Source: Afipia sp. 1NLS2
GTDB taxonomy: Bacteria > Pseudomonadota > Alphaproteobacteria > Rhizobiales > Xanthobacteraceae
Assembly (NCBI RefSeq): GCF_000178995.1
Contig: NZ_ADVZ01000001.1
Coordinates: forward strand, 62,001 to 126,000
DNA length: 64,000 bases
Direction of reading: 5' to 3'
The notes under the pieces were generated by a model. That model was not told where the DNA came from and did no database searches. It saw only the letters and a list, made by a program, of their open reading frames with translations. Below are positions 1 to 64,000 of this stretch, one piece after another; position 1 is the stretch's first letter; each line of letters opens with the position of its first letter. A program made the position numbers and the translations under genes.

Positions 1-728
1 TTGATCGCGCCGATGCGGCGAATGTCGAGGCGGACGGAGGCATAGAATTTCAGGGCATTGCCGCCCGTCGTGGTTTCCGGCGAGCCGTACATCACCCCGA
101 TCTTCATGCGGATCTGGTTGATGAAGATCACCATGGTGTGGGACTTGTTGATCGAAGCCGTCAGCTTGCGCAGCGCCTGGCTCATCAAGCGCGCCTGCAA
201 ACCCGGCAGCGCGTCGCCCATCTCACCCTCGAGTTCGGCGCGCGGCACAAGAGCTGCGACCGAATCGACGATCAGCACGTCCACCGCGCCGGAGCGCACC
301 AGCGTATCGGCGATCTCAAGCGCCTGTTCGCCATGGTCGGGCTGGGAAATCAGCAGTTCATCGACATTGACGCCGAGCTTGCGGGCATAGACCGGGTCCA
401 GTGCATGTTCGGCGTCGATGAAGGCACAGGTGCCGCCCTTCTTCTGGGCCTCGGCCACCGTATGCAGCGCCAGCGTGGTCTTGCCGGAGGATTCAGGACC
501 GTAAATCTCGACCACCCGGCCCTTCGGCAGCCCGCCGACGCCGAGCGCGATGTCGAGCCCGAGGGAGCCCGAGGAGATCACCTCGATGTCCATGGAGCGG
601 TCGGCCTTGCCGAGCCGCATCACCGAGCCTTTACCGAACTGGCGTTCGATCTGCGACAGGGCGGCCGTGAGGGCCTTGGTCTTGTCCATCGACGTTCCTT
701 CAACGATACGCAGGGCGGCTGGGGCCAT
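1..728 (-). CDS. recA: RecA recombinase, 5' part (C-terminus outside window)
   Basis: This is the DNA strand-exchange ATPase of homologous recombination, which also triggers LexA self-cleavage in the SOS response. About 242 residues are visible, starting [20 protein letters not shown]. The Walker A motif GPESSGKTT, the DAEHALDP segment, and the central core through [13 protein letters not shown] are all present. The reading frame runs off the left edge of the window without a stop, so the gene is cut by the window and is not a pseudogene. An SOS box and a promoter lie directly upstream. Identification is essentially certain from the uninterrupted RecA core sequence. Confidence 0.97.
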
Positions 729-821
729 AGGGGTCACTCCTTATGTACGGGATTCGCCGGCCGGACAAACGGGCTTCCCTGAAGCGGCGGACCGGAATCG
801 CTGAAAACGTCCGATTGAATA

Positions 822-850
822 AATGTACCCTATTTGTTCCTTGTTCGCAA
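822..850 (-). promoter_or_regulatory. recA promoter
   Basis: On the minus strand TTGCGA (845-850) and TACATT (822-827) are separated by exactly 17 bp, which fits a housekeeping -35/-10 pair. The -35 hexamer lies inside the SOS box, so bound LexA would block RNA polymerase. The start site is inferred. Confidence 0.55.
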
Positions 851-857
851 TATGTTC
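843..857 (-). promoter_or_regulatory. SOS box (LexA operator) of recA
   Basis: GTTCGCAATATGTTC is an exact match to the alphaproteobacterial LexA direct-repeat operator GTTC-N7-GTTC. A further GTTC lies at 836-839. The site is about 115 bp upstream of the recA start and overlaps the proposed -35 element. Confidence 0.85.
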
Positions 858-948
858 TTGCAGCGAGCGGCCCAAATTTTACAAAACCTGATGGCGCAAC
901 AACCGCAGCCGAGGTTCAATTTCGAATGATGATCCTTATACTTATCTC

Positions 949-1578
949 ATGAGCGGATGTTGTAGTTCAGATCATTGCTGTGCTCCCGATCCTCACCAAG
1001 GAAATCCGGGATACCGCAAAGCCCTGTGGGCTGTTCTGGCAATCAATGGGGCGATGTTCGCCGTTGAGGTCATCGCCGGACTCGCTGCCGGTTCTGCATC
1101 GCTCCAAGCAGACGCCCTCGACTTTCTCGGCGATACGGCAAACTACGCGATCAGCCTGATCGTCGTCGGCATGGCTCTCCGCTATCGCGCGCTCGCCGCC
1201 ACGGCCAAGGGCGCGACCATGGCCATATTCGGGCTATGGGTGATCGCAACCCTCATCTGGCATGTTGTTCAGGGAACGCTTCCCAACGCCTACACCATGG
1301 GCGTGGTTGGCTTCACCGCGCTGCTCGCCAACGTAGCCTCGTTCGCATTGCTCTGGGCCTATCGCGATGGCGACGCCAACATGCGCTCGGCGTGGATATG
1401 CACACGAAATGACGTACTAGGAAATCTTGCAGTTCTTGCAGCCGCCGCCGGTGTGTTCGGCACCGGAACGGGCTGGCCGGATGTGATTGTGGCGTCGATC
1501 ATGGCCATGCTTGCATTGCAGGGGGCCTTCATCGTCCTGCGACGATCGTCAGCAGAGTTGCGAGCCAACCCTGCTTAA
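949..1578 (+). CDS. Small CDF-type cation transporter
   Basis: This 209-residue membrane protein resembles the transmembrane half of cation diffusion facilitators. It has a Cys-rich N-terminus (CCSSDHCC), likely to bind a soft or transition metal, then about six hydrophobic helices. In the second helix the segment ADALDFLGD corresponds to the metal-binding Asp/His motif. In the fifth helix the usual HxxxD is replaced by an NDVLGN segment, so the transport site is not the standard zinc site. The C-terminal cytosolic domain of typical CDF proteins is absent. Metal specificity cannot be read from the sequence. It stands alone between recA and crcB, and no regulator gene is seen next to it. Confidence 0.75.
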   Translation: MSGCCSSDHCCAPDPHQGNPGYRKALWAVLAINGAMFAVEVIAGLAAGSASLQADALDFLGDTANYAISLIVVGMALRYRALAATAKGATMAIFGLWVIATLIWHVVQGTLPNAYTMGVVGFTALLANVASFALLWAYRDGDANMRSAWICTRNDVLGNLAVLAAAAGVFGTGTGWPDVIVASIMAMLALQGAFIVLRRSSAELRANPA

Positions 1579-1604
1579 GACCACCCCAATCCTCCATCCT
1601 CTGC

Positions 1605-2012
1605 TCACGCCATCGTCCGCACCAGATGCATCGCACCGATCAGAGCGCCGAGTGACAGCAGCGCCGAAGCCACCATGTAGGCGGCGGTCGCGGCGAATTC
1701 ACCGCGCTCGATCAGATAAAAAGAATCAAGCGAGAAGGTCGAGAACGTAGTGTAGCCGCCGCAAAAGCCAACGATGAGAAAGATCCGCACCGCCTGCGGC
1801 AGATTCCATCGCATCGCGAACAGGCTCGCAAAGAGCCCAATCACGAACGAGCCGGTGATGTTGATGATGAGCGTCCCCCAAGGAAAATCCGTGCCAAACA
1901 GCCTGCCCGCGCCGATGCCGACCAGATAGCGCGTCACCGAACCCAATGCTCCACCGAGCGCCACTGCCAGAATAAAAATCCAGTTCACTTGTCTCGTCCT
2001 ATCATCATCCAT
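1605..2012 (-). CDS. crcB: Fluoride channel/exporter CrcB (Fluc)
   Basis: This 135-residue protein with four transmembrane helices belongs to the CrcB/Fluc family, which lowers cytoplasmic fluoride. Family signatures present are GGALGSVTRY near the start, the pore segment NITGSF, and GFCGGYTTFSTFS in helix 3, which carries the Phe residues lining the fluoride path. Family members work as dual-topology dimers. The start codon lies inside the preceding 69-residue ORF (28-nt overlap), suggesting translational coupling. The whole unit lies behind a fluoride riboswitch, which independently supports the function. Confidence 0.95.
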   Translation of the reverse strand: MDDDRTRQVNWIFILAVALGGALGSVTRYLVGIGAGRLFGTDFPWGTLIINITGSFVIGLFASLFAMRWNLPQAVRIFLIVGFCGGYTTFSTFSLDSFYLIERGEFAATAAYMVASALLSLGALIGAMHLVRTMA

Positions 2013-2194
2013 TCAGCCATGCCTGTCAGCAGGCCGAGCATCATCAACGGCACGATCAACTCCGTATCCGCATCGAGCAGATACGCAGCAACCGTCACGG
2101 CCCAGATCGAGCCTGTGATCCAAAGTGCGATGGCAAGAGAATGAGGAAGTCTTGAACGAGAAGATCTCTCACGAGGCGACCCAGCCATTGTCAT
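1985..2194 (-). CDS. Two-TM protein co-transcribed with crcB
   Basis: This 69-residue protein has a basic N-terminus followed by two hydrophobic helices (roughly 18-40 and 46-64). It is the first ORF after the fluoride riboswitch and overlaps the crcB start by 28 nt in another frame. An AAAGGG sequence sits just upstream of the ATG. I do not recognise a family. Its position makes it a candidate accessory protein for fluoride resistance, but this is inference from context only. Coding status is likely rather than certain. Confidence 0.6.
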   Translation of the reverse strand: MTMAGSPRERSSRSRLPHSLAIALWITGSIWAVTVAAYLLDADTELIVPLMMLGLLTGMAEWMMIGRDK

Positions 2195-2229
2195 GCACCC
2201 TTTCCTGGGCGCATCGCTGGGAGAAATCG

Positions 2230-2260
2230 CTCCTACCGACGCGAAAGCGCCTGGTAGGAG
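2230..2260 (-). terminator. Expression-platform hairpin of the fluoride riboswitch
   Basis: CTCCTACC (minus strand, 2253-2260) can pair with GGTAGGAG (2230-2237). The first arm is also the 3' end of the aptamer, where it forms the fluoride-stabilised pseudoknot, so the two structures are mutually exclusive. There is no strong U-run after the stem (GATTTCTCC follows), so control may be by weak termination or by another route. Confidence 0.6.
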
Positions 2261-2300
2261 TCATCAGCCTTGCGGCGGTTATCGGGGGAACTCCATCCCC
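2253..2300 (-). ncRNA. Fluoride riboswitch (crcB motif)
   Basis: The minus-strand leader has all conserved parts of the fluoride aptamer in order: GGGGATGGAGTTCCCCC (2284-2300), the AACCGCC strand with a GCAA loop, and GGCTGATGACTCCTACC at the 3' end. The two GATG segments and the GGAGT/ACTCC pseudoknot match the known aptamer layout. It lies 59 nt upstream of the two-TM ORF and crcB on the same strand. Fluoride binding is expected to turn expression on. Confidence 0.92.
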
Positions 2301-2357
2301 ATCATGGTTCAAGAAGGTTAGCGGCTGCAATCCGCCGAGGCAAGCGCGGCGGCTTCG

Positions 2358-2519
2358 TTACTGTACGGCGGCGCGGATCATCTCGTACTTGCCGTTCAGC
2401 GCCGAGCCAATCCCATTGACCGCCACGAGGATAACGATCGAAAGCCCCGCAGCGATGATGGCATACTCGATCGAGGTCGCGCCGGACTGATCCAGGAAGA
2501 AGCGTTTCAAGGTTTTCAT
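2358..2519 (-). CDS. Flp/Fap-type pilin (type IVb)
   Basis: This 53-residue protein has a short basic leader (MKTLKRFFLDQSG) followed by the Flp hallmark ATSIEYAIIAAGLSIVILVAV. Prepilin peptidase would cut before the hydrophobic stretch after the Gly of QSG. Flp pilins build Tad adhesion pili. No tad or cpa genes are present in this window, so it is either an orphan pilin or served by a distant locus. The start at 2519 is fixed by the leader sequence. Confidence 0.9.
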   Translation of the reverse strand: MKTLKRFFLDQSGATSIEYAIIAAGLSIVILVAVNGIGSALNGKYEMIRAAVQ

Positions 2520-2687
2520 GGGGAGGCACCGTACCGGCGAACCCTCAAGGCCCCGTAAATGAAACCGGGCGATTTTACCAGTTTCCGCGAATAAAGTGCC
2601 CCCGGGGCAAGCTTTCCCGAACCCAAATCATCCTGATGTTGTGATGCGATATAATGAGCTGCCACCCGGAAGGGCTGGCCGGCCTTG

Positions 2688-2849
2688 CTAAAATGGCGGA
2701 ACCGCGCGGGCCACACGCCCCGCCTGCGCTCCTATCTCGTAGATGTCACCGAACAGATAGATTGCGCCTCCGAGCGCAACCATGACCGCAACGATGGCCA
2801 GAAGCTGCAGATCGACTGCATCAAAACCGCCCTTGAAGTGAAGATGCAT
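2688..2849 (-). CDS. Small single-TM hypothetical protein
   Basis: This is a 53-residue protein with one hydrophobic helix (LQLLAIVAVMVALGGAIYLF) and a basic C-terminus. A GGAGG site 8 nt before the ATG at 2849 favours this start over the in-frame ATG at 2885. No family is recognised. It lies between the Flp pilin and the LTxxQ-type secreted protein, all on the minus strand. Confidence 0.6.
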   Translation of the reverse strand: MHLHFKGGFDAVDLQLLAIVAVMVALGGAIYLFGDIYEIGAQAGRVARAVPPF

Positions 2850-2911
2850 AAGCCGCCTCCACTGGATACGATTTCTGTCTTGCAACGCTCCCTAGTTTAT
2901 CACCATTCCCT

Positions 2912-4564
2912 TTAACGGACGATGGTGATGATGTGCCTCAGCACACTTTCCACCCCGTGGATGCCATGGCGGTGGTGGCGCCGCCCGCGCGACCTGCGCT
3001 GCGCGGGCTGATCCTCCGCATCCTCGTTACTGGCCTGCTGGCTGCCGGAGCGATCCGGGCCAATGGCTTCGAACTGTGCCTTCTGCTCGTCGCTCAGCGT
3101 GCCGTAGAAGTCGTCCAGCGCTGCATGCACCGATTTCACCGCGCCGAGCAGCGCATCGAGGCGCTCGCTCGCCGCCGCAAGCCGAGCGGGCGGGGTCAGC
3201 GCGGTGGACGGGCGGCAGGTCGCTTTCAGCGAATCCGCGGCCTTGAAGGTCGCATCCTGCAGTGCGGTCAGCTTCACCTTCTGCGCGTCACTGGGTTGCA
3301 GGCGCTTGTTGATCTCATCGGTCGGCCAGGCCACCGCATCCGAGAGCGAGGTGATGCCACAGCTTCCATCGGACGAAGTCGTCCCCTTGCCGCCCTGCTT
3401 CTCGCGCGGCGACATCGCAACAAGCCTCGCCTTCTGGTCGTCATTGAGCAGGCCGTAGAACTTCTCCATCGCTGGCTGGATGATACCAATCGCCGACTTC
3501 ATCGCCTCGATCCGCCGCTCCATCGCCGCAAGCCTTGCGGGCGCGGTGAGCGGAAGCGTCGTCGGACAGGCCTCACGGATGGTCTGCGCCGCCTTCACGG
3601 ACGCATTGCCAAGCTCATCGAGCGCCGCGCGCTGCGCGTCATCCGGCGAGATTGCCTGCTGGATCTTGTCGATCGGCAGACCGGCGATGTCGCCACTGTC
3701 GGCTCCGCACATCTGGGCCAACTGGTCCTCGTCGGACGGTGGCGTCTGCGCGGCCTGACTGCCGGAGCCAGCGGAAGGTGCGCTTCGACGTGACGGCAAA
3801 TAACCGCTCAGCGAATCGTAGCCGTAGGGTGAGAACAGCCCGGCATAGATGTCGCCATAGCCGTAATCCCAGAAGGCCGGACCGTAATCATAGCCCCACA
3901 GACCGTAGTCATAGAGGTCGTAATAAGCGAACGGCCAGAACAGCGGTCCGACCCAGCCATAGCCGCCATGGCCATGGCGCCACCAGCCGTGACGATGCCC
4001 CTGCCAGCCGGCCGTCGCCGCGGCTGCGACCAGCGCCGTGCGCGCGACCGGACTGCGCAGCGCGTTGCGATTACGCAGCGCGCCATTGACCGAACGCGAA
4101 CGCAATCCCTGACGCACCGCAGCCGCCCGGGGCGAATTCACTCGTGCCGCACGGTTCGTCGCAGCGATCCCGGTGCGCTGCGATGCCGTGCGCGCCGCAT
4201 TCCGGGGCCTGCGGTTGACGGCGCGGCCGGCATTGCGCGTCCCGCTTGGCCTTGCGAACGAACGGGAAGCCCCGACATGACGGTTTCCATGGAATTGGCG
4301 CACACCGCCAAAATGGCGTGCGCCTCCAACATGCGCTCCGCCGAAATGACGGGCCCCGCCGCTGAAACGGGCGCCGCCTCCGTGGAAAGCTCGTCCACCA
4401 CCGATATGGCCGCCGCCAAAATGCGCGCCGCCACCGCGGCCGCCGCCCATATGAACGCCGCCGCCATGTCCTCCGCCTCCGCCACGCGGACGCGCGTCGG
4501 TCGTTCCGGACAAGGCTGCTAGGAGAGCAAATGCCACAACGGCGATTTTGAAAAAGTATCGCAT
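2912..4564 (-). CDS. Secreted Gly/His/Arg-rich protein with two Spy/CpxP-like LTxxQ repeats
   Basis: A signal peptide (MRYFFKIAVVAFALLAALSG) is followed by a low-complexity GGGH/GGAR-rich segment, a Tyr/Gly/Trp-rich stretch, and two related helical repeats. Each repeat has the layout CGxxSGDIAxLPIDKI or CGITSLSDAVAWPTDEI ... LTxPARLAAxxxR ... FYGxLxDxQKA. This LTxxQ-like pattern occurs in Spy/CpxP-family periplasmic chaperones. The C-terminus is His/Arg-rich. The protein has about 550 residues, far longer than Spy, and is internally duplicated. The start at 4564 is chosen because the signal peptide begins there. It is likely a periplasmic stress or metal-related protein, but the exact role is unknown. 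Confidence 0.75.
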   Translation of the reverse strand: MRYFFKIAVVAFALLAALSGTTDARPRGGGGGHGGGVHMGGGRGGGAHFGGGHIGGGRAFHGGGARFSGGARHFGGAHVGGARHFGGVRQFHGNRHVGASRSFARPSGTRNAGRAVNRRPRNAARTASQRTGIAATNRAARVNSPRAAAVRQGLRSRSVNGALRNRNALRSPVARTALVAAAATAGWQGHRHGWWRHGHGGYGWVGPLFWPFAYYDLYDYGLWGYDYGPAFWDYGYGDIYAGLFSPYGYDSLSGYLPSRRSAPSAGSGSQAAQTPPSDEDQLAQMCGADSGDIAGLPIDKIQQAISPDDAQRAALDELGNASVKAAQTIREACPTTLPLTAPARLAAMERRIEAMKSAIGIIQPAMEKFYGLLNDDQKARLVAMSPREKQGGKGTTSSDGSCGITSLSDAVAWPTDEINKRLQPSDAQKVKLTALQDATFKAADSLKATCRPSTALTPPARLAAASERLDALLGAVKSVHAALDDFYGTLSDEQKAQFEAIGPDRSGSQQASNEDAEDQPAQRRSRGRRHHRHGIHGVESVLRHIITIVR

Positions 4565-4867
4565 GGCTTCACGCCTCGCGTAAAAATAATCATGTGCAAA
4601 CACATCAATGTTGAATCAAGCTGAAGGTTCCGCCGAATCTGTGCGCTGTTGTCGCAGCCGCACGCTTTACGCTGGGATGCCAGCCATTATCCCGAAATCG
4701 TGAGAACGGATTCCAGATGTTTTGCGTGACTGATGTTTTTAGGACTCGCGTTTTGAAAGCACGACGCTCATACTCTTGACATCACCGCTTAGCCTCCAGG
4801 CAATTCGCGGTGACTGAGAGACCGTTGAGCTCCCGTCTGTCGTTAGACGTTTTACGGAGACGCTCGC
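4565..4867. other. Intergenic region without a gene
   Basis: These 303 bp separate two divergent genes. I see no convincing ORF or strong hairpin. A TTGACA hexamer at 4776-4781 could be the -35 of the downstream 63-residue gene, but no good -10 lies at the right distance. Confidence 0.5.
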
Positions 4868-5059
4868 ATGAACGACCGTATCTCCATCGCTCCATTAAAC
4901 TGGAAGACTCTTGTCGCGCAGGCACGCGCGGAAGCGGACGCCGCTCCCGAAGGGCGCGACCGCGACAAAATCCTGGAGCGTGCAGAACTGCTCGAAATGT
5001 CGGCGCATATCGAAGGCTGGCTGAATGCTTCCGACTTGCGTCCTCCGATCGGACGCTGA
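4868..5059 (+). CDS. Small hydrophilic hypothetical protein
   Basis: This 63-residue soluble protein has Asp/Arg/Glu-rich helices (ARAEADAAPEGRDRDKILERAEL) and ends in a WLNASDLRPP motif. A GGAGA site lies 8 nt before the ATG. No family is recognised. It is probably cytosolic. Confidence 0.65.
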   Translation: MNDRISIAPLNWKTLVAQARAEADAAPEGRDRDKILERAELLEMSAHIEGWLNASDLRPPIGR

Positions 5060-5098
5060 CGCCGCATCGAACAGAATGAAAATTAAAAAAGCTGAGCG

Positions 5099-5407
5099 CT
5101 AGTGCGCAGCCTTCGCGGCGCTCTTGCTTGAGCTCTTGGCTTTATGACCGCTCTTTGGCGCGGACGTTTCGGCTGAACGCACGTTCGCCCAGGGATCGTT
5201 GCTCGCCTTTTGATCCGGAATCTTGGACTGGGCATCGCGGGCCGCTTTCTCAAGCTTATCCTGCCGCGCCTTTTCCTCTGGCGACATCTGGTTGCCGCCG
5301 CCGAGTTGGAAGCCCGGCATCGGCATTCCCTGCGCCATTGCGGCCCCGCCCGGCAAAGCGATCAGTGCGGCGGCCAGACAGGCCGCGAAATAACCCTGTC
5401 TTTTCAT
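5099..5407 (-). CDS. Secreted hypothetical protein with Lys/Ser/Ala-rich tail
   Basis: This is a 102-residue protein with a signal peptide (MKRQGYFAACLAAALIALPG, cleavage near GGAAMAQ). A Gly/Met-rich stretch and a charged region (EEKARQDKLEKAARDAQSK) follow, with a basic low-complexity tail. The ATG at 5407 has a GGAGAG site directly upstream and is preferred over the in-frame ATG at 5422. No family or partner is recognised. Confidence 0.7.
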   Translation of the reverse strand: MKRQGYFAACLAAALIALPGGAAMAQGMPMPGFQLGGGNQMSPEEKARQDKLEKAARDAQSKIPDQKASNDPWANVRSAETSAPKSGHKAKSSSKSAAKAAH

Positions 5408-5657
5408 GGACAAACTCTCCAATCCGGAGCGGCTTATAGCAAAATCGGCAGCGGCGGTCCAAGCCGATCTCGACCTGCATCAAGCCCTTGCAGGATAACG
5501 GTTTCCCGCACCATCCGCCTATTCGTGGTTAAAAAGCGGCTAAACCGAGGGCTCGAATTTGGAGCATTGCTCCAAGCCTATCTTGAAATCTCCCCGCTAG
5601 GTTCCACCCACCGTCCGCGCACCGTATTGCCGTGCGAGGCGGCTGGGGACTTCGGAC

Positions 5658-6866
5658 GTGACCGACACCATGCATGCCGCCTCTGTTGCAGGCCAGGCCC
5701 GCTCGCCGGATTCGGCGAACGCCGCTGCGCAGCCACGTCATGGCGTCCGCGCAATTTCCCTGACCGGCATTTCCCTTCCCGCGTGGCGGTCTCTTGCCGA
5801 ACGCGCCGCCGAACCGAACGCCTGCTACCTGCCCGAATGGGAATTGGCGGTGAACGCCTTTTCCCCAGGCCGCACCAATGCCAGGGCGCTGAGTTGCCAT
5901 GCTGACAATGGCGAACTGATCGGCCTGATGCCTACGGTCTCCGCGCTGCGCGCCTACCAGTTGCCGCTGCCCGCTTTTGTAACAGCGGATGCCTTTCCGC
6001 CGCTCGGCACCATCCTGATCGACCGCGACAAGGCCGATGAAGCCGTCAGCGGATTGATGCAGCAGGCCCGCGAGAACGGTGCCCGTGCCTTGATCCTGCG
6101 CGATACACCGATTGAGGGCGGGGTGATGCAGGCCTTCACCCGCGTGCTCGGCTGGAGCGGCCTGCGCCCGATCGTTCTGAAAGCCCACAAGCGCGCGCTG
6201 CTCGACGCGACGCTCGACGCCGACGAATTGCTGCACGAGGCGCTCGGCTCCAAGAAGCTGAAGGAGCTGCGACGCCAGCGCAACCGGCTCGGCGAATCCG
6301 GCGAGGTGACGTATCGCATCGCCTCCACCTCCGACGAGGTCATTCCCGCGCTGGAGGTCTTCCTCAAGCTCGAAGCCAGCGGCTGGAAGGGCAAGCGCGG
6401 CACCGCGCTGCTGCAGAACGAAGGACACCTCGCCTTCATCCGCCGTGCCGTGCGCGACATGGCGGCGCGCGGGCATGGTCAGGTCATCTCGCTGTATGCC
6501 GGCAACACCCCGGTGGCGGCGGCGGTCGTCCTGCGCCACCTCGACCGCGCGATCTATTTCAAGCTCGGCGTCAATGAGCGCTTCGCCAAATACTCACCGG
6601 GCGTGCAGATGACGCTCGAACTGACCCGGCAGATGTGCGCCGATCCCGCGATTGCTTCTGTCGACTCCACCGCCGACGCCAACCACTCCATGATCGATCC
6701 GATCTGGCGCGAACGCCTCGCCGTCGGTGACATCCTGATTCCGCTCCACCGCAACGATCCGTTCGTGCCGCTGATCCGCGGCGCACTGGCGCTGCGCCGC
6801 GCCGCGATGGTGCCTGCGCGCAAGGCCGTGCATCTCATTCGACGCATAAAGGAAAAACGCTCATGA
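5658..6866 (+). CDS. GNAT-family acyltransferase (CelD/BioF2-like)
   Basis: This 402-residue protein has the double-GNAT layout of the CelD/FemAB-like group. A degenerate N-terminal half is followed by a C-terminal half with KKLKELRRQRNRLGESGEV, EVFLKLEASGWKGKRGTA and the strand segment YFKLGVNERFAKYSPG. Such enzymes transfer acyl or aminoacyl groups in envelope or polysaccharide biosynthesis. The last 4 nt overlap the start of the JmjC-like gene (ATGA at 6863-6866), so the two products are probably made together and may act on the same molecule. The substrate is not deducible. Confidence 0.8.
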   Translation: MTDTMHAASVAGQARSPDSANAAAQPRHGVRAISLTGISLPAWRSLAERAAEPNACYLPEWELAVNAFSPGRTNARALSCHADNGELIGLMPTVSALRAYQLPLPAFVTADAFPPLGTILIDRDKADEAVSGLMQQARENGARALILRDTPIEGGVMQAFTRVLGWSGLRPIVLKAHKRALLDATLDADELLHEALGSKKLKELRRQRNRLGESGEVTYRIASTSDEVIPALEVFLKLEASGWKGKRGTALLQNEGHLAFIRRAVRDMAARGHGQVISLYAGNTPVAAAVVLRHLDRAIYFKLGVNERFAKYSPGVQMTLELTRQMCADPAIASVDSTADANHSMIDPIWRERLAVGDILIPLHRNDPFVPLIRGALALRRAAMVPARKAVHLIRRIKEKRS

Positions 6867-7804
6867 ACGCCGCCTCTCATGTCGCTCCCGTGATCATGGC
6901 ATCGAACGATTCACTGAACCGCGACTTCCCGCTGAAGCCGTTCGCGATCCGTCACATGCTGGCCGGGCATCCGCTGCTGACGCTGCCGCGCATCGCCAAG
7001 CTCGCCTCGGATCTTCCGCGCGACCTGATCGAATACAATTCCGGCGCCGCCAATATCAGCCAGGACCCCGACAAGGTGCAGTCGGTCAATCTCGATCCGG
7101 TCGAGGTCGTCAACCGCATCGAGACGGCGGGCGCATGGATGGTGCTCAAGCGCATCGAGAAGTCGCCGGAATACCGCGCGCTGCTCGAAGACACCCTGCT
7201 GTCGGTCGCCCGCGCCCGCGGCTTCAACAGCCTCGCCGAGGCCGGCTTCTCGCAGATCGAGGGCTTCCTGTTCGTGTCCTCGCCGAATTCCACCACGCCG
7301 TTCCATCTCGATGGCGAGGATAATTTCTTCGTCCAGATCCATGGCGACAAGACCTTCGCCATTTTCGACAACCGCGACGGCGCTATCGCCGACAACGCAC
7401 AGGTCGAATACTGTACAACCAAGCATCGCAACGTGCCCTATAACGACAGCTTCAAGTCGCGCGGCGTGGAATATCATCTGGTCGGCGGCGATGGGTGCTA
7501 CGTGCCCTACCAGTGGCCGCACTGGGTCAGGACGGCGGACTCTTACTCGATCTCGATGGCGGTGACCTGGAAGACGCCCGAAGTCCGCCGCCTGAACGAC
7601 CTTCACACTTTCAATTCGATGCTGCGCGGCCTTGGCCTGCCGCAGGCTGCGCCCGGACAAAATCCGGGCTGGGATGCCGTGAAGCTCGCGGTATTCCGCA
7701 CAAGCCGCAGCATCATCGAGCCGCTGCGCAAATCGGAGACGATGCGCCGTGTGCTTCGTCGCATCGCGCTGGGCAAGAACGCAAATTATTACCTGAAGGC
7801 CTGA
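6863..7804 (+). CDS. JmjC-like cupin oxygenase
   Basis: This 313-residue protein has a cupin/JmjC core. The Fe(II)-binding facial triad is visible as HLD at 148-150 and His220 in QWPHWV. The strand FFVQIHGDKTFAIF lies between them. The fold is typical of Fe(II)/2-oxoglutarate hydroxylases. It begins inside the stop of the acyltransferase gene (4-nt overlap), so translational coupling is likely. A hydroxylase coupled to an acyltransferase suggests stepwise modification of a lipid, peptide or sugar. That link is inference. Confidence 0.75.
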   Translation: MNAASHVAPVIMASNDSLNRDFPLKPFAIRHMLAGHPLLTLPRIAKLASDLPRDLIEYNSGAANISQDPDKVQSVNLDPVEVVNRIETAGAWMVLKRIEKSPEYRALLEDTLLSVARARGFNSLAEAGFSQIEGFLFVSSPNSTTPFHLDGEDNFFVQIHGDKTFAIFDNRDGAIADNAQVEYCTTKHRNVPYNDSFKSRGVEYHLVGGDGCYVPYQWPHWVRTADSYSISMAVTWKTPEVRRLNDLHTFNSMLRGLGLPQAAPGQNPGWDAVKLAVFRTSRSIIEPLRKSETMRRVLRRIALGKNANYYLKA

Positions 7805-7810
7805 TATCCT

Positions 7811-8470
7811 TCAGGCTTGGCGGCTTGTCTCCGTCGCAAGTTGACGGATTGCCGCCGCCAGTTGCTCGGGCGGCTGCGCGCCGGAGACGGCGTATTGTTG
7901 TGCGAAAACATAGGTCGGCACGCCGCTGATGCCTTTGTTTGAGGCTTCAGTTGCCTGTGCCGAGACGAGATCGATATCGGCATCGGAGCCAAGGCGCTCA
8001 CGCATCTCGTTGGCATCGAGGCCGATATCGGCCGCAGCCTGCACCAGCACATCCAGTTTCGTGAGATCCCCGCCGTCGCGGAAATAAAGCTCCATCAGCC
8101 GTTGCTTCATGGCCGCCGCCGCGCCAGAGGCGCCCGCCCAATGGATCAGCCGATGGCAGTCGATGGTATTGGGCTGGCGCTGCATGCGCTCGGAGTTGTA
8201 CTGCAACCCCTCCTCCGCCGCCGCTTCCTTGACGCGGCTGGCAATGCCTTTGTAGGCCTCGACTGATCCGAATTTGGTGACGAGATAATCCTCGCGCGAC
8301 ATGCCTTCGCGGGGCACCCACGGATTGAGGAAGAACGGCCGCCAGTTCACCTCGACGGGAATATCCTGCACGAGCGCCAACGCGCGCTCGAAACGGTGCT
8401 TACCGATGTAGCACCATGGGCAAACGACATCGGAGACGACATCGATCTGAAGCGGATGGGAAGAAGCCAT
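7811..8470 (-). CDS. DsbA-family oxidoreductase (FrnE/HCCA isomerase-like)
   Basis: This 219-residue thioredoxin-fold protein has a CPWC active site at residues 17-20 in the context VVSDVVCPWCYIGKHRFE, which is typical of the FrnE subfamily. The conserved cis-Pro segment GISGVPTYVF lies near residue 185. No signal peptide is present, so it is likely cytosolic. The ATG at 8470 is chosen because the family starts just before this beta strand and GAGAG lies upstream. It may act in disulfide handling under oxidative stress; the substrate is unknown. Confidence 0.88.
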   Translation of the reverse strand: MASSHPLQIDVVSDVVCPWCYIGKHRFERALALVQDIPVEVNWRPFFLNPWVPREGMSREDYLVTKFGSVEAYKGIASRVKEAAAEEGLQYNSERMQRQPNTIDCHRLIHWAGASGAAAAMKQRLMELYFRDGGDLTKLDVLVQAAADIGLDANEMRERLGSDADIDLVSAQATEASNKGISGVPTYVFAQQYAVSGAQPPEQLAAAIRQLATETSRQA

Positions 8471-8528
8471 GACAAACTCTCGCGCGGGAATGATCCCGAG
8501 ATAAGCGCAAGAGGAGAATAAGCAAGCC

Positions 8529-9212
8529 TCAGGCGGTGACGCCGCCGCTGCGCAACGCCGTGCCGCGAGATGCGCGCACGGCACCTTCCGCCTGCGGGCC
8601 GGGACGCGCGCCGCTGCTGGCCGCCCGCGCGTATTCCGCCGTCCTGCGGCTCGAGGCACGAGCCGTCGTGGAGGCCTTCACACTCTTGCTCTTGGCGTTC
8701 TTGGTCTTGGTTGGCTTGGCCTTCGTGGATTTGGCCGCCTTCTTCTGCGCCTTCAGCTTCTCTTTCGCCTTTTCGGCGCGGGCCTCGGCGCGCTGCTTCG
8801 CCCGCTTCTTCTCGCAGGCCGCGCACTTGCACCCGATCGGCTTGAGGTATTCCTTGAAATACTCGGTGCCGTAATCGTAGTTGATCTCCTCGCCTGGTGC
8901 GATGTTCTTGATGGCGCGGATATAGACCGTGCGCTTGCGGGAATTGACGTCGGATTCCGCATTCGGCCGGCAGGCGTGGTTGATGTAGCGGGCAGTATTC
9001 TTGCGGACCGACCCGTCGATGGTCCAGCGGCTGTTGATCTGGAACAGGTACTTGTTCTCGACCGCGTCATCCTCCTTCTTCCGGCAATCCAGCATGGGGC
9101 CGAAATAGCGGATGATCTTGGTGCCTTTCTTGATCGGCTTGGTGGCAAACAGACCGAGGCCGGTCTTGGAGCGTCCGATACGATAGGGCTTATTCGACGA
9201 GATAACAGGCAT
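8529..9212 (-). CDS. SET-domain protein with Lys/Ala-rich histone-H1-like tail
   Basis: This 227-residue protein has a SET methyltransferase domain at about 8-120. It contains the GxG segment KTGLGLFATKPIKKG, the pseudoknot motif RYINHACRPN (75-84) and NYDYG (111-115). A post-SET-like Cys cluster, GCKCAAC (127-133), follows. Residues from about 135 on form a Lys/Ala/Arg-rich unstructured tail like histone H1 or bacterial HU-type tails, likely to bind nucleic acid. SET proteins methylate lysines, here perhaps of a nucleoid or ribosomal protein or of its own tail. The target is unknown. Confidence 0.85.
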   Translation of the reverse strand: MPVISSNKPYRIGRSKTGLGLFATKPIKKGTKIIRYFGPMLDCRKKEDDAVENKYLFQINSRWTIDGSVRKNTARYINHACRPNAESDVNSRKRTVYIRAIKNIAPGEEINYDYGTEYFKEYLKPIGCKCAACEKKRAKQRAEARAEKAKEKLKAQKKAAKSTKAKPTKTKNAKSKSVKASTTARASSRRTAEYARAASSGARPGPQAEGAVRASRGTALRSGGVTA

Positions 9213-9349
9213 GACCGACCACAGGATAGAGTACGCCGCTTAGTAGAGCGATTCCGGCCAGCATGTCATGCCTTTCAGGAAATTACATATGACATTGGCA
9301 TGACCGTCCCCAATCTATTGAGGCTGTCCACGGGTTCCGGGGAAAGCGC

Positions 9350-10582
9350 CTATTCTGCAGGCTGCGGCGCAAGAGCGTCACGCCGCAGCGTCACCAAGCT
9401 GAGACACAAAGCGCAGCAGGCGCAAGCGGCGATGATCGCCACCATCGGCAGCGGATGGCCATCGAAAAACAGGCTCGCCAGCGCGATCACCGCGCCACCA
9501 GCCACCATCTGCAGCGTCCCGGCCAGCGACGAGGCGATTCCCGCAATCGGACCATGCTCCTCCAGGGTCAGCACCATGGTGGTCGGAATGACGAGGCCGA
9601 GGAAGGCGAAGCTCATGAACAGCAGCGCGATCAGCACGGCGAGGCTGTCCACCCCGGCCAGCGTCACGCCGAGCAGCAACAGCGCGAAAAACGTGTAGAT
9701 CGCGGCCGCGGTCATCACCACCCGCGACAGGCCGAACCGCCTGCCGAGCGTGGCGGCGAACTGCGAAGCGCCGATGAAGCCGAACGCGTTGATGGAGAAG
9801 CCGAAACTGTATTGCGTCGGCGTCAGGCCGTAATGGCCGATATAGATGAACGAGGAACTGGCGAGAAAGGCGAAGAAGCTCGCCATGCCGAACCCGCCGA
9901 TGAAGGTCAGGCCGAGAAAACGCGGATCGGCCAGCAAATGGCCGAACCCGCGCAGCACGCTACGCACGTTCGCCTCGAGCCGCTGATGATGCAGCCGCGT
10001 CTCCGGCAGAAAGACAAGGATCAGCGCGAACGCCAGCACCGCCGCGATGGTGACGGCGACGAACACCGCGCGCCAGCCGAACGGCACGATCAGCGCGCTG
10101 CCGGTCACCGGCGCCAGAATCGGCGAGACGCTGAACACCAGCATCACCAGCGACATCAGCCGCGTCGCCTCATTGCCGGTGTGCAGGTCGCGAATGATGG
10201 CGCGCGGAATGACCATCCCCGCCGCAGCGCCGATGCCCTGCACCACGCGCGCCGCGATCAGCCACTCGACACTCGGCGCGAATGCGCAGCCGATCGAACC
10301 CACGATGAACAGCGTCAGTCCGGCATAGAGCGGCGGCTTGCGGCCGACCACATCCGACAGAGGCCCGTAAATGAGCTGGCACACGCCGAACGCCATGAAG
10401 AACGCCATCAGCGTCATCTGCGTCGCGGCCGTGGAGGCCTTCAGGTCGGCCGCAATCGAGGGCAGCGCCGGCAGATACATGTCGATCGCGAACGGACCGA
10501 CAGCCGACAACAGGCCCAGGACGATGGCGTTTCTGGCGTAGCTTCGCGCGGACACGGACAAATCTTTCTTGGTGGTTTCCAT
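9350..10582 (-). CDS. Bcr/CflA-family MFS multidrug exporter
   Basis: This is an inner-membrane proton/drug antiporter of about 410 residues with 12 predicted helices. The Bcr/CflA signature AIDMYLPALPSIAADL is in helix 1, and the MFS loop GPLSDVVGRKPPLYAGL lies between helices 2 and 3. FLPETRL occurs after helix 6. The start METTKKDLS (10582) is preferred because the upstream in-frame extension does not look like a family N-terminus, although no strong ribosome site is seen. Substrates cannot be inferred. Confidence 0.88.
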   Translation of the reverse strand: METTKKDLSVSARSYARNAIVLGLLSAVGPFAIDMYLPALPSIAADLKASTAATQMTLMAFFMAFGVCQLIYGPLSDVVGRKPPLYAGLTLFIVGSIGCAFAPSVEWLIAARVVQGIGAAAGMVIPRAIIRDLHTGNEATRLMSLVMLVFSVSPILAPVTGSALIVPFGWRAVFVAVTIAAVLAFALILVFLPETRLHHQRLEANVRSVLRGFGHLLADPRFLGLTFIGGFGMASFFAFLASSSFIYIGHYGLTPTQYSFGFSINAFGFIGASQFAATLGRRFGLSRVVMTAAAIYTFFALLLLGVTLAGVDSLAVLIALLFMSFAFLGLVIPTTMVLTLEEHGPIAGIASSLAGTLQMVAGGAVIALASLFFDGHPLPMVAIIAACACCALCLSLVTLRRDALAPQPAE

Positions 10583-10630
10583 CAGGGCGGAAATCACGAC
10601 ATGCTTGATACAAAGGATGGATGCTGACCG

Positions 10631-10648
10631 GCCCCGCTTCTGCGGGGC
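10631..10648 (-). terminator. GC-rich hairpin downstream of the ArsR/VOC operon
   Basis: GCCCCGC and GCGGGGC form a 7-bp stem with a 4-nt loop. It lies after the last VOC gene and before the transporter gene, both on the minus strand. There is no U-run, so termination is only possible. Confidence 0.35.
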
Positions 10649-10709
10649 GATGCACAGCATCTACCTCAAATCGGCACTATTCCCAAATATTCCCAAGGGC
10701 GATGACGAT

Positions 10710-11180
10710 TTATTGACCGTCAAAGGCTTTTTGCAGACCGGCGATGTCAAGTTTGACCATCTTCATCATCGCCGTCATCACGCGGTCGGTGGAGGCCTGA
10801 TCGCCGCTCCACAGCTTCGGGAAAATACGCGGCGCGATTTGCCACGCGACACCGTATTTGTCCGTCAGCCAGCCGCAGGCCATGGTCTGGCCGCCCGCGC
10901 CGAGCTTGTCCCAATAGTCGTCGATCTCCGCCTGCGTATCGCACAACGCCACCAGCGAGGTCGCCGGACTGAACTGGAATTGCGGATTGCCGTTCAGCGC
11001 AAGCACGCGCTGGCCGTCGAGCAAGGCGGTAACGGAAATCACCGCACCTTTCGAGAACGGTCCTACCTCACCCGCGCGATGGACATTTTCCATGCTCGAA
11101 TTGCGGATGATGGAAACGTAATACCGCAGCGCCTCTTCGGCTTCCGACTTGAACCACAGACAGGGAAACAGATTCGACAT
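10710..11180 (-). CDS. VOC-fold protein (PhnB/3-demethylubiquinone-methyltransferase-like)
   Basis: This 156-residue glyoxalase-fold protein starts MSNLFPCLWFKSEAEEALRYY. It shows the pairing of PCLWF strands and the C-terminal DKYGVAWQIAPRIFP motif of the PhnB-like group. These proteins are often annotated as 3-demethylubiquinone methyltransferases, but they lack an S-adenosylmethionine-binding fold and their true role is unclear. It is the last gene of a five-gene operon led by an ArsR regulator. The ATG at 11180 with GGAG upstream is preferred over the GTG at 11183. Confidence 0.82.
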   Translation of the reverse strand: MSNLFPCLWFKSEAEEALRYYVSIIRNSSMENVHRAGEVGPFSKGAVISVTALLDGQRVLALNGNPQFQFSPATSLVALCDTQAEIDDYWDKLGAGGQTMACGWLTDKYGVAWQIAPRIFPKLWSGDQASTDRVMTAMMKMVKLDIAGLQKAFDGQ

Positions 11181-11192
11181 CACTGAACTCCG

Positions 11193-11696
11193 CTATGCGC
11201 CACTTGCAGACATCTGCCGGGCGTATTCTTCGAAACGATCGAAGGTACCAGTCCAGCCGACGCCATGGCCGTCGCGATCGGCGATCGAATGAAAGCCGAT
11301 CTGACGCAATGTCACCAGCGTGCCTTCGCTGCGCTCCTCGAACGTGATCGCTACCATCATGTCCGCATTTGGAAATTCAACGTATTTGTTGTTGTCCCAG
11401 GTGAAGGTGAACACCAGCCGTTCCGGCGGCACGATCTCCTTGAACACGCCGTGCTGCCAGAGATGCGAGCCGTCCTCCGCCGACTGAAGGCAGTGACGCC
11501 ATTTCCCGCCGACGCGCAGATCCATGTACATCTCGATGGCGGGGCACATCGGCGGGCCCCACCAGTGCTTGGCGTGATACGGATCGGTCCACGCCTTCCA
11601 GACAAGCTCGCGCGGCGCTTTGAAGATGCGCGAGACGACAAGCTCCTGCTCGGCGAGCGGCAACGGGCTGGCGGATGCTGACATGTGTCGGGACAT
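11193..11696 (-). CDS. SRPBCC (AHSA1-like START) protein, distal copy
   Basis: This 167-residue protein has the AHSA1/CalC pattern: VSRIFKAPRELVWKAWTDPYHAKHWWGP at the N-terminus and GWTGTFDRFEEY near the C-terminus. The fold forms a hydrophobic cavity for small ligands. It is related to the SRPBCC protein at 12180-12689 and lies 12 nt before the last VOC gene. The repeated SRPBCC-VOC order suggests the module was duplicated within the operon. The ligand is unknown. Confidence 0.85.
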   Translation of the reverse strand: MSRHMSASASPLPLAEQELVVSRIFKAPRELVWKAWTDPYHAKHWWGPPMCPAIEMYMDLRVGGKWRHCLQSAEDGSHLWQHGVFKEIVPPERLVFTFTWDNNKYVEFPNADMMVAITFEERSEGTLVTLRQIGFHSIADRDGHGVGWTGTFDRFEEYARQMSASGA

Positions 11697-11717
11697 GAAA
11701 GGCTCTGTCTGCGGCGA

Positions 11718-12131
11718 TTACATCGGCTTGCTGCAGTTGATCATCCAGTTGGTGCCGAACTTGTCCACGAACGCACCGAACCGCTGCGCCCAGAACGTTT
11801 CGCCAAGCGGCATGCCGATGGATTGAGCGCCTTCCGACAGCCCTTTGAAAATCCGCTCGGCCTCCTCCACCGTATCGACATTCAGACTGACGTCGAAACC
11901 CTGCGGCTTGTTGTAGCGGCCCGGCCCGGCATCGGAGGCCATGATGGCCTGATCGCCGACCGATAGGCGAGCATGCATGATGTGATTGGCGAATTCCGCC
12001 GGAACCTTTTCATCGCCCGGCATGTCCTTGTAGGGCATCATCATCTCGATCTTGCCGCCGAGCACCTTTGCATAGAATTTGATTGCTTCTTCGCACTGGC
12101 CGTTGAAAAACAAATAGGGATTGATCTTCAT
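11718..12131 (-). CDS. VOC-fold protein (PhnB-like), proximal copy
   Basis: This is a 137-residue glyoxalase-fold protein of the PhnB type (MKINPYLFFNGQCEEAIKFY ... FGTNWMINCSK). The two beta-alpha-beta-beta-beta halves are recognisable. Metal ligands are not obvious, so enzymatic activity is uncertain. It lies between the two SRPBCC genes of the ArsR-led operon. Confidence 0.85.
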   Translation of the reverse strand: MKINPYLFFNGQCEEAIKFYAKVLGGKIEMMMPYKDMPGDEKVPAEFANHIMHARLSVGDQAIMASDAGPGRYNKPQGFDVSLNVDTVEEAERIFKGLSEGAQSIGMPLGETFWAQRFGAFVDKFGTNWMINCSKPM

Positions 12132-12179
12132 GGGTGTGTCCTCCGATTGTGATTGATTGCACTGTGCAGACGCGATGCG

Positions 12180-12689
12180 TCACTTTTGTGTCGCAAGATA
12201 ATCGTCGAGTTGGTCGAACGTGCCGCCGAAGCCCTGCTGCATTGAGCCGAACATGCTCTCGAACATCGCCTGCTCTTCCGCGGAGACATTGATCGGCCGG
12301 CCGCGCAATTCGAGCCGCGTCTTGCCGCCCTCCTCATGGAAGGTTACGACGTTGCGGATTTCCTTCGGCCAGTTGTCGCTGAACGGCGCGCGGACGATGT
12401 CGCCCGATTCATTCGAGAACGAATTGACGAACACGATGCGTTGAGGCTTCACCACCTCCACGTAATGGAAGATGCCCCACCATTTGCTGCCGTCCGGCAT
12501 GCCCATCGAATAGTGAAATATACCGCCGGGAGACACATCGAGTTGCTCGACTTCGATGGCGCAGCCTTTCGGCCCCCACCATTCTTCCAGCGCCTCGCGC
12601 TCCGTCCATGCCTTCCACACCGCATCGCGCGGCGCATTGAATGTGCGCGTGACGGTGAATTCCTGAGCAGTCGTTTCACTTGCGGCCAT
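12180..12689 (-). CDS. SRPBCC (AHSA1-like) protein, ArsR-coupled copy
   Basis: This 169-residue protein has the AHSA1 signature TRTFNAPRDAVWKAWTEREALEEWWGPKG and the C-terminal GFGGTFDQLDDYLA helix. Its start at 12689 lies 14 nt inside the end of the arsR gene, which indicates translational coupling; a GGAAAG site precedes it. ArsR-AHSA1 pairs are common in proteobacteria, and the regulator probably controls this ligand-binding partner. Ligand unknown. Confidence 0.88.
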   Translation of the reverse strand: MAASETTAQEFTVTRTFNAPRDAVWKAWTEREALEEWWGPKGCAIEVEQLDVSPGGIFHYSMGMPDGSKWWGIFHYVEVVKPQRIVFVNSFSNESGDIVRAPFSDNWPKEIRNVVTFHEEGGKTRLELRGRPINVSAEEQAMFESMFGSMQQGFGGTFDQLDDYLATQK

Positions 12690-13062
12690 CGCTCTTTCCT
12701 TTCGCTTTCGGCTTTTTCGGTTTTGATCCCTTGCCATCGTCGTCGCCCGCCTGCAGGCGCTGCAGATAGGCGTCGAGGCGATCGAAGCTCGCCTCCCAGA
12801 ACTTGCGATAGAAATCGATCCAGCCCGCCGCCTCTTTCAACGGCGCGGCTTCGAGCTTGCACGGCCGCCATTGCGCGTTGCGCCCGCGCGTAATCAGCCC
12901 TGCCCCTTCCAGCACCTTCAAATGCTTGGAGACTGCGGGAAGGCTCATGTCGAACGGCTCCGCGAGTTCGTTGACCGAGGTTTCGCCGAGCGCGAGCCGT
13001 GCCAGAATGGCGCGCCGCGTCGGGTCGGCAAGGGCTGCAAACGTGCTGGAAAGCCGGTCCAT
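12676..13062 (-). CDS. ArsR-family winged-helix repressor
   Basis: This 128-residue regulator has the HTH segment TSVNELAEPFDMSLPAVSKHLKVLEGAGLI (residues about 27-56) and the family start FAALADPTRRAILARLALGE. There are no paired cysteines in the recognition helix, so it is not a classical metal sensor. The Lys/Gly-rich C-terminal tail is unusual. It heads the SRPBCC/VOC operon and sits 15 bp from a palindromic operator that probably also controls the divergent GST gene. Confidence 0.92.
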   Translation of the reverse strand: MDRLSSTFAALADPTRRAILARLALGETSVNELAEPFDMSLPAVSKHLKVLEGAGLITRGRNAQWRPCKLEAAPLKEAAGWIDFYRKFWEASFDRLDAYLQRLQAGDDDGKGSKPKKPKAKGKSDGRK

Positions 13063-13076
13063 TGGGGTATTCTCTT

Positions 13077-13096
13077 ATTTAACTTATGAGTTAAAT
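13077..13096. promoter_or_regulatory. ArsR operator (palindrome)
   Basis: ATTTAACTTATGAGTTAAAT is a perfect inverted repeat: two 8-bp arms around TATG. It lies in the short divergent gap 15 bp upstream of the arsR start and about 54 bp upstream of the GST start. This is the expected place for autoregulation. Binding is inferred. Confidence 0.75.
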
Positions 13097-13149
13097 ACGA
13101 TACAGGAGCCATGACGTCAACCCAACATTTTGCCGGGAGCAGCTTCACC

Positions 13150-13790
13150 ATGACCGTCATCATCACCGCCTTCGAGAAATCGCCGGATGGCGGCAAGGGG
13201 CTGGCGCGCGACACCCGCGTTCGCTGGGCGCTTGAGGAGGTCGGACAGCCTTATGAGGTTCGCGCTGTTTCGTTCCGCGCGATGAAGGAGCCCGCGCATC
13301 TCGCGCTGCATCCGTTCGGCCAGATTCCGACCTATCAGGACGGCGATCTCACCCTGTTCGAGACAGGATCGATCGTCTTCCACATCGCCGAACGCCATGC
13401 GGGGCTGCTGCCGAACGATCCCAATGCGCGGGCACGCGCGATCACATGGATGTTCGCCGCGATCAACACGGTCGAGCCGCCAATCCTTGAACTCGTCACC
13501 GCCAAAATTCTGGAGGGTGACAAGCCATGGGCCAAGGAGCGCATGACTCTGGTCGTGGACCGCATCCACACCCGGCTGAAACAGCTATCCACTCGTTTGG
13601 GCGATGCCGACTGGCTCGACGGCGCATTCAGCGCCGGCGATCTGATGATGGTGTCGGTGCTGCTCCGGTTGAGACCATCAGGCATTCTGGACGAGCACCG
13701 GACTCTCGCCGCCTATGTGGCGCGCGGCGAGGCGCGGCCCGCCTACCAGCGGGCCTTCGACGCCCAGTTCGCGTTTAACAACGGGACCAC

Positions 13791-13794
<4 letters not shown>
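13150..13794 (+). CDS. Glutathione S-transferase-like protein
   Basis: This is a 214-residue protein with an N-terminal thioredoxin-like domain ([42 protein letters not shown]) and a helical C-terminal domain containing [18 protein letters not shown] is the glutathione gamma-Glu-binding motif. It is divergent from arsR and may share its operator. The start at 13150 follows GGGAGC and begins directly at strand 1; an in-frame ATG at 13111 is an alternative. The stop codon overlaps the fumarase stop on the other strand at a CTAG. Confidence 0.88.
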
Positions 13795-15434
<1,640 letters not shown>

Positions 15435-15573
15435 CGGAGCCTCTCAGGGCGGCAGGATAATTTCGAAGCGTTCTAATCGCTTTCCCCTGCCCGGCAAAGA
15501 CCCCGAAAGTCGCGGTACCGGGCGGGACGAAGAACGGCTTGCCGAACAACAGTTCCCACGCTTCAATACCGCC

Positions 15574-16050
15574 ATGGACCTTGTACCCGCGCGCCTGCAC
15601 CTTGCTACCGCCGCCACGATCCTTTTCGTGTCCGGCGTAGCGTCTCCCGCCATGGCCGACCCCTGCGACGAGCTTGCCCGCTCGCTCTCCCAGCAGATCG
15701 ACAACCTCAAGGTCGGAAAAACGCGCGGCGGCATCATCTATCTGCAGCACCCCGCCGCCACGCAGGCGTCGCTTGGTTGCCCTAGCCGCAACCGGCAGGG
15801 CGATTTCTACGCGGCGACCAACCAGAAGAAGCCATCGGCGGAATTCACCTCATTCGTCGCGAGTGCCGTGGCACAGGTTTTCACCATTCCGAAAAAAGAC
15901 GCCTTGCGCGGCATCAACCGGTGCCTGGGCCGCATCGGCCTGTTGCGCGGCAAGGACATCAAGACCCGCTACCGCAAGCTCGACGTCCATTGCATCGGTA
16001 CGAAGACCGGCACCAACATCACGGTGTCGCGGGAACGCGACGACGACTGA
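15574..16050 (+). CDS. Secreted hypothetical protein with four cysteines
   Basis: This is a 158-residue protein with a signal peptide ending near SPAMA-DPCDEL. The mature part has four Cys (DPCDE, LGCPS, NRCLG, VHCIG) that could form two disulfides in the periplasm, and is basic. No family is recognised. It is divergent from the fumarase gene and convergent with the VOC gene at 16057. Confidence 0.65.
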   Translation: MDLVPARLHLATAATILFVSGVASPAMADPCDELARSLSQQIDNLKVGKTRGGIIYLQHPAATQASLGCPSRNRQGDFYAATNQKKPSAEFTSFVASAVAQVFTIPKKDALRGINRCLGRIGLLRGKDIKTRYRKLDVHCIGTKTGTNITVSRERDDD

Positions 16051-16056
16051 GCGCCT

Positions 16057-16452
16057 TTATTTATACTTCTCGTCCCGTTCCAATATCTCGATCGAGATGC
16101 CCTCCGGCCCCTCGATGAATGCGATGCGTATGCCGGGGCGCGGGGTATGAGCCTCCGCCGTGAAGCGAACGCCCTTCGCCTTCAAATGCTCCGCGACCTG
16201 ATCGACGTCCTTCACCCTGAGACCGAAATGATCGAGCCCGCGGTGCGGATGGGCCGGCGACGGCATGTCGGTGCCGGGTGCTTTCAGCAGAAAGATTTTC
16301 TGGCCGCCGAGAACGACATCGACGCGGCCGGGCGCGCGCACCGGCTCCGCCCCGAGCATGGCTTCGAACCATGCAGCCACGGCATCCGGATCGCTGACGC
16401 GCAAATGGACGTGGTCCCATAACGCATTGAGCGGCACATTCAGATTCTGCAT
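16057..16452 (-). CDS. Glyoxalase/VOC superfamily protein
   Basis: This 131-residue protein carries the VOC layout, starting ALWDHVHLRVSDPDAVAAWFEAMLG and with HRGLDHFGLRVKD and IAFIEGPEGISIEILER. Putative metal ligands are His in DHVHL, His in LDHFGL, and Glu in IEILE. Therefore it is plausibly a metal-dependent lyase, dioxygenase or isomerase. The substrate is unknown. Confidence 0.85.
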   Translation of the reverse strand: MQNLNVPLNALWDHVHLRVSDPDAVAAWFEAMLGAEPVRAPGRVDVVLGGQKIFLLKAPGTDMPSPAHPHRGLDHFGLRVKDVDQVAEHLKAKGVRFTAEAHTPRPGIRIAFIEGPEGISIEILERDEKYK

Positions 16453-16474
16453 CGCAACCTCATCACGCCGCCAA

Positions 16475-16503
16475 GAAAAAGGCCGGGCTCATCACCCGGC
16501 CTT
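16475..16503 (-). terminator. Rho-independent terminator
   Basis: AAGGCCGGG and CCCGGCCTT form a 9-bp stem with a 7-nt loop, followed on the minus strand by TTTTTC. It sits just downstream of the secreted-protein gene at 16526-16888. Confidence 0.85.
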
Positions 16504-16525
16504 ATCACAAACTCTTTGTATTTGC

Positions 16526-16888
16526 TCAGGATGCCACGCAGCTTCGCACGAACAGGCGGCGCTGGCTCGGATGCACATGCCGGTCGATCGCCTGCTTGAG
16601 GCATTCGACGCGGGCCTCCGCCACGCACAATTGCATCTTGTCGCGCGCCTCGCGGTGCTTGAGATGCCTGGCGGCGATTTTCTGGCGGCAGGCATCTCGC
16701 TTGCTGACGCGAACCGCAGGCTTGGCGGATTTTTGCGCGCCGTCGTTCGGCGCGGCGTAAGCGAGCTTGGTGGGGGCCTGCGCCTCCGGCGCCGGGGGCG
16801 TGTACTGGATCGGCGAAGTCTGGGCCAGCGCGGCGTAAATCGAAACCGCGAGCAGTCCGGCATAGACCACAGGGGTAATGATGCGCAT
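16526..16888 (-). CDS. Secreted Cys-containing hypothetical protein
   Basis: A 120-residue protein with a signal peptide (MRIITPVVYAGLLAVSIYAA, cut after LAQ), a Pro/Ala linker, and a conserved-looking C-terminal part with Cys at DACRQK, QLCVAE, VECLKQ and RSCVAS. The four Cys suggest disulfides in the periplasm. The start at 16888 is fixed by GGAGA. No family is assigned. Confidence 0.65.
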   Translation of the reverse strand: MRIITPVVYAGLLAVSIYAALAQTSPIQYTPPAPEAQAPTKLAYAAPNDGAQKSAKPAVRVSKRDACRQKIAARHLKHREARDKMQLCVAEARVECLKQAIDRHVHPSQRRLFVRSCVAS

Positions 16889-17025
16889 GGTGTCTCCGTC
16901 CTGAGGGCCGCGTGCTGGAACACGCATTGCGGTGTCGGGCGAATCCATTCACCTGACATTCACAATGAGTCAGGATTGGGGCGCTTGGCAAGAGTTCCAG
17001 AGCCCCCGCCCGGTTCACGATCGGT

Positions 17026-17430
17026 TTATGCGGTGCGCCCCGCATATTCCTCGTCGGTGACCTTCTCGAGCCAGTCGGCGGCGACCCCGTTCTGCAACTC
17101 CTGCATCGCCAGATGCACCATGCTGTTGGTCGGCGAAGCGCCATGCCAGTGCTTCTCGCCGGGCGGGATCCAGATCACGTCGCCGGGCTTGATGGTGCGG
17201 ATGCGATCGCCCTCGCACTGGATCAGCCCGCAACCGGACAGCACATAGAGCGTCTGCCCAAGCGGATGGGTGTGCCACGCCGTCCGCGCGCCGGGCTCGA
17301 AGCTCACCTTCGCCACCTGCAGCCGCGCCGGAGCCGGCGCCTGGATCATCGGGTCCATCCAGACCGTGCCGGTGAAATACTCCTCCGGCGGCCGCCGCGA
17401 GGGCACGTCTCCGGGATGCGTGATCTTCAT
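17026..17430 (-). CDS. Cupin-domain protein
   Basis: This is a 134-residue single cupin barrel. Motif 1 is FEPGARTAWHTHPLGQTLYVLSG and motif 2 is IKPGDVIWIPPGEKHWHGAS, giving three His and a Gln in the metal-binding positions. It resembles the small family often found with carboxymuconolactone decarboxylases. GGAGAAG upstream supports the 17430 start. The activity is unknown. Confidence 0.88.
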   Translation of the reverse strand: MKITHPGDVPSRRPPEEYFTGTVWMDPMIQAPAPARLQVAKVSFEPGARTAWHTHPLGQTLYVLSGCGLIQCEGDRIRTIKPGDVIWIPPGEKHWHGASPTNSMVHLAMQELQNGVAADWLEKVTDEEYAGRTA

Positions 17431-17498
17431 GCGCTTCTCCTCATCTCTCGAAGTCAGCCTAGCAAACAACTTCGCCCGGTAAAGCCACTCCCGCCCGG

Positions 17499-18209
17499 CT
17501 ATCGGTCGAGCGCGGGATAGTGACGGAAAATACCATCGGTGTTGAACGGAATACGCCGCTCACTTCGCAGATAGGCGGCGATATTCGGCCGCGCGCCGAC
17601 GCGCTCATGCAACGCGACAAGGCACGGAATATTCCGCTCGAAGCGCTTCATGCGTTTCGGGAAAGCATAGCGCAGCCCCTCCACGATCTGAAATAGGGAC
17701 AAATCAACATAAGTCACCCGGCGTCCGTCGAGATAAGGCCCGCCGCCGCGCGCCGCGATGTCCTCGAAGTAGCCTAAAAATTTCGGCACGCGCGATTTCC
17801 AGAATTCGTCCGAACGCTTCACCGCCTGTGGCCGCTGGTCCTCATAATAGAGCGTCGGCCCGAGCGGATGGTGGGCGTCGTGAATCTCGACCACGAAATC
17901 GGTGATCGTGAGTTGCAACTGATGCAGGCGCAGCTGCCCCGCCTCGGACTTCGGCGCAAGGCCGTGACGCGTACCGAGATAAAGCAGGATGTTGGCGACC
18001 TGCGCGATGACCTGCTTGTTCGCTTTCAGAAATGGCGGCGCGAACGGCGGCGGATCGAGCCGCCGGTTGTTCATCATCGCCATCATCCGCTTTTCGCCAC
18101 CCTTGCGGCGGGCGGCATCGACATATTCCGCGCCCGCCTCCTCCAGCGCGAGCCGCACATATTCGCCCCGCCCCTGAATGGTCGGCCAGTAAAACAGTTC
18201 GTATTTCAT
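17499..18209 (-). CDS. Glutathione S-transferase (sigma/alpha-like)
   Basis: A 236-residue protein starting MKYELFYWPTIQGRGEYVRLALEEAG, with the catalytic Tyr in the YWP position and QGRGE typical of eukaryote-like GSTs. The C-terminal domain includes RRVTYVDLSLFQIVEGL, matching the usual N-capping box. The segment after strand 2 is unusually basic (ARRKGGEKRMMAMMNNRR). GGAGC lies 6 nt before the ATG at 18209. Substrate unknown. Confidence 0.85.
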   Translation of the reverse strand: MKYELFYWPTIQGRGEYVRLALEEAGAEYVDAARRKGGEKRMMAMMNNRRLDPPPFAPPFLKANKQVIAQVANILLYLGTRHGLAPKSEAGQLRLHQLQLTITDFVVEIHDAHHPLGPTLYYEDQRPQAVKRSDEFWKSRVPKFLGYFEDIAARGGGPYLDGRRVTYVDLSLFQIVEGLRYAFPKRMKRFERNIPCLVALHERVGARPNIAAYLRSERRIPFNTDGIFRHYPALDR

Positions 18210-18274
18210 TGCGGGCTCCGTTCCGTTGGCAGTCAACGATACGGAACCGGGATTGTTTCGCCAGCGCGCGCCAA

Positions 18275-18306
18275 TAAAAAAGACGCCGCGCGAACGCGGC
18301 GTCTTT
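18275..18306 (-). terminator. Rho-independent terminator of the Tim44-domain gene
   Basis: GACGCCGCG and CGCGGCGTC form a 9-bp stem with a 4-nt loop, followed on the minus strand by TTTTTTATTGG. It lies 23 bp after the Tim44-domain gene stop. The plus strand also ends in TTTC, so it may work both ways. Confidence 0.9.
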
Positions 18307-18328
18307 CGGTTTCGTCAGGCTGCGATCC

Positions 18329-19276
18329 TTAGCTGGTCTGCTGGATCGCCGACAATTCCCAGTCAGCACCGGGGCGGCGCACGAAGGTCCAGATTTCGGT
18401 GACCTCCTGCGGCGTGTCGCTGCCCTCAATCATGCGGCCGCTGGAACGCTCCATCGTCTTGTCGACCAGCGAGAAGTGCATCGCCACCGTGGCGTAGTCC
18501 GTCGAGCCCTCGCGCCAGGCTTCCGCAAGATCGCCCTGCAACAGCTTGACGTTCGTGACCTTGTTGATCACGCCACGCGAGGAATTCGACGCCAGATCCT
18601 GCGACATGTACGACACCATCTCGGGGGTCGCGATCGCATGCAGGCGGTTCATGTCCTCGTTCGACCACGCCTCCTGCACCTCGTTCAGGCGGCGCTCGAA
18701 CACTTCGTAATCGGCGGGCGTGATCTCAAGCGGCGCGCTGCCGCTGCCCGCCCCGAAACCGAAGCCGGTGCGGGCATAGCTCTGCCCCGCATTCGGATTC
18801 GGCGGCGGCGCGTTATTGGCATAGGACGGCGCGTTGCGGTTCGCCCACCACGACATCGCGAGCCGCACCACGAAGTAGATCAGCGCGAGCTGGATGACGA
18901 GGCCGAGGATCGACGACAGCCCGCCGAGCCCACCGAACAACCCATTGCCGAACAGCATGCCGAACAGGCCCGCGCCGAGGAAGCCGGCGGCGAGACCGCC
19001 GAGCAGGCCGCCACGGTTGAAGAAGCCGCCACGGTTCGCCGTGTTGACCGGCGCTGTCGTGTTCGGGGTGATGGTCCGCTGCATCGGCTGAGCCGCGTTC
19101 GGCGCGGTCCGCGTCGTCGGCGGCGGCGCGAACGTCCGGCTGCCGCGCGAGCCCGAGCTGAAGCCGCCGCCCACCCGCGCATCCGCGGCGGTCACGGTCA
19201 ACGTCAGCGGCATCGCCACGGACAGAATAACAACAAGGGTCTTGAGCAAGGCGCGAGCGCGCTGCGAGACGATCAT
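18329..19276 (-). CDS. Tim44-domain membrane-associated protein
   Basis: A 315-residue protein. The N-terminal signal or anchor (LLKTLVVILSVAMPLTLTV) is followed by a Pro/Thr/Asn-rich linker. Next come a Gly/Leu/Phe-rich hydrophobic segment (GGLAAGFLGAGLFGMLFGNG) and a TM helix, and residues about 190-315 form a Tim44-like domain (EVFERRLNEVQEAWSNEDMNRL ... EIWTFVRRPGADWELSAIQQ). In bacteria this architecture is found in uncharacterised envelope proteins. GGAGG fixes the start at 19276. Confidence 0.85.
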   Translation of the reverse strand: MIVSQRARALLKTLVVILSVAMPLTLTVTAADARVGGGFSSGSRGSRTFAPPPTTRTAPNAAQPMQRTITPNTTAPVNTANRGGFFNRGGLLGGLAAGFLGAGLFGMLFGNGLFGGLGGLSSILGLVIQLALIYFVVRLAMSWWANRNAPSYANNAPPPNPNAGQSYARTGFGFGAGSGSAPLEITPADYEVFERRLNEVQEAWSNEDMNRLHAIATPEMVSYMSQDLASNSSRGVINKVTNVKLLQGDLAEAWREGSTDYATVAMHFSLVDKTMERSSGRMIEGSDTPQEVTEIWTFVRRPGADWELSAIQQTS

Positions 19277-19405
19277 GAACAATCCTCCATCCCCGCCATG
19301 GGGACGTAGCACCAAAATGGTGAATTCGGGACAAAAGGGAAGATGGGAACGAGTGCATTCCCTGCGTCGGTCGGTCGCGGCGGGGGCCCTTGCAGCGTCA
19401 AATCG

Positions 19406-21943
19406 TCAGCCGTTCATCGTCTCTTTGACCGCGCCGACAAGCTGACTCAGCGTGAAAGGCTTGGGCAGGAAGGCGAACTGCTCCCCGTCCGGCAGGCTCT
19501 TTTCAAAGGCATCCTCGGCATAGCCGGACACGAAGATGATCTTCAGCGCCGGGTTGGTCTTGCGCATCGCCGCCAGCATGGTCGGCCCGTCCATTTCCGG
19601 CATCACCACGTCGGAAACGACGAGATCGACAGTGCCGCCCTCGGCCTCGAGGGCTTCCAGCGCATCCAGCCCATTCTCCGCCTCGATCACGGTGTAGCCG
19701 CGCGAACGCAGGCCGCGCGCGTTCAGCGAGCGCAGGCCATCCTCGTCCTCGACCAGGAGGATGGTGCCCTGCCCGGTGAGATCGGCAGGCTTGGCCTTCG
19801 CCGCTGCTGCCTCGGCCACCGGCGCTTGCGGCTCCGCATCCTTCTCGACGATGTGGCGCGGCAGATAGATGCTGAACATCGTGCCCTGTCCGGGCGTCGA
19901 GTCCACATAGATGAAGCCGCCGGTCTGCTTGACGATGCCATAGACGGTCGAAAGGCCAAGGCCGGTGCCCTTGCCGACTTCCTTGGTGGAGAAGAACGGC
20001 TCGAAGATCTTGTCCACGATCTCCGCCGTCATGCCGGTGCCGGTGTCGCTGACCTCGATGCGAACGTAATCCGCAGCCGGCATGCCCTTGGCCTGCAGCC
20101 GCGCCACGTCCTGCGCCGAAACATTGCTGGTCTTGACCGCGAGCTTGCCGCCTTCGGGCATCGCGTCGCGCGCATTGACCGCGAGATTGACGATCACCTG
20201 CTCGAATTGCGAGACGTCCACCTTCACCGGCCACAGATCGCGGCCGTGGACGACATCGAGCTTCACCTTCTCGCCGATCAGGCGCTTCAGCAGCATGGTG
20301 AGATCGGACAGCGCGTCGCCAAGATCGAGCACCTGCGGGCGCAACGTCTGGCGGCGAGAGAACGCAAGCAACTGCCGCACCAGCGTCGCCGCGCGCGTGG
20401 CGTTCTGCTTGATCTGCATGATGTCCTGGAACGACGGATCGGTCGGCTTGTGCGCGTTCAGCAGGAAATCGTTCGCCATCATGATGGCGGACAGCACGTT
20501 GTTGAAGTCGTGGGCGATGCCGCCCGCGAGCTGGCCCACCGCCTGCATCTTCTGCGACTGGGCGAACTGGTTCTCCAGTTGCCGCTTCTCTGTCGTCTCC
20601 AGCAGGTAGACGATCGCGACTTCCGCATCGCGCTCGTCATGCTCGACCGACGTGACGAAGAACTGGCCCCAGCGGTCCTTGTCGCCGTCGAGCATCGCCT
20701 CGACCGGCGGAATATCGCCCTGCCCTTCGGTGGCGCGGCCGAGGATGGCCGTGACCTCGCCACGGTCGCGTTCGTGCACCACAGCGAAGATCGATTTGTT
20801 GGCGCTCGCCTGCGCCGACAGGCCCTGCGTCAGCTTGGCGAAGCGTGCATTGGCGCGAACGATCTGGCCGTCGCGATCCACCGTGGCGATCGCCATCGGC
20901 GTGTGATCGAAGAAGCGCATGAAGCGCACTTCGGCCGCGCGCTGCGGATCGGCATGCTCGTCGCGGGCACGGTTGATGACCAGCGTGCGCGAGGCGCCCG
21001 GCACGCCGTCGGCGCCGAAGGCGAGCTTGTGGTAGAGCCGCGCGGGCATGGTCTTGCCGCTGCGCATCCGCAGATCGACATCGAACACTTCCGTTTTGAC
21101 TTCGCCGGGCTCCGGCGTGATCGAGGTGAGCAGCGCCGCGCCGTCGCCCGACAGAATGTCGGTGAGCCTCAACCCGCCGGACCCGATTTCCGCCAGATCG
21201 TAGTCGAGCCAGTTCGACAGCGTGGCGTTGACATAGGCAAGGTCGCCGCCCGGCGTCACCGAGAAGAACCCGCACGGCGCATGGTCGAGATATTCGATGG
21301 CGTGCTGAAGTTCCTGGAATACGTCCTCCTGCCGCTCGCGGTCGCGGGTGATGTCGGCGACCGACCACACCGCGTAGCGGGATTCACGGCGGCTGTGACC
21401 GAGCGGCTGCACCCGCATCCGTAGCCAGCGCGCGCCGCGCTCGGCATCGGTGACGCGGACCTCCTCCTGCTGGCGCTTGCCTTCCTTGGCCGCCTTCAAA
21501 AGCCGGAACACCGCCTCTGAAACATCGGGGTTGCCGATGAACACCCGCTCGACCGGACGCACCTCCTGCACGTTCGCGGCGCCCGTGAGGGCCAGATAGG
21601 CGTTGTTGTAATAAACGATGTGACCGCGCGCGTCGGTCACCGCGAGCCCGTCGAAGGCGTTATCCGCCATCGGCTTCATGAGCGGGTTTTCTGCGCCCCG
21701 GTCAGCGAACCGCACGATCCCGGCGGCGAAGGCAAACAGCGTGAACAGGCCGACCATCGCCAGCAGGGAAATCAGTCCGAGGATGAACGGCTGTGCATGG
21801 CTGCGCCCGAGCACCATGAAGGCCACCGCTGCCGCGACCACCGCGACCGCGATGATGAGGACGAGCGCGATGCTGCCGCCCCGCCTCGCGGGCTCGGCAG
21901 AGACGAGATGATCCGGCTTGCCGGGGGTCAGGTCTGCCTTCAT
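19406..21943 (-). CDS. cckA: Hybrid histidine kinase CckA
   Basis: This 845-residue cell-cycle kinase has two N-terminal TM helices (about 25-45 and 53-75), PAS-like domains (about 90-200, 215-325 and 340-450), a DHp domain with His478 in GGIAHDFNN, and a HATPase domain with N-box Asn590. G-boxes are DTGTGM and [13 protein letters not shown], and the C-terminal receiver carries Asp778. In Caulobacter, CckA passes phosphate through ChpT to CtrA, the master regulator of flagellar and division genes. Its place here beside flagellar operons with CtrA boxes fits that role. Confidence 0.95.
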
Positions 21944-22099
21944 CGGGTGCCGCCAAAGCGGGTTGAAGCGGGTTGCGACACGAAAAGTCCTGGTCCGAAG
22001 TCCTTGAGTCCATGCCGCGAGGTCCGGAAAACCAGCGCAGAATAGGCCCTCAGTGCCTGAATCGGGGTCTGCAATGCAAGCGCCACGTCAGTCCGGTCC

Positions 22100-23170
22100 T
22101 CAGTTTCGCCGCAGGCTTCGCTTCAGCTTCATGACATAGCCGATGACTTCGGCGACCGCATGGTAATGCTCCACCGGAATCTCGTCGTCGATCTCGACGG
22201 ACGCATGGAGCGCACGCGCCAGCGGCACGTTCTCCACCACCGGAATATCGTGGGCCGCCGCAACTTCGCGGATCTTGAACGCGATCAGGTCGACGCCCTT
22301 GGCAACGCAGATCGGCGCGGGCATGCCGCGCTCGTATTTCAGCGCCACCGCGTAGTGGGTCGGGTTGGTGATGACCACAGAGGCGGTCGGCACCGCGGCC
22401 ATCATGCGCTTGCGCATCCGCGCCACGCGCAGGGCGCGAATGCGGCCCTTGATGTGGGGGTCGCCTTCGGACTGCTTGTATTCGTCCTTCACTTCCTGAA
22501 GCGACATCTTCTGCCGCTCGAACCAGCTCCGGTACTGGAACAGATAGTCCAGCGTGGCGACGATCGCGAGCATCGCCACCACCGTGCCCATCAGCTTCAG
22601 CGCCATCGAGCGCGTCAGGTCGAGCATCAGGCTGGGATCGATCCGCACCATCACGTCGGCGCGTTCGTGCTCGGGCCACATCACCATCGCCATCACGACG
22701 CCGAGGACGATGACCTTGAACAGCCCCTTGGCGAAATTCGCCGCCGCCTGCTTGCCGAACAGCCGCTTCGCGCCCGACATTGGCGACAGTTTGCTGAATT
22801 TCGGAGTGATCGGGTCGACCGACCAGACCGGCCGGTGCTGGATGAGATGGCTGCCGACCGCAGCGACGATCAGCAGCGCGAACGGAATGCCGAGCGCCGT
22901 CAGCATCACGGTCTCGAGCCGCCCTACCAGAAGCAGCAGGCTTGGCCCGTCGGTTTTCATCCGCCCCGCATGTTCCAGCAGGTTCTTCAACGGCACCGTA
23001 AGTTTGTTGGCGATCGATCCGGAGAACGACGACATGATGAAGGTCGCGCCCGCGATCATGAACCATGTGTTGACCTCGATGCTCTTGGCGACGTCGCCGC
23101 GTTTGTGAGCATCTTCCAGCCGTTTGGCTGTGGGGTCCTGTGTTTTGTCCTCGTCGCCTTCCTCTGCCAC
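22100..23170 (-). CDS. flhB: Flagellar export gate protein FlhB
   Basis: This 356-residue inner-membrane protein of the flagellar type III export gate sets the switch from hook to filament substrates. It has four TM helices followed by a cytosolic domain with the autocleavage motif NPTH at 269-272 and the GVDLIAFKIREVA segment. The N-terminus (EDKTQDPTAKRLEDAHKRGDVAKS) is the family signature. It is the last gene of the flgB-to-flhB operon, 3 nt after fliR. Confidence 0.97.
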   Translation of the reverse strand: MAEEGDEDKTQDPTAKRLEDAHKRGDVAKSIEVNTWFMIAGATFIMSSFSGSIANKLTVPLKNLLEHAGRMKTDGPSLLLLVGRLETVMLTALGIPFALLIVAAVGSHLIQHRPVWSVDPITPKFSKLSPMSGAKRLFGKQAAANFAKGLFKVIVLGVVMAMVMWPEHERADVMVRIDPSLMLDLTRSMALKLMGTVVAMLAIVATLDYLFQYRSWFERQKMSLQEVKDEYKQSEGDPHIKGRIRALRVARMRKRMMAAVPTASVVITNPTHYAVALKYERGMPAPICVAKGVDLIAFKIREVAAAHDIPVVENVPLARALHASVEIDDEIPVEHYHAVAEVIGYVMKLKRSLRRN

Positions 23171-23173
23171 GGC

Positions 23174-23953
23174 CTACCCTCCGCCGCTCACCGGCGCGAG
23201 CTGGTGCATCACGCCGCTGAAATAAGTGAGGAAGGTGCCCATCACGGCGACGAGAACGACGCCGAGCAGCAGGAAGCCCGCAAGAATCGAGAGCGGGACG
23301 CCGACGAAATAGACCTGCATCTGCGGCATCATCCGCGCCAGCATGCCGAGGCCGAGGTTGAAGACGAGACCGAAAATGATGAACGGCGCCGACAACTGCA
23401 CGCCGATCTTGAACGCGACAGTGAACGCCTTCGTTGCCAGCGCCGCGACATCGCCGCTCGGCATCAGTTCACCGGGCGAGAACAGCGTGTAGCTGTCGCT
23501 CAGCGCCGCCAGAACGAGATAGTGCGTGTCGGTGGCGAAGATCAGCGCAATGCCGAGGATGGTGAGAAAATTCGCCACGATCACGGATTGCTGGTCCTGC
23601 GTGGGATCGACCGCGGTGACGAACCCGAGCCCCACCTGCTGGGCGATGATGGAGCCCGCGACCGACAGGGCCGCGAGCGTAAAGCGCGCGGTCGCGCCAA
23701 GCACCACGCCGACGATGATCTCATGGACCATCAGCACCATCACGGACGTCATGGACGACAGATCGACGTGATAGGCCGCGCGATGCAGCGGCAGCATGAT
23801 GAGCGTGAGCATCAGCGCAATGCCAAGGCGCAGGCGGACCGGGACGTTGGCTTCGCCAAATCCCGGCAACAGCATCATCATCGCGCCGATACGGGCGAAG
23901 ACCAGCATGAAGGTCGCCGCCAGTGCCGGCAGGAATGAGATGTCGATGCGCAT
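23174..23953 (-). CDS. fliR: Flagellar export gate protein FliR
   Basis: This 259-residue membrane protein forms part of the FliP-FliQ-FliR export gate. It has about six hydrophobic helices, the family segment ARIGAMMMLLPGFGEANVPVRLRLGIAL near the start, and GSIIAQQVGLGFVTAVDP. It lies 3 nt upstream of flhB and 19 nt after fliQ. Confidence 0.96.
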   Translation of the reverse strand: MRIDISFLPALAATFMLVFARIGAMMMLLPGFGEANVPVRLRLGIALMLTLIMLPLHRAAYHVDLSSMTSVMVLMVHEIIVGVVLGATARFTLAALSVAGSIIAQQVGLGFVTAVDPTQDQQSVIVANFLTILGIALIFATDTHYLVLAALSDSYTLFSPGELMPSGDVAALATKAFTVAFKIGVQLSAPFIIFGLVFNLGLGMLARMMPQMQVYFVGVPLSILAGFLLLGVVLVAVMGTFLTYFSGVMHQLAPVSGGG

Positions 23954-23972
23954 GGCTGCCGCATAATCTGTC

Positions 23973-24236
23973 TTATCCGCCGATGATTCGCGACGAAATC
24001 CGCATCATGTGGCTGTGCATCGCATCCGCCATGAAGGGCAGCGCGACCAGGAGCGTGATGAACACCGCCAGAATTTTCGGCACGAACACCAGTGTCTGTT
24101 CCTGGATCTGCGTCAGCGCCTGCACCAGCGAGATCGCGACGCCGACCACGAGGCCGACCAGCAGGACCGGCGCCGAGACCAATACGATGGTCCAGATCGA
24201 ATCGCGCGCCACTTCGAGAACTTCAGGGCCGGTCAT
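23973..24236 (-). CDS. fliQ: Flagellar export gate protein FliQ
   Basis: This 87-residue protein has the two-helix FliQ layout (WTIVLVSAPVLLVGLVVGVAISLVQ ... LVFVPKILAVFITLLVALPFM) and the conserved QALTQIQEQTL loop. Four copies form the gate with FliP5 and FliR1. Length matches the family. Confidence 0.96.
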   Translation of the reverse strand: MTGPEVLEVARDSIWTIVLVSAPVLLVGLVVGVAISLVQALTQIQEQTLVFVPKILAVFITLLVALPFMADAMHSHMMRISSRIIGG

Positions 24237-24270
24237 GTCTGTCTTCCTTGGGTAAGAGCGAAACGATCGA

Positions 24271-24594
24271 TCAGATCGGCATCTTCATGATGTCTTCGTA
24301 AGACTGGATGACCTTGTCGCGCACGGAAACGAGCGTGGACACCGCGACATCGGTTTCGGCGACCGCCGTGACCACGTCCATCACGTTGGCCTTGCCGGAC
24401 GCCATCGCCACCGTCTGCGCATCGGATTTGCGCCCGGCGTCGAGTACGCCGTTCATCGCTTCCTTCACCAGAGAACTGAATGAGGGACCACCGCTGGTAC
24501 CGGCGATCTTCCCTGCCCCGCCGGAGCTCGTGGCGGAGTCCATGATGCGTGACAGGCTTGCATAGGCGTTGGCTGCGACTGAAGGCGTTGCCAT
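24271..24594 (-). CDS. fliE: Flagellar MS-ring/rod junction protein FliE
   Basis: This 107-residue protein connects the MS ring to the rod and is the first substrate of the export gate. The C-terminal part has the family pattern GKANVMDVVTAVAETDVAVSTLVSVRDKVIQSYEDIMKMPI. The N-terminal half is Ala/Ser/Gly-rich and variable, as usual. Confidence 0.94.
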   Translation of the reverse strand: MATPSVAANAYASLSRIMDSATSSGGAGKIAGTSGGPSFSSLVKEAMNGVLDAGRKSDAQTVAMASGKANVMDVVTAVAETDVAVSTLVSVRDKVIQSYEDIMKMPI

Positions 24595-24611
24595 GATTGA
24601 ATCCCTTCCGA

Positions 24612-25037
24612 TCAGGCCTTGAGGATGTCGAGAGTGCGCTGGATCATCCGGCGCGTCGCGCTGATGATGTTGAGGTTGGCCTCGTAGGACCGCTGCGCCT
24701 CGCGCATGTCGGTCATTTCGACCAGCGAATTGACGTTTGGATATTTGACATTGCCGTTGGCGTCCGCCGCCGGGTTGCCCGGCTCATGCTTGATGCGGAA
24801 GCTCGACGTGGTGTCAGTCTTGACCCGGCCGAGCGACACCACCTGCGCGTCGAGCGTGCGGTCGAGTGTCGAGGAGAAGGTCGGCACCTTGCGCCGGTAC
24901 GGATCGCCGCCCGCGGTGCTCGCGGTCGAATCGGCGTTGGCGATGTTTTCGGAGATCACCCGCATCCGCCCCGCCTGCGCGCGCAGGCCGGAGGTGGCGA
25001 TGCTCATCGATTTGAGGAAGTCCATGCTTTCAGCCAT
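24612..25037 (-). CDS. flgC: Proximal rod protein FlgC
   Basis: This 141-residue rod protein has the N-terminal rod motif SMSIATSGLRAQAGRMRVISENIANADST and the C-terminal EMTDMREAQRSYEANLNIISATRRM, which form the shared D0 coiled coil. Full-length, 11 nt after flgB. Confidence 0.96.
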   Translation of the reverse strand: MAESMDFLKSMSIATSGLRAQAGRMRVISENIANADSTASTAGGDPYRRKVPTFSSTLDRTLDAQVVSLGRVKTDTTSSFRIKHEPGNPAADANGNVKYPNVNSLVEMTDMREAQRSYEANLNIISATRRMIQRTLDILKA

Positions 25038-25048
25038 GACGCATCTCC

Positions 25049-25444
25049 CTAGCGCTTGCCGATGGCGGTTTTGATGAGATCGAGGCTCTTGGTGTAGAGC
25101 GAGGTGGCGGCGGCGTAGTCCATCTGGTTGGACGCCACCTTCAGCATTTCGTCCTCAATATTGACGGCGTTGCCCGCGGGCCGCGTCTCGTAGCCGCCGG
25201 TGTTGGAGCCGAATGTCTCGCTGACGCCCGCCGCCTGGATGTGGTTGGCGCTGGTGCGAACCATCGAGATTTCATGCATGCCGTTGATGCCGGTCTTGTC
25301 GAAAGTCGGCTCGACCAGATCGCGCGGACGGAAGTTCGGGGTATCGGAATTGGAGACGTTTTCGGCCAGAACGCGCTGGCGCTCCTGATGCCATTGCATC
25401 TTGGTCCGCAGCATCGACAACATCGGAAGATCGGTGATCGCCAT
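25049..25444 (-). CDS. flgB: Proximal rod protein FlgB
   Basis: This 131-residue rod protein has the family segment HQERQRVLAENVSNSDTPNFRPRDL and the C-terminal EDEMLKVASNQMDYAAATSLYTKSLDLIKTA. It is the first gene of the operon flgB-flgC-fliE-fliQ-fliR-flhB. A CtrA box and a CGGCA-type palindrome lie within 80 bp upstream. Confidence 0.96.
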   Translation of the reverse strand: MAITDLPMLSMLRTKMQWHQERQRVLAENVSNSDTPNFRPRDLVEPTFDKTGINGMHEISMVRTSANHIQAAGVSETFGSNTGGYETRPAGNAVNIEDEMLKVASNQMDYAAATSLYTKSLDLIKTAIGKR

Positions 25445-25485
25445 GACGGCCTCCGCCGGATGCGCTTCGGCCTCACGCCGCAGCT

Positions 25486-25500
25486 AGGCAGAATTTGCCG
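25486..25500 (-). promoter_or_regulatory. ftr-like palindrome upstream of flgB
   Basis: AGGCAGAATTTGCCG matches the 15-bp inverted repeat CGGCA-N5-TGCCG found upstream of flgI at 14 of 15 positions. It lies between the CtrA box and the flgB start, with no sigma-54 promoter nearby. In Caulobacter, FlbD bound at such a place represses an early promoter; a similar repressor role is inferred. Confidence 0.6.
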
Positions 25501-25509
25501 CCTGTATGG

Positions 25510-25524
25510 TTAACGGAGAGTTAA
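25510..25524 (-). promoter_or_regulatory. CtrA box of flgB operon
   Basis: TTAACGGAGAGTTAA is an exact TTAA-N7-TTAA. On the minus strand it extends to TTAACCAT, the preferred CtrA 8-mer. It is 66 bp upstream of flgB and 273 bp upstream of fliO. The remaining gap to fliO (25525-25797) holds no ORF; a TGGCACG at 25711 lacks the matching -12 element. Confidence 0.8.
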
Positions 25525-25797
25525 AATGACCCCTGCCGTTAACCTGTTGTGACGTGGCGATGGCGGCCCAGCCCATTCATTTTCAACAGGATTGCGTGAT
25601 AAGGCCCGCTAAGTGCCTGATATCGCGGCCTTGAGGGTTGGGTTTGGCCGATTCCTGGTTTATGAAGAGGGCCAGTCTCCGGTATTTTTCGGCCGGAACA
25701 GATTAACGGATGGCACGAAACTCCTCCCCGATCGGGTGGTTGTTTCGATGCCGGTCCCAAAACTCGAAGCCATCGGATTCCAACGAGGACACACCGG

Positions 25798-26736
25798 ATG
25801 TCGCAGATAGTATGGATTTTCTTCGCCATCCTGATCGTACTGGCGCTGATCGGCGCGGCCGCCTACCTCGTGCGCCGCTTCGCCGGACGCGGAATCGGAT
25901 CGAGCAACAGCCGTGGCCGGATGCCCCGCCTCGCCGTGATCGACGCCGCCGCCGTCGATGGCCGCCGCCGCCTCGTGCTGGTGCGCCGGGACAATGTCGA
26001 ACACCTTTTGATGATCGGCGGCCCGAGCGATATCGTCGTCGAGCCGAACATCGTGCGCAGCGGCGCAACGCGGGATGCCGCCGCCCCGCGCACCCCCGCA
26101 GGCACCGAACTGCCGCCGCGCGTTCCTCTGCCGGATACCAGCTGGCCGGAGCCTGCAAGCGACCGCGCCGAATCTTTCGATTTCCCTGAGCCGACCATGG
26201 CGCCGCCCGCACCGCGCCCGGCGCGGCCGTCGCTGAGCGACGATCTGCGTCGCGGTCCTTCGCTCGCACCCGAACGCCCGCGCGACGACACCCTTGCCGG
26301 GCCTGCACCGGAGCCGGTCGTCCGCCCCGAACCGGCGTTGCGCGCCGAACGCCCAGCGTCACGTCCGTTGCCGCGCAGCGAACGGCTGGAGCCTTCCCTG
26401 TCGCGGTCACCGCGCCTCGACACCGCTGCGCCCGTACGCCCCGCGCCGCGCGCGTCCGACCCGGTTTCGGCCGCCGACCAGAACCTCGCCGAAATGGCGC
26501 AGCGGCTGGAGGCAGCCTTGCGCCGCCCAGGCACGCGCATCGAAGCGACCGAGACGCGCACCGTCAGCGTGAATTCATCGGAACGGATCGGCGCGCCTCC
26601 GGTCGCGCCGGAAGCACCCGCGCCCCGCGCGGCTTCGCTCGATGCCCCCGATGAAGCCGAACCGGCCCGCCCCGCCTTCGAGAACCTCGAAGACGAGATG
26701 GCGAGCCTGCTCGGCCGCCCAAAGAACCCGACGTGA
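25798..26736 (+). CDS. fliO: FliO-type flagellar export chaperone with long Pro/Arg-rich tail
   Basis: This 312-residue protein starts with one TM helix (IVWIFFAILIVLALIGAAAYLVRRF). The FliO domain follows, with the conserved RRLVLVRRDNVEHLLMIGGPSDIVVE strand set (about 57-82). FliO helps assemble the FliP ring. The remaining 220 residues are Pro/Arg/Ala-rich and probably disordered, longer than in enteric FliO. The stop overlaps the GTG start of fliP (GTGA). Confidence 0.88.
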   Translation: MSQIVWIFFAILIVLALIGAAAYLVRRFAGRGIGSSNSRGRMPRLAVIDAAAVDGRRRLVLVRRDNVEHLLMIGGPSDIVVEPNIVRSGATRDAAAPRTPAGTELPPRVPLPDTSWPEPASDRAESFDFPEPTMAPPAPRPARPSLSDDLRRGPSLAPERPRDDTLAGPAPEPVVRPEPALRAERPASRPLPRSERLEPSLSRSPRLDTAAPVRPAPRASDPVSAADQNLAEMAQRLEAALRRPGTRIEATETRTVSVNSSERIGAPPVAPEAPAPRAASLDAPDEAEPARPAFENLEDEMASLLGRPKNPT

Positions 26737-27491
26737 GGTCGGCAAAACTTCCGCGTAGAGTTCTTTTCCTTTCCGTCCTGATCGCCGCAACGCTGGCCAC
26801 ACCTGCGTTCGCGCAGGATATCAGCATCAATTTCGGCCAGGGCGCGGATGGCGGCGGCGTCACCGCGCGCGCGATTCAGCTCATCGCGCTTTTGACGGTG
26901 CTTTCGGTCGCGCCGTCAATCCTCGTGATGATGACGTCATTCACCCGGATCGTGGTGGTGCTGTCATTGCTGCGCACCGCGATGGGCACCGCGACCGCGC
27001 CGCCGAATTCGGTGATGATCGCGCTGGCGCTGTTCCTCACTGGCTTCGTGATGGGCCCGGTGCTGCAAAAATCCTATGACGACGGCGTCAAGCCGGTGAT
27101 CGCCAACCAGCTGACCGTCGAGCAAGGCCTGCCGCTCGCGATCGCGCCGCTGCGCGGCTTCATGCAGAAGAACGTCCGCGAAAAAGACCTCAAGCTGTTC
27201 ATGGACCTGTCCCGCGAGCCGCCACCGGCCACGCCCGACGAGATGTCGCTGCGGATTCTTATCCCCGCCTTCATGATCTCCGAACTCAAGCGCGCGTTCG
27301 AGATCGGCTTCCTCTTGTTCCTGCCGTTCCTCATCATCGACCTCGTGGTGTCGTCGGTGCTGATGTCGATGGGCATGATGATGCTGCCGCCGGTGGTGGT
27401 GTCGCTGCCGTTCAAGCTGATCTTCTTCGTGCTGGTGGACGGCTGGTCGCTGGTCGCTGGCAGTCTGGTGCAGAGCTACGGCGGCGGCTGA
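26733..27491 (+). CDS. fliP: Flagellar export gate protein FliP
   Basis: This 252-residue membrane protein has an N-terminal signal peptide (LFLSVLIAATLATPAFAQ), then the FliP core with SILVMMTSFTRIVVVLSLLRTAMG, PPNSVMIALALFLT, LRILIPAFMISELKRAFEIGFLLFLPFLIID, and MGMMMLPPVVVSLPFKL. The start is GTG at 26733, overlapping the fliO stop, so translational coupling is likely. The FliP pentamer is the core of the export gate. Confidence 0.96.
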   Translation: MRSAKLPRRVLFLSVLIAATLATPAFAQDISINFGQGADGGGVTARAIQLIALLTVLSVAPSILVMMTSFTRIVVVLSLLRTAMGTATAPPNSVMIALALFLTGFVMGPVLQKSYDDGVKPVIANQLTVEQGLPLAIAPLRGFMQKNVREKDLKLFMDLSREPPPATPDEMSLRILIPAFMISELKRAFEIGFLLFLPFLIIDLVVSSVLMSMGMMMLPPVVVSLPFKLIFFVLVDGWSLVAGSLVQSYGGG

Positions 27492-27500
27492 CGCGCAGCG

Positions 27501-30500
27501 TTACTTCGCAGACGAGACTTTTCCGACGATCGCGGGCAATGCGCCCGTGGTTTCCGCATCGCTGGGTATATGCGGGATCTTCGCGCGCGCCACGGCATCG
27601 GGGAAGCGCTTGCGCATCTCGCGCAGGAATCCGTCCAGCGTATCGACCGTCGCCGCCATTTTCGCGATGCGTTCCAGCGCCGCCGGATCGGCCGAACCCG
27701 GCTTTGACGCGATGTCGAAGGCGTGGCGATCGGCATCGGTCGTCATCTTCGGCCCGTACTTCTCACGCCAGCGCGACAGGCCGAGCGCGTCGTTGGCAAG
27801 CGCGTAGCCGATCGCCGCACGAATGACGTCGCTCTTTTCGCTATCGGTCAGCGGCTGGAAATCGCGCCAGCGCTGGCCGTACAGAACCTCGATCTGCTCG
27901 GCCGATTCCCGCCACCGCCGCGCGGCCCAATAGATATCCGAACGCAGCCGGATCGCTTCGCGGCCCTGCACGTTCGCGATCAACTCCAAAGCGAGATCGT
28001 AACGCCCGACATCGCTCTGCGCGCGGCTCTCGAGCAGCAGACGCTGCTGGCGCACCTCGCCCGCAAGATCGCCGATGCGCGTGGAGCGCAACGCGGCGAT
28101 GGCGCGCGCCGGCTTGCGGTTCATCAGATAGATCATCGAAAGGCGTGCCGCGACCTGCGCTCGCGCCGCGCCCTCGAGGCGATGATCGATCTGATATTGC
28201 AGAAGCTCGCCCGCCTGATCGAGCAAGTCGACCGCCACGAGGCGATCCGCGAGCCTGCGGATCATCTCGTCACCCCGACGGCCGATCGGCGTGAGGTCGC
28301 GATACTGGTAGAACAGGCCGAGCGCCTTGATCGGCGGCAGGCTGTCGCCCTTGTCGCTCAGGAACAATTGCGCGAACAGCGCCGATGCCTCATCCTGCAT
28401 CTGGCGGGAGACTTCCGAATTGGGCCGCAGCCGTGTCGCGGTCATCGCCGCCGCGAACGCCTCGGCATAGCGATCCTTTTCGGCATAGAGATGCGCGAGC
28501 ATCTGCAGATTCTTAATCTCGGTCTCGTCGCCGCGCCACAGCACGGACAGCGTTTCGAGATCGTTCAGCGCCGCGTCCGGCTCGATCTTGTTGTTTCGCT
28601 GCAAGAGCGCGATCTCGTCCAGCGCCGCCTCCGCCGCCGAAGGCCGGTCGCTTGAGGCGCGCACCGCGCGATAATCGGCCAGCGCATCGCGGTCGCGCCC
28701 GAGCGCCTCGGCGAGACGGCCGCGCAGCAGCCGCAGGCGCATCGCCTGTTCCGGCATCGGACCGATCGTCTGAAGATCGTTGCTGCGCGCGGCGGCGCCA
28801 TCATAGTCGCGCACCTCCAGCGAGGCCTGCATCGCCTCGATCAGGATGATGCGCTGCAGATCGAGCGGCAAAGAGATGATCGCGGACCCGACGTTCTTGA
28901 ACTTCTCCCGTGCGTCGGCCCATTTCTCCTGACGCGCCGCCGCCAGCCCCTTCCACAATTCCGAATCGAAGGAGCCTGCGATCACCGGATTGTTGAGATC
29001 CTTCATGGCGGGCTCGATGCGGCCCACCAGAATCTCTGCGACCGCGCGCGCCATCAGCGCCGGCTGCATGTTGTCCTGCGCCTGCGGCTTCAACAGCGCG
29101 AGATCGAATGCGCCCTTGGCCTCCTGATAGAAGCCACGCGCCAGATAGAATTTTCCAAGAGCGAGATTGGCCGCAAGACGCTTGTCGTCCGGCGCATTGG
29201 AAGCCGCGTCGATCAGTTCGTCGAGGCGCGGCAGGAAGCTTGCCTTCTGGTTCTTGCTCCACTCGGCCGGATCGAACACCGCACCGCCCGGCGTGCCCGT
29301 GCGATCAGGGGATGCCGTCGCCGCAGACAGCGTCAACCCACCGGGCTTGCTGATGACGATCTTGTCCGGCCGGGCTTCGACACTGACATCGTCCGAATTC
29401 GTCGAGACGGCGACGCCCTGCACCGATTCCAGCAACGAGAATTCCACAAAATTCTGCGGACGCAGGAAGCCGCGCACAGGCAGCGGCATGGTCACCACTG
29501 ACAGCGTGTCGCCGACTTCCGGATCGTGGAAACGCAGCAACGGACCGGGCTGTGAAATCGCGATGCTGATATTGGCGCGGGTCGGGTCGCCGACATTGCG
29601 CTCCGCGACCAGCGGCTGCGAAGCCGCGATGTCCTGATCGGCGAGCGTCAGCACGAGTCCTTGCTGGTCGCCCGAAAGCGACGCCAGTTGCGGCCGGTTG
29701 AGCTTGATGCGGATCGCCTGCCCGCCTTGTACTGGCACGCTCTCCGCCGCCGCGATCAGCGCTCCGCCTTCGGTCTTGATCGGCTGCAGATCGAGCGGGC
29801 CGTTATCCGCTACGATCATCCAGATCGAGTCCGCGCGCTTGAATAAAGCCGTCGGCACGCTGCTCCCAAACGGAAACGTCACCTTGAAATTGGCGCTGGT
29901 CCGCTTGGCGACGACACCCTGCGGGGGATGGTCCGCCGCCACATCCTTGGGCGCGGGTGCTTGCGGCGCAGGTGCCTGCGGCACGGCCTTGGCCGCCGCC
30001 GCGTCGGACACTCTGGGAAGGTCCGCGGGCTTGGACGCCTCGGCCTCCTTGGGCTTGCGTGGCAGGTCGGAGTGATCGTCGGCTGCCTTTGGCGCGGCTG
30101 GTGCCGGCGGCGGCGCCGTGGTCGCGGTAGAAGCTGCGGGCGCAGCCGCGGGAGCGGCGGATGCCGCCGGTGCCGTTGCAGCGGGCGTTGCAGGCGCAGC
30201 AGGTTTCGCAGGCGGCGCGGTAGCTTCCTGCTTCGCCGCCGGTTGCACCGCTGCCGGGCGCGAGAGCGCCGGGTTCAAGGCCATGCCCGCCTTGCCGGTG
30301 TCGAAGCCGATATCGACGATATAATTGCGCTCCTCGCGGAAGCCGTGAACATCGACCTCGCCGATCAGCGCGATCTCCACCGCGGAATTGTCGCCCGAGA
30401 TCGACTGCTTCATGCTCTTGATGTTCGAAGGCGCCGCGACCTGGGCGTCGGCAAGATCGAACGTCAGCGGCGCCGAGAATGACAGCGTGTACTTGTCCGC

Positions 30501-31148
30501 ATTGAGCGACGACGAGACGCTGACGCCTTCCGGCAGTTCAAAAACAAAACGCACGAATGTCGGCTGCACCGCCGTACGCACCCGCACCGGCGGGCGCTTC
30601 TCGGCGGCTTCGACCTTCTTCTGCATCCGCAGAATGCGCTCGGCGGCGAGCGCGCGTTCGGACAATTCCTTCACCACCTCGGCAGGCAGCGGCGGCGGCA
30701 GGCCGACCCATTTCGCCGGCAGCAGGTCGATATAGACCCGCTCGCCCGCCGTCATCTGATTGACGCGGACCTTCTGGTTGAGCGCGAGACGGATCGCAGC
30801 GCCATCGGGATCGCGCCGCGCGGTGCCGACATAGGCAGGCACCGCATCGTTGAGCGCATCGACCGGCATATCGACCGGCTTGGCGAAGCGGATGACCATG
30901 ATCGCGCCCGCCATCGACACTTCGGTCGGCACTTCCTCCGTGAAACGCAGCAGCAGGCGCGCGTAACCGTTCTCTTGAGTGAGCGTCGCCTCGCCCTTCA
31001 CCGGATCGGCAACCGCCCGGCCCGGCCACGCCAGCACGACAGCCAGCAGGGCAACCGAGAAGGCCGCACGCATGACAGCGCGCGCCCGGACCAGCCGTCC
31101 GAACGCTCCCCGCTTGCTTATGGATTCCAACGCCGCCTGCCCGGCCAT
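27501..31148 (-). CDS. Giant periplasmic TPR protein beside motE
   Basis: This 1215-residue protein has a signal peptide (AFSVALLAVVLAWPGRAVAD, about residues 29-48). An N-terminal beta-rich AMIN-like region (about 50-290) and an Ala/Pro-rich linker (300-410) follow, then another beta domain (about 420-650). From about residue 670 to the end there are long helical repeats of TPR type (for example ALMARAVAEILVGRIEPAM and LRGRLAEALGRDRDALADYRAV). It follows motE on the same strand with its own CtrA box at 31217. In Sinorhizobium MotE is the chaperone of the periplasmic motility protein MotC, so this may be the MotC counterpart, but it is nearly three times longer and similarity was not tested. 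The ORF start at 31148 lacks a clear ribosome site; Met26 is an alternative. Confidence 0.8.
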   Translation of the reverse strand: MAGQAALESISKRGAFGRLVRARAVMRAAFSVALLAVVLAWPGRAVADPVKGEATLTQENGYARLLLRFTEEVPTEVSMAGAIMVIRFAKPVDMPVDALNDAVPAYVGTARRDPDGAAIRLALNQKVRVNQMTAGERVYIDLLPAKWVGLPPPLPAEVVKELSERALAAERILRMQKKVEAAEKRPPVRVRTAVQPTFVRFVFELPEGVSVSSSLNADKYTLSFSAPLTFDLADAQVAAPSNIKSMKQSISGDNSAVEIALIGEVDVHGFREERNYIVDIGFDTGKAGMALNPALSRPAAVQPAAKQEATAPPAKPAAPATPAATAPAASAAPAAAPAASTATTAPPPAPAAPKAADDHSDLPRKPKEAEASKPADLPRVSDAAAAKAVPQAPAPQAPAPKDVAADHPPQGVVAKRTSANFKVTFPFGSSVPTALFKRADSIWMIVADNGPLDLQPIKTEGGALIAAAESVPVQGGQAIRIKLNRPQLASLSGDQQGLVLTLADQDIAASQPLVAERNVGDPTRANISIAISQPGPLLRFHDPEVGDTLSVVTMPLPVRGFLRPQNFVEFSLLESVQGVAVSTNSDDVSVEARPDKIVISKPGGLTLSAATASPDRTGTPGGAVFDPAEWSKNQKASFLPRLDELIDAASNAPDDKRLAANLALGKFYLARGFYQEAKGAFDLALLKPQAQDNMQPALMARAVAEILVGRIEPAMKDLNNPVIAGSFDSELWKGLAAARQEKWADAREKFKNVGSAIISLPLDLQRIILIEAMQASLEVRDYDGAAARSNDLQTIGPMPEQAMRLRLLRGRLAEALGRDRDALADYRAVRASSDRPSAAEAALDEIALLQRNNKIEPDAALNDLETLSVLWRGDETEIKNLQMLAHLYAEKDRYAEAFAAAMTATRLRPNSEVSRQMQDEASALFAQLFLSDKGDSLPPIKALGLFYQYRDLTPIGRRGDEMIRRLADRLVAVDLLDQAGELLQYQIDHRLEGAARAQVAARLSMIYLMNRKPARAIAALRSTRIGDLAGEVRQQRLLLESRAQSDVGRYDLALELIANVQGREAIRLRSDIYWAARRWRESAEQIEVLYGQRWRDFQPLTDSEKSDVIRAAIGYALANDALGLSRWREKYGPKMTTDADRHAFDIASKPGSADPAALERIAKMAATVDTLDGFLREMRKRFPDAVARAKIPHIPSDAETTGALPAIVGKVSSAK

Positions 31149-31216
31149 GTGGTCCGTCTCTTTGGCTCTCCCGAACGCCGGGGTCCGGATAACCGGACCA
31201 CCCTAGAATCCTGCGT

Positions 31217-31231
31217 TTAACGCGCTGTTAA
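31217..31231 (-). promoter_or_regulatory. CtrA box of the giant TPR gene
   Basis: TTAACGCGCTGTTAA is an exact TTAA-N7-TTAA, followed on the plus strand by TCAT. It lies 69 bp upstream of the TPR ORF and just after the motE stop, indicating a separate promoter. Confidence 0.7.
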
Positions 31232-31252
31232 TCATGGCGCTTCCGATTGCCT

Positions 31253-32014
31253 TTAATTGACCGGACGTCCCTCAATCTTCGGCAGATCGGACAGCGATGC
31301 CGACTTCTCGCCGCCCGCCCGGCGCGCAATCTCGACCGTCAGCCGCTCGGCGTTTTCCGGCTGCATCTGGCCGACGATATCGGACAGCTTGCGCGGCGCG
31401 ATCTGCGAGGCGATCTGGTAGAGAACGGCGATGTCGAGGCGGTCGAACACCTTGGCGGCATCCTTCGGCTTCATGTTCTCGTACATCGTCACGAGGTCTT
31501 TCAGCTTCGCCGCCTCGGCCTTGGCTTTCTGACCCTCGGCCGCCGTGATGCGGGCTTCGGTCGCCTTCAATTCCTGCAGCTTGCCCTCAAGCTTCTGCTC
31601 GGCGGTCTTGACGAGATTTTCGCGAATATCGATCTCGCGGGCGCGGGTTTCGATCTCCTGTCGTCGCGCCTGCAGCCGCTCCAGCACCGCGCGTTCCGAA
31701 GGCGACACCGCCGTCGCCGGATCGGGCTGCGCCGCGACGTCTTCGGGCCGGGTCGTCGAAACAGGGCTTGTTTCGGCAGGCTTCGACTCCGGAGCCTTCT
31801 CGACCGATCCGGTGATGTCGGACATATCGAGCGTATGGGTACGGCCCGTCGGGAAGTTCAGGGCGCTCTCCGCCCAGGACTTCGGCCGCTGCGGGTCATC
31901 CCGGAAAATATATCCGCCATCCAGAAGCAGGCCCGAGATCTTGAGCACGGCCAGACAACTGGCCGCGATCAAGAGCAGCGGGACGACCCGGAATTCGCGG
32001 AGCAGACTCTTCAT
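31253..32014 (-). CDS. motE: MotE-family protein (motility chaperone)
   Basis: This 253-residue protein has an N-terminal hydrophobic anchor (VVPLLLIAASCLAVLKISGLLL), a disordered stretch, a coiled coil (ERLQARRQEIETRAREIDIRENLVKTAEQKLEGKL) and a C-terminal MgtE-N-like domain (MYENMKPKDAAKVFDRLDIAVLYQIASQIAPRKLSDIVGQM). This is the layout of rhizobial MotE, which stabilises MotC. Its ATG overlaps the stop of the DUF6468 gene by 4 nt. Confidence 0.9.
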   Translation of the reverse strand: MKSLLREFRVVPLLLIAASCLAVLKISGLLLDGGYIFRDDPQRPKSWAESALNFPTGRTHTLDMSDITGSVEKAPESKPAETSPVSTTRPEDVAAQPDPATAVSPSERAVLERLQARRQEIETRAREIDIRENLVKTAEQKLEGKLQELKATEARITAAEGQKAKAEAAKLKDLVTMYENMKPKDAAKVFDRLDIAVLYQIASQIAPRKLSDIVGQMQPENAERLTVEIARRAGGEKSASLSDLPKIEGRPVN

Positions 32015-32436
32015 GCAGCAAGACCACGCCGGCGTTCGGAGAAGGCCTGTGCCGCAGCGACCACCGACTTCGCATCGGTGCGTGCGGATGCGCCGCCCTC
32101 AGCCGAGGCACGGGCCGCCACCGCAATGTCGCAGAGCCGCTTGAGGATTTCGCTGCCGACCGCGATCTGCTTGCCGAGCGAGCCGGACAGATCGGAGGCC
32201 TCGGACAATTGCGCGCCGAGATTCTCATCGCATTCGCGCACGGTGACCTTGAGGCCGCCGATCGCGCGCTCGGCGATTTCGGTCGCGGTGATCAATTCGG
32301 AGATCGTCGCCTTCAGCGATTGCTCGTCCGCCTTCAATATCTTGAGGCGCTTGTTGAGGATACGGCAATAGGCGATCGTCCATATCAGCAGGAGAGCAAC
32401 GAGGCTCTCGATGGCCATTCCCATCATGTGGTTCAT
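32011..32436 (-). CDS. DUF6468-type flagellar-operon membrane protein
   Basis: A 141-residue protein starting MNHMMGMAIESLVALLLIWTIAYC, with one TM helix then a helical cytosolic part (RLKILKADEQSLKATISELITATEIAERAIGGL). It recurs in alphaproteobacterial flagellar operons between fliM and motE and has no defined role. GGAGG precedes the ATG at 32436. It overlaps fliM and motE by 4 nt each, so the four proteins are made in a fixed ratio. Confidence 0.85.
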   Translation of the reverse strand: MNHMMGMAIESLVALLLIWTIAYCRILNKRLKILKADEQSLKATISELITATEIAERAIGGLKVTVRECDENLGAQLSEASDLSGSLGKQIAVGSEILKRLCDIAVAARASAEGGASARTDAKSVVAAAQAFSERRRGLAA

Positions 32437-33632
32437 TGTGCCTCCATCAGTTTGGTTTGTTCGTCCTGCTTTTCGAACATCGCGTAGGTCGTGTGCGGCT
32501 TGTGCAGCGGCTTCGACACACGGATGGCGACGCGGTCGCCGACCCGGCCCATCCGGCCCTCGCTCAATGTCACGTCGCCGCAACGCACCGACACCATCGC
32601 ATCGGGACGGATATCGAGCGGCAGCGTGTCGCCCACTTTCAGCGACATCAATTGCTTCAGCGGCATGTCGGCTTCATAGAGCACCGCATCGACATACATT
32701 TCCGCCTTCGCGATCTCGGTGGCGAGATGGCCTTCCCAGATCGGGTCGCGGCCGAATTTTTCACCCATGAACATCTGCAACAGCACGTTGCGGATCGGTT
32801 CGATGGTGGCGTAAGGCAGCAGCAGTTCGACGTTACCGCCGCGATCTTCCATATCGACGCGCAGCCGCACCAGAATGGCGGCGTTGGCGGGACGGCTGAT
32901 GGCGGCGAAGCGCGGGTTGGTCTCAAGGCGGTCGATGGTAAAGGTCACCGGCGACAGCGGCCGGAATGCCTGCTCGGCATCGGCCAGCACCACTTCGACG
33001 AGACGCTTGACGAGATTGGTCTCGATGGTGGTGTAGGGCCGGCCTTCGATGCGCAGCGAGGTCTGGCCGCGCCGGCCGCCGAGCAGCACGTCGATCATCG
33101 AATAGATCAGACTAGAATCGACGGTGAACAGCCCGAAGTTCTCCCACTCCTCCGCCTTGAACACGGTGAGAACGCAAGGCAGCGGGATTGAATTCAGATA
33201 GTCGGCGAAACGCACCGAGGTGATGCGGTCGAGAGAAACTTCGACGTTGTCGGAAGTGAAATTGCGCAGGCTCGTCGTCATCAACCGCACCAGACGGTCG
33301 AACACGATTTCGAGCATCGGCAGGCGCTCGTAGGAGACCATCGCCGAGTCGATGATGGCGCGAATGCCGGAATGGTCTTCGAGATGGACTTCGCCGTCGC
33401 TGAAACCGAGGAGGTTGTCGATTTCTTCCTGCGACAGCACCCGCTCGCCGCTGGACTTGCCACCGCTGATGCCGCGGCTGCCGCCATCGACCATGGCGGC
33501 CCATTGTTCCGCCATCGACTCCGTGAGTTCATTGGCGGCGGCTTCGGCAGCCGCCTCCTCCGGATCCTCCGAGTCGAGCGCGCCCTCCCATTGGGCGGCA
33601 AGGGCGTCCTGGTCGACGTCACCCGGCGTCAT
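32433..33632 (-). CDS. fliM: Flagellar switch protein FliM
   Basis: This 399-residue C-ring protein has the middle domain (GIRAIIDSAMVSYERLPMLEIVFDRLVRLMTTSLRNFT ... NPRFAAISRPANAAILVRLRVDM) and the C-terminal SPOA domain (LKVGDTLPLDIRPDAMVSVRCGDV). The CheY-P-binding LSQEEIDNLL motif lies at about residue 66, preceded by an acidic N-terminal extension not found in enteric FliM. Confidence 0.95.
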   Translation of the reverse strand: MTPGDVDQDALAAQWEGALDSEDPEEAAAEAAANELTESMAEQWAAMVDGGSRGISGGKSSGERVLSQEEIDNLLGFSDGEVHLEDHSGIRAIIDSAMVSYERLPMLEIVFDRLVRLMTTSLRNFTSDNVEVSLDRITSVRFADYLNSIPLPCVLTVFKAEEWENFGLFTVDSSLIYSMIDVLLGGRRGQTSLRIEGRPYTTIETNLVKRLVEVVLADAEQAFRPLSPVTFTIDRLETNPRFAAISRPANAAILVRLRVDMEDRGGNVELLLPYATIEPIRNVLLQMFMGEKFGRDPIWEGHLATEIAKAEMYVDAVLYEADMPLKQLMSLKVGDTLPLDIRPDAMVSVRCGDVTLSEGRMGRVGDRVAIRVSKPLHKPHTTYAMFEKQDEQTKLMEAQ

Positions 33633-34129
33633 TGGATCACCACTTCCTTGAACAGCACGGCGTTGACATGCTCCGGCGCGATCGCGGCATTGACGCGCTT
33701 GGTCAGTTCTTCCTTCATCCGGAACAGACCGATCGAGCCATTCAGATCATTGGCGCGCAGCTCGCGCAGATAGGTCTGGAACAGATCGGTGACGCGCGGC
33801 ATCGCCGGCTTCACCTTCTCGACCAGCGGAGCCTCCTTCAGCTCCAGCACGGCCTTCACCTTAAGATATTGGATGCGCTCGCCCGGATTGCTGGCGAGGT
33901 TCACCAGCACATCGGGAACGTCGAGGAAGACCGGCGGCGCGGCCTTGGCTTCCTCCTTGGCATGCTGCCCGTCATGGCCGCCGCGCAGGAACACGTACCA
34001 GCCCAGCGCGCTCACCGCGAGAGTCAGCACCACCGCGCCTGCAATCATGAAGATCTTGCGCTTGCCGCTCGGCGCAGCCTCAGCCGCGACCTCCTCGGTG
34101 CCTTCTACGACCTGATCCTCGTCTGCCAT
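33629..34129 (-). CDS. fliL: Flagellar basal-body protein FliL
   Basis: A 166-residue stator-associated protein with one TM helix (IFMIAGAVVLTLAVSALGWYVFL), a linker, and the periplasmic stomatin-like domain (PDVLVNLASNPGERIQYLKVKAVLEL ... VNAAIAPEHVNAVLFKEVVIQ). It begins the operon fliL-fliM-DUF6468-motE, overlapping fliM by 4 nt. The 34129 start is chosen over 34201 because MADEDQ begins the usual acidic cytosolic tail. Confidence 0.93.
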   Translation of the reverse strand: MADEDQVVEGTEEVAAEAAPSGKRKIFMIAGAVVLTLAVSALGWYVFLRGGHDGQHAKEEAKAAPPVFLDVPDVLVNLASNPGERIQYLKVKAVLELKEAPLVEKVKPAMPRVTDLFQTYLRELRANDLNGSIGLFRMKEELTKRVNAAIAPEHVNAVLFKEVVIQ

Positions 34130-34232
34130 CGCCCGTCCCGTCAGGATGAGCCCGATGTGCCGAACTGGCTTGAATACGCGAGACAAAGGCCGCCGGCGCA
34201 TGAGCGCCTTGATCGCTCGACGCTAGGTGCCA

Positions 34233-34240
34233 ATGGTTAA
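34233..34240 (-). promoter_or_regulatory. CtrA half-site upstream of fliL
   Basis: The minus strand reads TTAACCAT, the CtrA half-site seen in the other flagellar promoters here. The other half (GAAA at the 7-bp distance) is degenerate, so binding is uncertain. It is 104 bp upstream of fliL. Confidence 0.4.
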
Positions 34241-34266
34241 CGGTTTCTTTCTTTTGGTCCCGAACT

Positions 34267-34281
34267 GGGAAAATTTTGCCG
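34267..34281 (+). promoter_or_regulatory. ftr-like enhancer of flgF
   Basis: GGGAAAATTTTGCCG matches the right half and the A/T-rich centre of the CGGCA-N5-TGCCG palindrome. It lies about 90 bp upstream of the sigma-54 promoter of flgF, the usual enhancer distance. Weaker than the flgI and flgE sites. Confidence 0.5.
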
Positions 34282-34369
34282 GGCAAACATGGTCAACAAG
34301 ACCTTATTGCCGCCCGCCCCGCGCCCCTCTCCTTCACTTATCGATTTGAAATCAAACAGTTTTCGAAAC

Positions 34370-34385
34370 TGGCACGACCCTCGCA
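34370..34385 (+). promoter_or_regulatory. Sigma-54 promoter of flgF operon
   Basis: TGGCACGACCCTCGCA fits TGGCACG-N4-TTGCA with one change, and GG/GC are spaced correctly. It lies 101 bp upstream of flgF. Confidence 0.8.
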
Positions 34386-34485
34386 TTACTCAACCCGAAC
34401 CGGCCGCTTGGGAGAGCAGACGGTTTAACGAACCGCCATCGGCTTTGGGAGAGGCCAATCGCGGTTTTGCAAGGGGAGAACTGCG

Positions 34486-35256
34486 ATGGAGAACACGACT
34501 CTCATCGCGCTATCGCGCCAAATGACGCTTGAGCGGCAGCTCGACGTGGTCGCCAACAACGTGGCGAACGTCGGCACCAATGGCTACAAGTCCGATTCCT
34601 CGCTGTTCGAGGAATATCTGCGCAGCGGCGCTCATGAAGACAATTTCGCTCCCGGCAGCGACCGGCGCGTCAGCTTCGTGCAGGATCGCGCGACGGTCCG
34701 CGACTTTTCGCAAGGCCCGCTCGAGAACACCAAGAGCCCGCTCGATGTCGCCATCAGCGGCAAGGGCTTCTTCACGGTCCAGACGCCGGGCGGCGAGCGC
34801 TACACCCGCGACGGCCGCTTCCAGATCAATTCGCAGGGCCAGCTCGTCAACTCCAGCGGCTATCCGGTCCTTGGCACCAATGGCGTCATCACCTTCCAGC
34901 CGACCGACCACGACATCAAGATCACGGACGACGGCACCATCACGGTTCTGGAAGGCACGATCACCCAGACCGACTCCCTGCGCGGCAAGCTGAAGCTCAC
35001 CTCCTTCGCCAACCGGCAGCAATTGCAGAAGGAAGGCTCGAACCTATTCGCGGCGCCCGCGAACGTCACCGGGCAGGCCGACACTGTGTCCACCGTCAAG
35101 GAAGGCTTCATCGAGCGGTCGAACGTCAATGCGATCGCCGAGATGAGCCGGATGCTGGAAATCACCCGCACCTACCAGAACATCTCGAACCTGATGCAAC
35201 AGCAGGCGGATCTGCGGAAGAACGCGATCCAGTCCCTCGCCGACGTCCCGGCCTAA
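34486..35256 (+). CDS. flgF: Proximal rod protein FlgF
   Basis: This 256-residue rod protein shows the N-terminal motif RQLDVVANNVANVGTNGYK and FSQGPLENTKSPLDVAISGKGFF, plus the C-terminal NVNAIAEMSRMLEITRTYQNISNLM. It heads flgF-flgG-flgA-flgH, with a sigma-54 promoter upstream. Confidence 0.95.
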   Translation: MENTTLIALSRQMTLERQLDVVANNVANVGTNGYKSDSSLFEEYLRSGAHEDNFAPGSDRRVSFVQDRATVRDFSQGPLENTKSPLDVAISGKGFFTVQTPGGERYTRDGRFQINSQGQLVNSSGYPVLGTNGVITFQPTDHDIKITDDGTITVLEGTITQTDSLRGKLKLTSFANRQQLQKEGSNLFAAPANVTGQADTVSTVKEGFIERSNVNAIAEMSRMLEITRTYQNISNLMQQQADLRKNAIQSLADVPA

Positions 35257-35268
35257 GGAGATTGAACA

Positions 35269-36057
35269 ATGCGCGCTCTCTACACCGCCGCGACGGGAAT
35301 GGCCGCTCAGGAATTGAGCGTCCAGGTTATCTCCAACAACATCGCAAACCTGCGCACCACCGGCTACAAGAAGCAGATGGCGAGCTTTCAGGACCTGCTC
35401 TACGAGCACGTCCAGCGCGTCGGCGCCCAAGCCTCCGATCAGGGCACGGTACTGCCGGTCGGTATCGACATCGGCGGCGGCGTCAAGACCGTCGGCACGC
35501 CGCGCCTGATGACGCAGGGCACGCTGTCCCCGGTCGGCGGCGATCTCAACGTCGCAGTCCGCGGCGAAGGCTATTTCAAGATCCAGTTGCCGGACTCGAC
35601 CTACGCCTACACGCGCGACGGCTCTTTCACGACTGACGGACAGGGCCGCATCGTCAACGCGCAAGGCAATCTGGTGCAGCCGACCATCTCGATTCCGCAG
35701 AATGCCTCGCAGCTCACGATCAACGCGCAGGGCCAGGTGTCGGTGATCCTGCCGGGATCGACCACGCCTTCGGTGCTCGGCCAGATCACCCTCACCCGCT
35801 TCATCAACAAGGCCGGCCTGCAGTCGATCGGCGACAACCTCTTTACCGATACGCCGGCCTCCGGCCCGCCGCAGGACGGCCTCGCCAACGCCGACGGCTT
35901 CGGTGACATCCAGCAAGGCAACCTCGAACAGGCCAACGTCGAGGTGGTGTCCGAAATCTCCGACCTGATCGCGGCCCAGCGCGCCTACGAGATGAACGCC
36001 AAGGTCGTCAGCGCCGCCGACCAGATGATGCAATCCACCACCGGCATGCTGCGCTAA
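35269..36057 (+). CDS. flgG: Distal rod protein FlgG
   Basis: This 262-residue protein starts MRALYTAATGMAAQELSVQVISNNIANLRTTGYK, with FQDLLYEHVQRVGAQ and the C-terminal GNLEQANVEVVSEISDLIAAQRAYEMNAKVVSAADQMM. Length and motifs are standard. It forms the distal rod inside the L and P rings. Confidence 0.97.
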   Translation: MRALYTAATGMAAQELSVQVISNNIANLRTTGYKKQMASFQDLLYEHVQRVGAQASDQGTVLPVGIDIGGGVKTVGTPRLMTQGTLSPVGGDLNVAVRGEGYFKIQLPDSTYAYTRDGSFTTDGQGRIVNAQGNLVQPTISIPQNASQLTINAQGQVSVILPGSTTPSVLGQITLTRFINKAGLQSIGDNLFTDTPASGPPQDGLANADGFGDIQQGNLEQANVEVVSEISDLIAAQRAYEMNAKVVSAADQMMQSTTGMLR

Positions 36058-36060
36058 GCC

Positions 36061-37104
36061 ATGAGCACGATCATGACAAACACCATCGTGAAGACCGGCC
36101 TCGCCTTCGCCGCACTCCTGCTCGCCGCTTCGCCCGCTCTCGCGGACCCCGTGCAGGACGTGATCCACGGCCCCTCGCTGCGCGCCAGTGTCGTGATCTC
36201 GAGCGACGTGGTGCGGATCGGCGATCTCGTCGACAACGCAGGCACCGCCGCGCAGATCGCGATCTATCGCGCGCCCGACCTCGGCACCACCGGCATGGTG
36301 CGCACCGCGCAGTTGATCGAGACGCTGCGTGCCAATCAGGTGGTCGGCGTCGATACCCATAGCCTCAAGGAAGTCGCGATCACCCGCGCCTCGCGTCCGC
36401 TGCCCGCCAAGGACATCGAGCAGCAGGTGGCGAAGGCGCTCGCACATCGCGGTGGCCTTGGCGATCCCGAAAACCTGTCGCTCACCTTCGACCGCGAACT
36501 GCGCGACATCCAGCTCGATCCGGCGCTCACCGGCGAAATGATCGCGGTGGCCACCTATTACGACCCGCGCAGCGGCCGCTTCGACGTGCTGTTCGACATC
36601 GCCAGCGACACCTCGTCCTCGCCCGCGAAGCTGCGCTTCACCGGTACCGCGGTCGAGACCGTGCAGGCCGCCGTGCTGATGCGGCCGATGGAGCGCAACG
36701 ACATCATCAAGGCATCCGACGTCAGCATCGAGCGCCGTCCCAAATCCGAAGTGGGCTCCGATGGAGTTTCGCTCGACCGCGCGATCGGCATGCAGATGCG
36801 CCGCGCGATGCGCGCCGGACAGGCGCTGCGGACCCTCGATCTCGCCAAGGCCGATCTGGTGACGCGCGATCAGGGGATCACGCTGATCTACGAGGCACCC
36901 GGCATCTATCTCACCGGCCGCGGCAAGGCGCTCGAGGCCGGCACCAAGGGCGACACTGTCAACGTCCTCAATCTGCAATCGAAACGTACCGTGCAGGGCA
37001 TTGTGGTCGGACCGGGTCAGGTCGCCATCATCGCCGCCCAGCCGCGCGTCATGCGGCCCGCGACTCTCGCCGCCAACTCCGTCGCAACCGGAAAGATCGA
37101 GTAA
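36061..37104 (+). CDS. flgA: P-ring assembly chaperone FlgA
   Basis: This 347-residue periplasmic protein has a signal peptide (TGLAFAALLLAASPALA) and a C-terminal SAF/FlgA domain (AAVLMRPMERNDIIKASDVSIERR ... GQALRTLDLAKADLVTRDQGITLIYE ... DTVNVLNLQSKRTVQGIVVGPGQV). It helps FlgI polymerise. The region before the SAF domain is longer than in enteric FlgA. The stop overlaps the flgH start. Confidence 0.93.
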   Translation: MSTIMTNTIVKTGLAFAALLLAASPALADPVQDVIHGPSLRASVVISSDVVRIGDLVDNAGTAAQIAIYRAPDLGTTGMVRTAQLIETLRANQVVGVDTHSLKEVAITRASRPLPAKDIEQQVAKALAHRGGLGDPENLSLTFDRELRDIQLDPALTGEMIAVATYYDPRSGRFDVLFDIASDTSSSPAKLRFTGTAVETVQAAVLMRPMERNDIIKASDVSIERRPKSEVGSDGVSLDRAIGMQMRRAMRAGQALRTLDLAKADLVTRDQGITLIYEAPGIYLTGRGKALEAGTKGDTVNVLNLQSKRTVQGIVVGPGQVAIIAAQPRVMRPATLAANSVATGKIE

Positions 37105-37853
37105 TGTACAGGCATCGAAAGCGTCATCTTCTCTGCACCGCTGCCGCACTCGCGATGATCGGATGCCTCGCCGGTGGCTGCTCCTCGCTCGAGCGCCTCG
37201 CCAATGTCGGCGAGCAACCGAAGCTGTCGTCGATCGACAACCCGACGACAAAGGCAGGCTACAAGCCGGTATCGATGCCGATGCCGACGCCGCAGCCCGC
37301 ATCCTACAACCCCAACTCGCTGTGGCGGAACGGCTCGCGCGCCTTCTTCAAGGATCAGCGCGCCCATCAGGTCGGCGACATTCTCACCATCACCGTCAAC
37401 ATCACCGACAAGGCCAACATCGCCAACGAAACCCAGCGCAGCAGGTCCGGTACGGAAGATTCCAACATCACAAGCTTCTTCGGCGTGAAGAAGGTGCCCG
37501 GCACCAACACCTCGGGCAACATGCTGACGACGGATTCCACCTCCTCCACCGACGGCAAGGGTTCGATCACGCGGCAGGAAGCGTTGCAGACCAACGTCGC
37601 CGCCGTGGTCACGCAGCTTTTGCCGAACGGCAACCTCGTGGTCGAAGGCAAGCAGGAGATTCGCGTCAATTATGAAATCCGCGAACTGGTGGTCGCGGGC
37701 ATCGTGCGGCCCGAGGACATCCAGAGCGACAACACCATCGACTCCAGCAAGATCGCGCAGGCCCGCATCGCCTATGGCGGGCGCGGCCAGATCACCGACG
37801 TCCAGCAGGCACGCTACGGACAACAGGTGATGGACATCCTGCTTCCGTTCTGA
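37104..37853 (+). CDS. flgH: L-ring lipoprotein FlgH
   Basis: This 249-residue outer-membrane protein has a lipobox (LAGGC, Cys about residue 26). The FlgH core follows: SLWRNGSRAFFKDQRAHQVGDILTITVNITDKANI ... LLPNGNLVVEGKQEIRVNYEIRELVVAGIVRPEDI ... ARIAYGGRGQITDVQQARYGQQVMDILLPF. Its ATG overlaps the flgA stop. Confidence 0.97.
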   Translation: MYRHRKRHLLCTAAALAMIGCLAGGCSSLERLANVGEQPKLSSIDNPTTKAGYKPVSMPMPTPQPASYNPNSLWRNGSRAFFKDQRAHQVGDILTITVNITDKANIANETQRSRSGTEDSNITSFFGVKKVPGTNTSGNMLTTDSTSSTDGKGSITRQEALQTNVAAVVTQLLPNGNLVVEGKQEIRVNYEIRELVVAGIVRPEDIQSDNTIDSSKIAQARIAYGGRGQITDVQQARYGQQVMDILLPF

Positions 37854-37928
37854 TCGCGAACTCTCCCTTCGCGATCTTCCGAGCTCCCACGCCGATCCGT
37901 GAACCTAGGCATGGAAAGGCGTCTACGA

Positions 37929-37966
37929 CGCGGCCTTCGCTAGCTCCCCTGGCGAAGGCCGCGGCC
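37929..37966 (+). terminator. Terminator of flgF-flgG-flgA-flgH
   Basis: CGCGGCCTTCGC (37929-37940) and GCGAAGGCCGCG (37952-37963) form a perfect 12-bp stem with an 11-nt loop, followed by GCCGTTTT. The 3' arm plus tail is duplicated 1.2 kb downstream at 39162. Confidence 0.75.
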
Positions 37967-37970
37967 GTTT
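37946..37970 (+). repeat. att-like direct repeat, left copy
   Basis: These 25 bases, from the loop through the 3' arm of the flgH terminator to the T-run, recur at 39162-39186 with a single G-to-A change. The two copies flank the integrase remnant and small accessory genes, as the ends of an integrated element would. Confidence 0.65.
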
Positions 37971-38092
37971 TACTGATGCGAGGAAACAGCGTTGTTATGG
38001 GCTTTTATGATTGCAGCCTTGCAAGTTCATGGACCGGAGACGCGGAACCTTCGGCGTCCTCGCTGATTTCAGTCCTCACAGAGGAGGAAATC

Positions 38093-38335
38093 ATGAAAAA
38101 GCTATTGTTAGCCGTAGGATTCATTTCAGTGATGACGGTGCCGTCCATAGCAGCGCCGCAGGACTATTCAATCGTTCCAAACGCGCCCCGTTCAGCATCC
38201 TCAATGGATCGGTCGCGCGATCCAGCGGGCGTTACGACGGGATCGTATTATGAGGGGCTGCGGTCGGGCCGCTATCGCCACTCGCGAGCGTATTACCGCA
38301 GGCACCATCATCACCATCATTATCGCTACTGGTAA
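38093..38335 (+). CDS. Small secreted protein with His/Tyr/Arg tail
   Basis: An 80-residue protein with a signal peptide (MKKLLLAVGFISVMTVPSIAA). The mature part ends in a basic aromatic tail (RAYYRRHHHHHHYRYW) that could bind metal or anionic surfaces. GAGGAGG precedes the ATG. It lies inside the 1.2-kb cassette between the direct repeats. Function unknown. Confidence 0.7.
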   Translation: MKKLLLAVGFISVMTVPSIAAPQDYSIVPNAPRSASSMDRSRDPAGVTTGSYYEGLRSGRYRHSRAYYRRHHHHHHYRYW

Positions 38336-38340
38336 TAAGA

Positions 38341-38376
38341 AAAAGCCCGCCGCTCCGAGCATTGAGGGCGGGCTTA
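38341..38376. terminator. Hairpin with A-tract, cassette copy 1
   Basis: AAGCCCGCC pairs with GGCGGGCTT (9-bp stem). The T-run needed for termination follows the stem on the minus strand only, so it would stop minus-strand transcripts best. A related hairpin lies at 38643. Confidence 0.5.
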
Positions 38377-38440
38377 ATGCTGGACTCCGGCTCTCATTGA
38401 GCGCAGCGTGGCGCCACCGTCCCCCGCCCAGGAGGCTGCG

Positions 38441-38590
38441 ATGGAAGAGTTCCTCCATACGGAGAATCTCAAGCTTTACCGAAAGGTGCTTGATGAGACG
38501 ACCGACGAGGTCAAGCGCAAATCCGTTGCCGAATTGATCCGCAACGAACTCGCAAAAGAGCCGAAACCGACAAATCCAAAAGATAATTGA
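38441..38590 (+). CDS. Small charged hypothetical protein
   Basis: A 49-residue soluble helical protein (MEEFLHTENLKLYRKVLDETTDEVKRKSVAELI). GGAGG sits 7 nt before the ATG, which favours this start over an upstream in-frame ATG. Part of the accessory cassette. Family unknown. Confidence 0.6.
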   Translation: MEEFLHTENLKLYRKVLDETTDEVKRKSVAELIRNELAKEPKPTNPKDN

Positions 38591-38642
38591 AACGCGCCAG
38601 ATGATGGACGCGGAAGGTGCGGCCACGCCGAGCCATAGAAAA

Positions 38643-38675
38643 AAGCCCGCCGCCGGAGGCATCCGGGGCGGGCCT
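38643..38675. terminator. Hairpin with A-tract, cassette copy 2
   Basis: AGCCCGCC and GGCGGGCCT-like arms form a stem with an A-tract on its left, as in the 38341 hairpin. On the minus strand this gives a TTTTTT tail. Likely a terminator for leftward transcripts. Confidence 0.45.
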
Positions 38676-38805
38676 GAGTCCGGGAGGTGTGGACGTAACC
38701 CGGTGCACGGCGGGAAGTTCAATTCGGCATGAAGCCGAATGCGGCCAGCATCAACAGCACCCCGGCAATCGCGATGCGCGCCTGGGGCCACCTGCCGTCT
38801 GATTA

Positions 38806-39148
38806 TTGCTTTGGGCAATCTTGAGCGCACCAAGATCCGGCCTGTGTTTTTCTATCACGAACGGTCGGTTGGTATTCCGCGCATGGAAAGCCGCGATCGA
38901 GAAAGCTGGCATTTCCTATTTGGCTTTCCAGCTGTCGCCACGGATTCACAACAGCGATGCTTCATGCGGGCGTCGATCCGGTTACGACAGCCAAGCGCGG
39001 CGGCTGGAAAAGCGTTCGGGGGCACGTCTTTGACACATACGGACATGCAGCCGAAGACGCCACGATCACTGGCATCATGGCTGACACAAATTCGACACAG
39101 CGAAAATCTCAGCAGCCAAGAAGCAAGCTAAAGAAACGCGCTTCTTGA
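38806..39148 (+). pseudogene. Tyrosine-recombinase (phage-type integrase) remnant
   Basis: The C-terminal part of a phage-type integrase can be read in two frames. Frame 1 (38806-39033) includes FRAWKAAIEKAGIS, the segment before the catalytic box II. Frame 2 (38957-39148) has MLHAGVDPVTTAKRGGWKSV ... VFDTYGHAAED, the region around the final His/Arg/Tyr of such enzymes. A frameshift lies between about 38930 and 38960, and the HxLRH segment is lost. The N-terminal half is absent. This is a decayed gene, likely the source of the flanking repeats. Confidence 0.75.
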
Positions 39149-39161
39149 ATTAGCATCGCCC

Positions 39162-39186
39162 CCCCTGGCGAAGGCCGCGACCGTTT
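39162..39186 (+). repeat. att-like direct repeat, right copy
   Basis: This copy matches 37946-37970 at 24 of 25 positions. It begins just after the integrase remnant, as expected for an attachment-site half on the far side of an integrated element. Confidence 0.65.
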
Positions 39187-39272
39187 CGTGGGGCATAGAC
39201 ATAATTCAACGGCGGGATGGAACGTGATCGCCGTTGTCGCCTTGGTTAGCGATAACCGAAGGAGAGCGCGTG

Positions 39273-39485
39273 ATGTCGGGCTACAATCAAGAAAGCCAAG
39301 GCAGGCAGACTCCCAGGGGTCATGAAACCCACCCTCAGAGTACCGGACACCCTCCGCCAATGTCAGGCCAGAAGGAAAGCAAAGATCATTTGGATAGCAA
39401 GACGCAAGAACAACTGCGGAAGGATAATGTTCTGAACGAGGAGAAGGGCCTCATACACCAGCTTCCGGGTGGCGAAAGCGGTTAG
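39273..39485 (+). CDS. Small hydrophilic hypothetical protein
   Basis: A 70-residue protein, rich in Gln/Ser/Gly/Lys (MSGYNQESQGRQTPRGHETH) and probably disordered. GGAGAG upstream supports the 39273 start. It lies just outside the right repeat. No family is recognised. Confidence 0.55.
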   Translation: MSGYNQESQGRQTPRGHETHPQSTGHPPPMSGQKESKDHLDSKTQEQLRKDNVLNEEKGLIHQLPGGESG

Positions 39486-39577
39486 GCCTGACCCGACATA
39501 AACCCATCGCCAGCGTCATCAGCCACGGAACGCAAGGCGCGCCGTAGCGCGCGAGTTCCTAAGCAAAGAACATCAAC

Positions 39578-39612
39578 AAAAAGGCGCGCCCGGCATTCCG
39601 CCGCGCGCGCCT
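39578..39612 (-). terminator. Terminator of dksA
   Basis: AGGCGCGC and GCGCGCCT form the outer stem around a GC-rich loop, followed on the minus strand by TTTTTGTTG. It lies 24 bp after the dksA stop. Confidence 0.8.
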
Positions 39613-39635
39613 GTTTCGGGATCGGGCTTTCAGCC

Positions 39636-40049
39636 CTATTCGTCGCGATAGACTTTTTCGCGCTTCTCGTGGCGTTCCTGCGCCTCGACCGACAGCGTCG
39701 CGATCGGCCGCGCTTCGAGCCGCTTCAAGGAGATCGGCTCGCCGGTCTCCTCGCAATAACCGTAGGTATTGTCCTCGATGCGCTGGATCGCGGCATCGAT
39801 CTTGGAAATCAGCTTGCGCTGGCGATCGCGGGCACGCAGTTCGATGGCGCGATCGGTTTCCGACGATGCACGATCGGCAAGATCGGGGTGATTGACGTTT
39901 TCTTCCTGCAACTGCTGAAGCGTGGTCTTTGCCTCGCGCAGGATTTCTTCCTTCCAGGCGAGAAGTTTGGCGCGGAAGTATTCGCGCTGCCGTTCATTCA
40001 TGAACGGCTCCTTCTCCGACGGTTTATAGGCCTTCACTTTTTCCAACAC
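39636..40049 (-). CDS. dksA: RNA-polymerase-binding regulator DksA (Cys-poor type)
   Basis: This 137-residue protein acts with ppGpp in the secondary channel of RNA polymerase. The coiled coil carries DLADRASSETDRAIELRARDRQRKLI with the acidic tip. The zinc-finger region has only one cysteine (YGYCEETGEPISLKRLEARP) where four are found in E. coli, so zinc binding is unlikely. This loss is common in alphaproteobacteria. Its closeness to flagellar genes may reflect growth-state control. Confidence 0.93.
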   Translation of the reverse strand: MLEKVKAYKPSEKEPFMNERQREYFRAKLLAWKEEILREAKTTLQQLQEENVNHPDLADRASSETDRAIELRARDRQRKLISKIDAAIQRIEDNTYGYCEETGEPISLKRLEARPIATLSVEAQERHEKREKVYRDE

Positions 40050-40285
40050 CGATTCTCATCCCCAGCCAGGGCGATCCGGGTCGCCGGGCGGTGCTTATAT
40101 AGCGGCGATCCATGACAGACAATACAGGGAAATGCCCCGGCCTGGGCTATGCCCCCGTTAACTGCGGAACTGGGGATAGAATTGCCAAAAATGCCTGCAG
40201 AACAGGTATTTTGGCGAAAAAACAGGAACTCTCGCCGGGTGCCGCCAGAGCGTTTCCGCCGCCTTTTGGAGCCTGCCGCGCTATT

Positions 40286-40696
40286 TCACCGCGCAGCTTT
40301 AGCGATCTCGACCTCGACGCGCAGTTCGATCTCCGACAGGACCTGATCGAGCCCCGCATCTCCCGAGCTCATCTTCAAGTCGGTCGCCGCTCCGCGCAGC
40401 CGGTTGACCATGGCGGAGTCCAGCGTCCCCGACAGCATCCCGATCTTGAGGTCGTCGAGCAGATCGAGCGCGCTCTTGCCGCGCGCGACGGAGCGCCTAC
40501 GGCGCTGGGTCGGGTCTTCCTCGATGCCCTGAAGCGCCAGCAGCGCATCGATGCCGGTGGCCGCGCGCGGCGCGGTTGCGGCGCGTGTCTCGGTCGCCGT
40601 CGTCAGTTCGTCGAGCGTAAAGCCGCCCGTGCTTGTCCGCCGCGCGCCCGAGGCGGGCGCTCCGAAAGTGGTGCCGTTGGGTCCGTTGATTCGCAT
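40286..40696 (-). CDS. fliX: Flagellar assembly regulator FliX
   Basis: This 136-residue protein has the FliX layout: MRINGPNG start, Ala/Thr-rich linker, and helical core QRRRRSVARGKSALDLLDDLKIGMLSGTLD ... LDQVLSEIELRVEVEIAK. In Caulobacter FliX binds FlbD and lets it activate sigma-54 promoters only when early flagellar parts have been built. It is divergent from flgI, with a CtrA box and ftr palindrome between them. Confidence 0.9.
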   Translation of the reverse strand: MRINGPNGTTFGAPASGARRTSTGGFTLDELTTATETRAATAPRAATGIDALLALQGIEEDPTQRRRRSVARGKSALDLLDDLKIGMLSGTLDSAMVNRLRGAATDLKMSSGDAGLDQVLSEIELRVEVEIAKAAR

Positions 40697-40791
40697 GATC
40701 GTCTCGCTCGGCCGGTGGCCTAGTTGCTGTGCAACTTCTCAGCCCGACGAAGGGACACACGAGCTATGGCGGCAGAGTTGCGCCCTCATGG

Positions 40792-40810
40792 TTAAGAATT
40801 CCTAAACGAC
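40792..40810 (-). promoter_or_regulatory. CtrA box of fliX
   Basis: On the minus strand, TTTA-N7-TTAACCAT spans the first half at 40803-40806 and the second near 40788-40795. It has one mismatch to TTAA-N7-TTAA and the same extended 8-mer as the flgB box. About 95 bp upstream of fliX. Confidence 0.6.
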
Positions 40811-40811
40811 C

Positions 40812-40826
40812 CGGCAGAATTTGCCG
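40812..40826 (+). promoter_or_regulatory. ftr-like palindrome between fliX and flgI
   Basis: CGGCAGAATTTGCCG is an inverted repeat with CGGCA/TGCCG arms. It lies about 95 bp upstream of the sigma-54 promoter of flgI and adjacent to the CtrA box of fliX. An additional half-like CCGGCAAG follows at 40829. Confidence 0.75.
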
Positions 40827-40918
40827 GTCCGGCAAGTTCGGAGCACCCGCACCGGGCCCGAAACTCGTACCCGGCTGGAAAAACCAAGCAATTTCAAAGC
40901 GCCATATTCGCCGGAAAC

Positions 40919-40934
40919 TGGCACGGCTCTCGCA
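40919..40934 (+). promoter_or_regulatory. Sigma-54 promoter of flgI operon
   Basis: TGGCACGGCTCTCGCA matches TGGCACG-N4-TTGCA with one change. The flgF promoter shares the same GAAAC-TGGCACG-N4-TCGCA arrangement. It is 68 bp upstream of flgI. Confidence 0.85.
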
Positions 40935-41001
40935 AGACACTTCCCGGTTCTCCTGTGGGAGCGGGCGGACCAGTGAGACAGAACCTCAGCGGGGAGCGAG
41001 G

Positions 41002-42111
41002 ATGGTTCGGCTATTTCAGGCGCTGTGCGGAGCGGCCATCGCGGTCTTGATCGCGATCGCGCCAGCCTATGCGACATCGCGCATCAAGGATCTCGCCAAT
41101 ATCGAAGGCGTGCGCCAGAACCAGTTGATCGGTTACGGCCTCGTCGTCGGCCTGAACGGCACCGGCGACACCCTCAACAACATCCCCTTCACCAAGCAAT
41201 CGCTGCAGGCGATGCTGGAACGCATGGGCGTCAACATTCGCGGCGCCACGATCCGCACCGGCAACGTCGCCGCCGTGATGGTGACCGGCAACCTGCCCGC
41301 CTTCGCGACGCAAGGCACGCGGATGGACGTCACCGTCTCGGCGATGGGCGACGCCAAGAGCCTGCAAGGCGGCACCCTGCTCGTCACCCCCCTGCTCGGC
41401 GCCGACGGCAACGTCTACGCGGTCGCGCAAGGCTCGCTTGCGATCGGCGGCTTCCAGGCGGAAGGCCAGGCGGCCAGCGTCACCAAGGGCGTGCCCACCA
41501 ACGGGCGTATCGCCAATGGCGCGCTGGTCGAGCGCGAGATCGAGTTCGCGCTCAACAAGCTTCCCAACGTCCGCCTTGCGTTGCGCAACAGCGATTTCAC
41601 CACAGCCAAGCGCATCGCCGCCGCCGTCAATGACTATCTCGGCGACAAGATCGCGGAGCCTGTCGATCCCTCCACGGTGCAGCTCAGCATCCCCGCGGAG
41701 TTCAAGGGCAACGTCGTCGCACTCCTGACAGAGATCGAGCAGTTGCAGGTCGAGCCGGACATGGGCGCCAAGATCGTGATCGACGAACGCTCGGGCATCA
41801 TCGTCATGGGCCGCGACGTGCGGGTGAACACCGTCGCCGTGGCGCAAGGCAACCTCACCGTGACGATTTCGGAAAGCCCGCAGGTCAGCCAGCCCAATGC
41901 GTTCGCCAACGGGCGAACCGTGGTCACGCCCAACACCAGTGTCGGTGTTCGGGAAGACGGCAAGAAGCTCGCGCTCGTGAAGGACGGCGTCTCGTTGCAG
42001 CAACTCGTCGATGGCCTCAACGGATTGGGCATCGGGCCGCGCGACATGATCAGCATCCTGCAGGCGATCAAGGCCGCAGGCGCGATCCAGGCCGACATCG
42101 AGGTGATGTGA
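41002..42111 (+). CDS. flgI: P-ring protein FlgI
   Basis: This 369-residue periplasmic protein has a signal peptide (FQALCGAAIAVLIAIAPAYA) and the family sequence SRIKDLANIEGVRQNQLIGYGLVVGLNGTGD, VRRG-like SAMGDAKSLQGGTLLVTPLLGADG, and VIDERSGIIVMGRDV. ATG at 41002 is chosen because the signal peptide starts there and GAGG lies upstream. Full length. Confidence 0.97.
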   Translation: MVRLFQALCGAAIAVLIAIAPAYATSRIKDLANIEGVRQNQLIGYGLVVGLNGTGDTLNNIPFTKQSLQAMLERMGVNIRGATIRTGNVAAVMVTGNLPAFATQGTRMDVTVSAMGDAKSLQGGTLLVTPLLGADGNVYAVAQGSLAIGGFQAEGQAASVTKGVPTNGRIANGALVEREIEFALNKLPNVRLALRNSDFTTAKRIAAAVNDYLGDKIAEPVDPSTVQLSIPAEFKGNVVALLTEIEQLQVEPDMGAKIVIDERSGIIVMGRDVRVNTVAVAQGNLTVTISESPQVSQPNAFANGRTVVTPNTSVGVREDGKKLALVKDGVSLQQLVDGLNGLGIGPRDMISILQAIKAAGAIQADIEVM

Positions 42112-42437
42112 TGAACGCATCATCCTCCATCCCGCTCGTCAACGGCCGCCCCGATCCGGTATTCGCCCAGGCGCTGGCAAAAGTCTCGCCGGAAAATCAG
42201 GCCAAGGCCAAAACCAAGGCGGAAGATTTCGAGGCGGTGTTCCTCAACTCGATGTTCTCGCAGATGATGTCGGGCGTGAAAGGCGAAGGCCCGTTCGGCG
42301 ACACGCAGAGCACCGGGGTCTGGCGCTCGATGATGGTCGATCAGTACGCCCGCTCATTCGCAAAAGCCGGCGGCATCGGCATCGGCAATGAAGTCTACCG
42401 CATGTTGATCACGCAACAGGCCAACAAGGCGGCTTAG
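42111..42437 (+). CDS. flgJ: Rod-binding protein FlgJ (no muramidase domain)
   Basis: This 108-residue protein has only the rod-cap domain (KTKAEDFEAVFLNSMFSQMMSGVKGEGPFGDTQSTGVWRSMMVDQYARSFAKAGGIGIG). The C-terminal peptidoglycan hydrolase domain of enteric FlgJ is absent, as usual in alphaproteobacteria, where a separate lytic enzyme acts. The ATG overlaps the flgI stop. Confidence 0.92.
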   Translation: MNASSSIPLVNGRPDPVFAQALAKVSPENQAKAKTKAEDFEAVFLNSMFSQMMSGVKGEGPFGDTQSTGVWRSMMVDQYARSFAKAGGIGIGNEVYRMLITQQANKAA

Positions 42438-42452
42438 CGCCGGGAGTTTCAG

Positions 42453-42944
42453 ATGAACGCCGAGCTTTCCCAAACCCCCGCTCCCGCACCGATCGTCCCG
42501 GCATCGACACCGGCCGACGCGCGGCGGCTCGCGGACGGATTGATGAACATCATGGCGAGCCTGCTCGACATCGTCGAGCGGGAAACGGAACTGGTGCGCG
42601 CGGGCAAGGTTCGCGAGGCGATAATGCTCGAGGCCAAGAAGGGCGAAGCCTCGCGCGATTACATGCGCGCCGTGTCCGAGATCAAGCACAGCGCCGCCTA
42701 TCTCAAGCGCTCGACGCCGGACCTGCTGGCGGCGCTGCATCGCCACCACGATACGTTCCGCGCCATGTTGCAGATCAACCTCACCGTGCTCGCCACCGCG
42801 CACGCGGTCTCGGAAGGCATCATTCGCGGCGTGAACGGCGAAATCCAGCGCCGCCGCAATCCGCAAGGTTATACCGCCGCCGGTCAGCGCGCCGCGCCGA
42901 ACCATCGCTACGCCGCGCCGCTCACGGTCAGCCGCTCGCTCTAA
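42453..42944 (+). CDS. FlgN-like export chaperone
   Basis: This is a 163-residue protein, mostly helical (ADARRLADGLMNIMASLLDIVERETELVRAGKVREAIMLEAKKGEASRDYMRAVSEIK). It resembles FlgN, the chaperone for FlgK and FlgL, in helix pattern and its position after flgJ. The C-terminal tail is Arg/Gln-rich. Similarity is weak, so FlgN is likely but not certain. Confidence 0.65.
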   Translation: MNAELSQTPAPAPIVPASTPADARRLADGLMNIMASLLDIVERETELVRAGKVREAIMLEAKKGEASRDYMRAVSEIKHSAAYLKRSTPDLLAALHRHHDTFRAMLQINLTVLATAHAVSEGIIRGVNGEIQRRRNPQGYTAAGQRAAPNHRYAAPLTVSRSL

Positions 42945-42957
42945 TCCCCTCCCCGTC

Positions 42958-42977
42958 ATTCCCGCACAAGCGGGAAT
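42958..42977. repeat. Short palindrome ATTCCCGC-N4-GCGGGAAT
   Basis: An 8-bp perfect stem with ACAA loop, in the context GTCATTCCCGC...GCGGGAATCCGCAATGC. The surrounding sequence resembles small dispersed repeats common in this group. It may also end the flgI transcript, though no U-run follows. Confidence 0.5.
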
Positions 42978-43067
42978 CCGCAATGCCGCTCTCGTTTTAC
43001 GCGCGAACGAGACAATTCGATTTAAATTGCGACGCGCGTCCTAGCGCTGCCTTCAGACTTCCTGTTC

Positions 43068-43096
43068 CAAAGTGCTCCGCAAAGGAAAGCACTTTG
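43068..43096 (+). promoter_or_regulatory. Leader hairpin of the FlaG-like gene
   Basis: CAAAGTGCT and AGCACTTTG form a perfect 9-bp stem with an 11-nt loop, ending 25 nt before the ATG. It is AT-richer than its surroundings. It could stabilise the mRNA or hide the ribosome site. Confidence 0.45.
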
Positions 43097-43121
43097 ACTC
43101 ACAGGAGGCCAGGAGGCTGCC

Positions 43122-43487
43122 ATGAGCACGGATTTCAGCATCAGGCCGGTGGGAGCATCGGTTGTGACGCCTGCTGTCGTGCAGCAGGTGCCTGACGCTG
43201 CGAAGTCGGCCGTTCCGACGCAACTCAATTCGGACAAGGCCGTGATCGCGGCGTCGAACGTCCAGACCAACAGTTCGGACCCGCGCGCCAACACCAGTCT
43301 CGGCCATCAGATCATGATCGATCGGGCGGCCGCCGAAGTCGTTTATCAGGTGGTGGACAACCGCACCAACGTCGTCGTCAATCAGTACCCTGATGAGACG
43401 CGGTTGCGGGCGCGGGCTTATCTGCGCGCGCAGGACGAAGCCAAGGAAGAAAAAAAAGCTCAACGCCACGCCGACCGCCAGGCATAA
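43122..43487 (+). CDS. FlaG-like protein
   Basis: A 121-residue protein. Its C-terminal half (IDRAAAEVVYQVVDNRTNVVVNQYPDETRLRARAYL) has the FlaG pattern VxVxDxxTxxVxxQxPxE. FlaG proteins affect filament length. The N-terminus is Val/Thr/Ser-rich and variable. It ends before a bidirectional terminator. Confidence 0.65.
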   Translation: MSTDFSIRPVGASVVTPAVVQQVPDAAKSAVPTQLNSDKAVIAASNVQTNSSDPRANTSLGHQIMIDRAAAEVVYQVVDNRTNVVVNQYPDETRLRARAYLRAQDEAKEEKKAQRHADRQA

Positions 43488-43507
43488 AGGCGGAGATCCA
43501 TCCAAAC

Positions 43508-43543
43508 AAAACAGGCCGCAGGATTTCCTGCGGCCTGTTTTTT
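43508..43543. terminator. Bidirectional terminator between FlaG-like gene and 43572 gene
   Basis: ACAGGCCGCAGG and CCTGCGGCCTGT form a 12-bp stem with a short loop. It has a T-run on the plus strand (TTTTTTG) and A-tract at the left, giving a T-run on the minus strand too. It serves the two convergent genes. Confidence 0.92.
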
Positions 43544-43571
43544 GTCTCTGCTTTCAAACCCAATAAAGGCT

Positions 43572-43946
43572 TCAGCTCATCGTGGCGTAGGCCGTCTCGA
43601 GCGTCTGCGCGCCGGTCGCGGCATTGGTCATTACGGTCTTGACCTGGGCCTTGCCCGTGTCAGTCAGGGTGAACTTCGAATCCCCGAACTTGAACGAGTT
43701 GTCCTTGATCAAAACGTCCTGATATTTCAGCGTTGCACCGCTCTGGTAGCGGACCTTAGCGCGGAAACCATCCACGTTCGAAATCTGGATCGTGAATTTG
43801 GTGTTGTCCGCATAGGCTCCAGTCCATGAGCCTTGATACAGGCTCGCATCGACCGGAACGTAAGGCGTGCTCGAATTCGCCAGACCCGCGATGTTGCTGC
43901 CGACGGTGACGTAGTTTGACGAGATGATGCTGTAGATGTCGGCCAC
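43572..43946 (-). CDS. Hypothetical protein downstream of flaF
   Basis: A 124-residue protein starting from GTG at 43946 (VADIYSIISSNYVTVGSN). It is Ser/Thr/Tyr-rich with alternating strands (YQGSWTGAYADNTKFTIQISNVDGFRAKVRYQSG). This suggests a small beta-barrel that binds hydrophobic or sugar ligands. It follows flaF by 20 nt. No family is recognised. Its place between flaF and a FlaG-like gene suggests a filament-related role. Confidence 0.6.
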   Translation of the reverse strand: MADIYSIISSNYVTVGSNIAGLANSSTPYVPVDASLYQGSWTGAYADNTKFTIQISNVDGFRAKVRYQSGATLKYQDVLIKDNSFKFGDSKFTLTDTGKAQVKTVMTNAATGAQTLETAYATMS

Positions 43947-43966
43947 AGGCGTCTCTCTCGCTGCGA

Positions 43967-44332
43967 TCAGGCGCGGCCGGACAGGCCGGCGGCGAGGTTG
44001 CAGTTGATCTCGATCAGCGGCTTGAGCAATTCCGGCTTCGGTGCGATCTGCATTTCCGCCGTCTGCGACAGAACGAACGTGCCGATATTGGCGATGTTCT
44101 GACGGATCTCGATGCTCTGCGGGCTCTCGTCGCTGGTGACCGCGCTGAGCAGGATCGACCAGAGCTTGCGGTTGAACAGCAATGCGCCGGAAACGTCCGT
44201 GCCCGCCTTGCCCCAATTGCTCATCACGTCCTGAAGCTGGCGCGCGGCCTTGAGCAGCGCCTGAGCCTCGATTTCGCGCGGAGAAGACGTGGTTTGAGCA
44301 ACACGGGCGTAAGCGTTGGCGGCGTTCGACAT
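43967..44332 (-). CDS. flaF: Flagellar biosynthesis regulator FlaF
   Basis: This 121-residue protein shows the FlaF sequence: MSNAANAYARVAQTTSSPREIEAQALLKAARQLQDV, ALLFNRKLWSILLSAV, IRQNIANIGTFVLSQ. In Caulobacter FlaF is needed for flagellin translation or secretion and opposes FlbT. It lies downstream of the glycosyltransferase and flagellin on the same strand. Confidence 0.94.
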   Translation of the reverse strand: MSNAANAYARVAQTTSSPREIEAQALLKAARQLQDVMSNWGKAGTDVSGALLFNRKLWSILLSAVTSDESPQSIEIRQNIANIGTFVLSQTAEMQIAPKPELLKPLIEINCNLAAGLSGRA

Positions 44333-44374
44333 CGAGGATCCCAACCTTGGTTATCTCTGTTAAAATGTGTAAAC

Positions 44375-46249
44375 TTAATGGCTTAAAATAAGATTACTGG
44401 TGCTCTGACACTCTTCCGTTTTCGCTTGAAATGAAGGCTTCGGAAACGAAGGAATCCTCTGCAGGGCAACACGTACGTTATCGATCACAGCAGACCAATC
44501 TCGCGCTGCATCCTGCCGGAATAACCGCGCGCTTGGATACCAGGGAGAGTCCTGCCGATCGAGCAGCCAGCGCCAGTCGGGCGTATAGGGCAACAACACC
44601 CATACCGGACAGCCGAGTGCACCGGCGAGATGCACGACGCTGGTATCGACGCTCACCACCACATCAAGACACGACAGCAACGCTGCTGTATCCGTGAAAT
44701 TTTCGACTTCGCTGCCGAGATCGAGCACCTGCGGATGTTGCGCCATCGCAAGGCGGTCTACTGGGCGGATATCCTTTTGCAGGCTGACAAAAGTCATCGG
44801 CAGACCAAGCAATGGAGCAAGCTGCGCGAATGCGATCGAACGGCGGTGATCGTTGGCATGATTGGGATTACCCGACCACACCAGCCCGACGCGCGGCGTA
44901 TGCGTTCCGGCAAGCCGCTCCCGCCATCGTTCATGGTCAAGCTCGGGGCGGAGATATGGAACATCGGAGGGAATGTTGTCGGCAGTCGTCCTGAACGCGA
45001 GCGGCAGACTCGACAGCGGACAATGCATGTCGAAGGCAGGCAGCGGTTCGTCCTTTCCGAGGCACTGCGCGACTCCTTCGATATCCTTCAGCACGTCCTT
45101 GAGCAGCGGCTCGACATACAGGATCACACGCGCGCCCTTGGCCGCCACCATCGTCGCATAGCGCGAGAAGTGAATCGCGTCACCGAGTCCCTGATCACTG
45201 TGCAGCAGGATGGTTTTGCCCGCGATTGGTTCCTCACCGAGCCACAGCGGCTCGCTGTATCCCGGATCACGCAACTTCAGCGCCGGGCATTTCCAGCGCC
45301 ATTCGTTCTTTTGCCAGCCCAAGGCATAATCGCCGAGCAGCAACCGATGGAGGCCTTCGTTCCAATGCGCTTCGGCATACTGCGGGTTGATCGTCAGCGC
45401 GGCATCGAGATCGAGCGCCGCTTCCTCAAAACGATGCAACTCGTCGAACGTCGCGGATCGATTGAGCAGCACTTCGGGGCGCTCGGAATCGAGCGACAGC
45501 GCATGCGCGAAACTTGCAAGCGCTTCATCGAAGCGGTCAAGACGATGCAGCGTGCTCCCGCAGATATTGAACGCCTCGACGTAAGTCGGGTCCACCCTCT
45601 TGGCCTGCTCGACGCTTGCGAGCGCTTCGTCGAAGCGCTTCAGCGCGAACAACACCGTGCTCCGGCGGCATAGCGCCTCGACATTGTCCGGCTTGATCGC
45701 AAGCGCCTCATTGAAAGCCGCAAGAGCCTCGGCGTGGCGCTCGAATGTCTGCAAGACTTTCGCGCGCTGGTGATGGGCGCTCGCATAGAACGGGTCGATC
45801 CCGATCGCGCGTGTGTAACAGGTGAGCGCCTCATCAGGCTTTCCCTGCCCGAGCAGCACATTACCGTAGTCATGGAAGGCCGCCGCGAAACCCGGATTGA
45901 GCGCAATCGCCCGGCGATAGGCATCGGCGGCGCCATCGAGATCCCCGAGGCGACTCAAGCCTGTGCCGAAATTCCCGAAATATTCGGCATTGGTGCCATT
46001 GAGGGCGATGGCGCGGCGGATCAGCTCGACCCCCTGCGCCAACCGGCCGGTCTGCATGAAAACCACACCGATCAGATGCAGGGCATCGGGCTGCTGGCGC
46101 TGCCCGCCAAGTGCCTGACGATAATAACCTTCGGCCTCGGCCAGACGGCCGATCTGATGACTTGCGATGCCGAGTTGCAATGCGGCCGCGGGTTGAAGAG
46201 CGCCCGACGTATTCGATTTGGCGGCGGCTCGGCGCTGCTGGCGGTTCAT
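44375..46249 (-). CDS. FlmG-like TPR-glycosyltransferase, probable flagellin modification
   Basis: This 624-residue protein starts MNRQQRRAAAKSNTSG. Residues about 20-320 are tandem TPRs (for example AEGYYRQALGGQRQQPDALHLIGVVFMQTGRLAQGVELIRRAIALNG). A GT-B glycosyltransferase domain similar to GT9/GT41 follows (AGKTILLHSDQGLGDAIHFSRYATMVAAKGARVILYVEP ... RVGLVWSGNPNHANDHRRSIAFAQLAPLL ... DVVVSVDTSVVHLAGALGCPVWVLLP). Caulobacter FlmG has the same TPR-plus-GT layout and glycosylates flagellin. Here it lies between flagellin and flaF and has its own CtrA box. Confidence 0.85.
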   Translation of the reverse strand: MNRQQRRAAAKSNTSGALQPAAALQLGIASHQIGRLAEAEGYYRQALGGQRQQPDALHLIGVVFMQTGRLAQGVELIRRAIALNGTNAEYFGNFGTGLSRLGDLDGAADAYRRAIALNPGFAAAFHDYGNVLLGQGKPDEALTCYTRAIGIDPFYASAHHQRAKVLQTFERHAEALAAFNEALAIKPDNVEALCRRSTVLFALKRFDEALASVEQAKRVDPTYVEAFNICGSTLHRLDRFDEALASFAHALSLDSERPEVLLNRSATFDELHRFEEAALDLDAALTINPQYAEAHWNEGLHRLLLGDYALGWQKNEWRWKCPALKLRDPGYSEPLWLGEEPIAGKTILLHSDQGLGDAIHFSRYATMVAAKGARVILYVEPLLKDVLKDIEGVAQCLGKDEPLPAFDMHCPLSSLPLAFRTTADNIPSDVPYLRPELDHERWRERLAGTHTPRVGLVWSGNPNHANDHRRSIAFAQLAPLLGLPMTFVSLQKDIRPVDRLAMAQHPQVLDLGSEVENFTDTAALLSCLDVVVSVDTSVVHLAGALGCPVWVLLPYTPDWRWLLDRQDSPWYPSARLFRQDAARDWSAVIDNVRVALQRIPSFPKPSFQAKTEECQSTSNLILSH

Positions 46250-46310
46250 CGGCGCGGTTTCGCTCGCGATCCTCAAGGGGCTGTCGAAACCGAAACTGCG
46301 GCCTTTATGG

Positions 46311-46325
46311 TTAATGGTGGGTTAA
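46311..46325 (-). promoter_or_regulatory. CtrA box of the glycosyltransferase gene
   Basis: TTAATGGTGGGTTAA is an exact TTAA-N7-TTAA. On the minus strand it extends to TTAACCAT. It lies 62 bp upstream of the glycosyltransferase start and touches the T-run of the flagellin terminator, so termination and a new start are packed together. Confidence 0.75.
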
Positions 46326-46354
46326 AAAAAGAAGGCGGGGTTTCCCCCGCCTTC
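46324..46354 (-). terminator. Flagellin terminator
   Basis: GAAGGCGGGG and its complement form a 10-11-bp stem with a short loop, followed on the minus strand by TTTTTTTAAC. 26 bp after the flagellin stop. Confidence 0.92.
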
Positions 46355-46379
46355 GATTCTGTTTGGCTGTTCGCTTCGC

Positions 46380-47999
46380 TTAGCGGAGCAGCTGCAGCAC
46401 GCTCTGCTGCGACTGGTTGGCGAGAGCGAGCGCGGACACCGCGATCGACTGGCGGGTCGACAGCGCCTGGCTGTTCGCCGCTTCCTCGTTGGTGTCGGCC
46501 AGAGTGAGGTTCGACGAACCGGTCTGCAGCACGTTGATCAGGTTCTTCGAGAAGTCCTGACGGATCTGCACGATCGAGAGGTTCGAACCCAAAGCCGAAG
46601 CTTCGGTGCGCAGCGTGGAGCTGGCCTTGTCGAGGCTCGAGATCACGGAGTTCGCCGACGAGTTGTCGAGGAAGTCCGTGCCCGCGGTCAGCGACGAGAG
46701 GCCAAGGCCGGCGGCGTTGAAGGTCACGCCCTGGATCTTCAGGGTGGACTTGCCCGTCTCGTTGAAGGTCAACTTGAGCTGATCGCCATTGAGCAGGTTG
46801 ACGCCGTTGAACGACGAGTCCTGGGAGGTCGAGGTGATCTGATCCAGGATGTTGTTGTACTGCGACACCAGGTTCGCACGGACCGCGAGGGCCGAAGCGT
46901 CCTGGATCGGAGCGCCACCGGTAGCAGCGGTGCCGCCGGTGGAAGCGTTCTCAAACGCCTTGCCAGCGCCAGCCGCAGTGCCGGTCACGGTGCCGATGGC
47001 GGACGAAGCCGCATCGTTCGTGGTCGTGATCGTCAGCTTGCCGCTGGAGTCGATCGTGGCGAGCAGGTTGTCAGCCGACAGCTTGGCGTTCAAGTCGTTG
47101 AGGGACTTGACCGTACCGCCGGTGCCGTCACCAAAGGTGATGGTGGTCGCGGTGCCGGTGCCGACGGCGCCGAACGACAACGTCAAGCCGCCGACCGGGG
47201 TCGTCGTTCCACGAGGGGTCGTTGCGGTGCTAAGACCGAACGCGCTCAGTGCGGTGCCGCCGAGTTGGAGATCGGCGTCCGTGCCGGTGCTGACCTGCAA
47301 CTGGCCACCCGCGATCGAGGACGCGGTGGCCGCTCCGGTGATGGTGTCGATCGAGGACAGAACGTCACCGACGGTGAGCGTGCTGCCGGCGCCGACGCCG
47401 ATCGTCACGTTGCCGCTGCCATCCGTGGTCTTGGTGGTCTGCGCCGTCGAGAAGGTGATGGTCTTGCCGTTGACGGTGATCGTGCTGCCGTCGGCAGGTG
47501 TCGTCGCCAGGGTATCCGAGGTCGCCGCGCTGACCAGCTTGGTCGCGGTGGTGATCGCAGCCGGCGTGGCGAGGTTGTTGTTCACAACCGAACCGGTCAC
47601 CTGGGCGTTCACGTAGGAAGACGTGCCGCGCAGATCGTCAGCAGTCGCGCCGGTGATCGTCGCCGAGATGCTCGACTTGGTCGAGTAGCCGACGGTCGCC
47701 TGCAGCGCCTGGTTGGCGACGGACTTCGCGGAATCGACCAGCTTCTGCAGCGAGGTGATGCCGGTGTTGGCGGCCTGAAGGACCTGCACGCCGTTGCCGA
47801 TGCCGTCGAGGAGGTTGCTGATGTCGCTCGCGCGGTTGTCGAGAGAAGCAGCGGTGAAATAGTTGGTCGGGTTGTCGAGCGCAGTGTTGACCTTCTTGCC
47901 GGTGGCAAGGCGGTTCTGCGTCGTGGACAACAGGTCTGCGGTCGACTGAAGCGACAGCAGGTTCTGGCGGACTGACGCCGAGAGAACGATATCTGACAT
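46380..47999 (-). CDS. fliC: Flagellin
   Basis: This 539-residue filament protein has a conserved N-terminal D0/D1 region (about 1-115: SASVRQNLLSLQSTADLLSTTQNRLATGKKVNTALDNPTNYFTA). A Thr/Ser/Gly-rich variable region (about 116-390) and a C-terminal D1/D0 (QIRQDFSKNLINVLQTGSSNLTLADTNEEAANSQALSTRQSIAVSAL) follow. Residues 151-262 resemble residues 229-340 of FlgE. No Cys is present. Many Ser/Thr residues in the outer part are candidate glycosylation sites for the adjacent transferase. Confidence 0.96.
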   Translation of the reverse strand: MSDIVLSASVRQNLLSLQSTADLLSTTQNRLATGKKVNTALDNPTNYFTAASLDNRASDISNLLDGIGNGVQVLQAANTGITSLQKLVDSAKSVANQALQATVGYSTKSSISATITGATADDLRGTSSYVNAQVTGSVVNNNLATPAAITTATKLVSAATSDTLATTPADGSTITVNGKTITFSTAQTTKTTDGSGNVTIGVGAGSTLTVGDVLSSIDTITGAATASSIAGGQLQVSTGTDADLQLGGTALSAFGLSTATTPRGTTTPVGGLTLSFGAVGTGTATTITFGDGTGGTVKSLNDLNAKLSADNLLATIDSSGKLTITTTNDAASSAIGTVTGTAAGAGKAFENASTGGTAATGGAPIQDASALAVRANLVSQYNNILDQITSTSQDSSFNGVNLLNGDQLKLTFNETGKSTLKIQGVTFNAAGLGLSSLTAGTDFLDNSSANSVISSLDKASSTLRTEASALGSNLSIVQIRQDFSKNLINVLQTGSSNLTLADTNEEAANSQALSTRQSIAVSALALANQSQQSVLQLLR

Positions 48000-48227
48000 T
48001 GTACTAACCTTTCTGGTAAGAGCACGTCGTGTGTGAGCGTGACGCCACCCCTTCTAAGGGCGGCGTTCCCGACAGACTGAAACCAACAGTCTAAAAAAAC
48101 GTGAATGAAGCGCGGCCAATTGCGCGAAAAGTCATTGGTAAATGGGCATTAAACATTGGCGACCCGTTGCTTTCACAAACAGAAACCGGCGCCTTTGCTC
48201 AAATTGGCTCCGCGCAATGCGGTATCG

Positions 48228-48246
48228 TTTACGCCCCGTTAACCAT
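48228..48246 (+). promoter_or_regulatory. CtrA-type box between fliC and flbT
   Basis: TTTACGCCCCGTTAACCAT is TTTA-N7-TTAACCAT, one base off the full palindrome and identical in layout to the fliX box. It lies 136 bp upstream of flbT and about 230 bp upstream of flagellin. CGGCAAAGGATTGG, a degenerate ftr-like site, follows at 48250. No ORF is supported in 48000-48381. Confidence 0.55.
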
Positions 48247-48381
48247 GATCGGCAAAGGATTGGTACGAACGCGGCAGCCGCGGCATTCATGCCTCGCACC
48301 GCCGATTTGAAGTCCTGCATCACTTTCGCCCCCCGTTACAGGGCTTCACATCGAAAGCGGATCGAGTAGCCGGAGGACACC

Positions 48382-48807
48382 ATGGCTCTAAAGGTCGAAT
48401 TGAAGCCGCACGAAAAGATCATCATCGGCTCCTGCGTCATCACCAATACCGACCAGCGCGCCAAACTGCTGATCGAAGGCGAACGGGTTCCGATCTTGCG
48501 TGAAAAAGACATTCTGACTCCGGAAACCGCCGACACCCCGGCGAAGCTGCTCTATCTGGCCGTGCAACTGATGTATGTGGCGCGCGATCCGCAGGACCAT
48601 CATCCGGTCTATTTCGACCTGATGCGCGATCTCCTCAGCGCGATGCCAAGCTCCGTCGAGATCATCCAGGAGATCAATAACCACATTTTAAGCGGCGACT
48701 ATTACAAGGCGCTCAAGGAATCGCGAAAGCTGATCGCGCACGAGGCGGCACTTCTCGCCAAGGCTCGCCACAACGCCTCGGCTTCACCACTTCAAGGCGC
48801 CGCCTGA
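48382..48807 (+). CDS. flbT: Flagellin translation repressor FlbT
   Basis: This 141-residue protein carries the FlbT sequence MALKVELKPHEKIIIGSCVITNTDQRAKLLIEGERVPILREKDILTPETADTPAKLLYLAVQLMY. In Caulobacter it binds the flagellin mRNA leader and promotes decay until the hook is complete. It is divergent from flagellin. Confidence 0.95.
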   Translation: MALKVELKPHEKIIIGSCVITNTDQRAKLLIEGERVPILREKDILTPETADTPAKLLYLAVQLMYVARDPQDHHPVYFDLMRDLLSAMPSSVEIIQEINNHILSGDYYKALKESRKLIAHEAALLAKARHNASASPLQGAA

Positions 48808-48826
48808 CGACCTGCACACGGTCATG

Positions 48827-48858
48827 AAAAAAAGGGCTTCCAGAAGGAAGCCCTTTTT
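48827..48858. terminator. Bidirectional terminator between flbT and flgL
   Basis: AAAGGGCTTCC and GGAAGCCCTTT form an 11-bp stem with AGAA loop, with T-tracts on both strands. It serves the convergent flbT and flgL. Confidence 0.92.
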
Positions 48859-48885
48859 CATTTGCGGGGTGATGGCTGATGGCCG

Positions 48886-50433
48886 TCAACCGACAGGCAG
48901 GTATTTCACCAGGCTGAGCTGATAGAGCGATGCAGTGGTCTGGTACGAAGCCTGAAGGCTGGTCTGCAACGCGAGGATCTTCGCGGCCACCTCGTCGTCG
49001 TTGACGCCCTGAATCTGATCCAGCATCGTCTGCGCCATCGACGTCGTCTGCGTCTGCCTTGTACTGGCCGATTTCGTCGCCGACTGAGCGCCCGCGAACT
49101 GGGCTTCGATGTCCTCGACCGAGGTCGTGCCGGGCTGCACCGCAAGGTTCGCGTTGACCCGCTCGTTCAGTGCCGAGATCTGCGCATTGGCGAGATTCTG
49201 GCCGTTCGGATCATTCGGATCGACCGTCGTCGTCACCGCCGCATACACGGCCATATTCTGCAGCAGGTTACGGAAAGCGCTTTCGTTCGCCGTCGCGCCG
49301 TAGCTCACGGAAACCGAACCATCCACCTGTGCGACTGCGGTATTACGTGCATCGGCATCGGGATTGCCCAATTGTTCGCCGGTGTACCACTGTACGGTCG
49401 TGGCCGAACCATCGACCAGTGTGGTGGCGGTCGGCGAGACCGGCGAACCGCCGCCGACGCGCTGCGGTGGATTGTCGAAGAAATTCTGTCCGGCAGCCAT
49501 CGCGGAGGCGGCCACCATCGGTCCCTTCACCAGTGTCTGGATCGAGGAATCGAGCGCGCTTTTCATGTTGGTCGCCGTGACCGTCGGGTCGGCGTCGATG
49601 GTGAAGCTGCCGTCCGGCGCGGGCGACGCCGTGGTCGCGGTGAGCTGCACCGTCTCCGTGGTCTGGTCCGGCAGCGTGAACGTGAAGGTGACGGTGTCGC
49701 CTTCCTTCGGTGTCGCGGCATTCAGATCGATCGTTTCGGAGGATGGCGTCGGAGGCCCCGCGGTCGCAGGCTGCGTCACCACAGCGCCATTGATCGACGT
49801 CGAGATGCGGCTAAGTTTCAGTCCGAAAGGCGAGGGATTGGCGTCTTCGCCAACCGTCACCACGCCGGGCGTGGTGGTGGCATCGGTCGTGAGGCGACCC
49901 ATGTTGCCGGTGCCCTGATCGGCGATCAGCCGATCGGCAATCACCGCCTTCAAACCGTCCTTGCCGTCGGCGCCGTTGAGAATATCGTCGGCCGCCGCCG
50001 TGGAGGGCGTGTCGGTCGCGCGGCCGGAGAACAGATAACGGTCACCCGACTGCGTGTTGAGAAGCGAGATCGCCTGCGTGAAGGACGCATAGCCGATCTG
50101 CTGGCCCGAGGTCTGGCCGTTGGCGTTGAGAACCTGCGACGCGCCGGTGGCCGCCGATTGCACCTGCGTGCGCATATCGACAAGACCCTGCAGCGACAGG
50201 TTGGCGACATTGATGCGCGTCGTCACGTTGGTCTGCGTGTTCTGGTAGCCGGACAGCATCGAAATCTGCGAGCGCAGGCCGGTCGCGAATGCGCTGTCCA
50301 GGCCGAGACCGGAATAGGTCGTGGATTTCTTGCCGCTCGCCAGTTGCTGCGTCAGCGTATCGAGCTGCGTCTTGATGTTAAGCAGCGAGCTGCCGAGATA
50401 GGATGTCCGTCCGCTTACGCCTTCAATAGTCAT
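48886..50433 (-). CDS. flgL: Hook-filament junction protein FlgL
   Basis: This 515-residue protein has the FlgL N-terminus (SYLGSSLLNIKTQLDTLTQQLASGKKSTTYSGLGLDSAFA) and flagellin-like C-terminus (QTTSMAQTMLDQIQGVNDDEVAAKILALQTSLQASYQTTASLYQLSLVKYL). It is about 200 residues longer than enteric FlgL; the extra part (about 200-380) is Thr/Val/Ala-rich beta sequence. 7 nt after flgK. Confidence 0.92.
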   Translation of the reverse strand: MTIEGVSGRTSYLGSSLLNIKTQLDTLTQQLASGKKSTTYSGLGLDSAFATGLRSQISMLSGYQNTQTNVTTRINVANLSLQGLVDMRTQVQSAATGASQVLNANGQTSGQQIGYASFTQAISLLNTQSGDRYLFSGRATDTPSTAAADDILNGADGKDGLKAVIADRLIADQGTGNMGRLTTDATTTPGVVTVGEDANPSPFGLKLSRISTSINGAVVTQPATAGPPTPSSETIDLNAATPKEGDTVTFTFTLPDQTTETVQLTATTASPAPDGSFTIDADPTVTATNMKSALDSSIQTLVKGPMVAASAMAAGQNFFDNPPQRVGGGSPVSPTATTLVDGSATTVQWYTGEQLGNPDADARNTAVAQVDGSVSVSYGATANESAFRNLLQNMAVYAAVTTTVDPNDPNGQNLANAQISALNERVNANLAVQPGTTSVEDIEAQFAGAQSATKSASTRQTQTTSMAQTMLDQIQGVNDDEVAAKILALQTSLQASYQTTASLYQLSLVKYLPVG

Positions 50434-50440
50434 TGCAGCC

Positions 50441-52303
50441 TCACACCGATTGCAGCAGCGAGTCGAACATGTCCTTGACCGTGGACATCACGCGGGCATT
50501 CGCCGAATAGGCGTTCTGCAATGCCAGCAGATGCGCCATTTCATCGTCGATATTCACGCCGGAAGACGAGTTCAGCTTATTCTGCAACGTCGAGAGCACG
50601 ACATTCTGGCCGTCGGCCAGTTGCTGGGCGGAGGAAGCCGCCTGCCCCTGCATCGTGGTGAACTGTTGCAGGAAGCTCAGCATCGTGCCCTTAAAGGGCG
50701 TCGCATTCGAACCGATCCCGGTCTGCGGCGATACGTAGTAAGAGCTGTTCGTCAACTGCGAGAGAATGAAGTCGGACCGCGTGGTGTCGCCGGACTGCGT
50801 CCCCGAGCCGTACACAATCATCCGCGACGGATCGGCGAGCAGAAGGTTGTTGACGCTGATCCGTCCCGCAAGGCCCGTCTGCTGCGAGCCGGTCGCGGTG
50901 ATTGCGCCCGTATATGGCACGCCATTATCGACGAACAGCGGCAACTGCGGATTGCCGCTCGTCAGATTCGTCATGGTGATCGTCGAGGACGCGGAATTGA
51001 CCACCGCGGTGCCGCCTGCATCACCGCTGATCTGCAGCGTCTGTCCGCCCGAACTGGAGAATTGCAAACCCCTGTCGCCGAGCAACGCGGTCAACTGCGT
51101 GAGCGCCGGTCCCATGCCCTGAGAGAAGTCGACGCCGAAAACCTCGTCGTTGGGATTGTTGGTGGCGCTGTTCTTCAGCGGCAGCACCGAAGGATCGTTG
51201 ACCTGCACCAGCGTGATGGTGTGGCTCTTGTTCGCCGTATCCGTATAGGTGAACTGGACGTTGTTGCCGTTCTGCAATCCGGTCAGATCGAGCGAGAACG
51301 TGTTGGGCGAGCCGCCATTCCCAGTGGAGTCGGTCGTGACCTTGTCCGACAGCGCGCTCGCCATCGAGGCCGCCAACTGGTCGATCTGCGCCTGCGCCTG
51401 CACCAGCGTCTGGTCGCGCAGTTGAAGGTTCGCCGCGATCGAGCCGGAGCGGATCGAATTGGTCGCAATGAGATCGATATCGCCGCCATGCGGGAAAGTC
51501 AGCGTCAGCGTGCCGAGCGTGCTTTTCGACGGATCGGAATTCCACGTTGTATTGGGCGTGACCGTGCCCTGCGCGTCGAACGTGATCTTCGCCGCTTCAC
51601 TGCCGACGAGTTGCACGCCGGAATTGGTGAACACCGTGACCTGATTGCGGTCATTGGTGAGGACGCGAATGTCCATCAACTGCGACAACTGCGTGATGTA
51701 CTGGTCGCGCTGATCGAGCAGCGAGGCGGCCGCAGCGTCGTCGCCGGTGGTCCCGAGCAACTGATTGTTGATGGTCGCGATCTGCTGCATCGCGTTGTTT
51801 GCAGCATCGACCGAACTCTTGATCGAAGACTCAGCATCGGCGCGCAGCGACTGGATGCCCGCCGAGGTCGAATTCAGCATCTGCGCGAGCGACTGCGCGG
51901 CATTCACCGCCGTCGAGCGCGCCGCCGGCGAATCCGAACTGGTGGACAGCGCCTGCAGCGCAGCCGTCAACTGGTTGAACGCCGCCTCCAGCGTCGTATC
52001 CGAACTGGGATCGCCGTAGATGCCCTGCAGCCGCTGCAAAGCGGCCGATAGCGTGCTGGCATAAGACGCGCCCGAGGTTTCGGTGAGAACCTGCTTCTGG
52101 ACATAAACGTCCAGCTCACGGTTCACGCCGGTGACGGAAACACCGGCGCTTCCCGTTCCCGTGGTGGTTTGGACCTGATTGACGGTCTTGCGAACATAGC
52201 CCGGCGTCTCGATGTTGGCGACATTCGAGGAGACGAGCGAGAGCGCAGCCTGGTTCGCACGCAGACCGGACATCGCGGTAGCAAGAGCTTGTGTCAGACC
52301 CAT
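50441..52303 (-). CDS. flgK: Hook-filament junction protein FlgK
   Basis: This 620-residue protein has the FlgK N-terminus (MGLTQALATAMSGLRANQAALSLVSSNVANIETPGYVRK) and C-terminus (VNIDDEMAHLLALQNAYSANARVMSTVKDMFDSLLQ). The middle is a variable surface region. It lies between flgE and flgL; two palindromic elements separate it from flgE. Confidence 0.96.
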   Translation of the reverse strand: MGLTQALATAMSGLRANQAALSLVSSNVANIETPGYVRKTVNQVQTTTGTGSAGVSVTGVNRELDVYVQKQVLTETSGASYASTLSAALQRLQGIYGDPSSDTTLEAAFNQLTAALQALSTSSDSPAARSTAVNAAQSLAQMLNSTSAGIQSLRADAESSIKSSVDAANNAMQQIATINNQLLGTTGDDAAAASLLDQRDQYITQLSQLMDIRVLTNDRNQVTVFTNSGVQLVGSEAAKITFDAQGTVTPNTTWNSDPSKSTLGTLTLTFPHGGDIDLIATNSIRSGSIAANLQLRDQTLVQAQAQIDQLAASMASALSDKVTTDSTGNGGSPNTFSLDLTGLQNGNNVQFTYTDTANKSHTITLVQVNDPSVLPLKNSATNNPNDEVFGVDFSQGMGPALTQLTALLGDRGLQFSSSGGQTLQISGDAGGTAVVNSASSTITMTNLTSGNPQLPLFVDNGVPYTGAITATGSQQTGLAGRISVNNLLLADPSRMIVYGSGTQSGDTTRSDFILSQLTNSSYYVSPQTGIGSNATPFKGTMLSFLQQFTTMQGQAASSAQQLADGQNVVLSTLQNKLNSSSGVNIDDEMAHLLALQNAYSANARVMSTVKDMFDSLLQSV

Positions 52304-52346
52304 AACTAACTGCCCATCTCAGCTACGAACGCGCGGAATATGCGCG

Positions 52347-52422
52347 CTAGTGGTCCGATTCCAACATTCGCATCCATTCTCAGCAGCCTCTCTTGCGAAT
52401 GTTGAAATCCATGGACCACCAG
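52347..52422. repeat. CTAG-ended palindromic element A
   Basis: The arms CTAGTGGTCC and GGACCACCAG (one mismatch) enclose inner arms around CCAACATTCGCA and TGCGAATGTTG. This gives a large imperfect hairpin of 76 bp. It belongs to the same family as elements at 52436 and 57825. Confidence 0.75.
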
Positions 52423-52435
52423 CAATTATAAGTTT

Positions 52436-52512
52436 CTAGTGGAGTTTTGGATTTGACATTCGCTTTACGAACTCGCTGCCAGGGTGAGCGAATGTCAAAT
52501 CCTCTCCACTAG
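52436..52512. repeat. CTAG-ended palindromic element B (supplies flgE stop)
   Basis: Outer arms CTAGTGGAG and CTCCACTAG and inner arms GGATTTGACATTCGCT and AGCGAATGTCAAATCC form a long hairpin. The terminal CTAG contains the flgE TAG stop codon (52509-52511 on the minus strand). Its inner sequence shares the ACATTCGC core with element A. Confidence 0.8.
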
Positions 52513-54323
52513 CGCAGGACGTTCAGGAGATCCTGAACCATCTGGTTCGACGTGGTGATGACCTTGGTGTTCGCCGAGTAAGCCTGCTGCGTGACGATCA
52601 GCTTGGTGAACTCGTCGGCGATGTCGGTGTTGGAGCCTTCCAGCGAGGAGCCGACGATGGTACCGCCCTTGCCGAACAACGCCTGGCCGGATTCATCGGT
52701 CACCTCGAATGCGCCGCCGTCGACGCGCTTGAGGAAGTTCGGGCCGTTGAAGGTCGCGAGCGTGATCGCGGCGAGGTCGATGTTGCGGCCGTTGGAGTAG
52801 TTGCCGACGACGCGGCCGTTGTTGGAGATCGACACCGTCTGCAACTGACCGGCGGGGAAGCCGTCGTTCTGGATCTGGTTGACCTGCACGTTGCCGTTGG
52901 CGTCGGCGAACTGCGTCAGGCCGGTCGCGCCGAAATTCATCGTCACGTCGCCGAGCGCGATGCCGCCGATGGTGGCGTTGGTCAGCGTCACCGAGGGCAC
53001 CGCCGGATTCATCTGGCCGTTGGCGCCGAAGGTGAAGTTCACGCCGACGTTCTGCCAGGCAACATCTGTACCGGTTGCATTTGGGTTGGTCTGGTAAAAC
53101 AGGTTCCAGACGTCGCTATGTCCGGCGCCGAGGCTCGCGCTGTCGGTTTTCGCCCAGCGAAGCTGCAAACTGACCGGCGCGCCGGATACGTCGTAAGCGG
53201 TGGTCGCGCCGCCCGACACCGATTCGTCGATGAAATTCTGCGAATCCGATCCGATCACCGTGCCGGTGCCCGCGGTGCCGCCGCCAGTACGTGAAGCTGT
53301 CACCGTCGCGGTGGAGAAACCCAGCGCGGCAAACGCCGCAGCATTGCTGCTGGTGACGGTGAGGTTATTGGCGAGGCCAGTGTTCAGAGTGATCACGCCG
53401 CCGCTGACCGACGAAGGATTGGTCGTGTTTCCATTCGCCGCATCAATCTTGGCAAGCAAATCTGCAATGGTCCCATCGACTGGAATATGCGTGGCATCGT
53501 CGAGACCGCCTGAAGCAGTAAACGTGATCGTGGTTGTGCCATTGACGGTGATGGTATTACCGGCAGTGAAATCGGTGGCGATCGAATCGGTGTTGGTGGC
53601 ACCCGAAAGCAAGGTGGCCGAAGTGATCTGCGTGGCCGTCGTCAGCTTGCTGTTCTGCACCGAGCCGTTCTTCGAACCATTGATGTAAGGCTGCGCGGGC
53701 GTGCCGACGATCAGCGGGTTCGCGGTGAAGTCGCCGACGTTGAGGAGTTCGGAGCCCGGCACCGATGTATCGTGCTTGGTGGTGAGCGGATAGCTCGCGA
53801 GGTTGGCGCGGTAGGTCACCGTCGTCGTCGGCTGCGCGGGCAGGAAGTCGTTGCCGAACTTCAGCACCGTCGGCACGCTGCCGGTGACGTTGCCGGTGGT
53901 CGGGTCGATCGGGATGCCTTCGAGGTAGTAGCCCGCGCCGTTGACGAGGTAGCCGTTCTTGTCGAGCGTGAAGTCACCGCGGCGAGTGTAACGATCAACG
54001 CCGTCGAACACCGGGTTGTTGTCGGTGAAGCTGCCGGGCTTCTGCACGGCGAAGAAGCCGTCGCCGTTGATCGCCATGTAGGTCGCGACCGAGGCGGCCT
54101 GCACGTCGCCCTGCACCGTGTTGGTTTCGCGCGAGCTCGAGCTGACGCTGCCGGCGAGCTGCGCGTTCGCACCCGTGTCCGGGATCAGGTCGAGGAAGCT
54201 CGTGTCGATGCGCTTGAAGGCGGTGGTCTGCGAGTTAGCGATGTTGCCGGAGATGTTCTCCAGGGCATAGGACTGAGAGCGCAGGCCTGCGACGGAGGTG
54301 GTGAGAGCGCCGAAAATACCCAT
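52509..54323 (-). CDS. flgE: Flagellar hook protein FlgE
   Basis: This 604-residue hook protein starts MGIFGALTTSVAGLRSQSYALENISGNIANSQTTAFKRIDTSF and ends ADEFTKLIVTQQAYSANTKVITTSNQMVQDLLNVLR. The middle carries hook domains and an insert (about 229-340) related to flagellin. GGAGA before the ATG at 54323 sets the start; the 60-residue upstream extension is not coding. A sigma-54 promoter and ftr palindrome lie upstream. Confidence 0.95.
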   Translation of the reverse strand: MGIFGALTTSVAGLRSQSYALENISGNIANSQTTAFKRIDTSFLDLIPDTGANAQLAGSVSSSSRETNTVQGDVQAASVATYMAINGDGFFAVQKPGSFTDNNPVFDGVDRYTRRGDFTLDKNGYLVNGAGYYLEGIPIDPTTGNVTGSVPTVLKFGNDFLPAQPTTTVTYRANLASYPLTTKHDTSVPGSELLNVGDFTANPLIVGTPAQPYINGSKNGSVQNSKLTTATQITSATLLSGATNTDSIATDFTAGNTITVNGTTTITFTASGGLDDATHIPVDGTIADLLAKIDAANGNTTNPSSVSGGVITLNTGLANNLTVTSSNAAAFAALGFSTATVTASRTGGGTAGTGTVIGSDSQNFIDESVSGGATTAYDVSGAPVSLQLRWAKTDSASLGAGHSDVWNLFYQTNPNATGTDVAWQNVGVNFTFGANGQMNPAVPSVTLTNATIGGIALGDVTMNFGATGLTQFADANGNVQVNQIQNDGFPAGQLQTVSISNNGRVVGNYSNGRNIDLAAITLATFNGPNFLKRVDGGAFEVTDESGQALFGKGGTIVGSSLEGSNTDIADEFTKLIVTQQAYSANTKVITTSNQMVQDLLNVLR

Positions 54324-54395
54324 TACTATCGTCTCCAGCTTCGAAATCCGGGCGGCCAGCCGGGTGCCGAAAAAAGCCGCATTCGAAGAAGGAGT

Positions 54396-54411
54396 CGCAA
54401 GCCTCGTGCCA
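54396..54411 (-). promoter_or_regulatory. Sigma-54 promoter of flgE operon
   Basis: On the minus strand TGGCACGAGGCTTGCG matches TGGCACG-N4-TTGC fully. It lies 73 bp upstream of the flgE ATG. It is the best sigma-54 match in the window. Confidence 0.88.
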
Positions 54412-54485
54412 AAGAAAAAAGCGAGGCTTGGTAATGAGTTATGAAAACGCCCCGGCCAGAATACCGGGGCGCTCTTGCCTATCCC

Positions 54486-54500
54486 CGGCAAGAATTGCCG
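54486..54500 (-). promoter_or_regulatory. ftr-like palindrome of flgE
   Basis: CGGCAAGAATTGCCG is a perfect inverted repeat (6-bp arms, GAA centre). It lies about 75-90 bp upstream of the sigma-54 promoter. The rest of 54324-54677 holds a GC hairpin (CGCCCCGG...CCGGGGCG near 54449-54472) and no supported ORF. Confidence 0.75.
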
Positions 54501-54677
54501 CACGCATCAATCGAAAGATGCCGATCGATCGGGAATATCCGGGCGCCCTGCCTGCAACCTTATCTGCGGCCTCTGAGCGAGGTGACATCTGCTTGAACCG
54601 AGTAGCCCGGCATTTCAGGCGCTATTGTTCGGCCTGAAATATTTTCGTACGGCCATGTCGCGCGATGGTCCGAATTT

Positions 54678-55721
54678 TTATGACCGGGACTCTCGCGCCA
54701 GTCCTGCTCCGGCATCGTACCAGGATCGCGACGCCGTCACGATCTTAACGACCGACAGCATCACCGGCACTTCCACCAGCACACCGACAACAGTGGCGAG
54801 CGCCGCGCCCGAACTGAGCCCGAACAGGCTGATCGCCGCAGCGACCGCCAGTTCGAAGAAGTTACTCGCTCCAATAAGCGCGCTTGGCGCGGCCACGCAC
54901 CATGCAACGCCCAGCCTCCGGCTCAGGAGATAGGCGATACCCGCGTTGAGGTAGACCTGAATCAGAATGGGCACGGCCAGTAGCGCGATCACGAGCGGCT
55001 GAGACAATATCTGCTGACCCTGAAACGCGAACAGCAGAACCAGCGTCGCGAGCAAGGCGACCAGCGAGACGGGTTGAAGCGTCCGCAGCGTCTGCTCCAG
55101 ACGTCCCGGACGTCCGATGATGGATCGCCGCCAGCCCTGAGCGATCACCACCGGAATGACGATATAAAGGCCGACCGACAACAGGAGCGTGCTCCATGGC
55201 ACCGTAATGGACGCAACGCCCAGCAAGAGGCCGACGAGCGGAGCGAACAGAAAGATCATAATCACATCGTTCAGCGCCACCTGGCTCAGCGTGTAGTGCG
55301 GCTCGCCATTGCAAAGATTCGACCAGACGAAGACCATCGCCGTGCAGGGTGCCGCCGCAAGCAGGATAAGCCCGGCGATATAGGATGAGATTTGCGAGGC
55401 CGGCAGCAGCGGCGCGAACCAGTGGCCGATAAAGAGTGAAGCCAGCAGCGCCATCGAAAACGGTTTGACCGCCCAGTTCACAAGCAGCGTGACACCGATG
55501 CCGCGCCAGTGCTGACGCACTTCCCCAATCGCCATGAAGTCGATTTTGAGGAGCATTGGAATAATCATCAGCCAGATCAGCACCGCCACCGGCAGGTTGA
55601 CCTTGGCGACTTCCGCGCCAGCAATTGCTTCAAACAGCCCGGGGAAGAAATGCCCAAGAGCAATCCCAAGCACGATGCACAGAGCGACCCACAGCGAAAG
55701 ATAACGCTCGAACACGCTCAT
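54678..55721 (-). CDS. acr3: Arsenite exporter ACR3
   Basis: This 347-residue inner-membrane exporter has ten predicted helices. ACR3 signatures present are PAAPCTAMVFVWSNL (helix 4 Cys, LLAAAPCTAMVFVWSNLCNG) and NDVIMIFLFAPLVG, with NFFELAVAAAISLFG near the end. It exports arsenite made by ArsC. It is the last gene of arsR-arsC-acr3, 3 nt after arsC. Confidence 0.95.
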   Translation of the reverse strand: MSVFERYLSLWVALCIVLGIALGHFFPGLFEAIAGAEVAKVNLPVAVLIWLMIIPMLLKIDFMAIGEVRQHWRGIGVTLLVNWAVKPFSMALLASLFIGHWFAPLLPASQISSYIAGLILLAAAPCTAMVFVWSNLCNGEPHYTLSQVALNDVIMIFLFAPLVGLLLGVASITVPWSTLLLSVGLYIVIPVVIAQGWRRSIIGRPGRLEQTLRTLQPVSLVALLATLVLLFAFQGQQILSQPLVIALLAVPILIQVYLNAGIAYLLSRRLGVAWCVAAPSALIGASNFFELAVAAAISLFGLSSGAALATVVGVLVEVPVMLSVVKIVTASRSWYDAGAGLARESRS

Positions 55722-55724
55722 GAT

Positions 55725-56252
55725 TCAGGCCACATCGTTTTGACGCGACGTGCTGCCCTCGATTTTTCCAATCTCGTTGAGCTTCGTCTTCAGCGATAAT
55801 TTATCGATGCTTGCGAGAGGCAGGCTCATAAACGCCTCGATCCGCTTCTTCATGAAGCCGAACGCGACAACAAAAGCCGTGCGTCTTGCGAATTCGGTCC
55901 CGACGACCTTGGCGGGGTCTTCAATGCCCCAGTGCGCCGTCGCCGGGTGGCCCGGCCAAACGGGGCAAGCCTCACCGGCGGCGTTGTCGCAAACGGTAAA
56001 GACAAAATCCATCACCGGAGCATCAGGCTGGGCGAACTCCAGCCATGTCTTCGAGCGAAGCCCCTCGGTGGGGTAGCCGAAATTCTCCAACGTCTGAACG
56101 GCGAGCGGATTGACGTGGCCATTCGGCGTGCTTCCAGCCGAGAACGCACGGAACCGTCCCTGCCCGTCCTTCCTCAGGATCGATTCGGCGAGAATGGAGC
56201 GGGCACTGTTGCCGGTGCAGAGAAACAGGGCGTTGTATATTCGATCGGTCAT
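55725..56252 (-). CDS. arsC: Arsenate reductase ArsC (LMW-phosphatase type)
   Basis: This 175-residue enzyme reduces arsenate to arsenite. The catalytic P-loop CTGNSARS is at 12-19. FTVCDNAAGEACPVWPG supplies the further cysteines used in the thioredoxin-coupled cascade. The gene follows arsR by 7 nt. Confidence 0.93.
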   Translation of the reverse strand: MTDRIYNALFLCTGNSARSILAESILRKDGQGRFRAFSAGSTPNGHVNPLAVQTLENFGYPTEGLRSKTWLEFAQPDAPVMDFVFTVCDNAAGEACPVWPGHPATAHWGIEDPAKVVGTEFARRTAFVVAFGFMKKRIEAFMSLPLASIDKLSLKTKLNEIGKIEGSTSRQNDVA

Positions 56253-56259
56253 GTGAGCC

Positions 56260-56625
56260 TCACGCGCGTTCTTTTCGCCGGGTCTTTTTGCTGGCGGGCG
56301 TACAGCACGCGCTGGCCAGCAGGGGATCGCAGATTTCGGGGTGACCGCTGCAGCAATCCTTCATCAGGAAGGCGATCAGGCCGCGAAGCGTCTCGAAGTT
56401 TGCGGAATAAATGATGGAGCGGGCTTCCCGCCGCGAACTCACAAGACCTGCGTGTTCGAGGTCCTTCAGGTGAAACGACACGTTGGATGCGGCGACGCCG
56501 GCGCTTTCGGCAATCGAGCCGGCCGCCATGCCCAGGGGCCCTGCCTTGACCAACATGCGGATGATCGCAAGGCGCGTGTCTTGCGCCAGCGCACCGAACG
56601 CGGAGATCGCTTGACGTTGATCCAT
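56260..56625 (-). CDS. arsR: Arsenic-responsive ArsR repressor
   Basis: This 121-residue winged-helix repressor starts DQRQAISAFGALAQDTRLAIIRMLVKAGP, with HTH segment AAGSIAESAGVAASNVSFHLKDLEHAGLV. The C-terminus holds Cys pairs (MKDCCSGHPEICDPLLASACC) that probably bind As(III). It is divergent from DUF6428 and heads arsC-acr3. Confidence 0.93.
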   Translation of the reverse strand: MDQRQAISAFGALAQDTRLAIIRMLVKAGPLGMAAGSIAESAGVAASNVSFHLKDLEHAGLVSSRREARSIIYSANFETLRGLIAFLMKDCCSGHPEICDPLLASACCTPASKKTRRKERA

Positions 56626-56672
56626 TGACGATCCTATATTTCAACAATTATCAAAATAACGAGGTACAGCAA

Positions 56673-57170
56673 ATGTCCGAGCCTGGCAAGCCTGTTTTTC
56701 CCACCGACGAAATTCCGCTGGATTCGCTGCTGGGGACGCTGGAGGCGCATAAGGAAAAGGCGCTGGTCTTCCACTATGACGAGCGGGACGTGCGCCCGAG
56801 CTACCATGTGACCGAAGTGAAGACGGGTGCCTTCAATGCGCTCGATTGCGGCGCGAATCCTGAAAGCTGGCAGGAAACCTTCATCCAGCTATGGGACATC
56901 GTGGAAGACAATCGCGGTCACATGCCGGTCGGCAAGTTTCTGGCGATCATGAACAAGGTCGCTCAGAGCGTCCCATTCCCCCGAGACGCCAAACTGACCT
57001 TTGAGGTCAGTGACGGAGTTCGGCCGATGCAGCTTTACAAGGCCGATACGGTCATCATGGATGGGAATATCGTGCGTGTTCCGCTTTCGCCGCGCCCATC
57101 AAGCTGCAAACCGCGCGACCGATGGCTGGAAGAACAAAAGGCATCGTGCTGCACTTCCAAAAGCGCTTGA
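56673..57170 (+). CDS. DUF6428-type protein of the ars cassette
   Basis: This 165-residue soluble protein (MSEPGKPVFPTDEIPLDSLLGTLEAHKEKALVFHYDERDVRPSYHVTEVKTGAFNALDCG) ends with a Cys-containing tail (KASCCTSK). Such proteins occur next to arsR/arsC genes. GAGG precedes the ATG at 56673. It is divergent from arsR across a 47-bp AT-rich gap and may share its operator. Cys residues could bind arsenic, but the role is unknown. Confidence 0.75.
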   Translation: MSEPGKPVFPTDEIPLDSLLGTLEAHKEKALVFHYDERDVRPSYHVTEVKTGAFNALDCGANPESWQETFIQLWDIVEDNRGHMPVGKFLAIMNKVAQSVPFPRDAKLTFEVSDGVRPMQLYKADTVIMDGNIVRVPLSPRPSSCKPRDRWLEEQKASCCTSKSA

Positions 57171-57174
57171 TCGC

Positions 57175-57675
57175 TTAGGACGCCGATGGCGTGGCCGGTT
57201 TGAAGTTCAGCGCGAGACCATCCATGCAGTAGCGCAGGCCGGTCGGCTTCGGGCCGTCATTGAAGACGTGACCGAGATGCCCGCCGCAGCGGCTGCAATG
57301 CACCGCCGTGCGCACCATGAAGTAGCTGCGGTCAGTGGTGGTGCCAACGGCGTTCGGCAGATGATCGTAGAAGCTCGGCCAGCCGGTGCCGCTTTCGAAT
57401 TTTGTCTCGGAGGCGAACAGCGCCTGATCGCAACCCGCGCAGGCGAACGTCCCCTTGCGATGCTCATTGTTGAGCGGGCTCGAAAAGGCGGGTTCTGTGC
57501 CTTCCTCGCGCAGGATGTGGTACTGCGCGGGCGTGAGCTGGCGCTTCCACTCTTCCGGAGTCTTTTCGACCGCGAATTTACCGGCCGCCTTTTCTGCCCG
57601 GGCCTTGCCCGAAAATGAAAACCAGCCTGCCGCAAGCCCCGCTGCCGTGGACAAAAGAACGCGCCGGTCGATCAT
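57175..57675 (-). CDS. msrB: Periplasmic methionine sulfoxide reductase MsrB
   Basis: This 166-residue protein has an N-terminal Tat-like signal (MIDRRVLLSTAAGLAAGWFSF). The MsrB domain follows, with the zinc Cys pairs FACAGC and HCSRCGGHLGHVF, the segment SGTGWPSFY and the catalytic Cys in RYCMDGLALNF. It repairs methionine-R-sulfoxide in exported proteins. GGAGG fixes the 57675 start. Confidence 0.92.
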   Translation of the reverse strand: MIDRRVLLSTAAGLAAGWFSFSGKARAEKAAGKFAVEKTPEEWKRQLTPAQYHILREEGTEPAFSSPLNNEHRKGTFACAGCDQALFASETKFESGTGWPSFYDHLPNAVGTTTDRSYFMVRTAVHCSRCGGHLGHVFNDGPKPTGLRYCMDGLALNFKPATPSAS

Positions 57676-57824
57676 GGCGATACCTCCGTAAGTGTGCCGT
57701 TTGTCCAAGGTACGAACCGGCCTCCCCGGCGTTACGTTCCAGCGGCAAATTTTCTACCCCGGCCGGAGCGTTTCCAAGCGAAGCATGCCCTCAGGGCTTG
57801 CCCCAAGGAAGGATGGTGCGGCCT

Positions 57825-57899
57825 CTAGTGTGGTGGTTCAGAAGTTCGCTTCATTTTCTCCACGAGTTCCTCAAGCGAACTTCGGATTCGGGGCACTAG
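57825..57899. repeat. CTAG-ended palindromic element C (supplies the flavoprotein stop)
   Basis: Ends CTAGTG and CACTAG enclose inner arms GAAGTTCGCTT and AAGCGAACTTC. The terminal CTAG contains the TAG stop of the flavoprotein gene at 57896-57898 (minus strand), as element B does for flgE. Confidence 0.7.
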
Positions 57900-59302
57900 C
57901 GCCGGTCCGACCCGAAGTCCTGCGACACCCGCTCGGTGCGCGCCAGCACCGCCGCGATCCGTGCGCTGCGGCGCTCCTCGCGAAGCCTCTCGCGCGCCGC
58001 CGCCCGTTCGCGCCAGCGCGCCAGCGCGCCGACAGCCGCGGAACGTCCGCGCGACAATCCATCGGCGAACTGGCCGACCACGCGGCCCGCCTTGCCTCCG
58101 GCCCAGACCAATTCGAACGGCGAGAACAGCCGCCAGCGGTCGTCGCCTTCTGTAATGCCTGCTGCGATCAGGCGTCCCGCCATCGCGCTGGTGTTCAGTC
58201 CCTGCCGGCCGAAGCCGCTCGCAACCCACAGCCCCGGCCGCAACTCTCCGATCTGCGGCATGCCGTGCACGGTCTGGCCGAACGCGCTCGAGAACACGCG
58301 TTCGATCCTCGCTTGCGCAAGCTGCGGAAAGACCGTCGCGATCCGGCGGCGGATCAGGCGGCCGAACCGCGCCGGCTTACCGCGCCATGTCGTCTCCGGG
58401 CTCGACCACAGCAGGCGGTCACCATCGACGATGCGGAAATGATCGATGCCGTCATCGTCGAGTACCGAACCGCGATAGGCGATCACCTCATTGAGAAGAT
58501 CGCCGAGCGGTTCGGTCACCGCCGCGTAGCGCCACAGCGGCATCAAGGTGGAGGCAAGACGCAGCGCCGGCGTGCCGATATGGACGTTGCCCGCCAGCAC
58601 GATCTGCCCGGCGCGCAGCCTGGCCGAGGGCGTGACGATGCGCTTGCGGATGCCCGCTGAATCGATGTTGATGACCGGCGTGTTTTCGAAGATGCGCACG
58701 CCCGCCTCTTCCGCAAGCTTCGCCAACGCGCGCAGATAGCGCGCACCGTCGATCTGAAACGCTCTGGGAAAATGCAGCGCATGAAAATAGCGGCGCGTCC
58801 GCAGCGCATCGCGCACTTGTTCGATCTGCCAGCCTTCGACCGCGGTGCCGAACTCGCCGCCGATGGTCTGCAGCCAGCCGATCAGCCGCTCGCCCACGTC
58901 GGTGGTGGAGACCTCGAGCGCGCCGGGTGTCATCGCGATATCCGGCACGGAGGTGGCGATGGTGTCGCGGATATAGTCGCCGCCCTCTTCCGCCAGCTTC
59001 CACAAGTCGCGCGCATGCGCAATGCCGACCCGCGCGATCAGATCATCGATCGGCACGCCATAGCCCGGCAGCACCGAGCCGAGATTGTGGCCGGAGGCGG
59101 CCCAGCCGACCTGCTGGCCTTCCAGTACCGCGACGCTCATGCCACGCCGCGCGGCTTCCCGCGCCGCCGTCAGCCCCGCGAGACCACCGCCAACGACGCA
59201 AATATCGACATCGAGGTCGAGCGACAATGCCGCGCGCGGCTCCGCCGCAGGCAAATCGCCCCAAAGGGCGTGGACAGGCGTCTCGGACGGAGGAATTGTC
59301 AT
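57896..59302 (-). CDS. FAD-dependent amine oxidase-like oxidoreductase (DAO/PuuB family)
   Basis: This 468-residue flavoprotein has the FAD motif DICVVGGGLAGLTAAREAARRG near residue 30 and a DAO core. LEGQQVGWAASGHNLGSVLPGYG is similar to gamma-glutamylputrescine oxidase PuuB. The final part has GLWVASGFGRQGLNTSAMAGRLIA. The C-terminal 60 residues are Arg-rich. It likely oxidises an amine or amino acid, but the substrate is not known. Confidence 0.82.
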   Translation of the reverse strand: MTIPPSETPVHALWGDLPAAEPRAALSLDLDVDICVVGGGLAGLTAAREAARRGMSVAVLEGQQVGWAASGHNLGSVLPGYGVPIDDLIARVGIAHARDLWKLAEEGGDYIRDTIATSVPDIAMTPGALEVSTTDVGERLIGWLQTIGGEFGTAVEGWQIEQVRDALRTRRYFHALHFPRAFQIDGARYLRALAKLAEEAGVRIFENTPVINIDSAGIRKRIVTPSARLRAGQIVLAGNVHIGTPALRLASTLMPLWRYAAVTEPLGDLLNEVIAYRGSVLDDDGIDHFRIVDGDRLLWSSPETTWRGKPARFGRLIRRRIATVFPQLAQARIERVFSSAFGQTVHGMPQIGELRPGLWVASGFGRQGLNTSAMAGRLIAAGITEGDDRWRLFSPFELVWAGGKAGRVVGQFADGLSRGRSAAVGALARWRERAAARERLREERRSARIAAVLARTERVSQDFGSDRR

Positions 59303-59387
59303 TGGATTTATTTAGCGGCGGACGCCATGCTTGTCACGATGGGCCCTCACCAGACACCACCCATTATCTGCCACCCCCGGGAGACCA

Positions 59388-59918
59388 ATGCGCCATTTAA
59401 TCCTGCTGCGCCATGCCAAGACCGAACGCGATTCCGCGAGTGGCGAGGACTACGACCGCCGCCTCGATGAGCGCGGCCAACTGGATAGCGCGCTGACAGG
59501 CGCCTGGCTTTCCAGCCAGCCGGTGACGCCGGAGCTCGCGCTGGTGTCCGCCGCCGTCCGCGCGCGCGAGACATGGGACATCATCGCACCATACCTCCCC
59601 GGCTGCCGCGCCGAATTTCAGGATGCGCTCTATCTTTCGAATCCGTTGCAGATCTTCAAGGCGATCCGCCGCGCTCCGGATTCCATCACCACGCTGCTCG
59701 TGCTCGGCCACAATCCCGGCCTGCACGAACTCGCATGGAATCTGATTGGCGAAGCGCCGGCCGCCGAACATACCGCACTCGCCCACAACCTGCCGACCTG
59801 CGGCGCCGTGGTGTTCGATTGCCCGGTTTCCTCGTGGTCGAATCTCGGATTGCAGACCAACACGCTGCGGGAGTTCATGACACCCAAACAGCTCAAGGCC
59901 GAGAGCGACGCGCCCTAG
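59388..59918 (+). CDS. SixA-type histidine phosphatase
   Basis: This 176-residue protein has the histidine-phosphatase start MRHLILLRHAKTE (RHAK box) and the second His in VLGHNPGLHELAW. This size and sequence match SixA-like phosphohistidine phosphatases. GGGAGA lies upstream of the ATG at 59388. It may dephosphorylate an HPt protein of a phosphorelay. That target is inferred. Confidence 0.85.
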   Translation: MRHLILLRHAKTERDSASGEDYDRRLDERGQLDSALTGAWLSSQPVTPELALVSAAVRARETWDIIAPYLPGCRAEFQDALYLSNPLQIFKAIRRAPDSITTLLVLGHNPGLHELAWNLIGEAPAAEHTALAHNLPTCGAVVFDCPVSSWSNLGLQTNTLREFMTPKQLKAESDAP

Positions 59919-59988
59919 GCGGCAATCCCGCGCGCTTGCCTGTCTGCATGCGCCATCCTACAACCGCGCAAACGGAACGATCCACGCC

Positions 59989-60423
59989 ATGCCCGGCACG
60001 CCCTACTTCTCTCCCCGCCTCATCCTCGGCGCCGCCGCGATGTTCGGCATGCTGCTGGCGCTCGGCGTCCACATTCTCGGCCAGCGCTTCGGTCTCGATC
60101 TCGGCGATCTATGGGGCGCATCCAGCAACGGCGTCATTCCCGCAACCGCCGCCATCGCCTGGTGGCTGATCGCGGCGGTGGCCTTCGTCGGCGGATACGT
60201 CACGGCGTCGCTGTTATTCAGCGCGGTATCAGGCCATCTGCCGCGCCGATTGCAGCATGCGCTGATCGCGGGCGGGCTGCTTCTCCTGATCGCGGCCGGT
60301 CAGGCTGCCTCCGGCCCGAGCGCGGTGCCGACGTTGCACGGACTCTATAACGGCATTATCGCCTTGCTGCTGGGTGCAGCGATGGCGTTCGCGGGCGCCC
60401 ATTTCGCGCTGGCCCGGCATTAA
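59989..60423 (+). CDS. Hypothetical four-TM membrane protein
   Basis: A 144-residue protein with four predicted helices (LILGAAAMFGMLLALGVHIL, AAIAWWLIAAVAFVGGYVTASLLF, ALIAGGLLLLIAAGQAASG, GIIALLLGAAMAFAGAHFAL). No motif is recognised. Terminated by a strong hairpin. Confidence 0.65.
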   Translation: MPGTPYFSPRLILGAAAMFGMLLALGVHILGQRFGLDLGDLWGASSNGVIPATAAIAWWLIAAVAFVGGYVTASLLFSAVSGHLPRRLQHALIAGGLLLLIAAGQAASGPSAVPTLHGLYNGIIALLLGAAMAFAGAHFALARH

Positions 60424-60457
60424 AAAAACGCCACGCAATGCCTGCGTGGCGTTTTTT
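60422..60457. terminator. Bidirectional terminator
   Basis: AAAAAACGCCACGCA and TGCGTGGCGTTTTTT form a stem of about 15 bp with T-tracts on both strands. It serves the convergent 59989 and 60466 genes. Confidence 0.93.
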
Positions 60458-60465
60458 TGAAAGCC

Positions 60466-60972
60466 TCAGCTCGCGGCCTTCAGATTGATCTTGGATTCAG
60501 CAAGCGCGGTGAGCTTCTTGTCCACCGCGCGCTCCTCATCCAGCGTCTTCTGCAGAACCGACGCGCAATCGTTGCGGCCAAGCTGCTTCGCCCATGCGAC
60601 CAGCGTGCCGTAGCGGGTCATCTCATAATGCTCCGCCGCCTGTGCTGCGTTGATGAGCGCGGCGTCGAGCACCTCCTTGTCGGCCACCTCGCCCGATACC
60701 TCGTCGGCTTCCTTGATAATGCCGTCGATCGCGGGGCACTTGACGGCCTTCGCCTCGACGCCGTGCATCTTGAACACCTGCTCCAGCCGCGTCACATGCC
60801 CCTTGGTTTCTTCAAGGTGCGACAGGAAGCCCTGTTTGAGCTGCGGATTGGTCGCTTTGTCGGCCAGCGTCGGAATGGCCTTCACCAGTTGTTTCTCGGC
60901 GTAATAAATGTCTTCGAGCTGATGCACGAACAGATCGTTGAGTGTCTTGATATCCTTGCTGAACAGTCCCAT
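60466..60972 (-). CDS. YciE/DUF892 ferritin-like protein
   Basis: This is a 168-residue four-helix protein of the YciE family (LNDLFVHQLEDIYYAEKQLVKAIPTLADKATNPQLKQGFLSHLEETKGHVTRLEQVF). Di-iron ligands are likely among ExxxxE and HxxE in helices 1-4. Family members are stress-induced. GGGAG supports the 60972 start. Exact role unknown. Confidence 0.88.
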   Translation of the reverse strand: MGLFSKDIKTLNDLFVHQLEDIYYAEKQLVKAIPTLADKATNPQLKQGFLSHLEETKGHVTRLEQVFKMHGVEAKAVKCPAIDGIIKEADEVSGEVADKEVLDAALINAAQAAEHYEMTRYGTLVAWAKQLGRNDCASVLQKTLDEERAVDKKLTALAESKINLKAAS

Positions 60973-61325
60973 CGGCGGCTCCCTTTGATGTGTGGCGGCG
61001 GCGCCTGAACGCCACCGCCGGATTGTGTACTGTCCGCTCAACGAGGACCGGCGCCGCAGGTTTCTGGGAAACGAGCTTTTTTATGCAGACACGCCAAATC
61101 GCGGTTTTGGCGCAATTGAGCCGCTTTTGTCGTCGATATGACATGGACCAAAGCGAATCCGCCCGCAGCCCGCCTGTGTTCTCTTGCGTCATGTTGTCCG
61201 TTAAGGCTTGCTATGCAAAGCCAAAATGGCCTGTTTTTCCGGTCCATGATTTGCCATATGAATACCCGGCTAGGCCGTTTGCGTTCGTATCCCTCAATCG
61301 GCTCATAACGGTCGCCGGAGGATGA
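60973..61325. other. Intergenic region without a gene
   Basis: 353 bp between divergent genes. A GC-rich inverted repeat (GGCGGCGGCG and CGCCACCGCC) lies close to the 60466 gene start. No ORF is supported. Nothing else recognised. Confidence 0.5.
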
Positions 61326-62378
61326 ATGCAGGGTTTGCTTAGCGCGTCGCGAAGCGTGTTCGACAGATGGATCGGTTGGAAACGGCTCGGCATTCTCGCC
61401 AGCCTGACCATCGTCGTCATCGCCGTCCTGCACCTCGTCAAGACGCTGAAAGGGATCGATACCTCGGCGGTTCTGGCGGCTCTCGAAGACAAATCCGCCA
61501 GCAACATCGCACTTGCCGCCCTCTGCGTGTTCTGCGCGTTCTGCACCCTGACCTTCTACGATCTGTTCGCGCTCCGCACGCTGGGTAAATTCCATGTGCC
61601 GTACCGCATCGCGGCGCTGTCGAGTTTCACGAGCTACACCATCGGTCACAATATCGGCGCCACAGTCTTTACCGGGGGCGCGATCCGTTTCCGCATCTAT
61701 TCGGACTGGAATCTGACGGCCATCGATGTCGCCAAGATCTGCTTTATCTCGGGCCTGACCTTCTGGCTCGGCAACACCTTTGTGCTCGGCATCGGTCTGA
61801 TCTGGCACCCCGCCGCCGCGGAATCCATCGTCCTGCTGCCGCAGGTGGTCAATCAGTTGATCGGCATCGGCCTGATCGCGGGCATCATCGGCTATCTGTG
61901 CTGGCTCGCAGTCGGCCGCAACCGCCGCGAACTCGGCAAGGATGGCTGGAAGGTGGTGCTGCCCTCGGCGCCGCTGACGCTGGTGCAGATCCTGATCGGC
62001 GTCGTCGATCTCGGCTTCTGCGCGCTCGCGATGTACCTGCTGCTGCCGAACGATCCGCCGATCGACTTCATGTCGATGGCGGTCGTTTTCATCCTGTCGA
62101 CCCTGCTCGGCTTCGCGAGCCACGCGCCGGGAAGCCTCGGCGTGTTCGACGCCGCGATGCTCGTCGGACTTAACCAGTTCGGCCATGAGCAGCTTCTGGC
62201 CTCGCTGCTGATTTTCCGCATGCTTTATTTCTTCATCCCGTTCGCGATCGCGATCTCGATCATGGGAGTAAGGGAGCTTTGGCTCAGCGTCATCCTGCCC
62301 TGGCAGCAGAAGCGCAAGGCCTGCATGAGCCCGGCGCGGGCAACAGTGCCGCCGCCGTCGCAGAACAGAAACGGCTGA
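61326..62378 (+). CDS. LPG-synthase-TM/UPF0104-type membrane protein
   Basis: A 350-residue inner-membrane protein with about eight helices. It shows the lysylphosphatidylglycerol-synthase TM-region features: SYTIGHNIGATVFTGGAIRFRIYSDWNLT and SHAPGSLGVFDAAMLVGL. This family includes flippases for modified lipids. The C-terminal aminoacyl transferase domain is absent, so it probably flips or modifies a lipid rather than aminoacylates it. Confidence 0.85.
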   Translation: MQGLLSASRSVFDRWIGWKRLGILASLTIVVIAVLHLVKTLKGIDTSAVLAALEDKSASNIALAALCVFCAFCTLTFYDLFALRTLGKFHVPYRIAALSSFTSYTIGHNIGATVFTGGAIRFRIYSDWNLTAIDVAKICFISGLTFWLGNTFVLGIGLIWHPAAAESIVLLPQVVNQLIGIGLIAGIIGYLCWLAVGRNRRELGKDGWKVVLPSAPLTLVQILIGVVDLGFCALAMYLLLPNDPPIDFMSMAVVFILSTLLGFASHAPGSLGVFDAAMLVGLNQFGHEQLLASLLIFRMLYFFIPFAIAISIMGVRELWLSVILPWQQKRKACMSPARATVPPPSQNRNG

Positions 62379-62424
62379 CGGGCATTGTATCCCTGCAACC
62401 GCAACATGCAGTGAAAACAAACTC

Positions 62425-64000
62425 ATGATCCGCCGAACCACCGCCCTCTTCGCACTCGCCCTCGCCATCCTGTCATGGGCCGGCGACGCGCGTGCCCAGG
62501 ACACAGCATCCCCACCTTCCGCGGGCGGCATCCAGATTTCATGGGAAGTGCGCAACCGCTTCCGGCTGTTTCGCGAAGAGCGCGATTTCCAGCTTCAGGT
62601 CGAAGCCATGTCTTCCGGCCGCAGCGTGCTCGCCGCCGAGGACGCGCTTGAGATTCAGAGCGACGGCCGCGGCTGGGCGCGCAACACGGTCGGCAGACTT
62701 TGCATCGATCCCAGCGGGCACGTCAGCAATCCCTGCACGCGCGACGGCGTGAAGGAGGATTATCTCGCGCCGGTCGATCATGCGGTGACGGTCAGCCTGA
62801 CCGGCGCGGTGCCGGTCGGCTCGGTATGCGCATGGTCGTTCAACGACAATGAAGGCCCGCCAATCCAGACCACGCTCGACTGCTCCGAGCCGATCAACTT
62901 CCGCGTCCGCAATGGACGCACCACGATCGCCAGCGTCGATGTTTCGAGCGGCGGCAGCGACACGCCGCTGCATGATTCCACCCAGATCGCGGTCCGCGAC
63001 ATCCTGATTGCCGGTCTTGGCGATTCCATCGCATCCGGCGAAGGCAATCCGGACCGGCCGGTGGCGCTGGCCGACGACGGGTTCTGCTTCCGCTCGTATC
63101 TGGAAGGCTCGACCGGGCAATACTACCGGCCAAGCCGCAAGGGCTATAAAGGCGCGCGCGCCTGTGAGAGCGCGGCGGGCTCGAATGAACTGTTCGCCTG
63201 GCAGAAATTCGGCGCGCAATGGTTCAACGCCGCCTGCCACCGCTCGCTCTACAGCTATCAGACCCGCGCCGCGCTCGCGCTCGCCATCCAATACACCCAC
63301 ATCGCGGTGACCTATCTGCCGCTCGCCTGTTCGGGCGCCACCATCGACGAAGGATTGCTCGGCTCGTTGCCCGCGCGCGAATGCCTCGTCACCAAGACGG
63401 CAATGAACTGCGCGGGGACCGTCGGTTCGCAGGTCGGCGAATTGAAGGAGGCTCTCGCAGCAGCGCAGCGCCGTCAGCCCGAGCGCCAGCTCGACCTGCT
63501 GTTCCTGTCGATTGGCGCTAACGATATCAACTTCTCCGGCCTCGTCGCCGATGTGATCGTGGACAGCACCACCGAACGCACGCTGTTCAAGCGCAGCGGC
63601 ATGATCGGAAGCGTCGAGGATTCACGCAGCACGCTGACGCGCACGCTGCCGCAGAATTTCCAGCGGCTGCGCACTGCCTTGAAGCCGCTCGTCGGCGGCG
63701 ACCTGTCGCGCGTGGTGTTCGTGTCCTATGCGAATCCAACGCTGTTCAACGGCGCGCCCTGTCCCGGCGGCCTCGCCGGTTTCGACATTCACCCCGCCTT
63801 CAACGCAGCACCCGAGCGCCTCGCGAAGACATCGCAGTTCGTCGAGAGCGAATTCCTGCCGCAACTTAAGAACATCGTACTGTGCACCGGCGGCACGATC
63901 TGCAACGGGCCGCGCGATGCGATGACGTTCGTCGATCAGCATCAGGTCGCGTTCCAGAACCACGGCTTCTGCGCCCGCGCCGCCACCGATCCCGCATTCG
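62425..64000 (+). CDS. Secreted SGNH/GDSL hydrolase, N-terminal part
   Basis: An open frame to the window edge (525 residues shown). A signal peptide (TTALFALALAILSWAGDARA) is followed by a beta-rich domain, then the SGNH block I GDS at 199-201 (GLGDSIASGEGN) and block III GAND at 364-367. The catalytic His block is past the edge or not identified. It is likely a periplasmic esterase or lipase-like enzyme. Confidence 0.8.
   Translation, partial: MIRRTTALFALALAILSWAGDARAQDTASPPSAGGIQISWEVRNRFRLFREERDFQLQVEAMSSGRSVLAAEDALEIQSDGRGWARNTVGRLCIDPSGHVSNPCTRDGVKEDYLAPVDHAVTVSLTGAVPVGSVCAWSFNDNEGPPIQTTLDCSEPINFRVRNGRTTIASVDVSSGGSDTPLHDSTQIAVRDILIAGLGDSIASGEGNPDRPVALADDGFCFRSYLEGSTGQYYRPSRKGYKGARACESAAGSNELFAWQKFGAQWFNAACHRSLYSYQTRAALALAIQYTHIAVTYLPLACSGATIDEGLLGSLPARECLVTKTAMNCAGTVGSQVGELKEALAAAQRRQPERQLDLLFLSIGANDINFSGLVADVIVDSTTERTLFKRSGMIGSVEDSRSTLTRTLPQNFQRLRTALKPLVGGDLSRVVFVSYANPTLFNGAPCPGGLAGFDIHPAFNAAPERLAKTSQFVESEFLPQLKNIVLCTGGTICNGPRDAMTFVDQHQVAFQNHGFCARAATDPAF

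Follow-up and report, generated by a model that had tools for sequence, protein, structure and literature searches.

We interpret the 1.2-kb cassette between flgH and dksA of Afipia sp. 1NLS2 as the scar of a prophage that a tyrosine recombinase integrated into the last hairpin of the flgH 3' RNA, a reading to which we assign a probability of about 90%. It is backed by a duplicated site, by an exact empty site in a relative, by a 41.5-kb prophage with the same layout in a second species and by a homologous piece of integrase at the same end. The original prediction, that an integrated element used a hairpin as its attachment site and restored that of the host, is thereby supported and refined to the scar of a larger prophage. 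All coordinates refer to the window, the whole stretch of 64,000 nucleotides that was analysed (contig NZ_ADVZ01000001.1, positions 62,001 to 126,000, forward strand).

A duplicated half hairpin at both ends of the cassette

The host gene upstream of the cassette is flgH (37104-37853, plus strand; Pfam FlgH PF02107, 3.9e-57), which encodes the flagellar L-ring protein and, in the best C-terminal tblastn piece, is 77 to 98% identical in 23 relatives of the same genus. Its 3' region (37883-37975, fold z -6.0) comprises two hairpins on the plus strand, the first at 37889-37922, with covariation in 26 sequences, and the second at 37929-37963, for which RNA folding gives 15 pairs and a loop at 37944-37948. 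A 25-bp sequence at 37946-37970 recurs on the same strand at 39162-39186 with a single mismatch (G at 37964, A at 39180), exactly as had been predicted, so that direct repeats (attL and attR) are present at both cassette ends. With up to three mismatches allowed, the repeat has two matches in the window and none in 100 shuffles of it; the whole 3.97-Mb genome, searched at the same tolerance with R at the mismatched position, likewise holds two and no third. Occurring only twice in its own genome, the repeat is not the dispersed sequence that would have spoken against the prediction.

The two copies differ in what they contain. The left one takes in three bases at the end of the loop together with the 3' arm and tail of the 15-pair hairpin, and thus forms part of a complete host hairpin with its tail (attL, 37929-37970, plus strand), where AGCTCCCCTG is conserved at the loop; the genome has a single copy of this RNA. 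The right one (attR, 39162-39186) is loop end, 3' arm and tail only, and its stretch folds no better than shuffled sequence.

The copies can also be compared with sites that carry no insertion. The empty sites of two genomes of the same genus, G007 and G012, read GACCGTTT; the attR of the window reads likewise and agrees with the G007 site at each of the 25 positions, whereas attL reads GGCCGTTT. The right part of the left copy, with G at 37964 followed by TTTTAC, is unlike the empty site, and we take this half to be derived from the element. Since attR has the reading of the empty site and attL does not, the exchange would lie to the left of 37964. In Afipia clevelandensis, whose occupied site is described below, the two copies differ only close to their left edge, which would place the exchange there to the right of that edge. 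Provided that the two sites are in register, we infer from these sequences that exchange took place within about 37948-37963. Our proposed exchange segment, CTGGCGA (37949-37955, plus strand), is drawn from the attL/attR differences in both genomes, which confine the exchange only to the wider interval; its length of 7 bp follows the example of tyrosine integrases already described (PMC10111431), and a spacing control does not single out that length.

Empty sites in relatives

The flgH-dksA stretch was searched against its own genome and 60 relatives. In G007, the flgH-side alignment ends at window position 37970 and the downstream one begins at 39162, and the two overlap by exactly 25 bp; this is an empty site, in which one copy of the repeat joins the same two flanks, as the original prediction had anticipated for close relatives. 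The anchor on the right is dksA (39636-40049, minus strand; Pfam DksA_N 6.6e-31, zf-dskA_traR 2e-12). Between it and attR lies, on the host side, a 70-aa ORF (39273-39485, plus strand); G007 and G021 have it too, after their one copy of the hairpin, and G012 lacks it there. The DNA to the right of the window attR matches the intervals of G007 and G021. Its counterpart in A. clevelandensis has matches in other species as well, with G015 alone for the first kilobase. Because the sequences beyond each attR are matched in other species, they are host flanks.

Among 29 genomes of the genus, 24 could be compared by their flgH and dksA anchors, namely the window genome, A. clevelandensis and 22 with both anchors in a single stretch; the other five (G002, G006, G009, G023 and G025) were unusable, flgH or dksA being unmatched or on another contig. 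We searched for further copies with the window repeat at up to seven mismatches and with each genome's own hairpin half at up to six. A convincing second copy was absent from 22 of the 24 and present only in the window and in A. clevelandensis, which are the only two occupied sites in this set. In none of the 24 do both copies occur without intervening DNA, an arrangement that would have contradicted the prediction. Matches set aside at the loosest settings were one in G007 (6 to 7 mismatches in 25) and one in G026 (7 mismatches). The match in G007 (L035) contains 16 nt identical to the attR half, about 519-534 past the flgH stop, where a minus-strand ORF has its 3' end downstream of the empty site.

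Outside the genus, 248 genomes of the family were searched for longer intervals between flgH and dksA, and ten were fetched among the matches listed (G142, G266, G185, G156, G200, G231, G240, G214, G172 and G259). The hairpin was recognised in seven of the ten and dksA was reached in six; within the stretches fetched, those seven showed no second hairpin copy at up to six mismatches. The 26-kb interval of G142 and the 13-kb interval of G266 were considered as integrations of this kind and rejected for want of a second copy.

A 41.5-kb prophage at the same hairpin

Afipia clevelandensis ATCC 49720 (G014), a congener of the window genome, carries its own version of the hairpin half twice, as exact copies of 23 bp that lie 41,526 bp apart. 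The DNA between them is present in IMG/VR as a virus, and PHROGs names five of the eight ORFs tested (portal protein, terminase large subunit, endolysin, head closure and single-strand DNA binding protein). The remaining ORFs are two whose matches are all to families without known function and one that matches none. A 333-aa protein is assigned to Phage_integrase by Pfam and to integrase by PHROGs, and its gene stops 13 bp before the right copy. The suggestion that other elements may occupy the same site is thus borne out by a phage-like element of 41.5 kb at this hairpin, which has a duplicated half of its own. At the attR of A. clevelandensis, the orphan half can pair with the DNA that follows into a new hairpin (z -2.2).

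This occupied site bears on a very improbable account of the window, in which replication slippage or illegitimate recombination copied the hairpin half and the piece of integrase arrived separately. Hairpins are prone to slippage, and only one mismatch separates the two copies, as such a passive duplication would allow; against it, the same kind of duplication surrounds a 41.5-kb prophage in a second species, and the differences between attL and attR fit a site-specific exchange.

Contents of the cassette

Everything predicted to lie between the copies was found, namely two small ORFs, two A-tract hairpins and the C-terminus of a recombinase in more than one frame. The first ORF (38093-38335, plus strand, 80 aa) has, by eye, a signal-peptide-like N-terminus and a His-rich C-terminus; it has no Pfam or PHROG match, and tblastn against the loci fetched by then gave matches at chance level only (best E 0.14). 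The second (38441-38590, plus strand, 49 aa) also lacks a Pfam or PHROG match and is the only small cassette ORF with recognisable relatives, 52 to 81% identical, at other loci of three genomes of the genus (two in G004, two in G024 and one in G019). No phage structural gene was recognised among the small ORFs by Pfam or PHROGs, and it is for this reason that we call the element in the window a scar and not a prophage.

Two G+C-rich A-tract hairpins lie at about 38342-38377 and about 38639-38677. The first recurs in the same genome at C9:585959-585996 and also in G021, the second at C9:585532-585573. Both recur as neighbours once elsewhere in the genome (C9:585532-585996, L094), where by eye they flank another small ORF.

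The C-terminal part of a tyrosine recombinase, broken into pieces in different frames, was located on the plus strand at 38799-39148 by tblastn with the A. clevelandensis integrase. Its longest in-frame piece (38930-39148) comprises 72 aa and a stop, with RHGF, GGWKS and TYGHA, and the remnant is 62% identical to the C-terminus of that integrase over 58 residues (E 2e-22 including the second piece in the other frame). An integrase thus sits at one end of both elements, as a broken C-terminal piece in the window and as a 333-aa ORF in A. clevelandensis. Beyond this remnant, nothing in the cassette DNA matches the prophage region of A. clevelandensis. Immediately within the right end, the 16 nt TTCTTGAATTAGCATC (39142-39157, plus strand) are identical, and in the same place, in the viral contig locus L178. 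The G+C content of the cassette is 56.5%, compared with 57.0% for the prophage and 62.4% for the window; this is weak support, since the A. clevelandensis flank is low as well, at 58.9%.

Two nearly perfect att copies around a compact unit with small ORFs would also suit a small, non-autonomous, satellite-like element of 1.2 kb, moved in trans by the integrase of a full phage. We regard this as improbable, for the unit carries a decayed C-terminal piece of integrase where the prophage has the full gene, as a scar predicts. Moreover, the unit has no second copy in its own genome, and its own genome and 60 relatives match it elsewhere only at the region of the 49-aa ORF and at the hairpins. The scar of a larger prophage remains the reading that we prefer.

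The flgH 3' RNA as host site

Compensatory changes on both sides occur in 13 of the 23 predicted pairs of the two-hairpin region across 26 sequences, in an alignment from which G036 and G031 were excluded, eight genomes with differing 3' regions having been left out before. Nearly or fully invariant stretches lie around CTCCCAC, GAAC..AGGC and AGCTCCCCTG; in the RNA, those that contain CUCCC look anti-Shine-Dalgarno-like by eye. Under strict filters, a covariance model built from these sequences detected the RNA once apiece in 4 genomes out of 150 of the order, so that more may exist; the four are the window genome and three of one other genus in the same family. Rfam has no family at this position of the window up to E 1, and in the loci of 12 relatives it gave only sub-cut-off matches to two Brucella sRNAs, in L097. 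The two-hairpin RNA at 37883-37975 may be a 3' RNA with a regulatory role in the flagellar operon.

With a strong G+C-rich stem and a short T run (GTTTT) after it, the second hairpin may, by its appearance, be a transcription terminator. A terminator scan of 37800-39700 returned two sites, with 2.4 expected, and the flgH hairpin was not among them. The original prediction spoke of a duplicated flgH terminator; the duplicated hairpin half stands, and the terminator is a putative one, given the short T run and a scan that passed the hairpin over. Nor is the site a tRNA or tmRNA gene that ARAGORN recognises, as it called no genes in the window.

Related integrases at other RNA sites

Relatives of the A. 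clevelandensis integrase occur in 7 of 296 genomes of the family, itself included (E 1e-30 or better), and a profile search at 1e-60 found one encoded in 7 of 397 genomes of the order, two of which are also in the family list. IMG/VR contributed 60 integrase loci, including the query phage and a few that are truncated or distant.

In many loci the integrase stop is followed by a core found in the leader of serC. Among six host genomes, five (G183, G265, G268, G320 and G321, which include Pseudaminobacter salicylatoxidans and Shinella pollutisoli) hold two copies of this core and G076 none; the virus record G322 holds one. All five have one of the copies 18 to 30 bp ahead of the start codon of serC, which NCBIfam identifies as phosphoserine transaminase. 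G183 and G265 alone have both copies on one contig, at a distance of 12.2 kb in the former and 39.5 kb in the latter, where the copy nearer the integrase is about 0.7 kb from it. Three further hosts (L126, L127 and L129) also have the core after the integrase. For the integrase relative of G076 (57%), no second copy of its flank was found. Where an element is inserted in the serC leader, the gene no longer adjoins the DNA that natively precedes it (L107/L113, L108/L114, L105/L111, L106/L112 and L109/L115).

Rfam places the serC leader (RF00517) at attR in 3 of 8 loci of one set and in 6 of 12 of another, in which L141 is the same contig as L081; only L176 of these nine matches passes the curated cut-off. 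The leader is not named by Rfam in L073 and L085, serC types of the first set, or in L126 of the second.

Other structured RNAs stand at the same end of related integrases. G154 has a complete Rhizobiales-2 sRNA (RF01723; 94.8 bits, cut-off 40) directly beside the integrase and, at a distance of 45.4 kb, a second copy of the 3' half of the sRNA terminator (96% over 22-23 bases, E 0.045); we counted this copy since contig, strand and layout are all the same. Rfam finds a tRNA above cut-off at the integrase end in L183; ARAGORN reported no tRNA in L131, L132, L181 or L183, and the three tRNA labels other than that of L183 were read by eye. Two further types of core follow the integrase stop in the TCAGAGGAC and TAGGAAAC groups (L143, L145, L146, L150, L151, L152 and L160).

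These loci return us to passive duplication, since in G154 and in the five serC-type hosts related integrases lie between two copies of their own core, a point that counts against it but is weakened in that three of those five hosts have the copies on different contigs.

Five of 52 integrase loci, A. clevelandensis included, carry a flgH-like half hairpin that lies 5 to 15 nt from where the integrase stop begins and, over 18 positions, matches one of 32 flgH hairpins with 1 to 3 mismatches. In 60 shuffles per locus the best match had 5 mismatches, and no other locus came below 5. The stretches fetched for the four viral loci among them match neither flgH nor dksA beyond chance, so these halves may be phage attP sites.

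A shared core and a tree of the integrases

The pattern CCC-N7-GGG follows the integrase stop in 12 of 52 loci (shuffled mean 1.0; a count reached in 0 of 500 shuffles). When C-run and G-run are 5 or 6 apart, the counts are 13 and 18 of the 52 loci, and a fixed CCC-N7-GGG core was rejected because both spacings are commoner than 7. We claim that the cores would best be described as a dyad of C-run and G-run around a short spacer, as expected for DNA that encodes a hairpin.

We labelled a quick tree of 68 integrases by target, using patterns together with assignment by eye. The labels were serC (15, or 16 with L085), contig ends (16), flgH-like (5), a serC-like variant (5), tRNA (4), the two extra core types (4 and 3) and Rhizobiales-2 (1), with 15 rows unlabelled. 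Left out were L128, L130, L133, L134 and the loci of the first IMG/VR search, seen again elsewhere except for L082, which has no row either; L189-L192, truncated or distant, also have no row, and L136 was dropped by the script. A second tree omitted three distant rows (L077, L131 and L132); both trees are quick and their branches weak.

One starred set of 18 rows unites the five flgH-like loci, Rhizobiales-2, the seven of the two extra core types, one serC and four unlabelled loci; the remaining 50 comprise 14 serC, 5 serC-like, 4 tRNA, 16 contig ends and 11 unlabelled. Target labels are clustered on the tree, with 29 changes against a shuffled mean of 43.3, and in 0 of 200 shuffles was the number as low. 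For the flgH label, the starred branches require no fewer than two changes. The 72-aa fragment of the window is left unplaced, and it scores slightly better with L073 and L075 (serC types) and with the viral L135 than with the A. clevelandensis integrase. On these scores and the tree, a common flgH-specific ancestor would be conjectural, and the window element may belong to any of several sub-lineages. An order of targets from tRNA to serC to flgH is only a suggestion, as the tree is unrooted.

Discussion

In the history that we favour, that of a decayed prophage, the phage attachment site would have carried the loop end, 3' arm and tail of the flgH hairpin. A crossover in the shared core would then leave the hairpin complete next to flgH (attL) and an extra 3' half at the opposite end (attR), so that the host RNA would have stayed whole. 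Later deletion and point decay, in an order that we infer, would have removed nearly all of the phage DNA, most of the integrase included; what remains is two small ORFs, two hairpins and, adjoining attR, the C-terminus of the integrase. Speaking against this history are the lack of a recognised phage structural gene in the cassette, the failure of cassette DNA outside the remnant to match the A. clevelandensis prophage, the slightly better scores of the 72-aa fragment with three other integrases, the small number of occupied sites and the 16-nt match in G007.

Prophages and islands with tyrosine integrases are reported to use the 3' part of a tRNA and restore it, the hot spots in S. meliloti including tRNA-Thr(GGU) (PMC11476347). 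The present element resembles tRNA-type islands in an attP that replaces part of the host site, in the direct repeats at its ends and in its tyrosine-type integrase, and differs from them in its target, the hairpin of a non-tRNA RNA behind flgH. An integrase clade of HE-PICI is reported to take new targets repeatedly (PMC10111431). The likeness lies in a single clade of integrases whose subclades occupy different targets, and the difference is that the targets there are phage late genes, while here they are structured non-coding RNAs in Hyphomicrobiales. Related integrases likewise have structured RNAs where they attach, namely the serC leader RNA (RF00517) and the Rhizobiales-2 sRNA (RF01723); the flgH 3' RNA, unlike these, matches no Rfam family up to E 1 at its position in the window. 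The integrase of Bradyrhizobium phage ppBeUSDA76-2 (OP596614) is 62% identical over 95% of the query, and the record ends at the integrase gene. We found no attachment site in a flgH 3' hairpin named in the literature searched, in which subscription papers are mostly absent and which is therefore weak evidence.

The loci described here comprise empty, full and decayed sites of one attachment site in a conserved non-coding RNA hairpin, and provide a traceable case of what we read as one integrase clade changing its target among structured RNAs. They bear on what leads mobile elements to favour RNA genes, be it the dyad symmetry of the DNA, its conservation or the ease with which the host half is restored. 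Tentatively, and as a possibility that we rate well below even odds, a single clade of Hyphomicrobiales phage integrases may recognise hairpin-encoding DNA and may have moved among tRNA, serC leader, sRNA terminator and flgH 3' RNA, in which case lysogeny at leader or regulatory 3' sites could alter serC or flagellar expression. One integrase clade at several structured RNAs would be the part new to a specialist.
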